Positions 1 to 64,000 of a stretch of DNA of 64,000 bases are shown here, piece after piece. Source of the stretch: Ensifer sp. IC3342 (GTDB taxonomy: Bacteria > Pseudomonadota > Alphaproteobacteria > Rhizobiales > Rhizobiaceae); assembly GCF_020193655.1 (NCBI RefSeq), contig NZ_JADYVE010000005.1:124001-188000 (forward strand), written 5' to 3'. Numbering within the stretch: the stretch's first letter is position 1; each line of letters begins with the position of its first letter. The position numbers and the translations under genes are program-made. The notes beneath the pieces were generated by a model. That model worked only from the letters and a program-made list of their open reading frames with translations. It did no database searches and had not been told where the DNA came from.

Positions 1-2
1 TG

Positions 3-143
3 TCGAACCGCTACACATTCGGCACCATCTTCCGCCGTGACCTCTCGGAAAAGGCGACGATCGAGCGCCACCGCTCGATGATCGCGGATGCGGTCATCAG
101 CTACCTGAAGTCGGAAGGCGGGCCTTCCACGCCGCCTGGTTAA
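3..143 (+). CDS. 3' end of an unidentified gene
   Basis: An open frame enters from the left edge and ends at TAA 141-143, giving the last 46 residues of a protein (SNRYTFGTIF... to ...SEGGPSTPPG). The stretch is charged and probably helical. I do not recognise the family from this tail. Its stop codon overlaps the stop codon of the convergent alcohol dehydrogenase, so the two genes end tail to tail with no spacer. The start and most of the gene lie outside the window. Confidence 0.6.
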   Translation, partial: SNRYTFGTIFRRDLSEKATIERHRSMIADAVISYLKSEGGPSTPPG

Positions 144-1117
144 GGAACGAGTACGGCTGCGCCGTTCAGCCTGCCGGCGCGAAGATCGGCAAGGGCACGG
201 TTGGCCTCACCAAGCGGATAGACGATGGTGTGCGTCTTGACGCCTGCTTCTGCCGCGATGGCAAAAAACTCTCGGCCATCCCGGCGCGTGAGGTTGGCAA
301 CCGAAACCAGTTCGCGTTCGCCCCAAAGCACAGCATAGGGCATGGCGGGAATATCGCTCATGTGGATGCCGCCGCAAACCACCCGTCCGCCCTTGCGCAC
401 GGCTTTCAGTGCCGCCGGCACAAGGTTTCCGACCGGCGCAAAGATAATCGCCGCGTCGAGCGGCTCCGGCGGCGGCTCGTCCGAACCGCCGGCCCAGGCC
501 GCGCCGAGGTCGAGGGCGAAGCGCCGTGCCGCAGCATCGTCCGGGCGGGTGAAGGCATAGACCTGCCGGCCCTGCCAGACGCAGATCTGGGCGATGATAT
601 GAGCGGCGGCGCCAAAGCCGTAGATGCCGATCCTCTTGCCGTCGCCGGCCCGTTTCAGCGACCGCCAGCCGATGAGCCCCGCGCAGAGGAGGGGCGCAAG
701 CGATACGGGATCGCCGTCGAGATCGAAAGCGTAGTCTGCATCCGCTATGACATCGGTGGCGAAGCCGCCGTCGCGGGTATAACCCGTGAACAGCGGATTG
801 TCGCAAAGGTTCTCCGCGTTCGACCGGCAATAGAAGCAGTGCTGGCAGGTATGGCCGAGCCAAGGGACCCCGGCGCGCCGACCGATGCGGGCCGGATCGA
901 CGCCGCTCCCGACCGCTTCGATGATGCCGACGATCTCGTGGCCCGGAACGAGCGGCAGTTTCGGTCGCGGGAGGTCGCCGTCCACCACGTGCAGATCGGT
1001 GCGGCAGACGGCGCAGGCCTCGACGCGCAGCCGGATCTCACCGGCGAGCGGTTCGGGAAGCGGGCGTTCCACCGCTCTCAACGGTTCCCCGATCTTCTCA
1101 AGGACCATCGCGCGCAT
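140..1117 (-). CDS. Zinc-dependent alcohol dehydrogenase family protein
   Basis: A 325-aa medium-chain dehydrogenase/reductase that should oxidise an alcohol to an aldehyde with NAD(P). Visible features are the catalytic-zinc ligands in CAVCRTD (Cys38), GHE (His60) and Cys145, the structural-zinc cysteines near 91, 94, 97 and 105 (CQHCFYC), and a dinucleotide-binding GFGAAA near 167. The length is slightly short for the family (about 340). The start at 1117 is supported by AGGAGG nine bases upstream; a second Met lies four codons in. The gene stands alone and converges on the gene at the left edge. The substrate cannot be told from sequence. Confidence 0.9.
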   Translation of the reverse strand: MRAMVLEKIGEPLRAVERPLPEPLAGEIRLRVEACAVCRTDLHVVDGDLPRPKLPLVPGHEIVGIIEAVGSGVDPARIGRRAGVPWLGHTCQHCFYCRSNAENLCDNPLFTGYTRDGGFATDVIADADYAFDLDGDPVSLAPLLCAGLIGWRSLKRAGDGKRIGIYGFGAAAHIIAQICVWQGRQVYAFTRPDDAAARRFALDLGAAWAGGSDEPPPEPLDAAIIFAPVGNLVPAALKAVRKGGRVVCGGIHMSDIPAMPYAVLWGERELVSVANLTRRDGREFFAIAAEAGVKTHTIVYPLGEANRALADLRAGRLNGAAVLVP

Positions 1118-1227
1118 CGGCTTTAGCCTCCTTGAAGTTGCAAAAGTCGCGATTGCCGCTCGCTCTGTTCGAAATGCGGCTCAGCAATGATATCCTCCCG
1201 GGCCACGGACGTCGAAAGGGATCGCAA

Positions 1228-1707
1228 ATGCCGAAAAAAAGCGCAGGCATCCTGCTCTACAAATACGACGGCGAGGCGTTGCGTGTCCTGCTTGTTCACC
1301 CGGGCGGTCCCTTCTGGAGCAATAGGGATGCCGGGGCTTGGTCCATCCCGAAGGGGGAATATGACGCGGACGAACAGCCGGAGGCGGCTGCACGGCGCGA
1401 GTTCCTCGAGGAAACCGGCATCGCGATGAACGGGGCGTTGGAGTCCCTTGGCGAGCTGCGCCAGAAAAGCGGCAAGCTCGTCACCGCCTTCGCCGGTGAG
1501 AGCGATGTCGACATCACCGATATCCGCAGCAATATGTTCGAAATGGAATGGCCGCCACACAGCGGCCAGACACAGGCCTTTCCGGAAGTCGATCGCGCCG
1601 GATGGTTCAGCCTACCGGAAGCGCGGGAGAAGATGAACGCGTCCCAGCGGCCATTTCTCGATCGCCTTGAAGCATTGCGTAGCAAGGCGCTGTCGCCGTC
1701 CGAATGA
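1228..1707 (+). CDS. NUDIX hydrolase
   Basis: A 159-aa protein with a full Nudix box at residues 43-65 (Gly, five residues, Glu, seven residues, then REFLEETGI). It should hydrolyse a nucleoside diphosphate linked to another moiety. The N-terminal KKSAGILLY and the later WSIPKGEY fit the subfamily of small standalone diadenosine-polyphosphate or nucleotide-sanitising hydrolases. The start ATG at 1228 has GAAAGGG upstream; the frame stays open further 5' but has no good ribosome-binding site there. It converges on the Hsp20 gene across a hairpin. The exact substrate is unknown. Confidence 0.88.
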   Translation: MPKKSAGILLYKYDGEALRVLLVHPGGPFWSNRDAGAWSIPKGEYDADEQPEAAARREFLEETGIAMNGALESLGELRQKSGKLVTAFAGESDVDITDIRSNMFEMEWPPHSGQTQAFPEVDRAGWFSLPEAREKMNASQRPFLDRLEALRSKALSPSE

Positions 1708-1752
1708 CGTTCAGCAAGGGTGGTCAACTCGGGCGCGCGAGCCCGAACGTCA
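1705..1752. terminator. Hairpin between convergent genes
   Basis: Nested inverted repeats fill the gap between the NUDIX and Hsp20 genes: TGACGTTC (1705-1712) with GAACGTCA (1745-1752), and TCGGGC (1729-1734) with GCCCGA (1741-1746). There is no T run on either side, so this is a possible bidirectional 3' hairpin rather than a textbook intrinsic terminator. Confidence 0.4.
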
Positions 1753-2280
1753 CTCGGCTTTGACCGCAATCTTCTTCTCGTTGCTCAACGCTTCGACCGT
1801 CTTCGGCAGCCGAACGGTTAGCACGCCCTTTGCGAACGACGCCTCGATCTTGTCGGCATCGACACCGGGCGGCAGCTGGAACGTGCGCTGGAAGGAGCCA
1901 TAACGCCGCTCGGAAAGGAAGCGATCTTTTTCGCGCTCTTCCTTCTCCTCCTTCTTTTCGCCGGCGATCGAGATCACGCCGTTGGCAATCTTCACCTCGA
2001 CGTCGTTGGCATCGATCCCAGGCATTTCAGCCGTGATCTTGTATTCCTTGTCCGCCTCGACAACGTCGACCACCGGGGCGAGTTGCCAGGCGCCTTTTTC
2101 GGACCACGGTAGATCGAAGTCACGGGCGCGCGTCGGGAAGGATCGCCAGCTCAGCGGATGAAAGTCGTCGAACAGCTGGTCGATTTCGCGCCGAAGGCTT
2201 TCGAAGAGGGATACCGGCGGCCGCGCCGCGGGAGCTGGCGTTTCAGGCTTGACGGGTTGTTTGGATGTAGCTTCGGTCAT
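1750..2280 (-). CDS. Small heat shock protein, Hsp20 family
   Basis: A 176-aa protein with a proline/alanine-rich N-terminal arm and an alpha-crystallin domain at about residues 65-165. The domain includes the conserved MPGID, a charged KKEEKEEREK loop and the terminal strand GVLTVRLPK. It acts as an ATP-independent holdase for unfolded proteins in the cytoplasm. The start at 2280 is chosen because AAGGGAG sits upstream and the family begins there; an in-frame Met at 2394 lacks a site. In the leader, GAACT and AGTTC flank the ribosome-binding region and could form a weak hairpin. No clear RpoH promoter was found by eye. Confidence 0.92.
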   Translation of the reverse strand: MTEATSKQPVKPETPAPAARPPVSLFESLRREIDQLFDDFHPLSWRSFPTRARDFDLPWSEKGAWQLAPVVDVVEADKEYKITAEMPGIDANDVEVKIANGVISIAGEKKEEKEEREKDRFLSERRYGSFQRTFQLPPGVDADKIEASFAKGVLTVRLPKTVEALSNEKKIAVKAE

Positions 2281-2442
2281 GATGTGAACTCCCTTGGTTA
2301 GACAGTTCGTCTTAGCTTGCGAGGGGGTCGCGCGCCGAAAGCAACCGCGCCCTCTCGCCAGGCCGAAGAAAGCATCCTCTATGAGAAACCGCATTGATGC
2401 GGATCAAAAGCCTGCCGCCCACACCCCCTTAGGCTGCAGGTG

Positions 2443-3642
2443 TCAATGATTGGCGATGTGCACGCTCTGGCCCGCGGCCGCTCCGGCCAGATCGGCGGTA
2501 ATGCCAAATTTGGGAAGCCCGTCGATTTTGCCCGGCCCCTGCCCTGTGGGGTGATGGCGCTCGGCCTGTACCCCCGGTACGATCTCGACGGGAATGCCTT
2601 CGCTTTCCAACAGCCGGATTTCTTTGCGCACTCCGACCGAAGCGGTGGGGTCACCGGATTTGAGCCGCACGACGCACTTGCCTGAAAGGACCAGTTTGAC
2701 CACAGCATCGTGGATATCGCTTCGGCCATCGGAGATCCGGCTGTCGGGCCGGCCGACGAACTGGCGCTTTGCTTCCCGGCGGGAAAGTTCGAGCACATCG
2801 GTCGAGATCGGTTCGTCGAAAAGAATGACGTCGGCGGCCTGCAAGGCACGAACGGCCTTCAATGTCAGGAGTTCGGCATCGCCGGGACCCGCGCCGACGA
2901 TCGTGACGCGGCCGATGGCGGAGCGGGTCGCGGAAAGGCAATCCAGATCCTCCATCAGCCGCGTCTCGACACCCTCCTCCGGTGTCTCCAGAAAGGCGCG
3001 ATCGACGAACCGCTCCCAGAAGGTGCGGCGCGCCGCACCCGGGTTCAGTCGGGCGTTGACCGTTTCGCGGACGGCTCGCGCGATCGTTGCCCAGCCTTTG
3101 ATTGCCGGTGGCAGCAGGGCCTCAATCCGACGGCGGATCGCTTGTGCGAGGATCGGCGCGGCGCCGTCGGTCGAAATCGACACGACGACCGGCGAGCGAT
3201 TGACGATCGAGCCGAACTGGAACTGGCAGAAGGCCGTCTTGTCGATGACATTGACGGGAACGCCGGCCGCACGCGCCCCATTGAAGAACGCCTCGGCTTC
3301 GGCGTCGTCGCCGCAATCGGCGATCGCGATCGCGGCCCCGGAAAAGATGCCTGGGTGCCAGAACTCGTCGTGATGGACGAAGCGGCCGTCTTCGTGGGCG
3401 GCGCCGCGCTTTATGAGACCGAGAAATACGTCGCTCAGCTCCGCGCGTGGCGCATGGAGATGAACCTCCGCGCCACAGGCCGCCAAGAGTTCCGCCTTCC
3501 AGGCTGCGGCGTCGCTGCCGCCGGCGACGACGACGCGCTTGTTCTTCAAGGTCCAGAACAGCGGCAGGGTTGCGAGTGGAGCGACACGTTGCGGCGACGG
3601 CTTTGCGGTCCGGTCATTCCGCGGCAGCGGCAAGGCATCCAT
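2443..3642 (-). CDS. cysG: Siroheme synthase CysG-like, with degenerate truncated methyltransferase domain
   Basis: A 399-aa protein, last gene of the nitrate operon. Residues about 20-200 match the Met8-like precorrin-2 dehydrogenase/ferrochelatase half (LPLFWTLKNKRVVVAGG, then NRSPVVVSISTDGAAP). From about residue 245 the SUMT half begins well (VTIVGAGPGDAELLTLKA) and then decays. The SAM-loop motif normally KGGDPFIFGRGG reads KSGDPTASVG, YDRLVS reads FDEPIS, and the protein stops soon after EIVPGV, about 110 residues short of E. coli CysG. The start ATG 3642 lies within the last 29 bp of nasA behind GGGGATC. It probably supplies siroheme steps for NirB, with uroporphyrinogen methylation done by another enzyme. 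Confidence 0.85.
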   Translation of the reverse strand: MDALPLPRNDRTAKPSPQRVAPLATLPLFWTLKNKRVVVAGGSDAAAWKAELLAACGAEVHLHAPRAELSDVFLGLIKRGAAHEDGRFVHHDEFWHPGIFSGAAIAIADCGDDAEAEAFFNGARAAGVPVNVIDKTAFCQFQFGSIVNRSPVVVSISTDGAAPILAQAIRRRIEALLPPAIKGWATIARAVRETVNARLNPGAARRTFWERFVDRAFLETPEEGVETRLMEDLDCLSATRSAIGRVTIVGAGPGDAELLTLKAVRALQAADVILFDEPISTDVLELSRREAKRQFVGRPDSRISDGRSDIHDAVVKLVLSGKCVVRLKSGDPTASVGVRKEIRLLESEGIPVEIVPGVQAERHHPTGQGPGKIDGLPKFGITADLAGAAAGQSVHIANH

Positions 3643-6271
3643 CGATGATCCCCCTGATCTCTGCGCGGCAGGAGCCGCAATTGGTGCCCGCGCTAAGCCT
3701 CTCGCCGATCGCCTGGACACTGTGGCAGCCGTCCCGAATGGCGGCCGTGATCTGGTTGACGCCGACGCTGAAGCAGGAGCAGACCGTGGCGCCCGGGTCC
3801 TCTCTGCCGGCACCGGGGCGACCAGCGGCGACGGCGAAGCGCGTGCCGAGGTCTTTATGCGAGGCGCGGAGCTGCGATACGGCCCAGTTGCGGGCGACCG
3901 CCACCGGCCGGGACGCGAGGAACAGGGCGGCAAGCAGCCTGTCGCCGTCGAAGAAGGCGAGGCGGAGTTCGCCAGACTGACGATCGGTATAGCCGATCGG
4001 CTCTATACCGGCCGGGATGGAAAAGACCCGCCGGCACCAGCCGATCCAGTCCGTTTGCGGCTCAGCGAAGGCAAGCTCCAGGCGCCAGCCGCCGTCGGCC
4101 TTGGCGATCGCCCAGTAAGCAGCATCGATGCTCTCGGGTTTTTCGGCGGAGACCGCGAAGCCATAGGCCCGAGCGGCGAAACGGGCAGCCTTGACCGCCA
4201 CGTTTTTCGACGCCGGCTGCCCTGAAACGGGATCCGTGATCGGCGGCACCAGCGCGTCGATGCGGCCTTTAGAGGCGAAATGGTCGTTCCAGTGCATCGG
4301 CACGAAGAGGTTTCCCTCGGCCTGGCGCTCGGTAAGGAGCGCGCGGACGATCGCTTGTCCGTAGGGGCTCTCGATTGTCACCAGATCGGCATCCGCGACG
4401 GCAAGCCTCTCGGCATCGTGCGGATGAATTTCGGCGTACGGTTCAGCGATATGGGCGGAAAGCCGGGCGCTCTTCCCGGTCCGGGTCATCGTGTGCCAGT
4501 GGTCGCGCACCCGGCCGGTATTGAGTGTGTAAGGATAGGCGGCGTTTGCCCGTTTGGAGGGCGACGTCTCGACGGCGATGAAACTGGCGCGCCCGTCCGC
4601 ATGGTAGAACCCGCCCTCGGCGAAAAACCGCCGCTCCCGGGCTTGCGTGCCCTGCGGTTGCGGCCACTGGAAAGGTTTCAGATCGTCATAGGCCGCCTTG
4701 TCTATCGTCGCGTGAGCACTGATGTCGAAATCGCGGTGGCCGTCGTTTTCAAAGCCGGAAAGCGCGGCATGCTCGGCAAAGACTTCAGCGGCGGAAGCGT
4801 AGGGGAACGCCTGCGAAAAGCCCATGCGCCGCCCGACCTCGGCCAACTGCCACCAGTCGGCGCGCGCCTCGCCGGGAGCGTCGAGGAAGGCGCGCTGGCG
4901 GGAGATGCGCCGTTCGGAATTGGTCACCGTGCCGTCTTTCTCACCCCAGCCGAGCGAGGGCAGGGCCACGTGGGCGTGACGCGCGGTATCGGTCTCGCTA
5001 AGGATGTCGGAGACGACGACGAAGGGACAGGCCCTGATCGCGGCCTCGACCGCGTCCGCGTCAGGCATCGAGACGACGGGGTTCGTCGCCATGATCCAGA
5101 GTGCCTTGATCCGCCCGTCGGCGACGGCGCGGAACATGTCCACGGCCTTGAGGCCTGGCTTGCCTGCGAGCGCGGGTGCGCCCCAGAAGCGCCGGACAAG
5201 ATCACGGTGAACGGATTTCTCGATGTCGAGATGGGCGGCCAGCATGTTGGCGAGCCCCCCGACCTCGCGTCCGCCCATGGCGTTTGGTTGGCCTGTCAGC
5301 GAGAAGGGACCCATACCCGGCCGGCCGATCCGCCCGGTCGCGAGATGGCAGTTGATGATGGCGTTGACCTTGTCCGTGCCGCAAGCTGACTGGTTGACGC
5401 CCTGGCTGTAGCAGGTGACGACCTTCTCGGTCGTCTCGAACAGGCGGAAGAAATCGCGCAATTGCGCTTGCGAAAGTCCGGTCAGGGTCGAGAGTTCCGC
5501 GAGATCAAGCGCAGAAGCGGCTGCAAAGGCCTCGGCGAAGCCCTTTGTATACGCAGAAATAAAGTTGTGATCGATGGCGCTGCTCGCTGCCAGATAGGCA
5601 AACAGGCCGTTGAAGAGCGCGACGTCGCTGTCCGGAGCGAGCGCCAGATGCATGTCGGCGATGTCGGCGGTCATCGTGCGCCGGGGATCGATGACGACAA
5701 CCTTCATCGCGGGGCGGCTCGCTTTGGCCGCGGCAAGGCGCTGGTAAAGGACCGGGTGGCACCAGGCGAGATTAGAGCCGGTGAGCACGACGAGATCGGC
5801 AAGCTCGAGGTCTTCGTAGGTGCCCGGAACCGTGTCGGACCCGAAAGCGCGGCGGTGACCGGCGACCGAGGACGACATGCAGAGGCGCGAGTTCGTATCG
5901 ATGTTCGCCGAACCCATAAAACCCTTCATCAGCTTGTTGGCGATGTAATAGTCCTCGGTCAGCAATTGGCCGGAGACATAGAAGGCAGCCGAATCCGGGC
6001 CGTGCTCGGCAATGGTTTGCGCGAAGCGGTCAGCGACGAGATCGAGCGCTTCGTCCCAGCCTGCGCGGCGGCCGCCGATCTTCGGATGGAGAAGGCGACC
6101 GTCGAGATCGAGGGTTTCGGCAAGTGCCGAGCCTTTGGAACAGAGCCGGCCGAAATTGGCCGGATGCTCGGGATCGCCCTTGACGCTGACGGCGCCCTCA
6201 TCGTCCACGCGGGCGATGACGCCGCAACCGACGCCGCAATAGGGGCAGGTGGTTTTGACCTCGCACGCCAT
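3614..6271 (-). CDS. nasA: Assimilatory nitrate reductase catalytic subunit
   Basis: An 885-aa cytoplasmic molybdenum enzyme reducing nitrate to nitrite. The N-terminus carries the [4Fe-4S] ligands in CPYCGVGC (Cys9, 12, 16) and Cys44 (GRLCSKGSA), followed by bis-MGD cofactor domains. The C-terminus has a BFD-like [2Fe-2S] domain (CSCFSVG ... GTNCGSC, about 820-875), as in Klebsiella-type NasA. There is no twin-arginine signal, so it is assimilatory rather than periplasmic. It starts two bases after nirD, and its end overlaps the cysG start by 29 bp, so the genes are co-transcribed. Expression is expected under nitrate through the nrtA leader. Confidence 0.96.
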   Translation of the reverse strand: MACEVKTTCPYCGVGCGVIARVDDEGAVSVKGDPEHPANFGRLCSKGSALAETLDLDGRLLHPKIGGRRAGWDEALDLVADRFAQTIAEHGPDSAAFYVSGQLLTEDYYIANKLMKGFMGSANIDTNSRLCMSSSVAGHRRAFGSDTVPGTYEDLELADLVVLTGSNLAWCHPVLYQRLAAAKASRPAMKVVVIDPRRTMTADIADMHLALAPDSDVALFNGLFAYLAASSAIDHNFISAYTKGFAEAFAAASALDLAELSTLTGLSQAQLRDFFRLFETTEKVVTCYSQGVNQSACGTDKVNAIINCHLATGRIGRPGMGPFSLTGQPNAMGGREVGGLANMLAAHLDIEKSVHRDLVRRFWGAPALAGKPGLKAVDMFRAVADGRIKALWIMATNPVVSMPDADAVEAAIRACPFVVVSDILSETDTARHAHVALPSLGWGEKDGTVTNSERRISRQRAFLDAPGEARADWWQLAEVGRRMGFSQAFPYASAAEVFAEHAALSGFENDGHRDFDISAHATIDKAAYDDLKPFQWPQPQGTQARERRFFAEGGFYHADGRASFIAVETSPSKRANAAYPYTLNTGRVRDHWHTMTRTGKSARLSAHIAEPYAEIHPHDAERLAVADADLVTIESPYGQAIVRALLTERQAEGNLFVPMHWNDHFASKGRIDALVPPITDPVSGQPASKNVAVKAARFAARAYGFAVSAEKPESIDAAYWAIAKADGGWRLELAFAEPQTDWIGWCRRVFSIPAGIEPIGYTDRQSGELRLAFFDGDRLLAALFLASRPVAVARNWAVSQLRASHKDLGTRFAVAAGRPGAGREDPGATVCSCFSVGVNQITAAIRDGCHSVQAIGERLSAGTNCGSCRAEIRGIIDGCLAAAAE

Positions 6272-6273
6272 GC

Positions 6274-6606
6274 CTACTCCGCCGCTGCCAATGCCAGGCT
6301 CTCGAGCGCGATGAAGAGCGCGCCGTTGTCGTTTTTCACGGGGATCGTGCGGACCTCGCCCTCGTCGGCGCCGAGCGCCTTGCCGGTTTCGAGCGAGATC
6401 ACCCAGTTGTGCAGCGGGCAGGTCACCGCAGTGCCGTGGACGATGCCTTGGGAAAGCGGCCCGCCCTTGTGGGGGCAGTGATCCTCGATCGCGAAGACGT
6501 CGTTCTCCGCGGTGCGGAAGACGGCGATCTTGCCCTGCGGCGTCCTCACGCAGCGCGCGCCGCGCAGAGGGATATCGGAAATATTGCCGATTGCGATCCA
6601 GTTCAT
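6274..6606 (-). CDS. nirD: Nitrite reductase small subunit, Rieske-type
   Basis: A 110-aa Rieske-fold protein, partner of NirB in cytoplasmic NADH-dependent nitrite reduction to ammonium. The Rieske ligand motifs CPHKGGPL and CPLHNW are both present, near residues 42-49 and 60-65, although many NirD proteins lack them. Two start codons lie close together. MNW at 6606 is preferred over MEMNW at 6612 because the GAGG site is eight bases from the former and two from the latter. The spacing to nirB is 10 bp. Confidence 0.94.
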   Translation of the reverse strand: MNWIAIGNISDIPLRGARCVRTPQGKIAVFRTAENDVFAIEDHCPHKGGPLSQGIVHGTAVTCPLHNWVISLETGKALGADEGEVRTIPVKNDNGALFIALESLALAAAE

Positions 6607-6616
6607 TTCCATCACC

Positions 6617-9067
6617 TCACTCCGCTGCCTGATTGAACCCGACCGTCGCCATCGGCCGGAACTCGTGCTTGTCCTTGCCGGAGACGCGCTCCGACCAGGG
6701 GTCGACCTGGGCGAATTTCTGGCTGAAGACGAAGCGGTCGAAATAGGCCTTGCGCTTCTCCGCATCGTCCATGATCTGGCGGCGGATCTCGTCGAGGCCG
6801 ATGCGTTTTGCCCACTTGTAAATGCGCTCAAGATAGCGCGCCTGCTCGCGATACATCTGCGTCAGCGCAACGATGTGCTCCAGCGCCTCGTCCTCGGTCT
6901 TGACGAGCCCCAGGACCTCGGTGCCCTTGATGTCGAGACCGGCGGCGCCGGCGAAATGGATCTCGAAGCCGGAGTCGACGCAGATGACGCCGACGTCCTT
7001 GCAGGTGGCCTCGGCGCAATTGCGTGGACAGCCGGAGACGGCCATCTTCACCTTGGCGGGAGTCCACGAGCCCCACATGAACTTCTCGATGCGGATGCCG
7101 AGCCCGGTCGAATCCTGCGTGCCGAAGCGGCACCAATCAGAGCCGACACAGGTCTTCACCGTCCTCAAGCCCTTGGCATAGGCCTGACCCGAGACGAAGC
7201 CGGCCTTGCCGAGATCGGCCCAGACGGCCGGCAGGTCTTCCTTCTGGATGCCGAGCAGGTCGATGCGCTGGCCGCCCGTGACCTTGACGAGCGGGACATC
7301 GAACTTGTCGACGACATCGGCGATGGCGCGCAGTTCCTTGGAATTGGTCACGCCGCCCCACATGCGCGGCACCACCGAATAGGTGCCATCCTTCTGGATG
7401 TTGGCGTGGACGCGTTCGTTGATGAAGCGCGACTGGTAGTCGTCGGCATATTCGTCCGGCCAGTCGCACACGAGATAATAGTTGAGCGCCGGCCGGCATT
7501 TGGCGCAGCCGCAGCAAGTCTTCCACTCGAGCTCCTGCATGACGGCGGGGATGGTCTTCAGCTTCTTCGCCTTGATGAGGCGGCGGACGTCGTCATGCCC
7601 GAGCTCCGTGCAGCCGCACATCGGCTGCACTGCGGCAGGATTGTAGGCGTCGCCGAGGGTGAGCGACATCAGCTGCTCGACCAGCCCGGTGCACGAACCA
7701 CAGGAGGCCGAAGCCTTGGTGTGGGCACGCACGTCGTCCAGTGACGTCAGGCCCTTTCCGGTGATCGTCGAGACGATCTTGCCCTTGCAGACGCCGTTGC
7801 AGCCGCAGATTTCCGCATCATCCGGCAAGGCTGCAACGGCCGCCATAGGGTCCAGCGGGGACCCTCCCTGATAGGCCTGGCCGAAGATCAACGTGTCACG
7901 CATTTCGGTTATGTCGGTGCCGCGCTTCAAGAGGTCGTTGAACCAGGCGCCGTCCCCGGTGTCTCCATAGAGCACCGTGCCGATGATGCGGTTGTCCTTC
8001 AAGACCAGCCGCTTGTAGATGCCGGCGGTGGCATCGCGCAGCACGATCTCCTCGCGGCCGTCGCCATCGGCGAAATCGCCGACCGAATAAAGATTGATGC
8101 CGGTCACCTTCAGTTTTGTCGGCGTATCGGAATGGACGAAGGCGGCGCTGCGATCACCGACAAGGTGGCGTGCGGCAACCCGCGCCATCTCGTAGAGCGG
8201 GGCCACCAGGCCGTAGACCATGCCGTCGACTTCGGCACATTCGCCGAGTGCCATGATGTCGCCGTCGGAGGTCTGCATGCCGGCATCGACGACGATACCG
8301 CGGTTGACGGCGAGCCCGGCTTCCTTGGCGAGGCTGGCATTCGGCCTGATGCCGACCGCCATCACGACCAGTGTCGCCGGGATGATGCGACCGTCTTCGA
8401 GCTCGATGCCCTCGACCTTCTCCTCGCCAAGGATCCGTTTGGTATTTGCCTTGGTGATGACCTTGATGCCGCGTTCCTCGACCGCCTTCTGCAAAAGGTA
8501 ACCGGCGGCCGGGTCGAGCTGACGCTCCATCAGCGTCGGCATGACGTGCAGCACGGTGACATCCATGCCGCGGGCTTTCAGGCCGGCCGCCGCTTCGAGG
8601 CCAAGGAGACCGCCGCCGATGACGACCGCCGTCTCGCGCGACTGTGCCGCGAGCAGCATCGCCTGCACGTCGTCGAGATCGCGGTAGGTGATGACGCCGC
8701 GCAGATCCTTGCCGGGCACCGGAATGATGAAGGGCACGGAGCCGGTGGCGATCACCAGCTTGTCGTAGCTTTCCGTCACGCCATGGTCGGAGGTGACCGT
8801 CTTGGCATTACGATCGATCGCGATGATCTTGTGGCCTTTGTACAGCGTGATGCCGTGCTGGATGTACCAGCCGTCGCCATGGATGACGATCTGCTCGTAG
8901 GTCTTTTCGCCGGAAAGCACCGGAGAAAGCATGATGCGGTCGTAATTGACGCGCGGTTCGGCGTTGAAAATCGTCACCTGATAACGCCCGGGGGCGCTTT
9001 CGAAGAGTTCTTCCAGCATGCGGCCAGGCGCCATGCCGTTGCCAACAATTACCAGCTTCTCGGTCAT
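6617..9067 (-). CDS. nirB: Nitrite reductase large subunit, NADH-dependent
   Basis: An 816-aa siroheme enzyme that reduces nitrite to ammonium. In order it has an FAD/NAD(P)-binding oxidoreductase part (VIVGNGMAPGRMLE at the N-terminus, VVIGGGLLGLEAA mid-domain), a BFD-like [2Fe-2S] segment (CGCNGVCKG ... SCGSCTG) plus a second cysteine-rich stretch, and the sulfite/nitrite reductase domains. The siroheme/[4Fe-4S] ligands are CVGSDWC and GCPRNC. The start at 9067 gives the family N-terminus; a 35-codon upstream extension is only an open frame. It starts 4 bp after nrtC ends. It needs siroheme, made in part by the CysG encoded three genes downstream. Confidence 0.96.
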   Translation of the reverse strand: MTEKLVIVGNGMAPGRMLEELFESAPGRYQVTIFNAEPRVNYDRIMLSPVLSGEKTYEQIVIHGDGWYIQHGITLYKGHKIIAIDRNAKTVTSDHGVTESYDKLVIATGSVPFIIPVPGKDLRGVITYRDLDDVQAMLLAAQSRETAVVIGGGLLGLEAAAGLKARGMDVTVLHVMPTLMERQLDPAAGYLLQKAVEERGIKVITKANTKRILGEEKVEGIELEDGRIIPATLVVMAVGIRPNASLAKEAGLAVNRGIVVDAGMQTSDGDIMALGECAEVDGMVYGLVAPLYEMARVAARHLVGDRSAAFVHSDTPTKLKVTGINLYSVGDFADGDGREEIVLRDATAGIYKRLVLKDNRIIGTVLYGDTGDGAWFNDLLKRGTDITEMRDTLIFGQAYQGGSPLDPMAAVAALPDDAEICGCNGVCKGKIVSTITGKGLTSLDDVRAHTKASASCGSCTGLVEQLMSLTLGDAYNPAAVQPMCGCTELGHDDVRRLIKAKKLKTIPAVMQELEWKTCCGCAKCRPALNYYLVCDWPDEYADDYQSRFINERVHANIQKDGTYSVVPRMWGGVTNSKELRAIADVVDKFDVPLVKVTGGQRIDLLGIQKEDLPAVWADLGKAGFVSGQAYAKGLRTVKTCVGSDWCRFGTQDSTGLGIRIEKFMWGSWTPAKVKMAVSGCPRNCAEATCKDVGVICVDSGFEIHFAGAAGLDIKGTEVLGLVKTEDEALEHIVALTQMYREQARYLERIYKWAKRIGLDEIRRQIMDDAEKRKAYFDRFVFSQKFAQVDPWSERVSGKDKHEFRPMATVGFNQAAE

Positions 9068-9071
9068 TCCA

Positions 9072-10835
9072 TTACTCCGCGGCTTGTTTCTTGAGGGTTT
9101 GGGCGGACAACATCGTTCGGGCGGCGCGCTTCGCCCGGATCGCTTCGAGATGTTCGGGAGCGGGGCTGGCACCGCCTTCGTAGGCCTCCAGGAAGTCCAG
9201 GAGCTCCTCGCGGTAGGCGTAATAGTCGGGGTGCGACAGGAGCTCCTTGCGCGAGCGAGGCCGCGGCAGGTTCACTTCCATTATATTGCCGATCCGTGCG
9301 TTCGGGCCGTTCGACATCATCACCACCCGGTCCGCGAGCAGGATCGCCTCGTCGACGTCATGCGTGACGCAGATTGCCGTCACCTGGGTCCGCTTCCACA
9401 CGTCCATCAGCACTTCCTGCAGCTCCCAGCGGGTGAGGCTGTCGAGCATGCCGAATGGTTCGTCGAGGAGGAGCAGTTTCGGCGACAGCGCGAACGCCCG
9501 GGCGATGCCGACGCGCTGTTTCATGCCGTTCGACAGGTCCGCCGCAAGCCGGTGCATCGCATCGCCGAGGCCTACGCGCTGCAGGTAATATTCGACGACG
9601 TCGCGGCGCTCGGCCGGTGTCGCGTCGGGGTAGACCCGGTCGACGCCGAGCGCGACGTTTTCGCGGGCGGTCAACCACGGAAGCAGGGAAGGGGCCTGGA
9701 AAACCACCGCCCGATCTGGACCGGCGCCGGAAATTTCCCGTCCGTCGAGGATGATGCCGCCCGACGAGATCGGGTTGAGGCCCGCCATCATCGAAAGAAC
9801 GGTGGACTTGCCGCATCCCGAGTGGCCGATGATCGAGATGAATTCGCCCCTGTTCATCTTGAGGTTGAAGCCGTCGACCACCGTCAGCGGACCTTTCGGC
9901 GTCGGATAGACCTTTCGGACCTCGAAAAACTCGACGTAGCTCTTCTCGATCGCGGAGCGCGCCTTTCGGGCATAGGCGTCCGGCAGCTTGGTGCCGGTGA
10001 GCTTCTGCGTGATCGGCACGACGTTGGGCAAGGCGACGGCGCCGCTTTCCGCGGTACTCCGTCCGGCGCCCAGGTCCATCAGATATTCGGTGACGGCGCC
10101 GCGAAGGCGGATGAACTCGGCGTTTGAGTTCATTTCCGCGCGGTCGCGCGGGCGCGGCAGGTTCACCTCGAAGCTCGGACCTAGCGAGGCATTCGGGCCG
10201 GGCGTCAAGGGAATAATCCTGTCGGCAAGCAGGATCGCCTCGTCCACGTCGTTGGTGATGAGGATGATGGTCTTCTTTTCCTTCGACGAGATCTCGGCGA
10301 ATTCGTCCTGCAGCTTCGAGCGGGTGAGCGCGTCGAGTGCCGAGAGCGGTTCGTCGAGCAGGAGCACGTCCGGCCGCATCGCGAGCGCTCTTGCCACGGC
10401 CACGCGTTGACGCATGCCACCCGAGAGCTCCGCAGGCCGGCGCTCCGTCGCGTGGGACAGGCCGACCATCTCGATATAGTACTGAACGATGCTCGCCCTT
10501 TCCGCCTTGCTCTTGGCGGAATGCACCGCATCGACGGCAAGCGCGACATTGGCGCGGACCGAGAGCCAGGGCATCAGCGAATAGGATTGGAAGACGACAC
10601 CGCGCTCTGGCCCGGGACCCGACACTTCCTTGTCGCGGAAGAGCACCGCGCCGCGATCCGGCATCGCCAGGCCGGCGAGGAGGGAAATCAGCGTCGATTT
10701 GCCCGAGCCGGAAAAACCGACGATGGCAATGAATTCGCCTTCCTCGACCTTGAGGTTGACGCCCGAAAGGACGTCATTGCGCGATTTGCCCTCACCGAAT
10801 GACTTCGAGACATCGCTCAATTGGAGAATTGCCAC
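9072..10835 (-). CDS. nrtC: Nitrate ABC transporter ATP-binding protein with two fused ATPase domains
   Basis: A 587-aa protein with two complete NrtD/TauB-type ATPase domains in tandem. The first (about 1-250) has [18 protein letters not shown] and [11 protein letters not shown]. The second (about 295-555) has [18 protein letters not shown] and [11 protein letters not shown]. This differs from cyanobacterial NrtC, where one ATPase is fused to a substrate-binding domain. The two domains likely form an intramolecular ATPase pair for NrtB. Translation starts at GTG 10835 with AGGAGG six bases upstream; that site overlaps the TAG stop of nrtB, suggesting translational coupling. Confidence 0.93.
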
Positions 10836-10844
10836 GCGCGCCTC

Positions 10845-11918
10845 CTACCGGTTCGACGAGAAGGTGAAGGCGGACTGGAGGGCATACATGACCCGATCCA
10901 GAACGAAGCCGATGATGCCGATCGTGAGCACCGCGACCATGATGCGGGCGAGCGAGTCGGAGGAACCGTTCTGGAACTCGTCCCATACGAACTTTCCGAG
11001 GCCCGGATTCTGAGCGAGCATCTCTGCTGCGATCAGCACCATCCAGCCCACACCCAGCGACAGCCGGAGCCCGGTGAAGATCAACGGAAGGGCGGAAGGC
11101 AGAACCAGCTTGCGGATCGTCGTCGCGGTCGAAAGCTGCAGCACTTTGCCGACATTCACCAGGTCCTTGTCGATCGAAGCGACGCCGAGCGCCGTGTTGA
11201 TCAGCGTCGGCCACAGCGAACAGAGGGTCACGGTCACCGCCGAGATCACCAGCGACTTCGGCAGCATGGTCGACGGATCGACATAAAGCGCCGAGACGAT
11301 CATCGTCACGATCGGCAGCCATGCCAGCGGTGAGACGGGCTTGAAGATCTGGATCAGCGGGTTGATAGCACCGTTGATCGTCTTGGAGAGACCCGAGGCG
11401 ATTCCGAGCGGCACGGCGACCAGCGTTGCAATCACGAAGCCGAGCCCGACTGTCATCAGCGACGTCGTGATCTGGTCGATATAGGTCGGCTTGCCGGTGA
11501 AGACGCGATGCTTCACCTGGTCGGCCTTGCCCTCGGCAACGAGCTTGGAGTTGCGCTCATCCTGCCGGGCATAGAATGCAGCGGCCTTGTGCCGTTCTGC
11601 AAAGTGGTCCTCAAGGAGCACGCTCGCCTGGTCGAAAACGGCCGCCGGCCCCGGAATGGCGCCGAGCGAGGTTTGAACCTTCGGTGCAAGAACGCCCCAG
11701 AGCGCGATGAAGCACAGGATGCCGGCAAGGGGTACAAGCAGCGCCTTGCGAATCTCAGACATCTGCTCGGCGACATTGTCGCCGGCCGCAATGCGCAGGA
11801 TTGGGGTCACCCAGCCGAGGCCAAGCACATTGAGCCAGCCGGCGGCTTTGTTGATCCGCTGAAACAGACGCTCTCGTCGCGCGAGTTTCGGGTCAGCCAC
11901 GGTGATCGCTTGAGTCAT
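10845..11918 (-). CDS. nrtB: Nitrate ABC transporter permease
   Basis: A 357-aa inner-membrane permease. An N-terminal segment near residues 80-105 is followed by a periplasmic linker and a binding-protein-dependent transport domain with five or six helices. The linker (about 110-160) is longer than in sulfonate permeases and fits the nitrate/bicarbonate NrtB group. It pairs with the fused ATPase downstream and NrtA upstream to import nitrate. The gap to nrtA is 71 bp. The start at 11918 has only a weak GATGAGAC upstream. Confidence 0.92.
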   Translation of the reverse strand: MTQAITVADPKLARRERLFQRINKAAGWLNVLGLGWVTPILRIAAGDNVAEQMSEIRKALLVPLAGILCFIALWGVLAPKVQTSLGAIPGPAAVFDQASVLLEDHFAERHKAAAFYARQDERNSKLVAEGKADQVKHRVFTGKPTYIDQITTSLMTVGLGFVIATLVAVPLGIASGLSKTINGAINPLIQIFKPVSPLAWLPIVTMIVSALYVDPSTMLPKSLVISAVTVTLCSLWPTLINTALGVASIDKDLVNVGKVLQLSTATTIRKLVLPSALPLIFTGLRLSLGVGWMVLIAAEMLAQNPGLGKFVWDEFQNGSSDSLARIMVAVLTIGIIGFVLDRVMYALQSAFTFSSNR

Positions 11919-11989
11919 GGATTTGTCTCATCTGTTGAAATTTTCGTAGAGAACAGGCGGCCTCGGGTTCCGCGCCGCCAGCCCGATGT

Positions 11990-13387
11990 TCAGCCGCCAA
12001 CGACATCCGAACCGGATATAGTCTGTTCGTTCTTCAGCCCGATCTTGAGGGAGTCGATGTAGGCGTTCGGCGCCTTGGCATCGAAGGTGACGCCGTCGAT
12101 GAAGTCGGAGGTAGGTCCCCTGTAGCCGTCGGTGCCGAAGGGGAAGTCGCCCTTGTCGGCCTTGCCCTCCTCGACCAGCATCTCTGCCGCCTTCATGTAG
12201 ATATCAGGCAGGTAGACGGACTTTGCCGTTTCTGCGTACCAGGCGTCGTCCTTGTGCTCGGCGATCTGACCCCAGCGGCGCATCTGCGTCAGGTACCAGA
12301 TGGCGTCGGAATAGAAGGGATAGGTCGCGTTGTGGCGGAAGAACACGTTGAAGTCGGGAACGTCGCGCTTGTCGCCCCGCTCGTATTCGAAGGTGCCGGT
12401 CATCGAGTTCGCGATCACGTCCGCGTCGGCGCCGACATATTCGCTGCGCGACAGGATTTCGACGGCCTCGGTCCTGTTGGCGTTGTTGTTTTCGTCCAGC
12501 CATTTGGCGGCACGAATGAGCGCCTTTGTCAGCGCAAGCGTCGTGTTCGGGTATTTCTCGGTGAATTCCTTCGTCAGCCCGAAGACCTTCTCCGGATTGT
12601 TCTTCCATATTTCATAGTCGGTCACCACCGGCACGCCGATGCCCTTGAAGACCGCGGCCTGGTTCCAGGGCTCGCCGACGCTGTAGCCGACGATGGTGCC
12701 GGCTTCGAGGGTCGCCGGCATCTGCGGCGGCGGCGTCACGGAAAGGAGTGCATCCGCCCTGATTTGTCCCGTGACGTTTTCCGGCGAATAGAATCCCGGA
12801 TGGATGCCACCGGCGGCGAGCCAGTAGCGAAGCTCGTAATTGTGGGTGGAAACCGGAAACACCATGCCGAGATTGAACGGCTTGCCCTCGGCCTTGAATG
12901 CATCGACGACGGGCTTCAGCGCGTCGGCCTTGATGGGGTGGACGGGTTTGCCGTCCTCGCCGAGCGGAATATTCTCCTTCATCATCGCCCAGACGTCATT
13001 CGAGACGGTGATGCCGTTGCCGTTCAGGTCCATGGAGAAGGGTGTGACGATATGCGCCTTGGTGCCGAAGCCGATGGTGGCGGCAAGCGGCTGACCGGCG
13101 AGCATGTGCGCGCCGTCCAGTTCACCGGTGATTACGCGGTCGAGCAGCACCTTCCAGTTGGCCTGCGGTTCGAGCGTGACGAACAGCCCCTCTTCCTCGA
13201 AGAAGCCCTGCTCATAGGCGATCGCGAGAGGCGCCATGTCGGTGAGCTTGATGAAGCCGAGCTTGAGTTCGTCCTTCTCGGGCACCAGCATCTCGGCAGA
13301 TGCGAAAGAGCCGGCGCCGACATAGAGTGCGGCCGCCCAGGCGGCGAGCGAACACTTCGCGAATTTTCCAGTGGAAGGCCTGTTCAT
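11990..13387 (-). CDS. nrtA: Nitrate ABC transporter substrate-binding protein
   Basis: A 465-aa periplasmic nitrate-binding protein of the NrtA/CmpA family. Residues 1-31 form a signal peptide (hydrophobic core, cleavage likely after SFASA). The mature part has the NrtA signatures [17 protein letters not shown] and [13 protein letters not shown]. It is the first gene of the operon; the start at 13387 has AGGAG upstream. Its roughly 190-nt leader contains the regulatory elements annotated separately. It is paralogous to the cytoplasmic sensor NasS encoded just upstream. Confidence 0.95.
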
Positions 13388-13440
13388 GCTTTTCTCCTGT
13401 ATGCCGGCGATGGGAGGCTCGCCTGCGGTTGCGACGTGGC

Positions 13441-13515
13441 AAAAAAGAAAAAGGCTGCCAAACCGCGATCAAACGCTCTGCCTCGTTCAGAGCGCGTTCC
13501 CGGTTTGGCAGCCTT
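13441..13515 (-). terminator. Intrinsic terminator in the nrtA leader
   Basis: A perfect 15-bp inverted repeat, AAGGCTGCCAAACCG (13451-13465) with its complement at 13501-13515, encloses a second 7-bp stem (CGCTCTG 13474-13480 / CAGAGCG 13488-13494). On the minus strand the hairpin is followed directly by a T-rich run (complement of 13441-13450). It lies 50 bp before the nrtA start and inside its transcript, so it should stop transcription unless antitermination occurs. Confidence 0.88.
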
Positions 13516-13522
13516 GCCTTCT

Positions 13523-13570
13523 GCGCCCTTCGTTGGACGCCGATTATTTCGAGCGGACCCTCAACGGCCC
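13523..13570 (-). promoter_or_regulatory. Putative NasT (ANTAR) dual-hairpin antitermination site
   Basis: In the minus-strand RNA, hairpin 1 (13570-13555) is GGGCC-GUUGAG-GGUCC and hairpin 2 (13540-13523) is GCGUCC-AACGAA-GGGCGC. Both have six-base loops. Hairpin 2 has A at loop position 1 and G at position 4, the known ANTAR recognition pattern; hairpin 1 has only the G4. They sit between the predicted transcription start and the terminator, 14 nt apart. NasT, encoded just upstream, is an ANTAR protein. The function is inferred from this arrangement. Confidence 0.62.
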
Positions 13571-13584
13571 TTCGCTTTCCTTGA

Positions 13585-13600
13585 TGCAGGAACCGTGCCA
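13585..13600 (-). promoter_or_regulatory. Putative sigma-54 promoter of the nrtA operon
   Basis: The minus strand reads TGGCACGGTTCCTGCA, which matches the -24/-12 consensus (TGGCACG, four bases, TTGCA) with one mismatch and the correct GG-to-GC spacing. The predicted start is near 13574, four bases before hairpin 1 of the leader. This fits NtrC/RpoN nitrogen control. I could not recognise a clear NtrC enhancer upstream. Confidence 0.65.
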
Positions 13601-13736
13601 GTTTCCTGAACGGGCAGATTCTCATGATTTTTCAGGATTGGAGCCAAACGGCCAGTCCGCTCGTGAGAGGCGAATAAGCTGTTGCTTGAACAAATTTTGC
13701 GCAGTGCACAATAATCGAGCAGTGCGCCGAGCGGGG

Positions 13737-14957
13737 TCAGCGCTGGCTCGCCAGATAGTCGTCGAGCCGATCCGGGTCGAAGATCCGGCCGTCGAAAAAG
13801 CCGTCTGGGCCCAGAACGAGCCCCTTTTCCGAAGCGCCCACCGGCGCCGCGACGGTCAGAGCGCCCTCGACCTTCATGTTGGCGCCGGGCATCGGCGCGG
13901 CAATCGGCTTCAGCGCCTGCCGGTAGATGTCGGGCCGGTAGGTGTCACGTGCGCGCTGGGCCAGCGCCGCCGAGTGTGATGTGTGTCCCCACCTCACCAT
14001 CTGGCTGTAGAACCAGAGGGCGTGGCTCTGCCAGGGAAAAGTCGCTCCCTTCGCGTGTGGGACAAAGAACTCGGGAATGTCGCCGGCGGCGCCGTCGCCG
14101 AGCGTCAGTCGGCCCGTGAGGATCGGCATCAGCGCTTTACGCGGCAGGTCGAGATAGGCGGGCGTGCTCATCAGTGCCGCGAGTTCTTCGTGATTTGCGC
14201 TTTCGCCGCACCACATCGAGCTTCGGTAGAGCGCGCGCAGCAGGGCATCCAGCACGGGGCGGTTTTCGGAGGCGAAGCGGGCCGAAACACCGAGCACCTT
14301 TTCCGGGCTCAGCCGCCAGATCGACGCCTTTGTGGTGGCAATGCGCCCGGCATGGCGTGCGACCGCGACACTGTTCCACGGTTCGCCGACGCAGAAGCCG
14401 TCGATCGCGCCCGTCGACAGCGCATCGGCCATCAGCGGCGGGGGAACCACGACAATCTCGACGTGGCTTTCCGGATCGATGCCGCAGCCAGCGAGCCAAT
14501 AGCGCAGTTCGTAGTTATGGCCGGAGAAAGGATGGACGACGGCAAAGCGCAGTGGCGGCTCGCCCGCGTCGCGGCGGCGTTCGACGACGCGCCTCAACCC
14601 CGCGCCGTTGGCGCTCGGGTCGGTGTCGGGCCCGGCACCGTCGGCGACCATGCGGTCCCAAAGGTCCCGCGAGACTGTCACCGCATTGCCGCCGAGTCCG
14701 AGCGCAAAGGGCGCCACGAGGTCCAGCGAGAGGGGCGTGAGGCCTAGATTGGAAGCAATCGGCATTGGCGCCAGCATGTGGGCCGCCTGGAAATGACCGA
14801 CGGCGATCCGATCGCGAATATTGGCCCAGGAGGTTTCCCGGACGAGCTGCAGCGACAGACCCTCGTCGGTGACGAAGCCCTTTTCGCTGGCGGCGATCAG
14901 CACGGCGCTGTCGAAGAGAGGCATGAAGCCGAGGGTGATGTCGGCGGTGGCAGCCAT
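13737..14957 (-). CDS. nasS: Nitrate/nitrite sensor protein NasS
   Basis: A 406-aa NrtA-like protein without a signal peptide: it begins directly with the domain (ITLGFMPLFDSAVLIAASEKGF region), so it stays in the cytoplasm. Shared NrtA signatures include FQAAHMLAPMPIASNLG and DGFCVGEPWNSVA. In the known NasS-NasT systems NasS binds and silences NasT until nitrate or nitrite is present. Its ATG at 14957 directly follows the nasT stop, so the pair is co-translated. The nrtA control region lies immediately downstream. Confidence 0.9.
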   Translation of the reverse strand: MAATADITLGFMPLFDSAVLIAASEKGFVTDEGLSLQLVRETSWANIRDRIAVGHFQAAHMLAPMPIASNLGLTPLSLDLVAPFALGLGGNAVTVSRDLWDRMVADGAGPDTDPSANGAGLRRVVERRRDAGEPPLRFAVVHPFSGHNYELRYWLAGCGIDPESHVEIVVVPPPLMADALSTGAIDGFCVGEPWNSVAVARHAGRIATTKASIWRLSPEKVLGVSARFASENRPVLDALLRALYRSSMWCGESANHEELAALMSTPAYLDLPRKALMPILTGRLTLGDGAAGDIPEFFVPHAKGATFPWQSHALWFYSQMVRWGHTSHSAALAQRARDTYRPDIYRQALKPIAAPMPGANMKVEGALTVAAPVGASEKGLVLGPDGFFDGRIFDPDRLDDYLASQR

Positions 14958-15551
14958 TTACAGGTCCTCCAGCAATCCCGCCGCCAGCACCAGGCTCTGT
15001 GCGATTTCGGCTATCTTGCGGTTCTGGTTCATCGCGGTCGTGCGCAGGAGCTTGTAGGCCTCTTCTTCGCTGATGCCGCGCGATTTCATCAGGATGCCCT
15101 TGGCCCGGTCGATCACCTTGCGGTCGGCAAGCTCGCTGCGCGCTTCCGCCAACTCGCGCTCCATGCGTGAAAAGGCGTTGAAACGGCTGATCGCCATATC
15201 GAGTATCGACTTCACGCGCTCCTGACGCAGTCCGTCGACGACATAGGCCGAAACGCCGGCGTCGATCGCCGCTTCGATCATGCTGCTGTCGGATCGATCA
15301 ACGAACATGGCGATCGGGCGCTTTACCGAGCGGGAGAGCTGGAACATGCTCTCCAGCAAATCGCGATTGGGATTTTCGAGATCGATGACGATCACATCCG
15401 GTTGCAGCCGTTCGATCACCCGTCCGACGCCATGGACATCGTGCACGATGCTCACACGGCTGTGGCCGGCATCGCGCAAGCCTTCCTCGATGATCGAGGC
15501 GCGGATGGCGTTCTCGTCAATCACAAGAATGGTCAGGTCGCGGCGGGTCAT
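14958..15551 (-). CDS. nasT: ANTAR-domain response regulator NasT, antiterminator
   Basis: A 197-aa protein with an N-terminal receiver-like domain (TILVIDENAIRASIIEEGL, DVIVIDLENPN) and a C-terminal three-helix ANTAR RNA-binding domain at about 130-190 (DRAKGILMKSRGISEEEAYKLLRTTAM, abbreviated by key residues). It should bind the two-hairpin leader of nrtA and prevent termination when released by NasS. It is probably transcribed from the AT-rich region upstream (15560-15690), where TGCAT-GGA-ATGCA at 15612-15624 is a small palindrome of unknown use. Confidence 0.92.
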   Translation of the reverse strand: MTRRDLTILVIDENAIRASIIEEGLRDAGHSRVSIVHDVHGVGRVIERLQPDVIVIDLENPNRDLLESMFQLSRSVKRPIAMFVDRSDSSMIEAAIDAGVSAYVVDGLRQERVKSILDMAISRFNAFSRMERELAEARSELADRKVIDRAKGILMKSRGISEEEAYKLLRTTAMNQNRKIAEIAQSLVLAAGLLEDL

Positions 15552-15879
15552 GCGGCGATCATGATGCAGCGCAGCAAATTTCGCAATACGTTTGCCTAAA
15601 AATTTTGCGAATGCATGGAATGCACGAATTTAAGGCAAAACGCTGCGCGGAGTACCCTCGATTCAACATACTGCGTTTCCTCAAATCCTAGCCGATTTAA
15701 GGATAAAAAACATGCAGAAGTGCTAAGTGCTACGGCGCTCTCTGCGCGCCTGATGGGACGCGTGGCGCTGTAGGCTTGAACCGATCCACGGGCCCATCCA
15801 TCTATTTTGAACAACAGTACCAAATTGCTTCGGTCCGTTGGTTCGGCGGCGATGGTCGCTGCCGGTTGAGGATCAGACC
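15552..15879. other. Intergenic region between nasT and the protease gene
   Basis: A 328-bp divergent spacer. The nasT-proximal half is AT-rich and should carry the nasT promoter. The middle holds a diverged copy of the double-hairpin repeat (15694-15773). The remainder runs up to the GAGG site of the protease gene. I see no additional gene here. Confidence 0.6.
15694..15773 (+). repeat. Dispersed intergenic double-hairpin repeat, copy A (diverged)
   Basis: It shares with copies B and D the order GATTTAAGGA, CATGCAG, AAGTGCTA, then GCGCGcCTGATgggACGCG and GGCGCTGTAG. The first hairpin arm is poorly conserved and the second hairpin has compensating mismatches. Matches to the other three copies in this window show that it is a repeated element. 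Confidence 0.75.
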
Positions 15880-16836
15880 ATGGGTTTCATCGACAAGGAA
15901 ACAGCACCCATCGAAGACGGCGCGCTGACGGATGCCTATTCGCATGCAATTGCCGGAGCGGTCGATGTGGTCGGTCCGGCGGTCAGCCGCATTGAGCGGG
16001 TTGGCGGCAGGGCCGGTCATGGCTCGGGCTTCGCGGTTTCTTCCGACGGGCTGATCGTGACGAACAATCACGTCGTCGGGGATGCCAAAGCCGTTCGCAT
16101 CACGACACCGGACGGCTTCGTGACGGAAGGTCGCGTGCTCGGCCGCGATGTCGATACCGACATTGCGCTCATCCGGGCGAACTCGGGCGTCGGAGCCTGG
16201 GCGCGGCTGGGGGATTCGAAACGGCTGCGGCGCGGGCACATCGCCATCGCCATCGGCAATCCGCTAGGTTTCGAATGGACCGTGACCGCCGGCATCGTTT
16301 CGGCGCTTGGTCGCACCATGCGGGCGGCAAGCGGGCGCCTGATGGACGACGTGATCCAGACCGACGCCGCCCTCAACCCTGGAAATTCGGGAGGGCCATT
16401 GGTCTCGTCCGGTGGTGAAGTGATCGGGGTCAACACCGCCGTGATCCAGGGCGCGCGGAGCATCGCCTTTGCGGTCGCCTCGAACACGGCGAATTTCGTG
16501 ATTTCCGAGATTCTCCGATACGGCCATGTCAGGCGGGCGTATATCGGCATTGCCGGCGACACTATCGAGTTGCCGCGCAGGATCGCGCTGGCAGCCGGAA
16601 CAGACCGGACGACGTCGGTCCGGCTGAGACGGCTGGAACCTGGCGGCCCCGCCGAGCGCGGTGGTCTTCGGGAGGGCGATTATATCCTGTCGATCGACGG
16701 CAAACCCGTCGGCGGCGTGGACGACGTCGTCAGGTTGATGGACGGTGAGAGGATCGGTCAGGCGACCGAATTCCTGATCTTTTCGGTGGCTGGCAAGATC
16801 GAAAAGAGGACCTTGGTGCCCATCGCTCGATCGTGA
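15880..16836 (+). CDS. Trypsin-like serine protease with PDZ domain (HtrA-like, no signal peptide)
   Basis: A 318-aa S1C-family protease. The catalytic triad is visible as His64 (TNNHVV), Asp94 (DTDIAL) and Ser170 (NPGNSGGP). A single PDZ domain occupies about 215-310 (GGPAERGGLREGDYILSIDG). Unlike DegP/DegQ there is no signal peptide or membrane anchor, so it is probably cytoplasmic, and the family's second PDZ is missing. The ATG at 15880 with GAGG upstream is preferred over an upstream Met. It is a single gene, divergent from nasT. Confidence 0.9.
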   Translation: MGFIDKETAPIEDGALTDAYSHAIAGAVDVVGPAVSRIERVGGRAGHGSGFAVSSDGLIVTNNHVVGDAKAVRITTPDGFVTEGRVLGRDVDTDIALIRANSGVGAWARLGDSKRLRRGHIAIAIGNPLGFEWTVTAGIVSALGRTMRAASGRLMDDVIQTDAALNPGNSGGPLVSSGGEVIGVNTAVIQGARSIAFAVASNTANFVISEILRYGHVRRAYIGIAGDTIELPRRIALAAGTDRTTSVRLRRLEPGGPAERGGLREGDYILSIDGKPVGGVDDVVRLMDGERIGQATEFLIFSVAGKIEKRTLVPIARS

Positions 16837-16950
16837 GCGCCCGTGCCGGTTGCCAACGAGTCCAAGGAGCGGGGAGCAGGATCCCGGTGGAAACCGCTCC
16901 GCACTCCTCGCCCCTCTCCAGATCATTTCACTGTTTCATTGAAGGGAGAA

Positions 16951-17020
16951 CGATCTAACTCTTTGAAATGACGCAATTCCTGACGGAAAACCGTTACACA
17001 CTTTTCCCGGAATCGCTTTA
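16951..17020 (+). repeat. Rhizobial intergenic palindromic element
   Basis: The segment from GATCTAACTCTTTG through ACGCAATTCC to GGAATCGCTTTAG has an imperfect inverted repeat GCAATTCC (16973-16980) / GGAATCGC (17009-17016). I recognise it from memory as a multicopy element of Sinorhizobium/Rhizobium spacers; only one copy is visible here. It provides the stop codon of the 78-aa gene on the other strand. Confidence 0.5.
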
Positions 17021-17254
17021 GCAGCGGCCCAAACTGCCGAGCGCCATCAGGTCGACTGTCGGAAGAACGTTCTTGTCGGTGATGTATTCGACTTCCTGGA
17101 GCAGGGAGGCCAAAGCCAGTTCCAGGCAATATTGCACCCCTTCGACGTTCAACGTCTTGGCGGAGTCTCGCGCGTAGCTGACGAGGCGGGCAAGGGCCAG
17201 AAGTTCCTTCTCCTTGTCTTCCACGTCTATAGGTAACTTAATGGATTGCTGCAT
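17018..17254 (-). CDS. Small hypothetical protein downstream of TfuA
   Basis: A 78-aa acidic protein that is probably all helical: an EDKEKELLALARLVS-like heptad region, then GVQYCLELALASLLQEVEYI, ending LGSLGRC. It has two cysteines (Cys43 and the last residue). The start ATG 17254 is preceded by GGGG seven bases upstream. I do not recognise the family. It follows tfuA on the same strand after 121 bp that hold three GTCACGC repeats, so it may have its own promoter. Being a small, conserved-looking protein next to YcaO-TfuA, it could be a substrate, partner or unrelated. Its stop lies inside a repeat element. Confidence 0.65.
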   Translation of the reverse strand: MQQSIKLPIDVEDKEKELLALARLVSYARDSAKTLNVEGVQYCLELALASLLQEVEYITDKNVLPTVDLMALGSLGRC

Positions 17255-17309
17255 GATTTTCCCCAGTGCCACTCGGGGGTCACTGCGACCCGCTTTCGTC
17301 AGCAATATA

Positions 17310-17347
17310 GCGTGACTTCCGGGCCGTGGGCGTGACACGAGCGTGAC
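17310..17347. repeat. Three direct GCGTGAC repeats upstream of the 78-aa gene
   Basis: GCGTGAC occurs at 17310-17316, 17330-17336 and 17341-17347, about 60-90 bp before the start of the 78-aa gene and just after the tfuA stop. The array could be a regulator-binding site. No known operator was matched. Confidence 0.4.
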
Positions 17348-17375
17348 ACACGCTGAATGGGAAATGCAACCGAAC

Positions 17376-18095
17376 CTACGTCTCAGGTTGATTAAGCAAA
17401 ACCTTCCACATACTTGTCGAATTGAACGCCCAGCTAGGCCTTTCGTCGCGCCGTTCGTCCGGCTGAGCCCGAACCGCGTCGAAGAGCGCGAGGGCGTCCG
17501 CGCGCTTCTGGTCGACCATCTCCTGCTGCAGCCGTGCCACCAAGGCGCCACGATCGCGATCCGCCCGAAGGTCTGCCTCGGCAACGATCGCTGCCCATGT
17601 ACGTCGCTTGTAGAATATCCCCCCCGCTGCCGCCTCGATCCGGGCCGTATCCGCGGCGGTGATCGCGCCGGCATGCCTGAGGCGTGCAAGCGTCGCGTGC
17701 ACATTGACGAGCGGGACCGTCAAGGGCGCATGGCCGAGCTCGGCGGGAGCGTGAAGCAGGGCCACATCCGAGTCGTCTGCCAGCTCGCCCGCGGCATACC
17801 GGCGATATATTTCCCCGATCCCGACCATTCCGAAGGGCGCACATTCGGCGGCGCGCAAGGCCCCCATGCTCGCCGCCCCGAAGACGCGTACGCCTTGCGA
17901 AAGGGCGAACAGTATCTCCTTGTGCCAGACCGGCGCCACATGTTCGAAATTGCCGTCGACAAGGCCGATGATCGTCGCGCCGGCGCGTACGGCGCGCAAG
18001 ATGTCTCCCTGCATCGCCGGCGGCCGGACCGCGAAGGCTGCACCGGCGCGTTCGTGCGCATCGGGGACGGTCGGACCGACGAAGACGATCTTCAC
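17376..18095 (-). CDS. tfuA: TfuA-like protein
   Basis: A 239-aa TfuA-core protein, the usual partner of a YcaO enzyme. Conserved family features are visible at residues 48-60 (GNFEHVAPVWHKE), 70-84 (GVRVFGAASMGALRAAE) and 94-97 (GEIY), followed by DDSD. In methanogens the YcaO-TfuA pair installs a backbone thioamide in McrA, and TfuA is thought to deliver sulfide. In rhizobia TfuA was first noted in trifolitoxin production. Its start overlaps the ycaO stop by 4 bp (ATGA), so the pair is translationally coupled. The role here is inferred from the family; the substrate is unknown. Confidence 0.92.
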   Translation of the reverse strand: MKIVFVGPTVPDAHERAGAAFAVRPPAMQGDILRAVRAGATIIGLVDGNFEHVAPVWHKEILFALSQGVRVFGAASMGALRAAECAPFGMVGIGEIYRRYAAGELADDSDVALLHAPAELGHAPLTVPLVNVHATLARLRHAGAITAADTARIEAAAGGIFYKRRTWAAIVAEADLRADRDRGALVARLQQEMVDQKRADALALFDAVRAQPDERRDERPSWAFNSTSMWKVLLNQPET

Positions 18096-19285
18096 GCCGC
18101 CTCCAGTGCCCAGGAGAGCGCCCGCGTGCCGAAGCGGCGCTTGCGCTCGCCTTCCGGGTTCTCCAGTTCCGGAACGAACACTTTGACAACTGCAAAGGGC
18201 AGGTCATCGCCAAGCAATGGCACGGCGACGGCCGGGCCGATGCCGACGTCGCGCAGCCGCTGCAGGACGAAAGACAAGAGCGCGTCCTGTCCTCCCGCCT
18301 CTGTGGCGTGGACGCGTGCCGGCTCTTGCGGCACAGCCTCGAACAGTTTTTGCGTCAGCTGCGGCAGAGGGCGAACGAACGTCTCGGGATAGACGTCGTC
18401 GCGCGCGCCGCTGATATAGGTGAGCCTCGATTGGGCCGCCTCAGTCACGGCGCGGATTGCCGCTCTCACCGCATTCGGATGCGCCCCGTGCCCGACCGTG
18501 ACGTGGTGGAAAAGCGGCGCCTTCGCCGACAGAATGTCTTTCCCGGCTACGACGGCGGTGAAGCACGGTATGCCGACATCGCTGGTGATGTCGAAAAGGC
18601 GCAGCTCCAGATCGGCCGCGGCAATCTTCCCTGCCATGGCACTGAGCACCGGATCACCGAGCGCCTGCGGTGCAACGCAGCTTCTAAGCCTCGAGGCTAA
18701 TGGCGTGATGCGCCACAGCACCTCCGCGTCGCGTTCGATCCGTTCCAGGAGCCCATGTAGCACCGCTTCGGTTTCGTTGTTGCCGGAGGCGAGGCCATCG
18801 GATGATTGCCAGTATCGGCAGTTCTCCACCGTTCTGTCGAGCAGGGCGGCCTCCAGCGGAACCCATGTCGGCGCCCCTCCGTCGAGGTTGCGGCCGAGAA
18901 CCCACCGGGTCGGCTCGTCGTCCGCAAGGTCCGGCCGGCCGCTGGCGATCAACCCCGGCAGAGACAGGGCCTGATTGCCTTCGGCCAACAGGTTGCTGCG
19001 GGTCGCAACTCTCGCCCGCACACGCGGCGCGCATGCAACGGCGCGCTCGAGCGCCTCCATGGCCGCCGAGACTTTTGCGTCGATGTCCGTTATGCCCTTG
19101 CCTTGATTGATGACCAGTGACTTCGAGTTCGGAGACACGGCATTCCAGACCGGAATGCCGATGCAATCCAGCCCGGTCAGGCGCGCAAGCCGTGTGATGC
19201 CGAACTCCGGCAAAAGAGATTCGATCCGGCCGAAGGTCGTTTCGGCGGCGCAGACCCGATCGGAATAGAGAATTGAGCCGGACAT
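18092..19285 (-). CDS. YcaO-domain protein, TfuA-associated
   Basis: A 397-aa ATP-dependent backbone-modifying enzyme family member. YcaO ATP/Mg motifs are present: QGKG at 61-64, SAAMEALER at 73-81, GLASGNN near 164 and LLERIERDA near 179-187. There is no proline-rich C-terminus of the cyclodehydratase type; it ends SWALEAA. No E1/Ocin-ThiF partner is present, so TfuA is the only likely partner. This favours thioamidation-like chemistry over azoline formation (inference). The start at 19285 fits the family N-terminus (SDRVC). An earlier Met at 19339 lies 6 bp after the 72-aa gene; neither has a clear ribosome-binding site. Confidence 0.9.
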   Translation of the reverse strand: MSGSILYSDRVCAAETTFGRIESLLPEFGITRLARLTGLDCIGIPVWNAVSPNSKSLVINQGKGITDIDAKVSAAMEALERAVACAPRVRARVATRSNLLAEGNQALSLPGLIASGRPDLADDEPTRWVLGRNLDGGAPTWVPLEAALLDRTVENCRYWQSSDGLASGNNETEAVLHGLLERIERDAEVLWRITPLASRLRSCVAPQALGDPVLSAMAGKIAAADLELRLFDITSDVGIPCFTAVVAGKDILSAKAPLFHHVTVGHGAHPNAVRAAIRAVTEAAQSRLTYISGARDDVYPETFVRPLPQLTQKLFEAVPQEPARVHATEAGGQDALLSFVLQRLRDVGIGPAVAVPLLGDDLPFAVVKVFVPELENPEGERKRRFGTRALSWALEAA

Positions 19286-19345
19286 GGCTTTAGGAGACGC
19301 GTGGGCGGCACCCCTTTTGGCCTGCCGCCCGTCGCGCATGGCCGG

Positions 19346-19564
19346 CTAGCCGTCCAGGAAGCCGCCGAAAACGGCGTCGGCGCTACTTGCCGTAGCTGCA
19401 AGATTGACGGTCTTGACGACCGTGGCGCCGGCCTTGCGCAATGCGTCGGCGTCGGCCAGCGCGCCCTGCGTGGGTGGATCGATCCTGGTGACTGTCCCCG
19501 CCTTGAGATCCGCAAGCCACAAATGATCCTCGCCGGCAATGCCGAAAACAACAACCTCAGCCAT
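19346..19564 (-). CDS. 72-residue cysteine-free small protein, candidate partner or substrate of YcaO-TfuA
   Basis: A 72-aa protein starting MAEVVVFGIA, with alternating hydrophobic strands at the N-terminus, a DPPTQG turn mid-way and an alanine-rich second half ending AVFGGFLDG. It has no cysteine and only two serines. An AGAGGGG site six bases before ATG 19564 argues that it is translated. It lies 35 bp after the BTAD regulator gene and directly before ycaO. The position suggests a RiPP-like precursor or an accessory protein. There is no double-glycine leader cleavage site that I would call, and I do not recognise the family. Confidence 0.72.
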   Translation of the reverse strand: MAEVVVFGIAGEDHLWLADLKAGTVTRIDPPTQGALADADALRKAGATVVKTVNLAATASSADAVFGGFLDG

Positions 19565-19599
19565 TACTTACCCCTCTTGCTGTCGCGCAGGATTGCGCC

Positions 19600-21468
19600 T
19601 CAAAAACCCGCCTTCTTCAAGCCCTCGCGGTAAAGCTCCCTATGCCATTCCTCGCGGATGGGCACGATCGCCATCCACCGGTCGAGATCGAAATCCGGAT
19701 GGACATCGAGTGTCTTACGCACGAACTGGCGCGCCTTTCTGCGGTCGCCGAGCATGCCCCAGCTCGCCGCCGACAGCCGGTCGGCCGGTGTCCGATCCCG
19801 CATCCGATCGATGTAGGCGAGCGCCTGTTCGTAGTGGCCGAGAGAGTAGCTGGCGCCGGCGGCCGTCCAGAAATATTCGTCCGGAGCGATCGGATTGAGG
19901 TCGATCGCCGCCTCGATCTTCTGCAGGCCCTCTCCGGGACGGGAAGCCTGCACGAGGGTGTCGGCGTAGCTGGCGATGACATTGGCATACTGCGGGCTCA
20001 GCTCTTCCGCCCGGTCGTGGAATTCGACGCTTTCGTCGAATTCGCGGAGGTAGAGCTTGACGACGCCGAGCTCCCTGTAGCCGGAGGCGAGCGTCTCGTC
20101 CGCGGCCACGGCCTCGCGCGCATGGCTTTCGGCGAGCGTCAACAGTTCGCGATCGCCCCGCGCCGTCAGCAGCCATTCGACGAAATAGCTTCGAGCAAGC
20201 CCGCTCATGGCGGGGGCGAAGTCCCTCTGGGCGCTAAGCGCTTCGCGGAAGCTCTTGCGCGCCCGGCGGATCTCGGGAAGATTGAGATGCTTGAGATACC
20301 GCTGGCCGAGGAGGTAGCTGCGGTAGGACTCGCCATTGCGTTCGTAGGCGTTGCGGGCGGCTTCGTTCTGTTCGACCTGGCTTGCGATCGCAGAAGCGAT
20401 CCGATGCGCAATGCCCCTGCGCGACTGCATCAGACCGTCGCCGACAAGATTGAATCGGTCGGCCCAGATGACCTCGTCGCTTGCGAAGAAGATCAGTTGG
20501 GCAAAGAGGCTCTGGCGGTCACCCTCGTCGGTCAATCGCGTGTCGAGGATATAGCTGATGGAGTGCCGTTCGTAGGTGTTTGCCTTGTCGGACTGAAGGC
20601 CGATCTGCGCCGCGGTATAGGGCGCGATGACACTGACAGACCGAAGGGCGCAGAGGCCGATCGTTACGTCCTCGATGAGCGAACTTGCAAAGATCGCCGC
20701 GGCGGTGTGCGCTCGTTCGGAGTTCGGCGGCAGCAGCACGAGTCGCGGTGGCTTCCTCTGGTGATCGTCGTCCCTGGCGAGGATCTCGACGGGCGCGGAC
20801 GGCTGGTTGCCGATGATTGGCAAAGACCGGCTGACACTGTCGAAGATGACCTGCGCGTCACGGTGCTGTCCTTCCGACTCCAGCGCACTCTTCAGGACTT
20901 TGCGGACTTCCTCGTCCGACGGATTGCGTTCGAGCAATCGCATTGCCGCCGACTTGAGAAGTTCGCGATGCTTGCCCGCGGCGGCGGGCGCCGCGGCAAG
21001 CAGGCTTTCCCTGAGCAGGGACATATGCGTCTCCCGCTGGCGGCCAATCCAGGCATCGAGCGCCTTGCCGTGCGATTTCGTGTCCTTCAGGAAATCGTCG
21101 CGCAGCACGGTGGCAATGCGGCAGAAGCGAGGCACGGTATCGCCGCCGTCGTCGGTCACGGCATCCAGGTCGCTCGTCAAGGTTCCGGGGTTGAGCAGGA
21201 TCGACGACTGCGAAAAGGTCAGAAAGGTTCGGCCGAGCTCCATCTGGTGCGCGGTGATGCGGGAGATTGTCTTGCGCAGGTTGACATAGGCCTGGCTGGG
21301 CTCGACCCCGTCCCAGAGCAGCCTGGCAGTTTCCGCCCGGGATTGCTCGCGATAGCCGTTGGCAATCGCGAGACACAGGATGAGCAGACCCTTCTCGGGG
21401 AAGGCGACTTCGCGGCCCGCTTCGTTAAGCAGCCGCAATCGTCCCAGAGTCTGCAACCTGTAGGTCAT
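19600..21468 (-). CDS. BTAD/TPR transcriptional regulator (SARP-like) of the YcaO-TfuA cluster
   Basis: A 622-aa protein. The N-terminal winged-helix part (about 1-85: LGRLRLL ... FPEKGLLILCLAI ... YVNLRKTISRI) and a bacterial transcriptional activation domain (about 100-215) are followed by a CadC/adenylate-cyclase-associated region (VLLPPN ... LIEDVTIGL, about 245-370) and C-terminal TPR repeats (about 385-600). SARP-type proteins activate specialised-metabolite clusters by binding direct repeats. The start 21468 has GAGGGGG five bases upstream. The next gene starts 35 bp downstream, so it is likely co-transcribed with the 72-aa gene, ycaO and tfuA. The ligand is unknown. Confidence 0.85.
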   Translation of the reverse strand: MTYRLQTLGRLRLLNEAGREVAFPEKGLLILCLAIANGYREQSRAETARLLWDGVEPSQAYVNLRKTISRITAHQMELGRTFLTFSQSSILLNPGTLTSDLDAVTDDGGDTVPRFCRIATVLRDDFLKDTKSHGKALDAWIGRQRETHMSLLRESLLAAAPAAAGKHRELLKSAAMRLLERNPSDEEVRKVLKSALESEGQHRDAQVIFDSVSRSLPIIGNQPSAPVEILARDDDHQRKPPRLVLLPPNSERAHTAAAIFASSLIEDVTIGLCALRSVSVIAPYTAAQIGLQSDKANTYERHSISYILDTRLTDEGDRQSLFAQLIFFASDEVIWADRFNLVGDGLMQSRRGIAHRIASAIASQVEQNEAARNAYERNGESYRSYLLGQRYLKHLNLPEIRRARKSFREALSAQRDFAPAMSGLARSYFVEWLLTARGDRELLTLAESHAREAVAADETLASGYRELGVVKLYLREFDESVEFHDRAEELSPQYANVIASYADTLVQASRPGEGLQKIEAAIDLNPIAPDEYFWTAAGASYSLGHYEQALAYIDRMRDRTPADRLSAASWGMLGDRRKARQFVRKTLDVHPDFDLDRWMAIVPIREEWHRELYREGLKKAGF

Positions 21469-21499
21469 GCGGCCCCCTCGCTGACGGTAAGGTTATCTC

Positions 21500-21600
21500 C
21501 GCTGCATGTTTCCTTAGATCGACTGCGATTTAAGGAAACATGCAGCAATTCAAAGTGCTACAGCGTCCCCTTGCGCGTCTGATTAGACGCGCGGCGCTGT
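21500..21600 (+). repeat. Dispersed intergenic double-hairpin repeat, copy B (most complete)
   Basis: Hairpin 1 is a perfect 16-bp inverted repeat, GCTGCATGTTTCCTTA (21501-21516) with TAAGGAAACATGCAGC (21531-21546). A linker AATTCAAAGTGCT follows. Hairpin 2 is ACAGCG (21560-21565) / CGCTGT (21595-21600) enclosing GCGCGTCT (21573-21580) GATT AGACGCGC (21585-21592). It sits between the XRE and BTAD regulator genes. Partial copies occur at 15694, 25325 and, inverted, 61491. Confidence 0.85.
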
Positions 21601-21605
21601 TGTCG

Positions 21606-22064
21606 CTAGCCGTGCAGAGGCTCTGTGCGACGCGCTCCAGAGGCGACACCCGTCGACTCCGCATCCGGTGTCTGGGCCATGGCGGCAACGAGCGAGATGA
21701 TCTTCTTACGCAACACCGGATCGGCAATCTTCAGGAAGGCCCTGTTGAGCGCAATGCCTTCCTTCGAAGCTACGAAAGAGGAAATCTCGTTCGATTCATG
21801 CATGTCGCCCGCGCTGTCTCGTCCCGACGGCTTGTCATCTTCGCGTTGGAAAAAGAAGCTCGGGTGGACGCCCAGGATATCGGCAATCGCCTGCAGCCGG
21901 CTCGCGCCGATGCGGTTTGTGCCCTTTTCGTACTTCTGTACCTGCTGGAACGTGATGCCCAGGCCATCGGCCAGCTTTTCCTGGCTCAGACCGACCATCA
22001 GTCTGCGCATTCTGACGCGAGAACCGACGAAGGTGTCTATCGGGTTTGGATCCTTCTTATTCAT
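21606..22064 (-). CDS. XRE-family transcriptional regulator (PraR-like)
   Basis: A 152-aa DNA-binding protein with an HTH_3 domain at about 15-70 (MVGLSQEKLADGLG, ITFQQVQKYEKGTNRIG, SFFF). It resembles the rhizobial PraR/quorum-repressor type, in which a conserved HTH is followed by a variable acidic linker (about 75-95) and a C-terminal helix. It lies upstream of the BTAD regulator gene, separated by the repeat, on the same strand. A role in controlling the YcaO-TfuA genes is possible but only positional. A frame overlapping it on the plus strand is a shadow. Confidence 0.9.
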   Translation of the reverse strand: MNKKDPNPIDTFVGSRVRMRRLMVGLSQEKLADGLGITFQQVQKYEKGTNRIGASRLQAIADILGVHPSFFFQREDDKPSGRDSAGDMHESNEISSFVASKEGIALNRAFLKIADPVLRKKIISLVAAMAQTPDAESTGVASGARRTEPLHG

Positions 22065-22201
22065 CGCAGTGATTCTCCTCGGAACGGTTCGACCTCATTC
22101 ATATAAGTTTGCTCGAATAAATGATGTGATGCAATCAGCGCGCGCCCGATTCTGTCGGCTGAAACACATTTTGTGATTGTGTTGCGCATACGCCCGTCGC
22201 G

Positions 22202-23167
22202 TCAGCGGACAACCGGTTCGCCGTGAAATCGGCGCCGCGAAGGTTTCGACACGCCGAATCCGACTTCCATCATCAGCCGCGGCGTCTGTTTTGCAACCGT
22301 GCCCATGTGGAAGCCGAACGGATCCTCGACGAAGCCGAACCCGGCTTCGCCGGTCAGGGTGATCGCATTCTGCTCGCCGTAGAAATCCAGAACTTCGTTT
22401 GCAGGATGGCCAACGAGCAGCGTCAGTTGGTGCTTCAGGCGACGACGGCGGTGACTGCCCAGAACGTAGACATGCGGGCCGGCATTCTCGTCGACGTCGG
22501 ACAAATAGAAGAAAAACTTCAGCATCCGCCAATCGTCGAGATCGAAGTGATATTTGAACGACGCGAGGCTGATTTCAGCGTCAGAGGCGGATTTTGTCGG
22601 GAAACTCCACCAGACCCGGGTGGTGATCAATTGCGCCTGGCCGCCGAGATAATGCTTGGCCACGTCGAGGAGAAGCGGGTCGCGTTGCACCGCGACGGCG
22701 GCATCGCACTTAAGGACCCGTTCGAAATGGTGTCCGCTGAGTATCGCTCGGCCGAAGCGTTCTTCCGCCGTGGGGTGTTCGCCCGCGAGAAACTCGAGTC
22801 GCCGATCGAAATTGCCGAAGCAGGGCGTCTCGTTTGCGAAACGCGCTATCTCGTCGCGTATCGCGGGCGGCAGCATCAGGCCCGAGGAAAGCCCTTTCTC
22901 GCGCAAGTCGGCCACCACCGCTTCGGTGGTGACGCCGTCGAACATCGAAGGCGTCGTGCCCGCGACGGAGGGAGCCGGCTTGGCCGTCAACCAATGAGCC
23001 CTGCGCACCGGCATCATGCGGGCGAGGACGAACATCGGCAGCCAAGCCGGATTCTCCCGGACGTCCGCCCAATAGGTAGGTACCCGCGCCGCCATGCGAC
23101 GGAGCCGTCCGCCGCTGCGCGCTATCGTCTCGAGATCCTTTGAGTTGGAAATGCGTGAGTCGAGCAT
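22202..23167 (-). CDS. Phytanoyl-CoA dioxygenase-like Fe(II)/2-oxoglutarate oxygenase
   Basis: A 321-aa protein with a PhyH-type double-stranded beta-helix in the C-terminal two thirds. The metal-binding triad is visible as His207-Phe-Asp209 and distal His287, with Arg297 ten residues on for 2-oxoglutarate. The first 90 residues are helical and not typical of PhyH enzymes. The start 23167 (MLDSR) follows AGAGG by seven bases; a Met five codons earlier lies inside that region. It is followed 137 bp later by the XRE gene. The substrate is unknown; a hydroxylase acting with the YcaO-TfuA product is speculative. Confidence 0.85.
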   Translation of the reverse strand: MLDSRISNSKDLETIARSGGRLRRMAARVPTYWADVRENPAWLPMFVLARMMPVRRAHWLTAKPAPSVAGTTPSMFDGVTTEAVVADLREKGLSSGLMLPPAIRDEIARFANETPCFGNFDRRLEFLAGEHPTAEERFGRAILSGHHFERVLKCDAAVAVQRDPLLLDVAKHYLGGQAQLITTRVWWSFPTKSASDAEISLASFKYHFDLDDWRMLKFFFYLSDVDENAGPHVYVLGSHRRRRLKHQLTLLVGHPANEVLDFYGEQNAITLTGEAGFGFVEDPFGFHMGTVAKQTPRLMMEVGFGVSKPSRRRFHGEPVVR

Positions 23168-23255
23168 TCCATATCCTCTCATGCACGAAGGCGGCGCTCC
23201 CTTAGGGGGGGCCGCCGTGGTCGCCGGAATGCAATGAGGCTAGCGTCCGCCGAAC

Positions 23256-23274
23256 ATTGCTGCAATGCAGCAAT
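23256..23274. promoter_or_regulatory. 19-bp perfect palindrome upstream of the PhyH-like gene
   Basis: ATTGCTGCA-A-TGCAGCAAT is a perfect inverted repeat about 90-107 bp before the PhyH-like start and 40 bp after the lysE stop. It has the size and symmetry of a dimeric operator, and no adjoining T run to make it a terminator. Which regulator binds is unknown; Lrp and XRE proteins are encoded close by. Confidence 0.5.
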
Positions 23275-23315
23275 TTTAGGGGTTCTGTGGTTCTGTTGCA
23301 GCGACTGCGAAAGCG

Positions 23316-23939
23316 TCAGGCAAACCGGGTTGCGGTCGAGGCGAGCGCGGTTACGCCAAATCCGATGAGCAGAAGACCGGAAAGACGCGACACCCAGGTG
23401 GCGAAACCATCCGGGAGCCGTGTCCTGGCGAGCGCGACGCCGCCACTCAGGAAGAACCACCAGGCGAGCGAACCGAGAAAGACGCCCGAGACGACAATCG
23501 CGCCCTTTGCTCCTTCGCCGACCGTCGAAAGCCCGAGCCCCGCGAAGATGGCGGCGAAGGACAGGATCGTCGTGGGGTTCGCGATCGTCAGGAAGAAGGT
23601 CGCGGTCGTGGTGTGAATGAGATCGCGCGCGTCGATCTCGGCGGCCGCAGCAACCGGTTTCGGGGCCAGTCCGCGCCAGCCGAGCCAGATCATGAACAGG
23701 CCCCCCACCAGGCCGAGCGGCGTCGCGATCACGGAAAGCACGGCAGCGAACGCCGCAAACCCGACTGCTGCCAGCATCGCGTAGGTCGCGTCGGCGAGCG
23801 CGGTTCCGAGACCGCCGGCGACGCCGGCCCAAAAGCCGCGCGTCAGCGTGCGGCTGATGCAAAGCGCGCCGATCGGCCCGACCGGCGCGGCAATGGCGAG
23901 GCCGAGCAGGAGGCCTTTGCCGAAAAGCAATATCGACAT
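23316..23939 (-). CDS. LysE-family amino acid exporter
   Basis: A 207-aa inner-membrane protein with about six hydrophobic segments and the family signature LAIAAPVGPIGALCISRTLTRGF near the N-terminus (residues 12-34, key residues PVGP and RTL). It probably exports an amino acid or related small molecule. The gene starts two bases after the Lrp regulator stop, which is the usual lysE/lrp pairing where the regulator senses the exported substrate. Confidence 0.92.
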   Translation of the reverse strand: MSILLFGKGLLLGLAIAAPVGPIGALCISRTLTRGFWAGVAGGLGTALADATYAMLAAVGFAAFAAVLSVIATPLGLVGGLFMIWLGWRGLAPKPVAAAAEIDARDLIHTTTATFFLTIANPTTILSFAAIFAGLGLSTVGEGAKGAIVVSGVFLGSLAWWFFLSGGVALARTRLPDGFATWVSRLSGLLLIGFGVTALASTATRFA

Positions 23940-23941
23940 GT

Positions 23942-24394
23942 CTATCGGACCTCCGGTCCCGTGAAGAGGTTATCGGCAACGGTCGAAAGCGCGATCACGG
24001 TCTCGCTGCGGGCGAGATATCGCCGCGCTTTCAGCTCCGAGAGAAACGGCTCGATGTCGCCGAGCGTCGGCATGCGGATCTTGACGCAATAGGACCATGC
24101 ACCAGTCACGTGATGGCATTCGGCGACGACCGGGTGCGCCGCCATGAATGCACGGAATTCGGCTTCATCGGCATCGGCCGAAAGGGCGATCCAGACAAAG
24201 GCGAGAACGTCGAGACCAAGGGCGCGATGATCCACATCGAGCGTAAAACGGCGGATCGTCCCACCGGCGACGAGGCGGCGGATGCGTTCGTTGACCGCAG
24301 ACGGCGAGAGGTCGACCGCCGCACCGATGTCGGTCAGCGAGGTGCGGGCGTCCCCCGCGAGAATTCCAATGATTTTTCTGTCTATCGTGTCCAT
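23942..24394 (-). CDS. Lrp/AsnC-family transcriptional regulator
   Basis: A 150-aa regulator with an N-terminal winged helix (DRKIIGILAGDARTSLTDIG, then LSPSAVNERIRRL) and a C-terminal RAM ligand-binding domain (about 65-140, including VTGAWSYCVKIRM). It is tightly coupled to the downstream lysE exporter gene and likely controls it in response to the exported amino acid. The upstream spacer contains GAAAA-TTCAACTG-TTTTC, a plausible but unproven Lrp-type site. Confidence 0.93.
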   Translation of the reverse strand: MDTIDRKIIGILAGDARTSLTDIGAAVDLSPSAVNERIRRLVAGGTIRRFTLDVDHRALGLDVLAFVWIALSADADEAEFRAFMAAHPVVAECHHVTGAWSYCVKIRMPTLGDIEPFLSELKARRYLARSETVIALSTVADNLFTGPEVR

Positions 24395-24576
24395 TGCAGA
24401 AAAATACGTGGTCAGCCGTGAAAATTCAACTGTTTTCTTGGAATCGTCCTTTCGAACAGACGGGGCGGTGGCGGCAAGCGCTTCGTCGAACCGCCACGCC
24501 GCTTGCCCACCGGCGGCGCGGAAGCTAAGACCGAAAGTGTAATCGCTCGCCAGTAGACAGGGATGCCGCGTGCAGG

Positions 24577-25119
24577 ATGATGACCGAGAAGAGGCACAGA
24601 GGTGCGGCGCCGGGGCACCGGTTCGAAGGCTCGATCATCGTGATGGGCGTCTCGGGAAGCGGAAAGTCCTCCGTGGGCGAACGTATTGCGAAGGCCTATG
24701 GCTACCCCTTCATCGAAGGGGACGCCTTGCATCCGCCCGAGAACATCAGGAAGATGTCCGAGGGCATTCCGCTGACGGACGATGATCGTTGGCCATGGCT
24801 TGCGGCGATCGGCCGTAAGCTCGCGGAGAGCTCCGGCCCAGCCGTCGTCGCCTGCTCGGCGCTTAAGCTCAGTTATCGGCAGAAGCTGCGTGAAAGCGCG
24901 CCGGAGGGGTTGGCCTTCGTCCATCTCCATGGAAGCGAGGCGGTGTTGGCGGAACGGATGCAGCACCGCACCGGCCACTTCATGCCTCAGTCCTTGTTGA
25001 AGACCCAACTCGCGACCCTGGAAGATCCGACCGGCGAGGCGAACACCGTGGCGATCGACATCGACCAACCGCTGGACGCAATCGTCGATGAGGCGCTTGC
25101 CGCCCTCGGCAAGATGTAG
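24577..25119 (+). CDS. gntK: Gluconokinase
   Basis: A 180-aa P-loop kinase that phosphorylates D-gluconate to 6-phosphogluconate. It shows the Walker A GVSGSGKSS near 24-32, then GDALHPPENIRKMSEG, PLTDDDRWPWL and CSALKLSYRQKLR, all GntK hallmarks, with the HFMPQSLLKTQ region late. The first 17 residues are extra and basic. Two Mets lie in tandem at the start with only a weak CAGG upstream, so the start is uncertain. It feeds the Entner-Doudoroff/pentose phosphate route. It stands alone. Confidence 0.93.
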   Translation: MMTEKRHRGAAPGHRFEGSIIVMGVSGSGKSSVGERIAKAYGYPFIEGDALHPPENIRKMSEGIPLTDDDRWPWLAAIGRKLAESSGPAVVACSALKLSYRQKLRESAPEGLAFVHLHGSEAVLAERMQHRTGHFMPQSLLKTQLATLEDPTGEANTVAIDIDQPLDAIVDEALAALGKM

Positions 25120-25472
25120 CCGCGTGCGCTCATTGCTCAAGATGTGATGCCAGTCGTCTCGAATCGCGCTCTGTGAACGAACGGGGCCAACCCTGAGTGC
25201 TAAGCATCGAACTGCCGTATGTGAGCCTTCCCCTTTCCAAATCGTGCTTGGCTGCCCGGCTCTTTGGAAGGAAATTAGCCAGGCGCGATGTTATCGTTCG
25301 CGGCAATGGCCGTGCGGCGTTACGATGCAGCGATGAGAATTACAGCGGCCTTTGCGTGTCTGAAACGACGCGCGGCGCTGTAGCGGTCGTGCTTCGAGGA
25401 GGATGCCCGCGGGGCCTGTTTCTGTCGGCGATGAGGAGATCGCCGCCGGGGACATGCGGAGGAGAAAGAGAC
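25120..25472. other. 353-bp spacer upstream of the leucine degradation operon
   Basis: It contains copy C of the double-hairpin repeat (25325-25382) and a strong GGAGGAGAAAG ribosome-binding region just before ivd. The ivd frame stays open upstream to about 25197, but codon content and family length argue against translation there. I see no gene and no clear operator for a liuR-type regulator. Confidence 0.55.
25325..25382 (+). repeat. Dispersed intergenic double-hairpin repeat, copy C (3' part)
   Basis: It retains ATGCAGCGAT ... TTACAGCGGCCTTTGCGTGTCTG, followed by ACGACGCGCGGCGCTGTAG, matching the second hairpin of copy B. The first hairpin arm is missing. Confidence 0.7.
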
Positions 25473-26636
25473 ATGTATCAAGGTGGACTGAGTTTCGCCC
25501 TTGGCGATGACATCGACGCGTTGCGCGATAGCGTGCGCCGATTTGCGAGCGAACGGATCGCGCCGCTCGCGGAAGAGACGGACCGGAGCAACGCCTTTCC
25601 CGCGCCCCTCTGGCAGGAAATGGGAGAGCTTGGCGTACTCGGCATCACCGCCGATGAGGCCTACGGCGGCGCCGGCATGGGCTATCTCGCCCATTGCGTC
25701 GCGATGGAGGAAATCAGCCGCGCGTCCGCTTCAGTGGGCTTGAGCTACGGCGCGCATTCCAACCTCTGCGTCAACCAGATCAACCGCAACGGCAGCTCGG
25801 CGCAAAAGGCCAAATATCTGCCGAAGCTGATTTCCGGCGAACATGTCGGCGCGCTCGCCATGTCCGAACCGGGCGCCGGCTCCGACGTGGTCTCGATGAC
25901 GCTCAAGGCCGACAAGCGCGGCGACCGCTACGTGCTGAACGGCAACAAGATGTGGATCACCAACGGTCCGGACGCCGATGTGCTGGTGGTCTATGCCAAG
26001 ACCGATCCGGCCGCCGGCCCGCGCGGCATCACCGCTTTCCTCGTCGAAAAGGGCTTCGCCGGCTTCTCGACCGGCCAGAAGCTCGACAAGCTCGGCATGC
26101 GCGGCTCCAACACCTGCGAGCTCATCTTCAGGGACTGCGAGGTGCCGGAAGAAAACGTGCTCGGCGCGGAAGGCCGCGGCGTCAACGTCCTGATGTCCGG
26201 CCTCGACTACGAGCGGGTGGTGCTTTCGGCAGGGCCGCTCGGCATCATGGCGGCTTGCCTCGATGTCGTCGTCCCCTATCTCCATGAGCGCAAGCAGTTC
26301 GGTCAACCGATCGGCGAGTTCCAATTGATGCAGGGAAAGCTTGCCGACATGTACGTGACGATGAATGCGGCGCGCGCCTATGTCTATGCGGTGGCGGCGG
26401 CGTGCGACCGTGGCGAAACCGCGCGCAAGGATGCCGCCGGCTGCATTCTCTATGCGGCGGAAAAGGCGACCGCATTGGCGCTCGAGGCGATCCAGGCGCT
26501 GGGCGGCAACGGCTACACCAACGACTACCCGGCCGGGCGCCTGTTGCGTGACGCCAAGCTTTACGAGATCGGTGCCGGCACGAGCGAGATCCGCCGAATG
26601 CTGATCGGGCGCGAGTTGTTCGCGGAAACGAAATAG
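25473..26636 (+). CDS. ivd: Isovaleryl-CoA dehydrogenase
   Basis: A 387-aa acyl-CoA dehydrogenase that oxidises isovaleryl-CoA to 3-methylcrotonyl-CoA in leucine breakdown, passing electrons to ETF. Visible features are the FAD/substrate motifs [13 protein letters not shown] and [11 protein letters not shown], the C-terminal [20 protein letters not shown], and [14 protein letters not shown]. The LDYERVVL helix contains the glutamate position that is catalytic in isovaleryl-CoA dehydrogenases, unlike straight-chain acyl-CoA dehydrogenases. The start ATG 25473 follows GGAGGAG. It is the first gene of the liu operon. Confidence 0.94.
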
Positions 26637-26694
26637 ACGAACGGCGTCAGCCGTTCCTCGCGCATCTTGGTCAAATCGCTTGCCTGAGGGCTTC

Positions 26695-28302
26695 ATGACA
26701 ATCTTGAGATCGCATATCTCGGCATCCTCCGACGTCTACAAGACCAACCGCGCAGCGATGACGGAAGCCATCGCGACGGTCGAGGAGGCAGTGCGGCTCG
26801 CCGTCAACGGCGGCGGCGAGACGGCGCGGGAACGCCATGTCAGCCGCGGGAAGCTGCTACCGCGCGACCGGGTCGCTTCGCTGATCGATCCGGGCACGCC
26901 CTTTCTGGAGGTCGGCGCCACGGCCGCGCACGGCATGTACAACGGCGATGCGCCGGGTGCCGGGCTCATTACCGGCATCGGCCGGATCGCCGGGCGCGAA
27001 TGCATGATCGTCTGCAACGATCCGACCGTCAAAGGCGGCACCTATTACCCGATGACCGTCAAGAAGCATCTGAGGGCGCAGGAAATTGCTGCCGAAAACC
27101 GGCTTCCCTGCGTCTACCTGGTCGATTCCGGCGGCGCCAACCTGCCGAACCAGGACGAGGTCTTTCCCGATCGCGAGCATTTCGGCCGAATCTTCTACAA
27201 CCAGGCGAACATGTCGGCTGCCGGCATCCCGCAGATCGCCGTCGTCATGGGGTCCTGCACGGCAGGCGGCGCCTATGTGCCTGCCATGTCCGACGAGGCG
27301 ATCATCGTCGAGGCGCAGGGCACGATCTTCCTGGCCGGCCCCCCGCTGGTGCGGGCGGCGACAGGCGAAGTCGTCTCGGCCGAGGACCTCGGCGGCGCCG
27401 ACGTTCACACGCGACTGTCGGGCGTTGCCGATCACATGGCGCGTGACGATGCGCATGCGCTGGCCTTGGCGCGCCGCACCGTGTCGGGCTTGAACCGAGA
27501 AAAAACATCGTCTGTGGAGCTTCGCACGCCCGAGCCGCCGCTCTACGATCCGGAGGAAATCGCCGGGATAGTACCGGCCGACCTCAGGACGCCCTATGAG
27601 ATCCGCGAGGTGATCGCGCGGATCGTCGACGGCTCCCGTTTCGACGAATTCAAGGCCCGGTTCGGAACGACGCTCGTCTGCGGCTTCGCCCATATTCATG
27701 GAATACCGGTCGGCATCGTCGCCAACAACGGTGTGCTGTTTTCAGAATCGGCGCTGAAGGGAAGCCATTTCGTCGAGCTCTGCGCCCAGCGCAAGATCCC
27801 GCTCGTTTTCCTGCAAAACATCACCGGCTTCATGGTCGGCCGCAAATATGAGACCGAAGGCATCGCCAAGCATGGCGCCAAGCTCGTGACGGCAGTGGCC
27901 ACCGTGACGGTGCCGAAGGTCACCATGCTGGTCGGCGGATCGTTCGGGGCCGGCAACTACGGCATGTGCGGGCGGGCCTTTTCACCGCGCTTCCTTTGGA
28001 CCTGGCCGAACAGCCGAATTTCGGTCATGGGCGGCGAACAGGCGGCCGGCGTGCTCTCGACGGTGCGCGGCGAAGCCCTGAAGCGCGCCGGCACACCGTG
28101 GAGCGAGCAGGAGGAGGCGCGTTTCCGCCAGCCGGTGCTCGATCTTTTCGAGCGGCAAAGCCATCCGCTCTATGCCTCGGCGCGTCTTTGGGACGACGGC
28201 GTCGTCGATCCGCGCAAAAGCCGGGACGTGCTCGCACTGTCGCTGTCGGCCGCGCTGAACGCCCCGATCGAGGATACACGTTTCGGATTGTTCAGGATGT
28301 AG
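26695..28302 (+). CDS. mccB: 3-methylcrotonyl-CoA carboxylase carboxyltransferase (beta) subunit
   Basis: A 535-aa biotin-dependent carboxyltransferase that moves CO2 from biotin to 3-methylcrotonyl-CoA. Both crotonase-like halves are seen: N-terminal [16 protein letters not shown] and [21 protein letters not shown]-terminal [28 protein letters not shown] and [10 protein letters not shown]. The start 26695 with GAGG upstream is preferred to a Met five codons earlier. It works with MccA, encoded two genes on. Confidence 0.95.
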
Positions 28303-28313
28303 GGAGGTGGGCC

Positions 28314-28697
28314 ATGAAGCGCGACAATATCAACGCGATCAACGCACCGCAGCCGCGTGGCGGCTATTCGCAGGCCGTCAGCGTCGAAAATCTTCAACGC
28401 CTGCTCTTCGTCAGCGGTCAGATTCCCATGACCTCCGATGACGTCGTGCCGGAAGGCTTCGAGGCGCAGGCACGCCAGGTCTGGCTGAATGTCGACGCCC
28501 AGCTCAAGGCCGCCGGCATGACCAAGGCCAATATCGTTAAGGTGACGACCTACCTCGCCGACAGGAACCATGTCGTTGCAAACCGTGAGATCCGCAGCGA
28601 CTATCTCGGTCAGCTGGCACCGGCGATGACGGTCGTGATTGCCGGAATCTTCGATTCCGGCTGGCTCCTGGAAGCCGAAGTGGTGGCGGCAGAATAG
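28314..28697 (+). CDS. Rid-family protein (RidA-like, key arginine missing)
   Basis: A 127-aa YjgF/YER057c/UK114-fold protein with a strong site TAGGGAGG before ATG 28314. The fold is clear (LLFVSGQIP, TKANIVKVTTYLAD, EAEVVA). In RidA, PAR near residue 105 supplies the arginine that hydrolyses enamine/imine intermediates; here the motif reads PAMTVVIAG, so the deaminase arginine is absent. It is embedded between mccB and mccA with 11- and 17-bp gaps, so it is made with the leucine pathway. The function is unknown. Confidence 0.88.
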   Translation: MKRDNINAINAPQPRGGYSQAVSVENLQRLLFVSGQIPMTSDDVVPEGFEAQARQVWLNVDAQLKAAGMTKANIVKVTTYLADRNHVVANREIRSDYLGQLAPAMTVVIAGIFDSGWLLEAEVVAAE

Positions 28698-28714
28698 AAG
28701 CGGAACCGAGGGGC

Positions 28715-30703
28715 ATGTTTTCCAAACTCCTGATTGCCAATCGCGGCGAGATCGCCTGCCGCATCATTCGCACCGCCCGGCGGCTCGGCATCCGCACCGT
28801 GGCCGTCTATTCCGATGCGGATGGTGATGCGCTTCATGTGACGCTCGCCGACGACGCCGTGCGGATCGGCCCCTCGAATGCCGCCGAAAGCTATCTCGCG
28901 ATCGACCGCGTCATTGAGGCCGCAAGGGCTGTCGGCGCTGACGCCATCCATCCTGGCTATGGCTTCCTGTCCGAGAACGCCGAATTTGCCGAGGCCGTCG
29001 AGGCCGCAGGCATCGTTTTCGTGGGGCCGCCGGCGGAAGCGATCCGGGCCATGGGCCTCAAGGACGCGGCCAAGGCGCTGATGGAGCAGTCCGGCGTGCC
29101 GGTCGTGCCGGGCTATCACGGCGACCAGCAGGATGCTGAGTTCCTGGCGGCCCGGGCCGCTGAAATCGGCTATCCGGTGCTGATCAAAGCGCGCGCCGGC
29201 GGTGGCGGAAAGGGCATGCGACGCGTCGAGCGGCGAGAGGATTTCGGTTCGGCGCTGGAATCCGCGCAGCGGGAAGCGCAGGCCTCCTTCGGCGACGGCG
29301 GGGTTCTGATCGAGAAATACCTGAGCCGCCCCCGCCACATCGAGGTCCAGATCTTCGGGGACCGGCATGGCAACATCGTTCATCTTTTCGAGCGCGACTG
29401 TTCGTTGCAACGGCGTCACCAGAAGGTGATCGAGGAGGCACCGGCGCCAGGCATGACCGCGGAAGTGCGCCGCGCCATGGGAGACGCCGCCGTCAGGGCC
29501 GCGCATGCGATCGGCTATGTCGGCGCCGGCACGGTCGAGTTCATCGCCGACGTCACGAACGGCCTCTGGCCGGACCAGTTCTATTTCATGGAAATGAACA
29601 CGCGGTTGCAGGTGGAGCATCCGGTCACCGAGGCGGTCACCGGGCTCGATCTCGTCGAATGGCAGTTGCGCGTCGCAGACGGCGAGCCGCTGCCGAAAAA
29701 GCAGGGGGAGATCGGCATAGACGGCTGGTCCTTCGAGGCGCGCATCTATGCCGAGGATCCGGCCCGCGGCTTCCTGCCTTCGACCGGCCGGCTGGCACAT
29801 TTGAGCTTTCCGGACAGCAACGCGCGCATTGACTCCGGCGTACAGCAGGGGGATTCGATAACGCCCTTTTACGATCCGCTGATCGCCAAGCTGATCGTGC
29901 ATGCGGGGACACGGTCGGCAGCGCTCGCCCGGCTGCAGGCGGCCTTGAAGGAGGTCCAGATCGGTGGAACGGTCACCAATCTCGATTTTCTCATCAGGCT
30001 GACGGACGAGCAGGATTTCCGCGCGGGCAGGCCGGACACGGGACTGATCGACCGGACGGTCGAGCGGTTGGCGGCGCCGAGCGACCCCGACGACGAAGCA
30101 TTGGCGCTGGCGGCAATCGTCTCCACCGGCGTCCTCCAGCCAATGACCTCCACCGATCCCTGGGCCTCGCTCGGCTATTGGCAGATCTGGGGCGATGCCC
30201 ACCGGACGGTTTCCATCGACCACGCGAACGGGCGCGCGGCCGTCACGCTCGCGTCGCGCGGACGCGATCAGTTCGCGGTTCGTGCGGGGACGAGCACCTT
30301 GCCGGTGCTCGTGCTCGAACGCTTCGAAAACGGTGCGCGGCTGGAAGTGGCCGGGCAGAGGCGAACGCTTCGCTACCTGCGGCAGGGCGAGACGCTGACA
30401 TTGTTTCTCAATGGAAGGAACCTGGTGTTTCACCTGCCGGATGCGTTGTCCGGCGGACACAGCGGGGAGATAGCCGATGACGAGCTCGTCGCGCCGATGC
30501 CGGGGCTCGTCAAGATGGTCCGTGTCGGCGCCGGCGAGGCCGTCGCCAAGGGCCAGCCGCTGGTGGTGATGGAGGCGATGAAGATGGAACTTACGCTTTC
30601 GGCCTCGCGGCAGGGGACGGTCGCGAGCGTGCACGTGGCCGAGGGCGCGCAGGTCAGCGAAGGCACCGTCCTTGTAACGCTCAGCGAGGAGGCAGCACAG
30701 TGA
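28715..30703 (+). CDS. mccA: 3-methylcrotonyl-CoA carboxylase biotin-containing (alpha) subunit
   Basis: A 662-aa protein. It has a biotin carboxylase domain (about 1-450: KLLIANRGEIACRII, HPGYGFLSENAEFAE, AGGGGKGMR, FMEMNTRLQVEHPVTE), a linker, and a C-terminal biotinyl domain with the VMEAMKME motif (biotinyl lysine about residue 623). It carboxylates biotin with ATP and bicarbonate for MccB. It ends in a TGA that overlaps the GTG start of the HMG-CoA lyase gene. Confidence 0.95.
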   Translation: MFSKLLIANRGEIACRIIRTARRLGIRTVAVYSDADGDALHVTLADDAVRIGPSNAAESYLAIDRVIEAARAVGADAIHPGYGFLSENAEFAEAVEAAGIVFVGPPAEAIRAMGLKDAAKALMEQSGVPVVPGYHGDQQDAEFLAARAAEIGYPVLIKARAGGGGKGMRRVERREDFGSALESAQREAQASFGDGGVLIEKYLSRPRHIEVQIFGDRHGNIVHLFERDCSLQRRHQKVIEEAPAPGMTAEVRRAMGDAAVRAAHAIGYVGAGTVEFIADVTNGLWPDQFYFMEMNTRLQVEHPVTEAVTGLDLVEWQLRVADGEPLPKKQGEIGIDGWSFEARIYAEDPARGFLPSTGRLAHLSFPDSNARIDSGVQQGDSITPFYDPLIAKLIVHAGTRSAALARLQAALKEVQIGGTVTNLDFLIRLTDEQDFRAGRPDTGLIDRTVERLAAPSDPDDEALALAAIVSTGVLQPMTSTDPWASLGYWQIWGDAHRTVSIDHANGRAAVTLASRGRDQFAVRAGTSTLPVLVLERFENGARLEVAGQRRTLRYLRQGETLTLFLNGRNLVFHLPDALSGGHSGEIADDELVAPMPGLVKMVRVGAGEAVAKGQPLVVMEAMKMELTLSASRQGTVASVHVAEGAQVSEGTVLVTLSEEAAQ

Positions 30704-31569
30704 CATCGTCGGCAAGCGAGCACATCACGATCGTCGAGATGGCGCCGCGCGACGGCCTCCAGAACGAATCCCGTCTCGTCGATACCGACGACAAGATCCG
30801 GCTTGTCAACCTGCTCTCGGATTGCGGGTTCGAGCGCATCGAAGTGACGAGCTTCGTCAGCCCGAGATGGGTCCCGCAGATGGCCGATGCTCCCGCGGTC
30901 ATGGCGGGCATTGCGCGGCGCCCGGGCACTCGCTACGCGGCGTTGACGCCGAACATGAGGGGCTTCGAAGCCGCCCGCGCCGCCCGCGCCGACGAAGTGG
31001 CGGTCTTTGCGTCCGCCTCCGAAACCTTCTCCGAGAAGAACATCAATTGCTCGATTGCCGAGAGCATCGAGCGCTTCCGCCCGGTCGCGGAGGCAAGCCG
31101 GCACCACGGAATTCCGTTGCGCGGCTACGTCAGCTGCGTCGTCGAGTGCCCTTACGAGGGACCGATCGCGCCGGAGGCCGCTGCCCGCGTCGCGCGGCTA
31201 CTTTCCGAGCTCGGCTGCTACGAGATCAGTCTCGGCGACACGATCGGGCAGGGCACACCGGAAGCCGTTGATACCATGCTTTCGACGGTGCTCGGTGATA
31301 TCGACGCGGCGAAGCTTGCCGGTCATTTCCATGACACGTCCGGCCGGGCGCTGGAAAATATCGCTGTCGGACTTGAGCGGGGCCTGCGGGTGTTCGACGC
31401 TTCGACCGGAGGGCTCGGAGGTTGCCCCTATGCCCCGGGCGCCGCCGGTAATGTCGATACGCTTGCGGTGAATGCTTTCCTGGAGAAGAGGGGATTTTCA
31501 ACCGGGCTCGACGCCGAAAAGCTCGACCGCGCGGCGGCCTTCGCCCGATCGCTGAGGAGTGCCGCATGA
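30700..31569 (+). CDS. hmgL: Hydroxymethylglutaryl-CoA lyase
   Basis: A 289-aa TIM-barrel lyase that cleaves HMG-CoA to acetoacetate and acetyl-CoA, the last step of leucine breakdown. Motifs are EMAPRDGLQNE at the N-terminus (catalytic Arg and Asp), GHFHDTSG (metal histidines) and the signature GGLGGCPYAPGAAGN with the active-site cysteine. Translation starts at GTG 30700 inside the 4-bp overlap with mccA, behind GAGGAGG. Confidence 0.95.
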   Translation: MTSSASEHITIVEMAPRDGLQNESRLVDTDDKIRLVNLLSDCGFERIEVTSFVSPRWVPQMADAPAVMAGIARRPGTRYAALTPNMRGFEAARAARADEVAVFASASETFSEKNINCSIAESIERFRPVAEASRHHGIPLRGYVSCVVECPYEGPIAPEAAARVARLLSELGCYEISLGDTIGQGTPEAVDTMLSTVLGDIDAAKLAGHFHDTSGRALENIAVGLERGLRVFDASTGGLGGCPYAPGAAGNVDTLAVNAFLEKRGFSTGLDAEKLDRAAAFARSLRSAA

Positions 31570-32351
31570 CTGGGCAAACGATCCGGTGCACTGTCGACAA
31601 ACGGGGCATTGCCCGCCTGACGCTCACCCGGCCGCAAAAGCACAACGCGCTTTCCGCCGCGATGATCGGCGAACTCACGGATGCGGCGATCCGGCTTGGC
31701 GATGACAAGGCGGTCCGCGTCGTGATCCTCGACGGTGAGGGCAAGAGTTTTTGTGCGGGCGGCGATCTCGACTGGATGCGACAGCAGTTCGACGCTGACC
31801 GGGAGGCGCGGATCGCCGAGGCGACGCGTCTTGCGATGATGTTCAAGATGCTGAACGAGATGCCGAAGCCGCTGATCGCGCGGGTGCATGGCAATGCGTT
31901 TGGCGGCGGGGTCGGGCTGATGAGTGTCTGCGACGCGGTCGTCGCGGCGGCAGGCGCAAAGTTCGGCCTGACGGAGGCGAGGCTCGGGCTGATCCCGGCG
32001 ACGATCAGTCCCTATGTCGTCGCCAGGATCGGCGAAGGAACGGCGCGGCCGCTGTTCATGTCGGCACGGCTTTTCGGCGCGGAAGAGGCGCTCGCGGCCG
32101 GTCTTGCAACGGTCGTGGTCGACGATGGCCAATTGGACGCCGCTGTCGATGCGGAAATCGCCCCCTATCTTGCCGCCGCGCCGCAAGCGGCCGGAAGGGC
32201 CAAACGGCTGGCGCGGTCGCTTGGCATGCCAATCACGGATACCGTCATCGCAGCGACGATCGAGCAGCTTGCTGATACCTGGGAAACCGAGGAAGCCCGG
32301 GAAGGAGTCTCGGCCTTCTTCGACCGGCGGACGCCCTCCTGGCAGTCATGA
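31566..32351 (+). CDS. liuC: Enoyl-CoA hydratase/isomerase, probable methylglutaconyl-CoA hydratase
   Basis: A 261-aa crotonase-family protein with oxyanion-hole motifs SFCAGGDLDWM and GNAFGGGVGLMSVCD and the downstream TEARLGLIPATISPYV. As the last gene of the operon, with a 4-bp ATGA overlap, it most likely hydrates 3-methylglutaconyl-CoA to HMG-CoA, closing the pathway between MccAB and the lyase. Specificity is inferred from operon position. Confidence 0.92.
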   Translation: MTGQTIRCTVDKRGIARLTLTRPQKHNALSAAMIGELTDAAIRLGDDKAVRVVILDGEGKSFCAGGDLDWMRQQFDADREARIAEATRLAMMFKMLNEMPKPLIARVHGNAFGGGVGLMSVCDAVVAAAGAKFGLTEARLGLIPATISPYVVARIGEGTARPLFMSARLFGAEEALAAGLATVVVDDGQLDAAVDAEIAPYLAAAPQAAGRAKRLARSLGMPITDTVIAATIEQLADTWETEEAREGVSAFFDRRTPSWQS

Positions 32352-32429
32352 CCAACGACTGCGCTTGAAATGATCATGGATTAATCTTATTTTGTCCATG
32401 TGTTGATCAAAACAAGATCGAGTTTTGCC

Positions 32430-32801
32430 ATGATTGCCCTCAGTCTGGACATTCCCGCTGCCCGTTTCGGGGAGGATCATTCCCCGTTCCTGTCGGCGCG
32501 CCTTGTTGCCGACCGTCTGGGCATAACGCTTGCTGAACTCGCCAAGCTGATCGGCGTCGCGCGCAACACGCTGACAGCCAAGACCGGCGCCCGCAAGGTC
32601 GACAGTGCCCTGAGCAATGTCGTCCGCATCCTCTCCATGGCGTCCGAAATGGCGGGCGACGAGGCCCGCGCCGTCATCTGGTTCAAGCACCAGCCGATCC
32701 CCGGCTGGGCCGGAAAGACGGCGTTCGATCTCGTCGGCGAAGGCAAGGCCGACAAGGTTCTCGCTTATCTGGAAGCTGTTCGCGCCGGCGTCTACGCCTA
32801 A
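32430..32801 (+). CDS. Antitoxin of Xre/MbcA/ParS type
   Basis: A 123-aa protein with an Xre-like N-terminal HTH (SARLVADRLGITLAELAKLIG) and the C-terminal toxin-binding DUF2384 domain (HQPIPGWAGKTAFDLVGEGK, then VLAYLEAVRAGVYA). It neutralises the RES toxin encoded 4 bp downstream and should autoregulate the pair. The start is uncertain: ATG 32430 is preferred, with a GTG ten codons earlier in frame. The AT-rich stretch upstream (TTAATCTTATTTTG) probably holds the promoter. Confidence 0.88.
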   Translation: MIALSLDIPAARFGEDHSPFLSARLVADRLGITLAELAKLIGVARNTLTAKTGARKVDSALSNVVRILSMASEMAGDEARAVIWFKHQPIPGWAGKTAFDLVGEGKADKVLAYLEAVRAGVYA

Positions 32802-32805
32802 ACGG

Positions 32806-33360
32806 ATGAGGAGCGGTTCTCGGCCCGCAATCGGCTCTGACTTGGAGCAACCACTGCCTGCAGAGCCGATGCCGCTCTGGCGCGCTTTCGTACCGCGCTG
32901 GGCCCACTTGCCGTTATCCGGCGCTGGCGCCGCTCGCTTCGGCGGCCGATGGAATCCGGTGGGCGTGCCGACGATCTATGCCGCACGCGAGCTTTCCACC
33001 GCCTGGGCGGAATACAATCAGGGGTTCGTGCAGCATCCGGCGCTGATCGTACGGCTCGAGCTTTATGATGCGCGGCTGGCCGATCTCACGGATGCCAATG
33101 TCCTTGCGGAGCTTGGGCTGACGGATGCCATCCACCGATGTGAATGGCGAGACGACCTCGACAGGGGCGCGGTGCCGCAGACCCATGAGGTGCAGGCCGA
33201 TCTCGCGGCCCGGAAATTTCACGGAGTGATGTACCCGTCTTTCATGTCGCCTGGCGGCACTTGCGTCGCACTCTGGCGCTGGAACGGCACGGGTGAGCCG
33301 CGCCTTGAGGTCATCGATCCCGAAGGCAGGCTGCCGAAGTCGTCGGCCTCCTGGCTTTAA
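32806..33360 (+). CDS. RES-domain toxin
   Basis: A 184-aa RES-family protein (named for conserved Arg, Glu and Ser). Visible are LWRAFVPRWAHLPLSG, the arginine in ARFGGRWNP, the Tyr/Glu region IYAARELSTAWAEY and the serine in PSFMSPGG. Characterised members degrade NAD+ or ADP-ribosylate a target. The start is either ATG 32806, taken here for its 4-bp spacing, or ATG 32869, which matches the shorter family N-terminus. It forms a two-gene operon with the antitoxin. Confidence 0.88.
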   Translation: MRSGSRPAIGSDLEQPLPAEPMPLWRAFVPRWAHLPLSGAGAARFGGRWNPVGVPTIYAARELSTAWAEYNQGFVQHPALIVRLELYDARLADLTDANVLAELGLTDAIHRCEWRDDLDRGAVPQTHEVQADLAARKFHGVMYPSFMSPGGTCVALWRWNGTGEPRLEVIDPEGRLPKSSASWL

Positions 33361-33404
33361 AGCGGAATGAGGAAGGGGGTCCTTAGCCCGTGTCTGCGCA
33401 ATGC

Positions 33405-33926
33405 CTATTTAGAGGACGGTTGCGCGGTCTTGTTCAGGCGATATTTGAAGTCGCAATGGGATGCGCCCTGCATCACCGTCTGCGTGCGCTCAAGCGTGAT
33501 GCGCGGATCGTAGCCGGTGCAGAACACGCCGTCGCGGTTACAGGATAGAAGATGCCCGATATGCCCCAGGCCCATTTCCCGATAGGTCTCGGCATAACGA
33601 CAGCGCAGCACATTATAATGGAACTCCTCGTCCGTCGCCTTGACGACTTCGATCGTCAGCGCGTCGTCCTGGGTCCAGAGATCCTGCAGTTCCTGAAACG
33701 TCCGCAGGCTGGTTCCGCCGGGCGTTTTTGCGGCGAAGGCCTTTCCGGCGTCGATGGCAGCGCGCGTGATCGCGGTGTCGAGAATCGATTGGGCGAGCTC
33801 CTCACCGATCTTCTCGCGCATGACCTCATAGATCGGCGCGATGATCCTCGCTTCGATCTTGCGTCTGGCAAGAATGCCGAGCTCTCCATCAATTGCCGAT
33901 CTGGAGTCGCTTTGTTCGTCGGTCAC
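33405..33926 (-). CDS. L-2-amino-thiazoline-4-carboxylate hydrolase-like protein
   Basis: A 173-aa ATC-hydrolase family protein. The C-terminal half shows NVLRCRYAETYREMG, LSCNRDGVFCTGYDPRI and RTQTVMQGASHCDFKY, with three conserved-looking cysteines. The founding enzyme opens the thiazoline ring of ATC on the way to L-cysteine. Translation starts at GTG 33926 with AGGAGG eight bases upstream. It lies beside the sulfate uptake operon on the same strand, which suggests sulfur scavenging, though many family members have unknown substrates. Confidence 0.82.
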   Translation of the reverse strand: MTDEQSDSRSAIDGELGILARRKIEARIIAPIYEVMREKIGEELAQSILDTAITRAAIDAGKAFAAKTPGGTSLRTFQELQDLWTQDDALTIEVVKATDEEFHYNVLRCRYAETYREMGLGHIGHLLSCNRDGVFCTGYDPRITLERTQTVMQGASHCDFKYRLNKTAQPSSK

Positions 33927-34074
33927 GTGCAGATCCCTCCTATCTTTGGAGCAGGCGTAAAGGCTGCGCTCCGCCACTCGGCGGAAGCCAATATAATCGC
34001 GATATCGGCGCTGCTTTCTTGCAAGTGGCGCAATAGGCCTTTGGCGGGAACCTCTTGCAACATAGCGGCACGAT

Positions 34075-35445
34075 CTAGCGCAGCACCTTGCCGGGATTGA
34101 GGATGCCGTTCGGGTCAAGGGCATTCTTGATCCGGCGCATGACGTCGAGTTCGGCGGCGCTGCGGGACCGATCGAGGAAGTCGCGCTTCAGCGTACCGAT
34201 GCCGTGTTCGGCGGAAATGGATCCGTGATACGTGGCGACGAGCGGGTAGACAACGGCATCGACCCGATGAGCGGTTTCTTCATCGGCGCCCGAAACGGAA
34301 AAGGCGATATGGAGATTGCTGTCGCCGACATGGCCGAAAAAGGAGACATGTGCCGATGGAAACCGGTTGGAAAGCGCCCTGCCGCATTCCTCGGCAAAGC
34401 GCCCGATATCGCCGATCGGCAGGCTGACATCGAGATTGACGAGGGAAGGCAGCAACCTGTCCATGGCATGGCCTTCGCGCACGCGCCAGAAGCTCTGGGC
34501 CTCCTTGTCCGACTGGGCGACCAGCGCATCGCCAATCAATCCGTCTTCGAGGGCCTGTCCGAGGAAGGCTTCGAATGGCTCGCGCTCGCCGTCCTTTCCG
34601 TGGATGTCCTGCTCGAGGATCACGGCGAAGGCGGGAGACGTCTCGAAGAATTTTCGTCCTTCCGCCTCGCAATTGAAACGGAAATAGCTTTCCCACATCG
34701 CTTCAAACGCGGAAAGACCGGAGAGCTCCCGCTGAGCGCGCTTCAGGAAGGCAACAACGTCCGTGTAGTCGCCGAGCGCGCAGAGTGCAGTCAGCCGCCC
34801 GGCCGGCAGCGGACGCAGGCGCAGCACGGCGCGCGTGATGATGCCGAGCGTACCTTCCGAACCGATGAAGAATTGCCTGAGGTCGTAGCCAGTATTGTTC
34901 TTGATCATCTTGTTGAGCGAAGAGATCACCGTGCCGTCGGCAAGCACGACCTCGATGCCGAGGACATTGTCGCGCGCGACCCCGTTGCGGATGACACGGA
35001 TACCGCCGGCATTGGTGGCGAGATTGCCGCCGATCTGGCATGAGCCGCGCGCGCCGAGATCGATCGGCAGCAGGAAACCCGCATCCTCGGCCGCGCGCTG
35101 TGCGACTTCAAGCGGCGTGCCGGCAAGCACGGTCATCGTCGCGGCCGCCGCGTCGATCTCCTCGATCCCGGAAAGCCGCTCCGTCGAAATGACAACGTCG
35201 CCGGCGTTGGGGTTGGCGCCGCCGGCGAGCCCCGTCATGCCGCCCTGCGGCACCACGCTCTGGCGATGCGCATTGCAGATACTGAGCGCGGTAGCGACCT
35301 CGGCCGTGCTCGCCGGGCGAACCACCGCGCTCGGGAGGTTTCTCCCGGTGAGGCTGGCGTCGCTCCGATAGCGTTCGCTGATCCGGTCGCCGGTCAGCAC
35401 TACCGCCTCGCCGAGCGATCGTGCCAGATCTTCGATGACAGACAT
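34075..35445 (-). CDS. FAD-binding oxidase (GlcD/D-lactate dehydrogenase type)
   Basis: A 456-aa flavoprotein of the VAO fold. The FAD domain (about 40-220) has VVPQGGMTGLAGGANP and GGNLATNAGGIRVIRNG, with TGYDLRQFFIGSEGTLGI (near 185-202); the C-terminal cap carries the conserved histidines FGHVGDSNLH and SAEHGIG. It should oxidise a D-2-hydroxy acid. Its ATG overlaps the cysA stop by one base (TGATG), so it is translated with the sulfate transporter. The link with sulfate uptake is unusual and the substrate is unknown. Confidence 0.9.
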   Translation of the reverse strand: MSVIEDLARSLGEAVVLTGDRISERYRSDASLTGRNLPSAVVRPASTAEVATALSICNAHRQSVVPQGGMTGLAGGANPNAGDVVISTERLSGIEEIDAAAATMTVLAGTPLEVAQRAAEDAGFLLPIDLGARGSCQIGGNLATNAGGIRVIRNGVARDNVLGIEVVLADGTVISSLNKMIKNNTGYDLRQFFIGSEGTLGIITRAVLRLRPLPAGRLTALCALGDYTDVVAFLKRAQRELSGLSAFEAMWESYFRFNCEAEGRKFFETSPAFAVILEQDIHGKDGEREPFEAFLGQALEDGLIGDALVAQSDKEAQSFWRVREGHAMDRLLPSLVNLDVSLPIGDIGRFAEECGRALSNRFPSAHVSFFGHVGDSNLHIAFSVSGADEETAHRVDAVVYPLVATYHGSISAEHGIGTLKRDFLDRSRSAAELDVMRRIKNALDPNGILNPGKVLR

Positions 35446-36554
35446 CACGTACCGGTGCGCGCGAGTTCGCGTGCCCGCGTCTCCACCTCTTGCGGTGCCG
35501 GTTGCAGGTTTTCCTCCTTGCGGAAGAGCTTCCACTTCGTCGGCCGGAAAGCGACGCGGGTGTGGTCGGTGGAAGTCGCGCGTTCCGGCGGTAGTTCGAT
35601 TTCGACCGAGGGCTGCGTCCGCCCAAGGTCGAGCTCGAGATGGCGCGTTCCGGCCACGCGGCGGCTGCCCGTCACGAGGCCAGCCAGACACCCGCCGCAG
35701 CCATCGATGAGCTCGATGTCATGCGGGCGGAAGTAGAGCGTCGCCGTTCCGTCCGGCTCGTTGGCGGCGCGAAGGCCGATCGGCCGGTCCTCGAACCAGA
35801 TTTCACCGTTCGCAAGCGTGACGTTGAGGCTGTTGGACTGGCCGATGAAGCCGTAGACGAATGGCGAGATGGGATGGTCGTATATTTCGTCCGGCGTGCC
35901 GACCTGCTCGATCGCGCCCTTGCTCATGACGACGACGCGGTCGGCGAGCTCAAGGGCCTCCTCCTGGTCGTGGGTGACGAAGATGGTCGTGTGACCCGTG
36001 CGGTCGTGAATTTCCCTGAGCCAGCGTCTCAGCTCCTTGCGGACCTGGGCATCGAGTGCACCGAAGGGCTCGTCGAGCAGCAGCACGTTGGGCTCGACCG
36101 CCATGGCGCGGGCGAGCGCCACGCGCTGCCGCTGGCCGCCGGAGAGCTGGGCCGGATAGCGTTTTTCGAGGCCGGAGAGTTGCACGAGATCGAGCAGATC
36201 AAGTGCCCGGCGGCGGATTTCGGCGGCCGGCGGCCGCCTGTTGGCCGGCCGCACCTTCAGCCCGAACGCGACGTTGTCGAGCACCGTCATGTGCCGGAAG
36301 AGGGCGTAGTGCTGGAAGACGAAACCGATGTTTCGTTCCTGCACGCTCTTCTTCGATGCATCCTCGTCGCCGAAGAAGATCATACCTCCGGTCGGGCTCT
36401 CTAGCCCGGCGACGAGCCGCAGCAACGTGGTCTTTCCCGAGCCGGACGGGCCAAGCAAGGCGATCAGTTCGCCGGACCGGATATCGAGCGAGACGTCGTC
36501 GAGCGCCGGGAAGCGGCCGAATTCCTTGCGTATGTTCTGGACGCGGACTTCCAT
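35445..36554 (-). CDS. cysA: Sulfate ABC transporter ATP-binding protein
   Basis: A 369-aa ATPase with GPSGSGKTT (Walker A), FQHYALF (Q-loop), [14 protein letters not shown] and [16 protein letters not shown] (Walker B/D-loop), [12 protein letters not shown] (H-loop) and a TOBE-type C-terminal region. It powers sulfate/thiosulfate import with CysT and CysW. It starts 15 bp after cysW and ends overlapping the FAD oxidase gene. Confidence 0.95.
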
Positions 36555-36569
36555 GGATGTCTGGACCTT

Positions 36570-37457
36570 TCAATGCCTGCGGCTGGCAGCGATCTCGTCG
36601 CTGTAGCGGAGTTCAAGTGCCGTCTTCAGGACGAGCGTTACCAGCGCCAGGAGCGCAAGGAGCGCCGCCACTGCAAAGGCGGCGACGAAATTGTACTCAT
36701 TATAGAGGATTTCCACCTGCAACGGCATCGTGTTCGTTTGGCCGCGAATATGGCCGGAAACGACCGAGACCGCACCGAACTCTCCCATGGCGCGCGCGTT
36801 GCAGAGAAGCACGCCGTAAAGCAGGCCCCATTTGATGTTGGGCAGCGTCACATGCCAGAAGGTTTGCCAGCCGGTGGCGCCGAGCGACAATGCCGCTTCC
36901 TCGTCGCTGGTGCCCTGCTCCTGCATCAGCGGGATCAGTTCGCGCGCGACGAAGGGGAAGGTGACGAACACGGTTGCGAGCACCAGCCCGGGAACGGCAA
37001 AGAGGATCTGGATGCCGTAGTTCTGCAGGATAGGGCCAAGCAGGCTGTGCGACCCGAAGAGCAGCACGAAGACAAGGCCCGAAATCACCGGGGACACCGA
37101 GAAGGGCAGGTCGATCAAGGTCGTCAGGAATGCCTTGCCCTTGAACTCGAACTTGGCGATCGCCCAGGCGGCCGCCACCCCGAAGACGAGATTGAGCGGC
37201 ACAGCGATCGCGGCAACCAGCAACGTCAGGCGAATGGCAGAAAACGTCTCCGCATCACGCAGTGCCGAGACGAATTCTGCTGGTCCCTTGCGGAACGCCT
37301 CGATAAACACCGTGGCAAGCGGCAGCAGTAGGAACAGCACCACGAAACCGAGGGCAACCACGATCAGGGTCGTGCGTGCGAGCCGAGTTTCCGAGGTTGC
37401 AGCCCTGACCAGCTTTGACGGCTCAGCAATCGCCGTCGAACCGACATCATGCGCCAT
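36570..37457 (-). CDS. cysW: Sulfate ABC transporter permease CysW
   Basis: A 295-aa inner-membrane protein with six predicted helices and the permease EAA loop ([21 protein letters not shown]). CysW-type features include [20 protein letters not shown]. It overlaps the end of cysT by 11 bp. It forms the heterodimeric channel with CysT. Confidence 0.95.
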
Positions 37458-38307
37458 AGCCGTATCTCCGTCTGCTCCAGGACTGGATCGTGTTGATGAC
37501 CAGCAGCATGATGAAGGAAATGAGCAGCATCACCGCGGCAATCGCGGTCGCCGCCGGATAGTTGAACTCCTCGAGGCGAATGATGATCAAGAGCGGAGCG
37601 ATCTCCGAGACGTAAGGCAGGTTGCCGGCGATGAAGATGACGGAGCCGTATTCACCGACGCCACGCGCAAAGGCGAGCGCGAAGCCCGTCAGCCCGGCGG
37701 GGAGAAGGCCCGGCAGCAGGACGCGGCTGATCGTCTGATAGCGGCTGGCGCCAAGCGTTGCGGCCGCTTCCTCCACCTCCTTGTCGATTTCCTCCATGAT
37801 TGGCTGAACCGTTCTAACGACGAAGGGAAGGCCGACGAACACGAGGGCCACGACGATGCCGGCGGGCGTGAAAGCGATCTTGATGCCGAGCGGCGCAAGA
37901 AGCGAACCGATCCAGCCGTTCGGGGCGTAGAGCGCCGTCAGCGCAATGCCCGCAACTGCGGTCGGCAACGCGAACGGCAGATCAACCATCGCGTCGATGA
38001 CGCGCTTTCCGGGAAATCGGTAGCGAACGAGCACCCAGGCAAGCACGACGCCGAAAACGAGATTGATGACCGCCGCCACGAAAGCGGTGCCGAAGCTGAT
38101 CGTCAAAGCGTTGACAGTCCGCTCGTCAGAGGCGAGCGCCAAAAACTTCGACCAGCCGAGGCCGCTCGAGCGCCAGATGAGGCCGGAAAGCGGAATGAGG
38201 ACAATGAGGGTGAGCCATGTCAGGGTGACGCCGAGCGCCAATCCGAAACCCGGAATGACGCTCGGCTGCCGAAACTGCCATCGCGTGCTGCTGCTGCGAA
38301 AGGCCAT
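37447..38307 (-). CDS. cysT: Sulfate ABC transporter permease CysT
   Basis: A 286-aa permease with six predicted membrane segments, the EAA loop ([21 protein letters not shown]) and CysT signature [18 protein letters not shown]. It starts 6 bp after the sulfate-binding protein gene, so it is read from the same transcript. Confidence 0.95.
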
Positions 38308-38313
38308 GAAATA

Positions 38314-39339
38314 TCATTGTCCCGGCTTGTAGATCTGGTCGAAAATTCCGCCGTCGGCGAAGAACTTCGGCTGAGCTTCCTTCCAACCGCCGAATTCGTC
38401 AATAGTGACCAGCTTCACATCTGCAAAGCGTGCCGTGTCCTTGGGGTCCGCAAGTTCCGGCTTGAAGGGCCGGTAATAGTGCTTGGCTGCCAGCTTCTGG
38501 CCGACATCGCTGTAGAGAAAATTCAGATAGGCTTCCGCCACCTTTCGCGTGCCCTTGCTGTCGACATTGCCGTCAACTAGCGCCACTGGCGGCTCGGCCT
38601 TGATCGAGATCGTCGGCGTTACGATCTCGAAATTGTCCGGCCCGAGTTCCTCCAGCGAGAGGTAGGCCTCGTTTTCCCAGGCGAGCAGCACGTCGCCGAG
38701 GCCCCGCTGGACGAAGGTCGTTGTTGCGCCGCGCGCGCCGGTGTCGAGAACCGGCACGTGCTTGAACAGTTGCGCCACGTACTCCTGCGCCTTCGCATCG
38801 TCACCGCCATTGGCGGCCCGTGCCCAGGCCCAGGCAGCGAGAAAGTTCCAGCGTGCACCGCCCGAGGTCTTCGGGTTCGGCGTGATCACCTGGATATCTT
38901 CCCGGACGAGATCACCCCAGTCTTTGACGCCTTTCGGATTGCCCTTGCGGACGAGGAAGACGATCGTCGAGGTGTAGGGTAAGCTGTTGTTTTCGAAGCG
39001 CGTTTTCCAGTCGGCCGGTATCTTGCCGGTCGCCGCGGCGATCGCATCGATATCGGCCTCGAGCGCCAGCGTCACGACGTCCGCCTCGAGACCGTCGATC
39101 ACCGACCGAGCCTGCTTGCCGGAGCCGCCGTGGGAGGTCTGGATCGTCACTGTCTCGCCGGTATCAGCCTGCCATTTTTCGGCGAAGGCCGCATTGAAAT
39201 CCTTGTAAAGCTCCCGAGTAGGATCATAGGACACGTTCAGGATCGTTGTGTCCGCTTGAGCGAGGCCAATGGAGCCAAGCTGCAGACTGCCGACCACAAG
39301 CGCTAGTTTTACTATTCCGGTAAGTCTATTCGAGCTCAT
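38314..39339 (-). CDS. sbp: Periplasmic sulfate-binding protein
   Basis: A 341-aa protein. A signal peptide occupies residues 1-26 (cleavage after AQA). The mature domain carries LNVSYDPTRELYKDFN, QTSHGGSGKQARSV and PKTSGGARWNFLAAWA, the anion-binding features of Sbp/CysP. The start at 39339 is chosen because GGAGGG precedes it; a Met four codons earlier overlaps that site. The 220-bp AT-rich spacer upstream should hold the operon promoter. No known sulfur-regulator operator was recognised. Confidence 0.94.
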   Translation of the reverse strand: MSSNRLTGIVKLALVVGSLQLGSIGLAQADTTILNVSYDPTRELYKDFNAAFAEKWQADTGETVTIQTSHGGSGKQARSVIDGLEADVVTLALEADIDAIAAATGKIPADWKTRFENNSLPYTSTIVFLVRKGNPKGVKDWGDLVREDIQVITPNPKTSGGARWNFLAAWAWARAANGGDDAKAQEYVAQLFKHVPVLDTGARGATTTFVQRGLGDVLLAWENEAYLSLEELGPDNFEIVTPTISIKAEPPVALVDGNVDSKGTRKVAEAYLNFLYSDVGQKLAAKHYYRPFKPELADPKDTARFADVKLVTIDEFGGWKEAQPKFFADGGIFDQIYKPGQ

Positions 39340-39561
39340 AGTGCCCTCCATCCTTTGCCAGATAAAACTATCAATTTAATCGACTACCACAACGCAAACT
39401 TATGACGCTTTGCCCCCCTTTCGTGAAATGTCCTGTCGTCAACGCGCCATTTGCAGAAATTCTTTGCTCGCTCGGGTCTCCTGTTGGCGGGGCGTGACCG
39501 CGAAAATAGCATGGTGATTTGGGTGGCGCTATATATCCGGAGCCGCCGGCTGATCACAGGA

Positions 39562-40485
39562 TCAAGCAACGTCCGGTTGCGGTAGATGGTCCGCTTCGAT
39601 GAGGGCGCCGGGCTGCTCGATGACGCGTGCAGCGACTTTTGCGGCGAACGCCGCGGCGTCACGAGGGGGCTCGCCCCGTAGCTGCATCGCCAGGAAGGCG
39701 CCGTTGAAGCTGTCGCCGGCGCTCGTCGTGTCCCTGACCGGGTCTGCGGGATGGGCAGGAACATGGATGACCGAGCCGCCGCTGCTGATCGTAATCCCGT
39801 TCGCGCCGTCCTTGACCGCGACAAGCTCCGCTCCGAGGTCGCGATAGCGTTTCGCCGTTGCTTCGGGGGTGGCGTCTCCGAAATGACTGTGCTCGTCGTC
39901 GAAGCTCGGGAAGACCATTGTCGCCACGCGAGCGCCGTCTGAAACCGCGGCGCACATCGTCTCGCTGTTTTCCCAAAGCCGTGGCCGCAGATTTGGATCG
40001 AACGCGACGGTCTTTCCTAACTCGCGCGCCCGGCGGATCTCGTCTAGCAGGCGGCCGCGATCGTCGGGCGAGAGGATCGCAAGCGTGATGCCGGAGAAAT
40101 AGACGAGCCCGGCGTCATCAATCGCCGCGCGCAGCCGGTCGCCATCTTCGGCCAGAAGCTTTGCCGCCGATGTTTCCCGCCAGTATTGGAAGCTGCGCTC
40201 GCCGTCCTTCAGGTGGATCATGTACATACCGGGATTGCGCCCCTCAATGCGGCGCACATGATCATTGGCGATACCGGCGCCGTTCATGAAGGCGAGCATT
40301 TCGTCGGAAAGCCTGTCCGTTCCGAGTGCCGTGAAGTAGCTTACCCGCCAATCGTTGCCGAGAAAGGCGCGGGCATACCACGCCGTATTGAAGCTATCGC
40401 CTGCGAAACCCTTCTTGAGATGGCCGTCGCCGGCCTGTGAAAGTTCGATCATGCATTCGCCGATCGAGAGAAATGTCTTTGGCAT
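39562..40485 (-). CDS. kdgK: 2-dehydro-3-deoxygluconokinase (PfkB family)
   Basis: A 307-aa ribokinase-fold sugar kinase. Visible are SIGECMIELS, GDSFNTAWYARAFLG, YFSGITLAIL, DPNLRPRLW and the C-terminal anion hole DTTSAGDSFNGAFL with the catalytic Asp. The IELS ... GDSFNTA pattern and FDPNLRPRLW fit KDG kinase. It converts KDG to KDPG for the Entner-Doudoroff pathway. It is a single gene upstream of, and on the same strand as, the sulfate operon. Confidence 0.9.
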   Translation of the reverse strand: MPKTFLSIGECMIELSQAGDGHLKKGFAGDSFNTAWYARAFLGNDWRVSYFTALGTDRLSDEMLAFMNGAGIANDHVRRIEGRNPGMYMIHLKDGERSFQYWRETSAAKLLAEDGDRLRAAIDDAGLVYFSGITLAILSPDDRGRLLDEIRRARELGKTVAFDPNLRPRLWENSETMCAAVSDGARVATMVFPSFDDEHSHFGDATPEATAKRYRDLGAELVAVKDGANGITISSGGSVIHVPAHPADPVRDTTSAGDSFNGAFLAMQLRGEPPRDAAAFAAKVAARVIEQPGALIEADHLPQPDVA

Positions 40486-40779
40486 CAGGTAATCCCACGA
40501 GTGGAGGGGAGGGCAGGTGTCGGTGACGAGAAGTCGCGAAGCGGCCTTCCGCCCACCATCCTAGAAAAGTTCCCGGGTGCAAATCTAGATGCGAATCGCA
40601 AGAGAGTGCCCAATCGCAGCCCGCGTGCGCGCTCGTTTACCCCCTATAAAATCGACGACCGAGGTGAGGATCCTCCAAACCCGTCCAGCGAATATCTCTC
40701 GTCTGCCTCCGGCGGCAAGAGCGTGATAGGCTGGTTGCAGCTTCAACAGTTCGAGGCGTCACCCGCCCGAAGGGAGATC

Positions 40780-42096
40780 ATGTCCGGTTCCGATGGCAGT
40801 ATTCTCGATTTTCTCGGGGTATTGGCCGTGTTTCTGCTTGTTGGCGCGAACGGCTTCTTCGTCGCTGCCGAGTTTTCGCTCGTTTCGGTCCGCCGCAGTC
40901 GCGTGGCGGAACTGGTTGCGCAACAGCGCATGAACGCGAGCGCGCTCCAGCATGCCGTCGAAAATCTCGATGCCAACCTGGCGGCCACTCAGCTTGGGAT
41001 CACGATATCCTCCCTGGCGCTGGGGTGGGTCGGTGAACCCGCGCTCGCCCATCTGATCGAGCCGTTGCTGACGATCTTGCCTGCGGCCTGGGCATCGGTC
41101 GGATCACACGCGATCGCGGTCGCGGTTTCGTTCATCATTATCACCGCACTGCACATCGTGCTCGGCGAATTGGCACCGAAGAGCTTAGCGTTGCAGCGCA
41201 GCGAGGGCACTGCGCTGGCCGTCGTCCGCCCGCTCGCGCTGTTTCTCTTTCTGTTGCGCCCCGCGATCCTCGCCCTCAACGGCCTTGGCAATCTCGTCCT
41301 TCGATTGATCGGCCTGCGCCCCGGCGCTGGCGAGGCATCACTGCATTCCCCGACCGAACTGAAGCTTCTTGTCGCCGAAAGCCAGGAAGCCGGACTTCTC
41401 GATGCCGCCCAGCAGGAACTGGTGGAGCGGATATTCAGCATTGGCGACCGAAGGATTTCCGACATCATGACACCGCGGATCGAGATCGACTGGATCGACA
41501 CCGACGACAGCCAGGAGGAGATCCTGAGGACGATCAGGGAATCTCGCCACGAGCAGCTTCTGATCGGCAGGGGCAACATCGACTATCCGCTCGGGATGGT
41601 GCTCAAGAAGGACCTGCTTGACCAGTTGCTCGATCGTCAAGCGCTGGACGTCCTCAGCGTGATTCGGGAGCCGTTGATCCTGCACGAGTCGACAGCCGTC
41701 TTCCGGGTGCTGGAGAAGTTCAAGAGCGCCCCCGTCCGGCTCGCTGCGATCATCGACGAGTACGGCAGCCTGGAGGGGATTGTCACCCAGACCGACCTTT
41801 TAGAGGCGATTGCCGGCGACCTGCCGGATACGGAAACCGTCGAGCCGGATATCGTGGTGCGCGAGGATGGCAGCATGCTGATCGAGGGCATGATGGCCGC
41901 GCATGACGCTTTCGAGAGGCTGGGTTTCCATGACCGTCCGGAGGGCGACTTTCACACTATCGCCGGCTTTGCGCTGCAGGTGCTCGGCCATCTTCCGCAT
42001 GTGGGCGAGAGCTTCGATTTCGAAGGCTGGCGCTTCGAAATCGTCGACATGGACGGCATGCGCATCGACAAGCTTCTGGCTTCGCGGACTAGCTGA
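40780..42096 (+). CDS. CNNM/CorC-type transmembrane protein with CBS domains
   Basis: A 438-aa hemolysin-like protein. An N-terminal DUF21 membrane domain (about 1-190, four helices; FFVAAEFSLVSVRRSR, LGITISSLALGWVGEPA, LGELAPKSLALQ) is followed by two CBS domains (about 215-335; ISDIMTPRIEIDWI, DEYGSLEGIVTQTDLLEAI) and a CorC/HlyC transporter-associated domain at the C-terminus. Relatives export Mg2+/Co2+. The start 40780 follows GAAGGGAG. The 294 bp upstream show no gene. Confidence 0.92.
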   Translation: MSGSDGSILDFLGVLAVFLLVGANGFFVAAEFSLVSVRRSRVAELVAQQRMNASALQHAVENLDANLAATQLGITISSLALGWVGEPALAHLIEPLLTILPAAWASVGSHAIAVAVSFIIITALHIVLGELAPKSLALQRSEGTALAVVRPLALFLFLLRPAILALNGLGNLVLRLIGLRPGAGEASLHSPTELKLLVAESQEAGLLDAAQQELVERIFSIGDRRISDIMTPRIEIDWIDTDDSQEEILRTIRESRHEQLLIGRGNIDYPLGMVLKKDLLDQLLDRQALDVLSVIREPLILHESTAVFRVLEKFKSAPVRLAAIIDEYGSLEGIVTQTDLLEAIAGDLPDTETVEPDIVVREDGSMLIEGMMAAHDAFERLGFHDRPEGDFHTIAGFALQVLGHLPHVGESFDFEGWRFEIVDMDGMRIDKLLASRTS

Positions 42097-42235
42097 CATC
42101 CCCTTTGCCGCGGTGAGGGTGATACAGCGCGATCGAGTTCTGTATCTGAATTTTGGATATAAAACAAAATAGCTGATTTGAAAAATCATACAGATTAGCT
42201 TCGGGCAAAATCGAATTCAACAAACGAGGAAGCCC

Positions 42236-43219
42236 ATGCGAGCGAAAGCCACTCTAAACCGGGAATACACGATCTCGACCGTGAAGTGAGCAAGGCGTTC
42301 AAATATTTCGACAAAACACTGGAGACGGTGGTCTGCGGCTCGTCGAATGACAAGATGAAGACCTATCCCGAGTGGGAGGCGACGGTCCTCGACGCCAGCT
42401 ATGACAGCGTCGACTATATCTCCCTGCACAAATATTTCGGAAACGAAGACCAGGACACGCTCAACTACTACGCCAAGGCGATCGATCTCGATCGTTACAT
42501 TGTCACCATCGGCGGCGTCATTGACTATATCAAGGCGAAGAAGCGCTCGAAGCGCGATGTGAAGATCTGCTTTGACGAGTGGAATGTCTGGTATCACGAC
42601 CGCAAGCAGGATGGCGAGCGCATCGCGAGCTGGGATTGGCCAGAGGCGCCGCCGCTCCTCGAAGAGCTGTACAATCTCGAGGATGCGATCTTCGTCGGTT
42701 CGCTGCTCAACGTCTTCATTCGCCGGTCCGACCTGGTGAAAATCGCCTCAGCTCGTCAACGTGATCGCGCCGATCCTGACGAAGGCCGGCGGGCCGGCCT
42801 GGCGCCAATCGATCTATTATCCGCTCCAATACGCCTCGAAATACGGACGCGGTACGGCGCTGAATGTCGTCGCGTCCAGTCCGACCTACGACTGCGACGT
42901 CGCGCAGGACGTGCCCTATCTCGACCTTTCGGCGGTTCTACAGGAGGACGGCAAGTCGCTTGCGATCTTCGCCGTAAACCGCAGCATCGATCAGCCGCTA
43001 GAGCTGACGGTCGATCTGCAGGGCTTCAAGCGAGCCAAGGTCGTTCAGCACAGAGTGCTGGAGGGTGACGACCTCAAGGCGCGCAACTCGGTCGACGATC
43101 AAAACCGCATCGTACCCAAGGCGGGGAAGGCACTCGCGGTCGACGATGCCGGCACGCTCGTCGGTACGCTCCCGCCCAGATCCTATCACTTCGTGCTGCT
43201 TTCCGTTGAGTCGGCGTGA
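42236..43219 (+). pseudogene. abfA: Alpha-N-arabinofuranosidase (GH51) pseudogene
   Basis: The remnant begins properly (GAGG site, ATG 42236, MRAKATLNREYTISTV) but reaches TGA at codon 18, and the sequence then jumps to the GH51 region starting KAFKYFDKTLETVVCGSSN. About 180 residues, with the acid/base region, are lost. The frame shifts again near 42750, where VFIRRSDLVKIA should continue AQLVNVIAPI: about eight bases are missing, and the rest (APILTKAGGPAWRQ to SYHFVLLSV) is in another frame. The nucleophile region FDEWNVWYH survives. The gene can no longer encode the enzyme. Confidence 0.9.
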
Positions 43220-43298
43220 ATCGGCCGCTGGTCCGGGCGGCTGAGGAGGTCGCCCGTATCATGAACGTGATCGATTCCAAGCGTTAGCGGGAGGCACA

Positions 43299-44204
43299 AT
43301 GTCCGGAATCAAGTTGACGGGCGTCAGCAAATCGTTCGGCGCCATGAAAGTGATCCACGATGTCGACATCGAGATCGAGCAGGGGGAGTTCGCCGTTTTC
43401 GTCGGCCCTTCCGGATGCGGGAAGTCCACTCTTCTGCGCATGATCGCCGGGCTCGAGGAAACGACCGGCGGCGAGATCCGGATCGAAGCCGAGGACGTTA
43501 CCCGCAAGGAAGCCTCGAAGCGCGGTGTGGCGATGGTCTTCCAATCCTATGCCCTCTATCCGCATTTGTCGGTCTTCGACAACATGGCCTTCAGCCTTTC
43601 CATCGCGCGCCGTCCGAAGACCGAAATCGAGACGAAGGTGAAGGCGGCGGCGGAAATCCTGCGGTTGACCGACTACCTGAACCACAAGCCGAGCCAACTC
43701 TCGGGCGGACAGCGCCAGCGCGTGGCGATCGGCCGGGCCATCATCCGCGAGCCGCGCGTCTTTCTCTTCGATGAACCGCTTTCGAATCTCGACGCCGAAC
43801 TGCGGGTGATCGAGTTTTCGGCGGAGTTGAGCTCGGAGACACCGGCCACCAACGCCAATTGGCCGTCCGACATCTCCATCTGGATCAACGGCATCAAAGC
43901 CGGTTACTGGACATCGCCGGGCGACTTCGGCGATCGCCGGGGAATTTATTCGCCGTCCTGGTGGAAGCTCAGCGGCTCACAATACGGCAAGCTCAAGACC
44001 TGGACCATTGACGACCGGGGGACCTGGATCGACGGTGCCATGGTGTCGACCCAGACGATCGCATCGCTCGGAATTCCTGATCACCACTCGATCCGATTTC
44101 GCATCGGCATCGACGAGAGGGCCGAAAACCCCGGCGGCCTGAACATCTTCGGCAAGGGCTTCGGCGACTTCGACCAGGACCTCGTCATGACCATCCATTT
44201 CTAA
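43299..44204 (+). pseudogene. Chimeric ORF: truncated sugar ABC ATPase fused to regulator C-terminus
   Basis: The 301-codon frame is open from ATG 43299 (GGGAGG upstream). Residues 1-171 are a UgpC/MalK-type ATPase with [32 protein letters not shown] and [16 protein letters not shown]. It then changes abruptly to a non-ATPase sequence ([10 protein letters not shown] ... [22 protein letters not shown] ... [16 protein letters not shown]) that I recognise as the C-terminal domain of ArsR-type sugar-related regulators. The H-loop and TOBE domain are lost. A deletion joined the two in frame near 43810. It may be expressed, but transporter function is unlikely. Confidence 0.8.
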
Positions 44205-44222
44205 GGCGGCGGCCGCGAACGC

Positions 44223-45281
44223 TCAGAGAACGCGGCCGCGCGCGACGATCGGCCAGATCGCCTTCGCCTCGTTGCCTTCGACGATATGGACCGCATCGAC
44301 CATATTGGTCACCACGCAGGCGTGGTTCGGGACAATGCGCAACCTGTCGCCGACCTTCAGGCTGATCGGGCCGTCCGAGACGAGCCTGCCGTGCTCCTCC
44401 GAAAGCTGGTCGATCCTGATGTCGTCGCGTCCCAGCACATGGCCGTAACCAGAAAGACCGAGAAGGTCGGAGGTCAGGACCTTGCTACCGGCATCGATGA
44501 TCGCCCTGTTTTCGGCGGGAACCGAGACCACGGTCGCAAGCACCGTCAGCGCGCAATCGTCCCACGTCGCCACGCCGCGGGCGACGAGAGAGCGATCGTT
44601 GTAGATATAGGTTCCCGGACGGTGTTCGGTCGCGACGGACGCGCCGGCTGCTTCCATCATGTTTGGCGTGCCGCCGGAGGTGATCGTCGGAACGTCGATG
44701 CCGTCCGCTTCGATCAGCCGCTTCGCCTCGCTCATGAAGGCTTGGACGCGCTCGGTTCCTCCAACGGGCGGATAGGTCATCAGCCCGCCGAAGTGCAACC
44801 CGGGCGCATCGGCTAGGCGCCGGGCGAGGCCCGCGGCCTCGGCCGGCGTCGCCACCCCGCAACGATCGGCGCCGGTGTTGCATTCGACAAGCACGGTCAG
44901 CGGTTCGTCTTCGCGGGCGAAACGGGCCGACAGGCCGTCGATGACCGTCGCGTTGTCGGCGACCACGCTGAGCGTGACACGTTTGTTGAGCTCAGCGAGG
45001 CGTGCGAGCTTTTCCGCTCCGAGGATGTTGTAGGTGATCAGCACGTCCTTGATCTGCGCACTGCCCTCCACCATCGCCTCCGCCTCGGTGACCTTCTGGC
45101 AGGTTATGCCGATCGCTCCGGCTTCGAGCTGCAGCTCGGCCATCTGCGGAAGCTTGTGCGTTTTGATGTGTGGCCGCACCCGAATGCCGTGGCGATCCGC
45201 GTAATCCTGGAACGCGCGGATATTGCGGCGGGCGATCCCGATGTCGACCAGCACCGCGGGCGTTTCGATCGGCAGGGTCAT
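44223..45281 (-). CDS. D-threonine aldolase/D-serine dehydratase-like PLP enzyme
   Basis: A 352-aa fold-type III PLP enzyme (alanine racemase-like barrel). It shows the PLP lysine motif RPHIKTHK (Lys40), EAGAIGITCQKVTEAEAM, SGGTPNMM, and the C-terminal metal pair in PNHAC, as in DSD1/D-TA enzymes. It acts on a D-3-hydroxy amino acid, by aldol cleavage or dehydration. It is divergently transcribed from an amino-acid ABC transporter, RidA and IclR genes, which probably form one catabolic unit. The exact substrate is not determined. Confidence 0.88.
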   Translation of the reverse strand: MTLPIETPAVLVDIGIARRNIRAFQDYADRHGIRVRPHIKTHKLPQMAELQLEAGAIGITCQKVTEAEAMVEGSAQIKDVLITYNILGAEKLARLAELNKRVTLSVVADNATVIDGLSARFAREDEPLTVLVECNTGADRCGVATPAEAAGLARRLADAPGLHFGGLMTYPPVGGTERVQAFMSEAKRLIEADGIDVPTITSGGTPNMMEAAGASVATEHRPGTYIYNDRSLVARGVATWDDCALTVLATVVSVPAENRAIIDAGSKVLTSDLLGLSGYGHVLGRDDIRIDQLSEEHGRLVSDGPISLKVGDRLRIVPNHACVVTNMVDAVHIVEGNEAKAIWPIVARGRVL

Positions 45282-45451
45282 ACGGTTAGTTTCCTCTCTC
45301 AGACAACGGCGGATGTGCGGCGAATTTAGCCGATCCGGCTTGACAAGTTATGACCCAAGGCATTTCATAGGTCAATCCAGTATTCAGGACGTATGTCCAC
45401 TATATCGGATGACAGAAAAATCACCGGGAACTGACAAAGGGGAGATCTCCG

Positions 45452-46294
45452 ATGATCAAGACATTTCATGCGACTGCGGGCCTCATAATCGCCACGCTGG
45501 CAGCGGCGCCGGCCTCCGCGCAGCAGCCGACAAGCAAACTCGACGAAGTGCTTGCGCGCGGCCATCTGGTGCTCGGCACCGGCAGCACGAATGCGCCCTG
45601 GCACTTCAAAAGCGCCGAAGACAAGCTGCAGGGTTTCGACGTCGATATGGGCCGCATTATTGCCAAGGCGCTGTTCGGGGATCCGGAGAAGATCGAATTC
45701 GTCAATCAGTCGTCGGATGCCCGTATTCCGAACATCACCACCAACAAGGTCGACATCACCTGCCAATTTATGACGGTCACGGGCGAGCGCGCCCAGCAGA
45801 TCGCCTTCACCATTCCTTATTATCGCGAAGGCGTGGGCCTGATGCTGAAGGCGGACGGCAAGTATGCCGACTACAAGGCGCTCAAGGAGGCTGGTTCCTC
45901 GGTCACGATTTCGGTGCTGCAGAACGTCTATGCCGAGGATATGGTCCACGCCGCTCTGCCGGAGGCAACGGTCGATCAGTATGAATCTGTTGACCTGATC
46001 TACCAGGCGCTTGAATCGGGACGTGCCGATGCTGCCGCCACCGACCAGTCCTCGCTTGCCTGGTACATGACCCAGAATCCGGAGCGCTACAAGGATGCCG
46101 GTTATGGCTGGAATCCGCAGACCTACGCCTGTGGCGTCAAGCGCGGCGACCAAGACTGGCTGAACTTCGTCAACACGGCACTGCACGAGGCGATGACAGG
46201 TGTCGAATTCGACTTCTATGCCAAATCCTTCAAGACCTGGTTCGGCAAGGATCTGAGCGCGCCGCAGATCGGTTTCCCGGTCGAATACAAATGA
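45452..46294 (+). CDS. Amino acid ABC transporter substrate-binding protein
   Basis: A 280-aa periplasmic binding protein of family 3. The signal peptide spans about 1-23 (cleavage after ASA). The mature domain has LVLGTGSTNAPWHFK, LQGFDVDMGRIIAKAL, VDITCQFMTVTGERAQQIAFT and the hinge SVDLIYQALESGRADAAATD. It should bind a polar amino acid. The 170-bp divergent spacer includes TTGACA and an imperfect GACC...GGTC repeat (near 45348-45373), possibly for the IclR regulator. It is the first gene of the transporter operon. Confidence 0.92.
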   Translation: MIKTFHATAGLIIATLAAAPASAQQPTSKLDEVLARGHLVLGTGSTNAPWHFKSAEDKLQGFDVDMGRIIAKALFGDPEKIEFVNQSSDARIPNITTNKVDITCQFMTVTGERAQQIAFTIPYYREGVGLMLKADGKYADYKALKEAGSSVTISVLQNVYAEDMVHAALPEATVDQYESVDLIYQALESGRADAAATDQSSLAWYMTQNPERYKDAGYGWNPQTYACGVKRGDQDWLNFVNTALHEAMTGVEFDFYAKSFKTWFGKDLSAPQIGFPVEYK

Positions 46295-46362
46295 ACCCTT
46301 CGCCGGGGCGGCCCCGCCAGTGGGGCTGCCTCTCGCCCTGCTTTCAATAATGGCTGGCGCGC

Positions 46363-47025
46363 ATGACTTACTCACTGAACTTCGCGGCCGTCTGGCGCTC
46401 GTTCGACCTTCTTCTGGAAGGACTTGCGCTCAGTCTCGGCCTCGCTTTCGCGGCAATCCTTGCCGGTTGCGTGATCGGACTGATTACGGCTTTCGGGCTC
46501 GTTTCCAGGACTGTCGCGTTGCGCAAACCTGCCGGACTCTATGTCACGATCATCCGTAACACGCCGATCCTCGTCCTCGTTCTCTTCAGCTATTTCGCTC
46601 TTCCGGAACTTGGTGTCCGCCTAGGCAAGATCGAAAGCTTCGTGTTGACGCTGGCGATCTACTCCGGCGCCTATCTTGCCGAGGTGTTCCGTGGCGGCCT
46701 CATCGCCGTGCCGCCTGGCCAGCGCGAGGCGGGCCTTGCGATTGGGCTGACGGAGATGCAGATCCGCACTTCGATCATCATCCCCCTGATGCTGCGCAAC
46801 GTCCTGCCGTCGCTCGGCAGCACCATGATCTCGCTTTTCAAGGATACCTCGCTCGCCGCGGCGATTGCCGTACCGGAACTCACGTTCGAGGCACGCAAGA
46901 TCAATGTCGAGACCTTTCGGGTCATCGAGACCTGGATCGTGGCGAGCTGCCTCTATGTCGCAACCTGTTCGCTCCTTGCCGCGCTGATGCGTGCCGTCGA
47001 GCGGCGTCTGGCCGTTCCGAGGTGA
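46363..47025 (+). CDS. Amino acid ABC transporter permease 1
   Basis: A 220-aa HisM/GlnP-type permease with about five helices, RNTPILVLVLFSYFALP and the EAA-type loop PPGQREAGLAIGLTEMQ. It precedes a second permease; the two form the channel. The spacer from the binding-protein gene is 68 bp. Confidence 0.93.
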   Translation: MTYSLNFAAVWRSFDLLLEGLALSLGLAFAAILAGCVIGLITAFGLVSRTVALRKPAGLYVTIIRNTPILVLVLFSYFALPELGVRLGKIESFVLTLAIYSGAYLAEVFRGGLIAVPPGQREAGLAIGLTEMQIRTSIIIPLMLRNVLPSLGSTMISLFKDTSLAAAIAVPELTFEARKINVETFRVIETWIVASCLYVATCSLLAALMRAVERRLAVPR

Positions 47026-47030
47026 CCATC

Positions 47031-47690
47031 ATGGATTTCGCATTTCTCGATCAGCTCTGGCTTGCCCGCCTGCCGCTCATCAAGGGGCTCGGCGTGTCGA
47101 TTTCCATATCCTTCCTGTCGATCGCGGTCGGCACTGTGCTCGGCATTTTCGTCGGGCTGGCGCTGACCTATGGCTACACGCCGATGCAATGGCTGGTGCG
47201 CGGCTATACCGATTTCATCCGCGGCACGCCGGTCCTGGTACTGGTGCTGGCGAGCTATTACGTGCTGAGCACTGTCGGCGTTGAACTCGGACCGTTCCAG
47301 GCGGGCATCCTTGCGCTCGCCGTCTTCTGCAGTTCGCATGTTGGCGAGCTGGTGCGCGGTGCACTGCAGTCGATTCCCAAGGGACAGACGGAGGCCGCAA
47401 AAGCGATCGGGCTCACGTTCTCGCAGACCTTCGCTTATGTGCTTGGCCCCCAGGCATTGCGCCAGGCGCTGCCTGCCTGGGTCAATACGGCAGCCGAGAT
47501 GGTCAAGGCGTCGACGCTGCTCTCGATCATCGGCGTCGGCGAATTGTTGCTGCGTACGCAGGAGCTGATCTCCCGCACTTTCATGAGCCTCGAATTCTAT
47601 TTCTTCGCGGGCTTTCTCTATTTCGTCATCAACTACAGCATCGAGCGCTTCGGTCGCTATGTCGAGCGCAAGACCGCTGTTCCGTCGTGA
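47031..47690 (+). CDS. Amino acid ABC transporter permease 2
   Basis: A 219-aa permease with [17 protein letters not shown] and the EAA-type loop [20 protein letters not shown] 47031 with GAGG eight bases upstream is preferred; an in-frame GTG at 47022 overlaps the preceding stop. It pairs with permease 1. Confidence 0.93.
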
Positions 47691-47703
47691 GGCTTCGTAT
47701 CCG

Positions 47704-48474
47704 ATGACCAATAATCTTCTCGAAATCCGCGACCTTCACAAGCGCTACGGCACGGTCGAAGTGCTGAAGGGTGTCGACTGCACCATGCGGCAGGGTGAGG
47801 TGATCAGCATCATCGGCTCGAGCGGCTCCGGCAAAACGACAATGCTTCGCTGCATCAACATGCTGGAGGAGTTCCAGGGCGGGACGATCAGCATCGACGG
47901 CCAGGAAATCGGCTATGAGATGGTGAACGGCGTCCGCCGCCGCAAGCGGGAGAAGGATATCGCACGCCAACGCGCACTCACCGGTATGGCCTTTCAGCAG
48001 TTCAACCTTTTCCCGCATATGACTGCCGCCGGCAACGTCGCGCTCGGCCTCGTCAAGGTCAAGAAGATGAGCCGCGACGAGGCGGAGGCGATCGCGGAAA
48101 AGTGGCTTGACCGCGTCGGGCTGCTGTCGCGCAAGGATCATTATCCTGGTCAGCTTTCCGGCGGCCAGCAGCAGCGCGTAGCAATCGCTCGCGCCATCGC
48201 GATGAACCCGAAGCTGATGCTCTTCGACGAGGTCACTTCGGCGCTCGACCCGGAGTTGGTCAACGAAGTGCTGCAAGTGATCAAGGGGCTCGCCGAGGAC
48301 GGGATGAGCATGCTGCTCGTCACCCATGAAATGCGCTTCGCTTACGAGGTTTCGTCGCGGGTAATCTTCATGAATCAGGGCCGCATCGGCGAAGAAGGCA
48401 ATCCGCGCGAGATGTTCCTGAAACCGAAGACCGAGCGCCTGACCGATTTTCTGAAAACGTCATCGTTCAACTGA
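47704..48474 (+). CDS. Amino acid ABC transporter ATP-binding protein
   Basis: A 256-aa GlnQ/HisP-type ATPase: [57 protein letters not shown] and [11 protein letters not shown]. The conserved aspartate-glutamate pair after Walker B is present. The start ATG 47704 (MTNNLLEI) lies 13 bp after the permease gene. Confidence 0.94.
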
Positions 48475-48529
48475 AGGACCGGTTCAACTGGAGACCGATA
48501 ATCGAAATGCAGAATTGGAGTGAAGTGCT

Positions 48530-48913
48530 GTGACGATTAAGCGTTATGGAACGGGCGAAACCGGTGCGGGAAGGCAGGCCTTGCCATTTGCGCGCGCCGT
48601 CGAGGCAAACGGTTGGCTATACGTCTCGGGACAGGTCGCCATGGAGGCCGGCGAGATCATCGATGGCGGCATCATTGCCGAAAGCCGCAAAGCGATCGAA
48701 AACATGATCGCGATCCTGCATGAGGCGGGCTACGGCGTTGAAGACGTCGTGCGTGTCGGCGTCTGGCTCGATGACCCGCGTGACTTCTGGACCTTTAATG
48801 GGATCTACGCGCAATACTTCGGTGAGAACCCGCCGGCACGCGCCTGCGTACAGTCACGCATGATGGTCGACTGCAAGGTCGAAGTTGACTGCGTCGCCTA
48901 CAAGGCTAAATGA
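48530..48913 (+). CDS. RidA family reactive-intermediate deaminase
   Basis: A 127-aa protein with a GTG start and GGAG nine bases upstream. It retains the arginine in PPARACVQS and the C-terminal VEVDCVAY, so enamine/imine hydrolysis is plausible, in contrast to the Rid protein at 28314. Such an activity fits a pathway where a PLP enzyme releases an enamine, as the divergent D-amino-acid enzyme would. It follows the transporter ATPase gene by 55 bp. Confidence 0.9.
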   Translation: MTIKRYGTGETGAGRQALPFARAVEANGWLYVSGQVAMEAGEIIDGGIIAESRKAIENMIAILHEAGYGVEDVVRVGVWLDDPRDFWTFNGIYAQYFGENPPARACVQSRMMVDCKVEVDCVAYKAK

Positions 48914-49010
48914 GGTGAACTTGGCGTCGGGTTTGCGGAGTGGGTGAAGTGAGTGCGGATTTCTGCCCGCATGTCTTCACTCGTGCTTCGGGACCCGCAG
49001 GAGAATAGCG

Positions 49011-49832
49011 ATGGCTGATGCGGTAGATACGGTCACCCGGAGGGCGCGAGGTCTCGACCGGGCATTCGAAATCCTCGACTTTTTGCGCCTGCAACGTCAG
49101 CCCCTGCGCCCGAACGAAATCGCCCAGGGCATCGGCGCCCCGCGCTCTTCCGTTTACGAGCTCGTTAACCTGCTGATCCGGCAGGGCGTGATCGAGTATC
49201 GGGGCGACGATGGCCGTGTCTTTCTCGGGCGCAAGCTCTATTTCCTCGGTGCGGCCTACGCCGAGCAATTCGATCTTATGCGCGAGTGCGAACATCTGTT
49301 GGCGAGGATCGCCGAGGAGACGCGGGAGACCGCGCAGATGTGCCAACTGGAAGGCAACAAATATGCGGTCGTTCTGATGAACGAGGGCAGCCGCCCCTTC
49401 CGCATCTCCACCAATATCGGCGAGCCGGTCGCCATTCCGTGGACCGCGTCTGGTCGTCTGCTGGTCGACCACATGAGCGACGAGCAGATACTGGATTTCA
49501 TTCCCGCCGAGGATTTCGTGCTGCCTACGGGCAAGCGCCTCGATCCGTCCGATTTTATCCGCCAGGTCCGGGAAGCCAAGAAGGACGGCTACTTCACCTT
49601 CAACAGCATCGTCGACAGCTTTACCCATTGTTTTGCCGTGCCGGTGTACGATGCTGAAGGAATTTGCATCGCGACGCTCTGCCTCGTCGCTCCCAAGGAA
49701 GACGGGTTGCGCAATCGTGATGCTTACCTTCGCGTACTGATCGATGCGGCGGCCGAACTTTCCGAGAAGCTTGGCTATAGGCAGGACCGACCGCCCGTTC
49801 GGACAACAGCCCGGGCAGCCACCGGCTATTGA
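49011..49832 (+). CDS. IclR-family transcriptional regulator
   Basis: A 273-aa regulator with a winged helix (about 15-75; PNEIAQGIGAPRSSVYELVNLL) and a C-terminal GAF-like effector domain (about 90-255). It is the last gene of the amino-acid transporter cluster and likely controls it. The spacer before it contains a hairpin (GTGAAG ... CTTCAC around TGCGG/CCGCA, 48945-48985). Confidence 0.92.
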   Translation: MADAVDTVTRRARGLDRAFEILDFLRLQRQPLRPNEIAQGIGAPRSSVYELVNLLIRQGVIEYRGDDGRVFLGRKLYFLGAAYAEQFDLMRECEHLLARIAEETRETAQMCQLEGNKYAVVLMNEGSRPFRISTNIGEPVAIPWTASGRLLVDHMSDEQILDFIPAEDFVLPTGKRLDPSDFIRQVREAKKDGYFTFNSIVDSFTHCFAVPVYDAEGICIATLCLVAPKEDGLRNRDAYLRVLIDAAAELSEKLGYRQDRPPVRTTARAATGY

Positions 49833-49884
49833 AGTCCAGGTTCATAGCAGAACTGCTCATTATTGCCGACGGTCTCGGCGGTTC

Positions 49885-50970
49885 TCACGCCGTCAGCAAC
49901 GAGCGCCCCGTTTCGGGATCGAACAGATGCAGCGCCGCCTCATCGAAGGAGAAAAGCTGCTCCGATCCGGCGCGGAGACGCGTGCGCGGCGGAAGGCAGG
50001 CGGTGATGCGCTGATTGCCAAGCTTTGCCGTCGTGACCAGCTCCGGCCCGGTCAGTTCCATGACTTCGACGTGCACCTCGATATGGACGCCCGCTGCGTC
50101 GGCGCTTGTGAGCCGTAGCGCCTCCGGCCGTATGCCGATCTTGACGCGTTTGCCCGCCGGCACGGTACCTTTGAGATCGGCCGGCAGCGGAAGCGTCTCA
50201 TGCGAGCCGCTGACCTGCAGAGCATTGTCAACCACTTCCGCGTCGAGAATGTTCATCGGCGGCGAACCGACGAAACCGGCGACGTAAAGAGTTGCCGGCC
50301 GGTCGTAGATTTCCTCTGGCGTGCCGAGCTGTTCGATGCGGCCGTCGCGCATGACGGCAATGCGGGTCGCAAGCGTCATCGCCTCGATCTGGTCATGGGT
50401 CACGTAGACGACGGTGGTCTTCAGCATCTGATGCAGGCGCTTGAGTTCGGTGCGCATCTCCATGCGCAGCTTGGCGTCGAGGTTCGACAGCGGCTCGTCG
50501 AAAAGAAACACTTGCGGATTGCGCACCAGCGCCCGGCCGATCGCAACGCGCTGGCGCTGGCCGCCGGAAAGCTGGCTCGGCTTGCGGTCGAGAAGATTTT
50601 CGATCTGGAGAAGCCGAGCCGTCTCACGCACCGCCGCCTCGCGCTCGGCCGCCGGCACCTTGCGCATCTCGAGACCGAAGCCGATGTTGCGGGCGACGCT
50701 CATGTTCGGATAGAGCGCGTAGGACTGGAACACCATGGCGATGTCCCTGTCCTTGGGATGCAAGCCCAGGATCGAGCGTTTGCCGATCCTGACGTCGCCG
50801 CGGCTTGGCTCCGCAAGCCCGGCGATGATGTTCAGGAGGGTGGACTTGCCGCAGCCGGACGAGCCGAGCAGCACCAGGAACTCGCCGCTGTCAAGCGCGA
50901 TGTCGATGCCCTTCAGCGTTTCCACCTCGCCGTAGCGTTTGTGGATGTCGCGGATTTCGAGTGCGCTCAT
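49885..50970 (-). CDS. Sugar ABC transporter ATP-binding protein (UgpC/MalK type)
   Basis: A 361-aa ATPase: [60 protein letters not shown] and a C-terminal TOBE/OB domain (about 235-355). It is the energy component for the two permeases and binding protein encoded upstream. Its start overlaps the kinase stop by 4 bp. It is an intact paralogue of the truncated ATPase at 43299. Confidence 0.93.
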
Positions 50971-51902
50971 TTCCTGGTCTCCTGGAGGAAGGCCGAGAGG
51001 GGTTTGCCATAGCTACGCGGCAGCGTGGAGATGGCTTCGGATGCGACGGTGACGCCCACCTGCAGACAGTTTTCGAGCGGCAAATCGGCGGCAAGGGCGG
51101 CCAGGAAACCGGCATTGAAGACATCGCCGGCGCCGATTGTATCGACGACGTCAACGCGCGGCGCCGGAATCGAATAGTCTGCGCCGGTCTTGTCGAGGGC
51201 AAGCGCGCCATGCGGCCCACGCTTGACGACGACGATCGCTTCGGAAGGCATCCGTGCCTTCAGGTGACGGGCGGCTTCAAGGGGGTCCGTCTGGCCGGTC
51301 AGCGTCGTCGTCTCGACTTCGTTGAAAAGTGCGCAGTGGCAGCGCTTCAGCCAGTCGAGGGTCTTGCGCTTGTTCGCCTCGGTCCAGCCGTCGAGCGGCC
51401 AGCCCGTGTCGAGCGCAACGGCAATGCCATGCGCATCCGCCCAGTCGAAGAACTTGTCGTAGGCGAGTGTCAGGGCGTCGGTCAGGAACGAGCCCGCGAG
51501 CAGCGCAAGGCCGCCGTGAAGGCGCTCGCCGTCAAGCATCGTGCGGACTTCGTCGAAGCTGAAGAGCGGCAGGTGGCCGCGCGTGGTGAAGAACGTGCGC
51601 TCGCCGTCCGGGTGGGTAATCCCGACCGACAGCGTGGTGCCCACGGCTTCGACCGGCCATTCCCGCGCGCGCACACCGAAGGCCTCCTTCAACCAGATGC
51701 CGAACTGGTCGTTGCCGACATTCGCGGCAATCGCGTAGTCGACACCGAGCGAGTCCCAGGCAAGCGCGCTGTTGCCGGCGCAGCCGCCGACGCGCAGCTC
51801 GTCATGATCGACGATGATTTCCGTGCCGGCCTTCGGCCACGGCTCCGCCGGACCGAGGATCAGGTCGATGTTGACGTTGCCGATGACTGCAAGCGGGCGC
51901 AT
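50967..51902 (-). CDS. PfkB-family carbohydrate kinase
   Basis: A 311-aa ribokinase-fold kinase: [28 protein letters not shown], and the C-terminal [17 protein letters not shown] with the catalytic Asp. It probably phosphorylates the imported sugar or the product of the SIS isomerase encoded 4 bp upstream. It overlaps the transporter ATPase gene by 4 bp. The substrate is not determined. Confidence 0.9.
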
Positions 51903-51906
51903 GGCG

Positions 51907-52926
51907 TCACTCGCTCCGGGTGATCTTGGTGGAGCGCGCCGGCGTGCCGGCATTGTCGACACGGGCATCCGCGAAGGCGAGCATCAGCGATTGCGCGACG
52001 GGCAACATGGCAAAGACCGCTGCGAGGCCCGCGGCGCGCCTGAAGCGGATAGTCGTGACCCCTTCGACCGGCGGTTCGCCGGAGGCATCGAACACCACTA
52101 CTGGGGAGCCTGCTTCGGCTGCGGACGTCGCCATCGCTGCCACGAGACCTGCCGTCGGGTCGCTGGCGCGGAAGAGCACAACGCCGACATCGGGGCCGAG
52201 CATTTCCATGGGACCGTGGCGAAGTTGCCCGCCCTCGAGCGAGAAGCAGGGGAGGCGCGAGAGTTCGGTGAGCCCGAGCGCGATCGCCTCGGCGAGACCC
52301 TGCAGTCGGCGGCCGGAGGTGACCACGGCACGCACGTCGGCGAGTGTGGCAAGCGCTTCGTCGATCGCCGCGGACTCGGGCTCGCGCAGGGCATGAAGCG
52401 CGCCGGCCGGATCATCGCCGAGGGCAGCAAGGACTGAAAGATGCAGCGCAAAACTGATCGTCAGGCTGCGGGTCGCGGCAAAAGCCTGCTCCGTGCCGCC
52501 GGCGCCGATGAGCGACGGCGCGGTGCGCGCCAGAAAGGAATTGCCTTCCAGCGTCACGCCGAAGGTATCCGCCGTGCCGCCATTGGTCTCCTTGAACCAG
52601 CGCAGCACCTCGGCGCTTTCTCCCGACTGGGAGGTGATCAGGACGGTCTTTCCCTCGATCGGCAGCGGCTGGCCGAGCTGCTCGGAGAGAGGCAACGCCA
52701 CGGCTTCGATGCCGAGTGCCCGATAGAGCGGCTCGACCGCGCGCCCGACGGCATGCGAGCCGCCCATGCCAAGGAGGAGGAGGCGGCCAGTCGATCTCAG
52801 CGACGCGGCAATTTTCTGCGCGAGCGGTGCCGACTGTTCGTAGGAGGCGATGGCATCGGCCTGCTGGCGCGCCATTTCCTTGTCGATCGCGATGAGCCCG
52901 GCGGGCCTTTGCTTCGAAGCCTTCAT
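51907..52926 (-). CDS. SIS-domain sugar isomerase/deaminase-like protein
   Basis: A 339-aa protein with two SIS domains like the GlmS isomerase half: LLLLGMGGSHAVGRAV, ITSQSGESAEVLRW and a C-terminal CFSLEGGQLRHGPMEML motif. There is no N-terminal glutaminase. This points to a glucosamine-6-phosphate deaminase/isomerase-like reaction, so the operon probably handles an amino sugar (inference). The start 52926 follows AAAGGA; a Met two codons earlier overlaps that site. Confidence 0.88.
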   Translation of the reverse strand: MKASKQRPAGLIAIDKEMARQQADAIASYEQSAPLAQKIAASLRSTGRLLLLGMGGSHAVGRAVEPLYRALGIEAVALPLSEQLGQPLPIEGKTVLITSQSGESAEVLRWFKETNGGTADTFGVTLEGNSFLARTAPSLIGAGGTEQAFAATRSLTISFALHLSVLAALGDDPAGALHALREPESAAIDEALATLADVRAVVTSGRRLQGLAEAIALGLTELSRLPCFSLEGGQLRHGPMEMLGPDVGVVLFRASDPTAGLVAAMATSAAEAGSPVVVFDASGEPPVEGVTTIRFRRAAGLAAVFAMLPVAQSLMLAFADARVDNAGTPARSTKITRSE

Positions 52927-52928
52927 GA

Positions 52929-53774
52929 TCATCCTTTGACGCCGCCGCTTGTGAGCCCGGAAATCAGGGCCCGTTGCATGACAAGACCGATCAGCACTGG
53001 GGGCAGGGCGGCAAGCACACCGGCGGTGGCGATCAATCCGTAGTCGGAGACACGGCCGCCGGCGAGATCCGCTATGGCGACGGTTAGCGTCTTGGCGCGC
53101 AGGTCTGAGGTGAAGAGCAGCGCGTAGAAGAATTCGTCCCAGGCGAGCAGAAAGGCAAAGAGCGCGGAGGTCGCCATGACCGGGGCGGCAAGCGGCAGTG
53201 TCAGCAGCCTGAGGATCTGGTCGAGCCGTGCGCCGTCGATCATCGCGGCGCTTTCAATTTCCCTGGGTATGGAATCAAAGCCGGATTTCAACAGCCATGT
53301 CGTGAAGGGTGCGAGGATGGTGAGATAGACGAGCGCCAGTCCGAACACCGAGTTGAGCAGGCCGAGATAGGCAAGCCCCATATAGAGCGGCACCGCGAGC
53401 GCCACGGGCGGCAGCATATAGGTGGCGATCACCGCAAAGAGCGACCAGGAGACCGTCGGCGTGCGCGAGACCGCCCAGGCGGCGGGAATGGCGACGGCGA
53501 TGGCCGCCAGGGTCGCCATGCCGGCGACCGTCAGGCTGTTGAGCAGCGAGGCGACGAAGGCGGCGCCGGCGGTGTTCTCGATCGTCGACAGCAGGGCGCG
53601 GTAGCGCGAAAGATCGATCTCGTCCGGCCACCAGTTGAGAGGCTTGGCGGAAAGGTCGGCGGCCGACGAGATGCTCATGACGAAGAGCCAGGCAAGCGGC
53701 GCCAGGATAACGATCGCAAGCAGCAGCGCGCTTGCATAGACGAAGGCGGTGAAGAATGGGTTCTGGCGTTCCAT
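52929..53774 (-). CDS. Sugar ABC transporter permease 2 (MalG type)
   Basis: A 281-aa permease with six predicted helices and the EAA loop PREIESAAMIDGARLDQILRL (near 185-205). It has the MalG-like C-terminal LPPVLIGLVMQRALISGLTSGGVKG ending. Its ATG overlaps the stop of permease 1 by one base (TGATG). Confidence 0.93.
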   Translation of the reverse strand: MERQNPFFTAFVYASALLLAIVILAPLAWLFVMSISSAADLSAKPLNWWPDEIDLSRYRALLSTIENTAGAAFVASLLNSLTVAGMATLAAIAVAIPAAWAVSRTPTVSWSLFAVIATYMLPPVALAVPLYMGLAYLGLLNSVFGLALVYLTILAPFTTWLLKSGFDSIPREIESAAMIDGARLDQILRLLTLPLAAPVMATSALFAFLLAWDEFFYALLFTSDLRAKTLTVAIADLAGGRVSDYGLIATAGVLAALPPVLIGLVMQRALISGLTSGGVKG

Positions 53775-54655
53775 CACGATGCTCCCGCAGCCTTGCGCAG
53801 CAGTGCCGCGTAGGCGACTGCGAGAATGGTCACGAGCAGCGTGACGATGAGCGCGAGCGATGCGCCGGAGCCTGCCCGCTGAAAGGAGAAGGCCTCCTGG
53901 TAAACGAGGATCGAGAGCGTGCGCGTGCTGTTTGCCGGCCCGCCTCGCGTCATCACCCAGATGATGTCGAAGACCTTGAAAGCCTCGATCGTGCGCAGCA
54001 CGAGCGCCACAAGCAGGGGGCCCGCGAGATAGGGCATGATCACGTAGCGGAAGCGATTGAACGGGCCCGCGCCGTCGACAAGTGCTGCCGCAGTGATGTC
54101 GCGGGGGACAGCCTGAAGCGCGGCAAGCGCGATCAGCGCCACCAGCGGAAAATTCTTCCAGCAATCGGCGACGATCAGCGCTGTCAGTGCCGAAGCCGGC
54201 TCTCCGAGCCAGGAGCGATAGCTGTCGAGAAGTCCGATCTGGGTGAGCGCGGCGTTGAGGGCGCCATATTCCGGATTGTAGATCAACCGCCAGAGCGTGG
54301 CGTTGACCACCGTCGGCAAGGCCCAGGGCAGGATCATCAGGGCCCTGAGCGCCGTGCGGCCGCGAAATTGCTGGTTGAGCAGCAGCGCGGCGAGTACGCC
54401 CAGCACCATTTCGGCGGCGACGGACACGACCGCAAACCAGGTGGTCGTCATCAGCGCCCGCTGGAAGTTCGACCCGCCAAGCATTTTTGCGTAGTTGTTG
54501 AGACCGACGAAACCGCCTGCGGTGCCGACAAGCTTCGCATCGGTGAAGGAGAGCCGCACCGTATCGACCAATGGCCAGCCGATGACAGCGATCATGACCA
54601 CGAGCAGCGGCAGCATCAAAAGCCACGCACGCGTTGTTATCCAGATACCGGGCAT
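53774..54655 (-). CDS. Sugar ABC transporter permease 1 (MalF type)
   Basis: A 293-aa permease with six predicted helices, MalF-type WPLVDTVRLSFTD near the N-terminus and the EAA loop PRDITAAALVDGAGPFNRFRY (near 195-215). It follows the binding-protein gene after a 135-bp spacer with a stable hairpin. Confidence 0.93.
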   Translation of the reverse strand: MPGIWITTRAWLLMLPLLVVMIAVIGWPLVDTVRLSFTDAKLVGTAGGFVGLNNYAKMLGGSNFQRALMTTTWFAVVSVAAEMVLGVLAALLLNQQFRGRTALRALMILPWALPTVVNATLWRLIYNPEYGALNAALTQIGLLDSYRSWLGEPASALTALIVADCWKNFPLVALIALAALQAVPRDITAAALVDGAGPFNRFRYVIMPYLAGPLLVALVLRTIEAFKVFDIIWVMTRGGPANSTRTLSILVYQEAFSFQRAGSGASLALIVTLLVTILAVAYAALLRKAAGAS

Positions 54656-54743
54656 CGGGGTGAAGACTCTTGCGGCCGTCAGGGCCGTTTCATGCGATTC
54701 ATTGTGGCTCGGCGATGCCGAGGATTCGAAGAAGCTGCGGCTC

Positions 54744-54782
54744 GATCACGTTCCGAGCGGCGCGGCCGCCCGGAACGTGATC
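54744..54782 (-). promoter_or_regulatory. Intercistronic hairpin after the sugar-binding protein gene
   Basis: A perfect 12-bp inverted repeat, GATCACGTTCCG (54744-54755) with CGGAACGTGATC (54771-54782), encloses a GC-rich loop. It lies 8 bp after the binding-protein stop and has no T run. Such hairpins protect the upstream mRNA and let the binding protein be made in excess over the permeases. Confidence 0.65.
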
Positions 54783-54790
54783 TCGCATTG

Positions 54791-56029
54791 TTAGAGGCCG
54801 CTGTTCTCGGCAGCCGTCTTCAAGGCATCTTCGGCGGAAGTCTGGCCGAGCAGTGCCTCCTGGATAGCCTGCTGCAGGGCAGTCGAAAGCTCCTGATATT
54901 TCGGCGTCGTCGGGCGCGGATACATCGCCGCGAGGCCACGCTTGGCCGCTGCGATCAACTCTTCCTGGCCCTTCGTAACGCTGGGGTCCTCGTAGGACGA
55001 AGCCCAGATCGGCAGGCTGAGCTTCGCATAGGCGTTCTGCGTCGGCTGCGAGGTCATGTGGACGATATATTTCCATGCCTCTTCCGGGTGCTGGCTGGTC
55101 GAGGTGATGCCGAGGCCCATCGAACCGTTGACGGCCGAAACCTCGCTCTTGCCAGCGACGCCCGGAGCCGGCACGACGCCGACCTTGCCGGCCACCTTGC
55201 TTTCCTTGGGGTCGTTGGCAAGGTTGTACATATAGGTCCAGTTGAGCGCGAAGGCGGCCTCGCCGTTCTGGAACACCTTGCGCACATCCTCCTCCAGGAA
55301 TTCCTTGGAATTCGGGTTGGTAAGGCCGGAGCTGTAGCTCGAAACCATGTAGTTCAGCGCATCGAGTCCGCCGCCCGTGGTAAAGGCGGGCTTGCCGCCC
55401 TCGATGAACTTCCCGCCATAGGCGCTGACGAGCGTCGTGTAGTCACAGATCGCGGCTTCGGCCTGCGACCAGCTCCAGGCAATCGGGTTATCGAGCAGTC
55501 CCTTGTCCTTGATCGTCTTTGCCTGTTCGGCAAGCTCGTCCCAAGTCTTCGGCGGCGCGCTGATGCCGGCCTTTTCCAGAATCTCCTTGTTGTAGAAGAG
55601 ATATTTGGTGTCGAGGATCCACGGCATGCCGTAGCGCTTGCCGTCATATTCGACCGTGGTCCAGGCACCCGGCAGGACGCCATTCTTCATCTCGTCGGTG
55701 ATGCGGTCGGTGACATCGACGAGCACCTTGCTGGTGGCGTATTCGGCCGGCCAGATGACATCGAAGAGAACGACGTCATAGCCGCCGCCGGAGCCCTGCG
55801 CCAGCACGGTCTTGTCGTGAAGGCCTTCATAGGGGACGAATTCGAGGTTGACCTTTATATCCGGATTGGCCTTGGTGAAGGCCTCCGTCATGGCGCGAAC
55901 ATCGGCCTCGCTATAGGCGGCCTGAGCCATGAACAGCGCGTTCAGCGTCGTTTCCGCATAAGCCTGGCCGCTGAAGGATAGTCCGACAAGGGCAGCGCCG
56001 AAGAGTGCGTTGCGCGTGGATTTCAACAT
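54791..56029 (-). CDS. Sugar ABC transporter substrate-binding protein
   Basis: A 412-aa family 1 binding protein. The signal peptide spans about 1-25 (cleavage after AYA). The mature part shows AMTEAFTKANPDIKVNLEFVP, YDVVLFDVIWPAEYA, PWILDTKYLFYNKEILEKAG and the C-terminal ALQQAIQEALLGQTSAEDAL. The start 56029 has GGAGG six bases upstream. It is the first gene of the operon, divergent from the ROK repressor. Confidence 0.94.
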   Translation of the reverse strand: MLKSTRNALFGAALVGLSFSGQAYAETTLNALFMAQAAYSEADVRAMTEAFTKANPDIKVNLEFVPYEGLHDKTVLAQGSGGGYDVVLFDVIWPAEYATSKVLVDVTDRITDEMKNGVLPGAWTTVEYDGKRYGMPWILDTKYLFYNKEILEKAGISAPPKTWDELAEQAKTIKDKGLLDNPIAWSWSQAEAAICDYTTLVSAYGGKFIEGGKPAFTTGGGLDALNYMVSSYSSGLTNPNSKEFLEEDVRKVFQNGEAAFALNWTYMYNLANDPKESKVAGKVGVVPAPGVAGKSEVSAVNGSMGLGITSTSQHPEEAWKYIVHMTSQPTQNAYAKLSLPIWASSYEDPSVTKGQEELIAAAKRGLAAMYPRPTTPKYQELSTALQQAIQEALLGQTSAEDALKTAAENSGL

Positions 56030-56196
56030 TGTTGCCTCCAATAATCGATCGTTTCAGTTCCCGGCGCGGCCCCATCCGCACGCCGGATGCGAAGAACCCG
56101 CCGCGCTCGCGGCGGCCGTCGACAAATCAATCGGAGCGTTTGCGACAGCATAGCACCGCCGCCTTCGTTCCCCCGAGGTTTCTTGCGACCTCTCAT

Positions 56197-56217
56197 TAAG
56201 TCAATTGTCTTGACTTA
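56197..56217. promoter_or_regulatory. Palindromic operator candidate for the ROK regulator
   Basis: TAAGTCAA (56197-56204), TTGTC, TTGACTTA (56210-56217) is a perfect 8-bp inverted repeat in the divergent spacer between the binding-protein and ROK genes. It contains TTGACT and overlaps a likely -35 region. An operator for the adjacent ROK repressor is the natural reading. Confidence 0.6.
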
Positions 56218-56259
56218 TTTCTTCGCCAATATTCTAACAGTGTCAAGCGGGATTTGTGG

Positions 56260-57489
56260 ATGAACGACATGCGCCCCATCCGGGCCAAGAGCGGGACCAA
56301 TCAGGAGGGGGCCAGCGCGCACAACCGCCGCGTCATGATCGACGCTCTGCGGTTGAACGGGCAATTGTCGCGCGCCGATCTCGCGCGGGCGACGGCGCTT
56401 ACCAAGCAGACCGTATCGAATATTATCGAGGAACTCGAAAGCGATGGCTTGGTCACGTCTCTTGCCGCCGTGCGCAAGGGTCGGGGGCAGCCGTCAACGC
56501 CCTATCGGCTGGTGCCCGAAGGCGCCTTCGCGATCGGCCTGCAGATCGATCGGCATGTCACGCGCACGATTGCGGTCGATCTGGTCGGGACCGTGCTCGC
56601 GCGCGGCGAGGCGAACCTGCCCGCTGGCGGTCCGACGGCGGGTGTCGCGACCATTTTGGATTTGATCGCCAGGACGCGTCGCGACCTGGCGGCGATCGCG
56701 CCGCAATCCGAGGATCGCTTCGTCGGCCTCGGCGTTGCGATGCCCGGGCCGTTCGGCATCGATGCGGACGCCGACGATCCCTGGATGATGGCGGCCTGGC
56801 AGAACTTTCCTCTCCTGGAAACGCTGTCGGCCGGCACCGGTCTCGACGTGCGTTTGCAGAACGACGCAGCCGCGGCCGCGACCGCCGAGAAGATGGTCGG
56901 CGCGGCGCACGGGGTCGACCAGGCGATCTGCATCTATCTTGGCTATGGCCTCGGGGCCGGGCTCATTCTCAATGGCGAGCTCTATCGCGGCGCCAACGGC
57001 AATGCCGGCGAGATCGGCATGATCTTGAGCCAGCCGCGCACGGCGTCCGGCATCCAGCGAGCCCCGCTCGAGCATCGGGCTTCCATCGCGTCGCTCAGCA
57101 AGATCCTCGGTCTCGACCCCGCCGATCCCGATCTTTATCGCCGGATCGACGAGCTTGCGGGCGGACTGGACGTGCGCGTCACCGCGTGGGTCGAGGACGT
57201 GTCATTCGAGCTGCGGGCCGCCATTCAAGCGCTGGAGAGCATTTTCGATCCGCAAACCATCATCTTGTGTGGCGGTATGCCGTCGGGTCTCGCTCGCCTG
57301 CTGATCGAGGCGATCCATCCGTTGCTGCCTTCGATCGCCGAGCACCGCGCGCGCAGCATGCCGCGCCTGCAACTGGGCTTCACGGACCCCTGGGCCGTGG
57401 CCATTGGCGCGGCCGCGGAGCCAATCAGCCGCACTTTCGATCCTCGTTTTTCCGCGATCCTGAAGACACGTACCGTGGGTGCGGTCTGA
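56260..57489 (+). CDS. ROK-family transcriptional regulator
   Basis: A 409-aa NagC/XylR-like repressor with an N-terminal winged helix (about 20-75; LSRADLARATALTKQTVSNIIEEL by key residues) and a C-terminal ROK sugar-kinase-like domain (GVAMPGPFG, YLGYGLGAGLILNGELYRG, GNAGEIGMI). The usual zinc-binding cysteine cluster of ROK proteins is not evident. ATG 56260 is preferred to upstream non-ATG codons. It is divergent from the sugar ABC operon, which it should repress in the absence of its sugar ligand. Confidence 0.92.
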   Translation: MNDMRPIRAKSGTNQEGASAHNRRVMIDALRLNGQLSRADLARATALTKQTVSNIIEELESDGLVTSLAAVRKGRGQPSTPYRLVPEGAFAIGLQIDRHVTRTIAVDLVGTVLARGEANLPAGGPTAGVATILDLIARTRRDLAAIAPQSEDRFVGLGVAMPGPFGIDADADDPWMMAAWQNFPLLETLSAGTGLDVRLQNDAAAAATAEKMVGAAHGVDQAICIYLGYGLGAGLILNGELYRGANGNAGEIGMILSQPRTASGIQRAPLEHRASIASLSKILGLDPADPDLYRRIDELAGGLDVRVTAWVEDVSFELRAAIQALESIFDPQTIILCGGMPSGLARLLIEAIHPLLPSIAEHRARSMPRLQLGFTDPWAVAIGAAAEPISRTFDPRFSAILKTRTVGAV

Positions 57490-57832
57490 ACTTGCAAGTA
57501 AGTTGCGGGCCGGGGATCGCCGGGGCGGCGCCGGACGTTTCGGGATCTCACCCCACCGGTCGCTTCCCTTCAAGGGGGTCAAGGAGTGGAAATCCTCGCG
57601 CGGTCAAGCGCGCGGGGAAAAGGTTGCTAGTCTGTCGTAACTCACGAGAATCGTTTTCCCTGATGCTTGAAATATTAGCGATATAGCGTTTAAATACATG
57701 CTCGCAACGATCCGGCCTTATTTTTGCCGGCTGCGATTAATTAATACTTTAAGCCGCGATGCTTTCGAGCGCGGACGAATTCGTAATTTCACGTATAGAA
57801 AACTTCAAAGTTTTAAATAGAGGGATTGCGAT
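57490..57832. other. 343-bp spacer upstream of cysD
   Basis: The first half is GC-rich with a GCGCG stem (CTCGCGC/GCGCGCGGG, around 57597-57618). The second half is markedly AT-rich and holds small hairpins (CCGGC/GCCGG near 57711-57731; CCGCG/CGCGG near 57752-57774; AAAACT/AGTTTT near 57798-57813), then GAGGGA before cysD. It should contain the cysD promoter. I saw no nod box, gene or known riboswitch. Confidence 0.5.
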
Positions 57833-58732
57833 ATGTCTCTTTCCCATCTTCGGCGACTTGAAGCTGAAGCAATTCACGCCATTCGCGAAGTTGTTGCGAC
57901 GTTCTCAAATCCGGTTGTACTTTACTCCATTGGAAAGGACTCCTCCGTCTTGTTGCATCTGGCGATGAAGGCGTTTTTTCCATCGAAGCCACCTTTCCCT
58001 TTCCTCCATGTGGACACCACATGGAAGTTTCGCGAAATGATCGAATTCCGCGACCGGATGGCGAAGGAGCGCGGCTTCGATCTGCTGGTTCATATCAACC
58101 AGGACGGTCTGGACCAGGGCATCGGGCCATTTTCGCACGGATCGAATATTCACACGCACATCATGAAGACCGTTGCCTTGCGGCAAGCCCTCGACAAATA
58201 CGGATTTGATGCGGCGCTCGCAGGCGCCCGGCGCGACGAAGAGAAGTCGCGCGCCAAGGAGCGCATATTCTCGATCCGCAACGCCCAGCACGGCTGGGAT
58301 CCGAAACACCAGCGTCCCGAGCTTTGGAAAACCTACAATACCCGCATTCGTCCGGGCGAGACGATGCGCGTGTTTCCGCTCTCGAACTGGACCGAATTCG
58401 ACATCTGGCAATACATCATGATGGAGGACATACCGATCGTGCCGCTTTATTTTGCGGCAAGACGCCCGGTGGTAGAGCGCGATGGCATGCTGATCATGGT
58501 CGACGACGACCGCATGCCCCTTCAACCGGACGAAAGCGTGACCGAACGCCTTGTGCGCTTCCGCACGCTCGGCTGCTATCCGCTGACGGGCGCGATCGCG
58601 TCGGAAGCCGCGACCGTCCCCGACATTTTGCGCGAGATGCTGACGGTGCGCACCTCCGAGCGGCATAGCCGGCTCATCGACCAGGACGAGGCGGGTGCGA
58701 TGGAGAAAAAGAAGCGGGAGGGCTACTTCTGA
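57833..58732 (+). CDS. cysD: Sulfate adenylyltransferase subunit 2 (CysD/NodP)
   Basis: A 299-aa PP-loop ATP sulfurylase subunit that forms APS from sulfate and ATP together with CysN. It shows the PP-loop [20 protein letters not shown] (start of domain), [33 protein letters not shown] and [20 protein letters not shown]. The ATG has GAGGGA upstream. Its stop overlaps the cysN start by one base (TGATG). NodP is the same family; without a nod box, a housekeeping role is more likely. Confidence 0.95.
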
Positions 58733-60633
58733 TGTCCTATCTTCCCTCTCTCGCACCGCTTGATATCCAGGCGCACCTGGCCGATCAGGACAACAAGTCG
58801 ATCCTCAGATTTATCACCTGCGGTTCGGTGGATGACGGCAAGTCGACCTTGATCGGCCGGCTGCTTTTCGATGCGAAGCTGGTTTATGAGGACCAGCTTG
58901 CCAACCTGGGGCGTGTCGGTGCGCAGCGCAGCGCCAACGGTGACGACATCGATCTCGCCCTTCTTTTGGACGGCCTCGAGGCCGAACGCGAGCAGGGCAT
59001 TACCATCGATGTCGCCTATCGCTATTTCTCGACCTCGAAGCGCAAATTCATCGTCGCGGACACTCCCGGGCACGAGGAATATACGCGTAACATGGTGACC
59101 GGGGCCTCGACCGCGGCTCTTGCGGTGATCCTCATCGACAGCCGCCATGGGGTTCTTCCGCAAACACGACGCCACTCCTACATCGCGTCGCTGCTCGGCA
59201 TCCGCCATGTCGTGCTGGCGGTGAACAAGATCGACCTCGTCGGCTACAGCCAGACGGTCTTCGAGAGGATCGCCGAAGACTATCTGCGCTTTGCGCGCGA
59301 ACTTGGCTTCGAGAGCATCAAGCCGATACCCATCTCGGCACGCTTTGGCGACAACGTCATCGCGAACTCGGAGAAGACGCCCTGGTACCAGGGTGCCGCA
59401 CTTCTCGAATATCTCGAAACGATCGACTTCGATCGCCAGGAGGCGCAGAAGCCGTTCCGCTTTCCCGTTCAACTGGTCATGCGGCCCGACGCGAACTTCC
59501 GGGGATATGCGGGGCAGATTGCATCCGGCAAGATTTCGGTCGGCGACCAGGTAATCGTCGCCAAATCGGGGCAGCGTACGTCGATCAAGAGCATCGTCAC
59601 CTATGACGGCGAAGTGCAGAAGGCTGTGGAAGGTGAAGCCGTCACGCTGGTGCTTTCGGACGAGGTGGAGGTTTCCCGCGGCAATATGTTGGCCGCGCCG
59701 GGTGCCAGACCCTTCGTCGCCGATCAGTTCCAGGCCCACATGATCTGGTTCGATGCGAGCCCGATGATCCCAGGGCGAAGCTATATCCTGCGCACGGAGA
59801 CGGACAGCGTGAATGCGACCGTTACCGCGCTCAAGCACCAGGTCAATATCAACAGCTTCGTGCGCGAGGCGGCGAAGTCGCTGCAGATGAACGAAATCGG
59901 CGTCTGCAATATCTCGACCCAGGCGCCGATCGTCTTCGACGCCTACAAGGATGACAGGACGACGGGCAACTTCATAATCGTCGACCGGATTTCCAATGCG
60001 ACGGTCGGTGCAGGGGTGATCGATTTCCCGCTGCGTCGCGCCGACAACGTCCATTGGCAGGCGACCGACGTCAACAAGAGCGCGCGCAGCGCAATGAAAA
60101 ACCAGAGACCCGCTGTCCTTTGGTTCACCGGGCTCTCCGGTTCGGGAAAATCGACGATCGCCAATGCCCTCGACAAGGTTCTGCATGCGCGGGGCAAGCA
60201 TACCTATCTGCTCGACGGCGACAACGTGCGTCACGGTCTCAACCGGGACCTTGGGTTCACCGCCGAGGACCGGGTGGAAAACATCCGGCGCGTGGCGGAA
60301 GTGGCGAAGCTCATGGCCGATGCCGGCCTGATCGTGCTCGTATCCTTCATTTCTCCGTTCCGCGACGAACGGCGCTTGGCGCGCGAACTGATGGAAAAGG
60401 GCGAGTTCATCGAGATATTCGTCGACACGCCTTTGGAAGAATGCGCACGCCGCGATCCGAAAGGCCTCTATGAAAAGGCACTGGCCGGCAAGATTGCGAA
60501 CTTCACCGGCATTTCGTCGCCCTATGAGGTGCCCGAAAATCCGGAGCTGCATCTTCATACGGTCGGCCACGAGCCGATTTCGCTGGCGCTCAAGATCGAG
60601 GAATATCTCGACCAGATGACGGAGGAAAAATGA
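58732..60633 (+). CDS. cysN: Bifunctional sulfate adenylyltransferase GTPase / APS kinase (CysNC/NodQ)
   Basis: A 633-aa fusion. Residues 1-445 are the CysN GTPase with [13 protein letters not shown] (about 31-43), [12 protein letters not shown] and NKIDLVG. Residues about 455-630 are an APS kinase with P-loop GLSGSGKST (about 467) and [15 protein letters not shown]. It drives APS synthesis by GTP hydrolysis and phosphorylates APS to PAPS, the donor for reduction or for sulfated polysaccharides and Nod factors. Its TGA overlaps the cysQ start by 4 bp. Confidence 0.96.
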
Positions 60634-61427
60634 CGTCCTTGTGCGAGGTGCTTGAACGCATCGCGATCGATGCCGGCGAGGCTATCCTTGGCGTCTACGA
60701 CGCCGGTCCCAATATTCGCTACAAGGACGATCAGTCGCCCGTCACCGAGGCGGACGAAAGAGCCGAAGCCATCATTCTCGAACGGCTCTCGCGATTGTTC
60801 CCTAACGTCCCGGTGATCGCGGAAGAGGCGGTTGCCTGCGGCAATGTTCCCGACATCAGCGGCGGTTCCTTCTTTCTGGTCGATCCCCTGGATGGCACGA
60901 AGGAATTCATCAACCGGCGAAACGACTTTACCGTCAACATCGCGCTGATAGAGCGAGACGTCCCGATTGCAGGCATCGTCTATGCACCGGCCCAGCATTG
61001 TGCCTACGTGGCAGCTGATAGCAGGGCCGAGAAACTGCTTTTCGGTCACGGTGGCACGATCGAGAAACGGGAAACGATACGGGTCAGGCCGAGGGGCGCG
61101 GTGCTGACGGCCGTCGCCAGCCGCTCGCACAACAGCTCCGAAACCGAGGCTTTTCTGGTCGGGCATGGCGTCAAGGACTGCATGTCCATCGGGTCGTCGC
61201 TGAAATTCTGCCTGGTTGCCGAAGGCAAGGCTGACGTCTATCCGCGCTTTGGCCGCACAATGGAGTGGGATACTGCTGCCGGCGACGCGGTATTAAGGGC
61301 CGCGGGCGGATCGGTCGTTCGCCTGAACGGTTCACAGCTGGCCTATGGCAAGAGGATGCAGGCGGACGACTGCGATTTCGCAAATCCGCATTTCATCGCC
61401 TGGGCGGCAAATCCCTCGATACCGTGA
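60630..61427 (+). CDS. cysQ: 3'(2'),5'-bisphosphate nucleotidase CysQ
   Basis: A 265-aa lithium-sensitive phosphatase of the inositol monophosphatase fold that removes the 3'-phosphate of PAP/PAPS. Metal-site motifs are visible: [24 protein letters not shown] (about 88-100) and [15 protein letters not shown] (about 212-226). It is co-translated with cysNC through an ATGA overlap and should control PAPS level and remove inhibitory PAP. Confidence 0.95.
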
Positions 61428-61490
61428 AGTTCAGCCCTACCTCGAAAGATCGTGCTCCGCGACGGTTTGGCAATGCCAGCCGGTTCCGCG

Positions 61491-61575
61491 GTGCCGCGCG
61501 TCTAATCGGACACCCAAAGACGCTTAGCACTTTGAATTGCTGCATGCTTTGTCCTTAAATCGATTACATGCAGCG
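61491..61575 (-). repeat. Dispersed intergenic double-hairpin repeat, copy D
   Basis: Read on the minus strand it gives GCTGCATG, ATCGATTTAAGGACAAAG, CATGCAGC, AATTCAAAGTGCT, then GTGTCCGATTAGACGCGCGG, matching copy B in order. The hairpin 1 arms are GCTGCATG (61539-61546) and CATGCAGC (61567-61574); the second hairpin is partly degraded. Confidence 0.78.
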
Positions 61576-61581
61576 GTGACA

Positions 61582-61615
61582 TGCGGCTTTCCAAGGCGCG
61601 TCGCCGCATATTTTT
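61582..61615 (+). terminator. Probable terminator of the cysDNQ operon
   Basis: TGCGGC (61582-61587) pairs with GCCGCA (61603-61608) and is followed on the plus strand by TATTTTTG. The stem is short but the T run is good. It lies about 150 bp after the cysQ stop. Confidence 0.5.
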
Positions 61616-61978
61616 GTCGCCACGTCAATTGCGATGCGCGCAATTGGCGGTAGTACTCCGGTAACTTTTACGTTGACGAGATCAATGGCTTCGTTCAGTC
61701 TCGGGCTTCGAGATCATCGACGTCTCGAAGAACTTTCGCATTATTGTTTTGGTGCCGATACGAATTTCGAAGAGCACCGACATTTGGATAAGTGTCAACC
61801 GCTTCGCTCAAAGGCTATTTTCATTGATGCGAGAGTTGGCGGCGCTTTCGATTTTCTTTCAACGCGAAGTGCTTTTCTGGCCAGGAGGGACGAACCCACT
61901 CGGTGAAAGCCCGATACCTGGCACACGAGATCCCAACTTGATCGGCGCATTGATGGCCGCGTTCTTAAAGTACTTGCG

Positions 61979-63937
61979 ATGTGCGGACTTGCCGGGCTGA
62001 TAAATTACAAGCGCGGTCAGCGCGAGGAATTGGTCGCGATCTTGCGGCAGATGGCGTTTGCCCTGGCGCATCGCGGGCCTGATGATGCCGGCATCTGGCT
62101 CGACGAGGAAAGCCGTGTCGGGCTTTGTCACCGCCGGCTGTCGATCATCGATCTCTCCCCGTCAGGGGCTCAGCCGATGCAATCCGCCAGCGGCCGATAC
62201 TCCATCGTCTACAACGGCGAGGTCTATGGATTTCTCGAACTGCGTGATGAGTTGGAGGCGCGCGGCTCCCGCTTTCGCGGGCACTCCGACACGGAAATCC
62301 TGTTGGAGGCCATCGAAGTCTATGGCTTCGAAGCTGCATTGCGCTGTTGCAACGGCATGTTCGCCTTCGCTCTTTATGACAGGGAGGAGCGGAAGGTCCT
62401 GTTTGCGCGCGATCGAATGGGCGAAAAGCCGCTCTATATCGGCGTGCACGACGGCGTTGTCGCCTTCGGGTCTGAACTGAAGAGTCTGAGAAGGCATCCA
62501 TCCTTTGCCTCTCCGGAATTGGATCGCGATGCCCTGGCGCTCTACCTCCGCCACAACTATGTGCCGACGCCCTATACGATATACCGGGGTATCTTCAAAC
62601 TGCCGCATGGTTGCTGGCTGAGCATATCCGTCGATGAACCACCTGCCTCAATGGCTGCAGCCCTGGGGTCGGTCCGGCCCTATTGGGATGCCTTCGAGGT
62701 CGTCGAGCGAGGCTATGCCGAACGGATCGAGTCCGCGGAAGAGGCCTTGCGCCTTCTCGACAACACGCTGAGGGCCGCTGTTCGCGAACGTATCGTCTCC
62801 GATGTCCCGGTCGGCGTGTTGCTCTCCAGTGGCATCGATTCGTCCCTGGTGTCGGCGGTCATGCAGGAAGTGTCGCCCACGCCCGTAAAGACCTACACCG
62901 TGCGTTTCCTGGAAGAAGACTACAACGAGGCGGATGCGGCCGCCGAGGTGGCGGGTTATCTGAAAACGGATCACACGGAAATCACGGCCGAACCCGAAAC
63001 CGCCTTCGGGACCATTTCCAGTTTGCCGGATATCTATGACGAGCCTTTCGCCGATCCGTCACAAATTCCGACGTTGATGGTCGCGAAGCTCGCGCGAAAA
63101 ACCGTGACGGTTGCACTTTCCGGCGATGGCGGCGACGAATTTTTCGGCGGTTACAAGCGCTACCAGCAGATGATGGCATTCGATCGCCTGGCCAAGACAA
63201 TGCCGGCAGTTGCCGTTCACGCGGCAAAAGGCGCACCGGACTGGTTGCTCGATATCGCATCAAGCCTTAGTCGATCCATGATTGCCGCGCCGCTCAGAGA
63301 CGAGGTGACCGGCGGTCGCCTCCGAAGGCTGGCGGAACTGCTGCAAATCCAGGATCCGGACGACCGCTATTTGAACTTCGTGTCCCAATGGACCAGTCCA
63401 ACCGATGTGGTGCTCGGCGGAAAGGAACCGAGCACGGCGTTCTCGTCGAAGAGAATCCCCGGCGGTCTCGGGTCGGTCGACAGAATGATGTTTCGCGACA
63501 TGGTCGCGTATCTTCCTGACGATATCCTCGTCAAGATCGATCGCGCCTCCATGGCTGTTGGTCTTGAGATGCGGACACCGCTGCTTGACCATCGGTTCAT
63601 CGAATTGGCGTGGCGGTCGCCGCGAACCCTGTGCTTTGCAGACAACCACAGCAAGCCGGCGCTGCGCGAACTGTTGTCCCGACGGCTGCCTGATAAGCTC
63701 ATCAGTGCCAACAAGCGGGGCTTCGGGGTGCCGTTGAACGCCTGGCTTCGCGGTCCATTGCGCGCCTGGGCCAGCGACATGCTGTCGCCATCACGCATGC
63801 GCCGCGACGGGATGTTCCAGGTGGAGCCGATACTGGACCGTTGGAAGGCACATCTTTCAGGCAACCGCGACTGGGGGCCGCAGCTCTGGACGGTGCTGAT
63901 GTTCAATAGCTGGCACGAACGGTGGGCGGGTGCTTAA
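61979..63937 (+). CDS. asnB: Asparagine synthase (glutamine-hydrolysing)
   Basis: A 652-aa class B asparagine synthetase. The N-terminal Ntn glutaminase has the nucleophile Cys2 (MCGLAGL), AHRGPDDAG, RRLSIIDLS and VYNGEVYGF. The synthetase domain has the PP-loop LSSGIDSSLVS (near 283-293), LSGDGGDEFFGGYKRY and KIDRASMAVGLEMRTPLLD. It makes asparagine from aspartate and ATP; long AsnB proteins of this form also occur in exopolysaccharide clusters. It stands alone here; what follows lies outside the window. Confidence 0.94.
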   Translation: MCGLAGLINYKRGQREELVAILRQMAFALAHRGPDDAGIWLDEESRVGLCHRRLSIIDLSPSGAQPMQSASGRYSIVYNGEVYGFLELRDELEARGSRFRGHSDTEILLEAIEVYGFEAALRCCNGMFAFALYDREERKVLFARDRMGEKPLYIGVHDGVVAFGSELKSLRRHPSFASPELDRDALALYLRHNYVPTPYTIYRGIFKLPHGCWLSISVDEPPASMAAALGSVRPYWDAFEVVERGYAERIESAEEALRLLDNTLRAAVRERIVSDVPVGVLLSSGIDSSLVSAVMQEVSPTPVKTYTVRFLEEDYNEADAAAEVAGYLKTDHTEITAEPETAFGTISSLPDIYDEPFADPSQIPTLMVAKLARKTVTVALSGDGGDEFFGGYKRYQQMMAFDRLAKTMPAVAVHAAKGAPDWLLDIASSLSRSMIAAPLRDEVTGGRLRRLAELLQIQDPDDRYLNFVSQWTSPTDVVLGGKEPSTAFSSKRIPGGLGSVDRMMFRDMVAYLPDDILVKIDRASMAVGLEMRTPLLDHRFIELAWRSPRTLCFADNHSKPALRELLSRRLPDKLISANKRGFGVPLNAWLRGPLRAWASDMLSPSRMRRDGMFQVEPILDRWKAHLSGNRDWGPQLWTVLMFNSWHERWAGA

Positions 63938-64000
63938 TGCATGTCGCCCAAAATTGTGCAGCGGTTTCGGACAACGACATGCATAAAGACACGGACCTAA
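63938..64000 (+). repeat. Rhizobial palindromic element at the right edge
   Basis: Immediately after the asnB stop, TGCATGTCG (63938-63946) pairs with CGACATGCA (63975-63983), enclosing GTGCAGCGGTTTCGG, then ATAAAGACACGGACCTAA. I recognise this from memory as a frequent Sinorhizobium/Rhizobium spacer element; only this copy is in the window, and it may continue past the edge. Confidence 0.55.

Follow-up and report, generated by a model that had tools for sequence, protein, structure and literature searches.

The YcaO-TfuA locus of Ensifer sp. IC3342 may encode a RiPP-like regulatory module, in which a thioamidated peptide is sensed by a TPR/SARP regulator and the small gene pep78 is switched on. 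We give this reading as a whole a probability of about 0.45. It is built on the co-conservation of a second small gene, pep72, with the enzyme genes, on the RiPP-like precursor that pep72 encodes, on a single apparent target, on a link between regulator and operator, and on regulator-pep72 pairs in trans. New here is a direct-repeat operator with a -10 box upstream of pep78. Judging from the enzyme families, YcaO and TfuA would turn a backbone amide into a thioamide, either at the conserved glycine of the pep72 core or beside it, and the folded N-terminal leader would hold pep72. The modified core, perhaps cut free, would be the ligand of the TPR domain of the adjoining upstream SARP-type regulator. 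This regulator would bind the direct repeat of 11-bp period that precedes the -10 box of pep78 and activate that one gene, the output of the circuit, and regulator-pep72 pairs elsewhere in the genome would feed the same enzymes and target. The module appears closer to a signalling circuit inside the cell than to a producer of antibiotics.

The window, which is the whole 64,000-nucleotide stretch analysed, carries five genes on one strand in the order regulator, pep72, ycaO, tfuA and pep78 (Table 1). Successive gaps of 35, 60, -4 and 121 bp were confirmed from the gene coordinates, in agreement with an earlier sequence-only reading of this DNA. Both small genes look real, as dN lies far below dS for pep72 (0.013-0.065 versus 0.18-0.31, six pairwise comparisons) and for pep78 (0.023 versus 0.180, one comparison), and the order and strand of their homologues are kept in most loci examined.

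Table 1. Coordinates of the module genes, the predicted pep78 promoter elements and the upstream neighbour in the window.
Feature	Position	Strand	Remarks
XRE-family HTH regulator, upstream neighbour	21606..22064	-	HTH_3, E 2.2e-14
SARP-type regulator	19600..21468	-	622 aa
pep72, probable precursor	19346..19564	-	72 aa
ycaO	18092..19285	-	397 aa; PF02624
tfuA	17376..18095	-	GTG start, 239 aa; overlaps ycaO by 4 bp; PF07812
Operator TGTCACGC-TCG-TGTCACGC, 11-bp direct repeat	17330..17348	-	sequence pattern, predicted
-10 element TATATT, 20 bp downstream of operator	17304..17309	-	sequence pattern
pep78, small helical protein, own operator-bearing promoter	17018..17254	-	78 aa

The two enzymes are adjacent, as expected for a RiPP locus of this type, and match their Pfam families clearly (YcaO, E 6.8e-59; TfuA, E 3.5e-44). 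The nearest solved chains are MJ1094 (6pe3, E 2.2e-32) for YcaO and 6xp8 (E 1.9e-27) for TfuA. The best NCBIfam model for YcaO is that of McrA thioamidation, TIGR03266 (E 3.5e-57), and TfuA matches NF033432 (E 1.7e-52), both below the curated cut-offs. TfuA was present in all 66 genomes with pep72 (from 73 pep72 matches at E<=1e-3), compared to 123 of 394 genomes overall. On the TfuA tree, pep72 accompanies 51 of the 67 entries of one clade and none of the 41 outside it, counting L141, L142, L148 and L149, where pep72 was found by HMM only. Five relocated tfuA genes of pep72 genomes cluster with the TfuA pair of the window (100/96). Among the 150 TfuA entries listed, from a larger total, 67 have pep72 within 5 kb; this count uses 80 pep72 entries, namely those to E 0.0025 plus four weaker hand-picked ones (G358, G311, G212, G069), and omits one second copy in G260. 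The analysis covered 61 of the 83 listed loci that lack pep72 at this distance, namely L036 and 60 that were fetched. Six same-genus loci carry no tfuA at the usual place. The sequence-only reading had proposed a dedicated small substrate and would have been refuted by absence of the small proteins from most ycaO-tfuA loci of related genomes. Such absence is not seen inside the clade, where the 51 of 67 entries and the five relocated genes speak for linkage, but it does appear when all rhizobial TfuA loci are pooled. The small gene co-conserved with YcaO-TfuA is thus pep72, as a companion of one clade. The pep72 family itself spans the Rhizobiaceae and was found in none of 384 other Alphaproteobacteria sampled.

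The pep72 product has the build of a RiPP precursor, with a folded N-terminal leader (about residues 1-45) and a short C-terminal core, AVFGGFLDG. The structure model predicts a fold of three strands and a helix for the N-terminal part (pLDDT 85-92), and several regions, including the leader, are under constraint. In the alignment, which holds 58 of 64 HMM matches, Gly68 is found in 53 members, Asp or Glu71 in 56 and Ser61, just ahead of the core, in 46. A loose core motif, written after the alignment had been viewed, matched 55 of the 58. Tandem 7-aa cores occur in six of the 58, two to four core copies are seen in some relatives, and the pep72-type proteins of L092 and L142 have long core-repeat tails. 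The core sequence differs between lineages. By eye, no signal peptide or secretion tag is evident on pep72. All 58 aligned members, including the protein of the window, lack cysteine; the six matches left out of the alignment were four odd or over-long ones (L077 second, L092 second, L093 second and L078) together with L064 and L089, and two of the six contain cysteine. In the tandem core unit neither Cys nor Ser nor Thr is invariant, so that it does not offer the residues to cyclise that an azoline-type (LAP/TOMM) core would need, although Ser61 stands just ahead of it in most members and distant second precursors do hold Cys (L142, L141, L093) and also Ser. The idea that a cysteine-free 72-aa protein suits a thioamide better than a thiazole is therefore supported by the family and its tandem cores. 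In our judgement pep72 is very likely the substrate of YcaO-TfuA and its modification is probably a thioamide, with a candidate site at or beside Gly68.

The model of the regulator (AF2 mean pLDDT 85.7) comprises a wHTH (residues 1-100), BTAD-like helices (101-212), an alpha/beta domain (241-341) and C-terminal TPRs (346-620). The earlier description as a BTAD regulator stands in part: the protein of the window matches TPR repeats only and not the BTAD profile, but BTAD is matched in five of 44 aligned orthologues (best E 3.5e-12) and the model agrees. Trans_reg_C was matched in three and TPR_2 in 40 of these 44, which were taken from 54 regulators. The SARP order of an N-terminal wHTH followed by BTAD is therefore supported by the orthologue matches and by the model. 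Positions conserved to at least 90% number 61 of 277 in the TPR part, 21 of 105 in the alpha/beta domain, 10 of 100 in the wHTH and 3 of 112 in the BTAD-like part. The alpha/beta domain is conserved nearly as strongly as the TPR, which counts against the module reading. The regulator precedes pep72 in all 80 named loci, so that a TPR receptor lies directly beside a small peptide gene as in RRNPP systems. At 622 aa it falls outside the 250-500 aa of the RRNPP detector and is not filed in that class, only as possibly working alike.

A direct repeat with the 11-bp period of SARP sites is present upstream of pep78. The exact pattern TGTCACGC-N3-TGTCACGC occurs once only in the 7.42-Mb genome. The operator score, which was defined after the sites in L036-L095 had been viewed, reached at least 15 of 16 at 50 of 50 pep78 genes, compared to a best of 14 among 1000 mononucleotide shuffles. 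Of 57 named loci that were fetched separately, 53 also scored at least 15 and the other four 14. In a uniform test of 400 bp upstream, pep78 scored 15-16 at 41 of 41 loci, regulators only 10-13 (operator at 0 of 60) and ycaO genes only 11-13 (operator at 0 of 53). This makes pep78, and not the operon itself, the likely single target. Exact sites were found in 27 of 30 genus genomes, and a reversed control gave none; 27 of the 30 sites lie at pep78. A -10 box (at least 4 of 6 matches to TATAAT) lies exactly 20 or 21 bp past the operator in 37 of 50 loci, where 500 shuffles gave a mean of 3.1 and a largest value of 11. Among pep78-like genes of neighbouring TfuA groups the fit is poorer, with five of eight scoring at least 15 and the rest 12-14, a point against the module reading.

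Operators of 48 loci were typed as TGTCACG or TGCAACG; for 35 of them the regulator sequences were compared with the operator type, and four of 622 columns split the two types perfectly. The predicted recognition helix contains two of these columns, 66 and 69 (post hoc p 0.007), a weak statistic because the operator switch needs only one or two changes on the regulator tree. On the sequence patterns we consider it highly likely that the regulator acts at the pep78 operator. With the operator lying upstream of pep78 alone, the SARP-like gene, earlier called an activator, does not seem to activate the biosynthetic genes.

Regulator-pep72 pairs also occur without ycaO and tfuA, and all eight such genomes examined hold ycaO-tfuA-pep78 elsewhere. 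In L144 and L137, most of the regulator and of pep72 is gone from this separate locus. The repeat is absent from 21 of 22 pair-only loci, which counts against the module reading. Linked to most loci, pep78 is yet missing from most regulator-pep72 pairs. Its product has two Cys in the window, no known relative was found, and the C-terminal tail is variable with C, Q, H or N as last residue in all 48 aligned members (48 of 50; L049 and L052 left out). We regard pep78 as the probable single output of the regulator and not as a second substrate.

The earlier suggestion that the system could be of an undescribed kind is not supported, since RiPPs made by YcaO-TfuA from small precursors have been described (PMC6511847, PMC8120280). 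For thiovarsolin of Streptomyces varsoviensis (varA-varY-varT), precursor, YcaO and TfuA suffice for the thioamide, and core repeats range from none or one to five across related precursors (PMC6511847). The present locus likewise has a small precursor with repeated cores in some members beside ycaO and tfuA, but thiovarsolin has APR cores and further enzymes, and neither a pairing of a TPR-SARP regulator with a peptide gene nor a single-target operator was seen for it (PMC6511847). The window locus belongs to the class of antiSMASH 'TfuA-related' clusters of Proteobacteria, more than 500 of which are assigned to Rhizobium; the main text of that survey mentions no SARP, tetratricopeptide or adenylate cyclase, and the pep72 family may sit unnamed in its supplementary lists (PMC8120280). 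SARPs combine wHTH and BTAD, use direct-repeat operators, classically of 11-bp units, near the -35 region, and when large can end in TPRs (PMC10972967). Our regulator shares the wHTH, BTAD-like region, candidate direct-repeat operator and C-terminal TPR, but is alphaproteobacterial and has an alpha/beta domain in the position that NB-ARC occupies in large SARPs (PMC10972967); its predicted site does not lie at a biosynthetic gene. RRNPP/RRNPPA systems, described from Firmicutes, rely on secreted peptides and on receptors 250-500 aa long, and some propeptides hold several pheromones (PMC10075063, PMC11343458). Here too a TPR regulator lies right beside a small peptide gene, but it has 622 aa, no secretion tag is obvious and modification enzymes are part of the operon (PMC10075063, PMC11343458).

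We consider the peptide as ligand of the regulator to have slightly less than even odds. More tentative is a Gram-negative circuit in which a thioamidated peptide, as ligand of the adjacent TPR-SARP, controls one gene with extra pairs in trans, similar to RRNPP signalling with a post-translationally modified pheromone.

Methanogen YcaO-TfuA thioamidates McrA, a large enzyme. The closest solved YcaO and the model matches, under cut-off for both proteins, link our enzymes to that system; the candidate substrate here is the product of a small neighbouring gene.

An ordinary thioamidated RiPP metabolite, with a secreted bioactive peptide from pep72, a SARP as pathway regulator and pep78 for immunity or as accessory, appears unlikely but is the strongest competitor. 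The class is known and includes multi-core precursors, the core varies among lineages, and SARPs usually activate biosynthetic clusters (PMC10972967). The operator at pep78 and at none of the 60 regulators or 53 ycaO genes does not suit such a cluster, enzyme-free regulator-pep72 pairs fit a metabolite poorly, and once the module genes and the XRE family are set aside, the commonest neighbour family (genes of at least 80 aa) is present at only 15 of 61 loci. No conserved protease or exporter family was seen by eye among the families shared over the 61 loci. Together with the lack of an evident signal peptide this leaves core release without an explanation in the module reading. The missing families would also fit an intact pep72 that acts, whole and modified, as a folded co-regulator of the TPR protein. 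The predicted N-terminal fold and the constraint on several regions agree with this, yet released cores would account better for the tandem cores and for the repeat tails of L092 and L142, and we regard an unprocessed pep72 as improbable.

Still less probable is that pep78 or another protein is the true substrate and pep72 an adaptor: the variable tail with its restricted last residue and the linkage to most loci would fit, but pep78 is served by a promoter and operator of its own, inspection by eye showed no repeated cores in it, and most pairs lack it, whereas a regulator precedes pep72 in every named locus. We assign a similarly small chance to another backbone change, an oxazoline or amidine, even though the YcaO superfamily yields azolines, amidines and thioamides (PMC13063428) and Ser61 stands just before the core. 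Against it are the TfuA partner that accompanies the clade, the relationship to MJ1094 and McrA thioamidation, and the core unit itself. No cyclodehydratase partner or dehydrogenase was recognised by eye among the families shared over the 61 loci. TPR domains bind many partners. This, the Cys in distant second precursors, the six loci that lack tfuA at the usual place and a pep78 that has no known relative are points against the module reading. The earlier interpretation as a whole is partly supported.

Our literature searches showed no product or role for the YcaO-TfuA clusters of rhizobia, though they are abundant there. One large clade now has a defined family of precursors, a residue that is a candidate for modification, a site for cis regulation and one gene that can serve as reporter, which makes the function of rhizobial thioamide peptides testable. 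Should the peptide prove to be the regulator's ligand, TPR-peptide signalling would reach Gram-negatives and backbone thioamides would gain a regulatory role.

The XRE family is large in rhizobia. The XRE-family gene upstream is a possible sixth member of the module, with homologues called at 31 of 61 loci by a greedy caller that missed the window's own copy. The neighbour family at 15 loci resembles an ABC-type ATPase by eye. For ycaO, a longer frame from 19339 is possible.

The five genes follow the order regulator, pep72 (72 aa), ycaO, tfuA and pep78 (78 aa), all on the minus strand and separated by 35, 60, -4 and 121 bp, as the sequence-only reading had described. Family searches of the window proteins made the identity of YcaO and TfuA unambiguous, with MJ1094 (6pe3, E 2.2e-32) and 6xp8 (E 1.9e-27) as the respective nearest solved structures. 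For the regulator, BTAD was found in 5 of 44 orthologues and was not detectable in the window regulator alone. In its predicted model a wHTH is followed by helices resembling BTAD, then by an alpha/beta domain and a TPR superhelix. Conservation is highest, by a small margin, in the TPR domain, where 61 of 277 positions are conserved at ≥90% (alpha/beta domain, 21 of 105; wHTH, 10 of 100). A S. meliloti pSymB record annotates the regulator as "adenylate cyclase".

Features of the module in the window
Feature	Position	Strand	Remark
regulator	19600-21468	minus	622 aa, SARP-type
pep72	19346-19564	minus	
ycaO	18092-19285	minus	
tfuA	17376-18095	minus	
putative operator TGTCACGC-TCG-TGTCACGC	17330-17348	minus	upstream of pep78
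-10-like TATATT	17304-17309	minus	20 bp beyond putative operator
pep78	17018-17254	minus	

A search of 394 Rhizobiaceae genomes showed pep72 to be a widespread family; outside the Rhizobiaceae, none was found among 384 Alphaproteobacteria sampled. Named carriers among the best 80 of 115 relatives included Sinorhizobium, Ensifer, Shinella, Rhizobium (R. johnstonii 3841), Pararhizobium, Agrobacterium cavarae and Hoeflea, and a regulator lay upstream of pep72 in 80 of 80 named loci. TfuA was present in 66 of 66 genomes having pep72 at E≤1e-3, versus 123 of 394 overall (Fisher p 5e-41, overstated because the genomes are related). We compared 61 loci, the window and 60 fetched ones, 59 picked for pep72 and one for the second ycaO of the IC3342 genome. 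Gene order and strand were mostly the same; regulator, ycaO, tfuA and pep78 were all present in 35 of the 61 by plain tblastn, and an HMM detected pep78 in 50.

In a TfuA tree of 108 rows, all pep72-linked TfuA fell in a single 67-row clade (support 100/95). Of these rows 51 have pep72 at their locus, 5 are relocated tfuA genes and 11 lack pep72; the gene is absent from all 41 rows outside the clade. Nine of the 11 have a different small protein between the TPR regulator and ycaO, with frames of 140-198 aa, similar by eye, in six loci and of 42-65 aa with C-terminal NIVHA(V/L)(R/K)FR in three; the remaining two lost both regulator and pep72. Loci with this occupied slot are L135, L139, L140, L146, L112 and L133, and L147, L151 and L154; several also carry a pep78-like gene. 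The relocated tfuA come from genomes whose ycaO-pep72 locus is without tfuA, and they cluster with the window's TfuA pair (support 100/96), so TfuA probably acts in trans there. Five same-genus loci (L106, L107, L108, L114, L116) have tfuA without nearby ycaO, and the tree places them with the window tfuA.

The absence of cysteine, noted from the window peptide, extends to 58 of 58 aligned pep72 members; some distant second precursors (L142, L141, L093) contain it. The family is under constraint in the segment preceding the tail and at the N-terminus, which is predicted to fold as a three-strand meander and a helix (pLDDT 85-92). Gly68 (53/58) and Asp/Glu71 (56/58) stand out in the C-terminal core. 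Six of the 58 carry 2-4 tandem 7-aa cores, e.g. SGGFMDV-SGGFMDT. At two distant loci a long multi-core frame adjoins a second pep72-like gene with a single core: 228 aa with SERAHSAGP-type units (L092, 7350-8036) and four RSDxSDRAFSF-type units (L142, 4147-4515). Thiovarsolin precursors likewise run from one core to many, and precursor, YcaO and TfuA suffice there, according to the available part of the source (PMC6511847). Because of this RiPP-like variation we take pep72 as the probable YcaO-TfuA substrate, and the enzyme families suggest that it would carry a thioamide.

The putative pep78 operator is an 11-bp direct repeat and thereby resembles the classical SARP site, described in the accessible text of PMC10972967 as direct repeats of an 11-bp unit near -35. 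On a 16-point match score composed from the first sites seen, 50 of 50 pep78 genes reached 15 or 16 (maximum in 1000 mononucleotide shuffles, 14). Separately fetched named loci with pep78, sharing some genomes with the first set, scored 15-16 in 53 of 57 cases and 14 in four. A -10-like hexamer followed exactly 20 or 21 bp downstream in 37 of 50 loci (a mean of 3.1 and a maximum of 11 in shuffles). When a uniform 400-bp stretch was scored upstream of each gene, the best scores were 15-16 for all 41 pep78 matches, 10-13 for all 60 regulators and 11-13 for all 53 ycaO genes. In the IC3342 genome the repeat matches exactly once and with 3 mismatches at three places (reversed control, 1 match); 27 of 30 genus genomes have an exact site, with 27 of 30 sites at pep78 (reversed control, 0). 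Among pep78-like genes in neighbouring TfuA groups, 5 of 8 score at least 15. The repeat unit at these loci is TGTCACGC or TGCAACGC, with two loci scored as TGTAACG. In the regulator alignment, four of 622 columns split the two main types perfectly (35 regulators), and two of these, 66 (K/Q to S) and 69, fall in the predicted recognition helix (post hoc p 0.007). Since the regulator tree requires just 1-2 switches of operator type, these columns are supportive, not proof, of a tie between regulator and operator type. In two genus genomes (L269, L270) a perfect direct repeat of TGCAACGC lies elsewhere than at pep78; the one in L270 is upstream of a small frame that is excisionase-like (DNA-binding) by eye.

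Regulator and pep72 occur without ycaO and tfuA in eight of the genomes examined, and in all eight the remaining module genes sit elsewhere in the genome. IC3342 is one of them (C49; L037, 5703-7872): each protein shares 44% identity with its counterpart in the window, and neither ycaO, tfuA nor an operator lies close by. In two such genomes (L144, L137) the locus with the other module genes has lost regulator and pep72. The L144 sequence matches R. johnstonii 3841 on either side of a gap that removed the regulator past ~58 codons and nearly all of pep72; L137 retains two regulator fragments and no pep72. Four regulators of such pair loci are in the alignment; all retain K66 and could therefore act at the same operator. 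No operator was found at 21 of 22 regulator-pep72 pair loci; L078 and L166 contain a pep78-like gene.

The SARP-like gene had been read as an activator of specialised metabolism. The only operator site found is at pep78, with none at the regulator's own operon, which counts against a pathway activator. An ordinary metabolite cluster is a plausible, somewhat less probable description of the module. By analogy, the regulator may sense the peptide. As in RRNPP signalling, where the available portions of PMC10075063 and PMC11343458 describe a TPR receptor next to a small propeptide that can contain several pheromones, a TPR regulator adjoins a small peptide gene. Here, however, the peptide would be modified; we do not class the module as RRNPP because receptor length differs and RRNPP is described, in these portions, for Firmicutes. 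Rhizobial YcaO-TfuA clusters are already known in bulk (PMC8120280, in the part available); in the literature searched we found no description of pep72 as a family of precursors, of an operator at pep78, of the one-target logic or of the trans pairs.

All 48 aligned pep78 homologues end in C, Q, H or N (19, 13, 11 and 5 sequences, respectively). A second ycaO-tfuA pair in IC3342 (C38; L036, 7082-8844) belongs to another TfuA clade, is without pep72 and has relatives at many Rhizobiaceae loci. Elsewhere in the window, 9072-15551 presumably encodes, judged by eye, a tandem-ATPase ABC protein, a permease, an ANTAR-like regulator and two substrate-binding-like proteins, which we take to be akin to nitrate-type transport.
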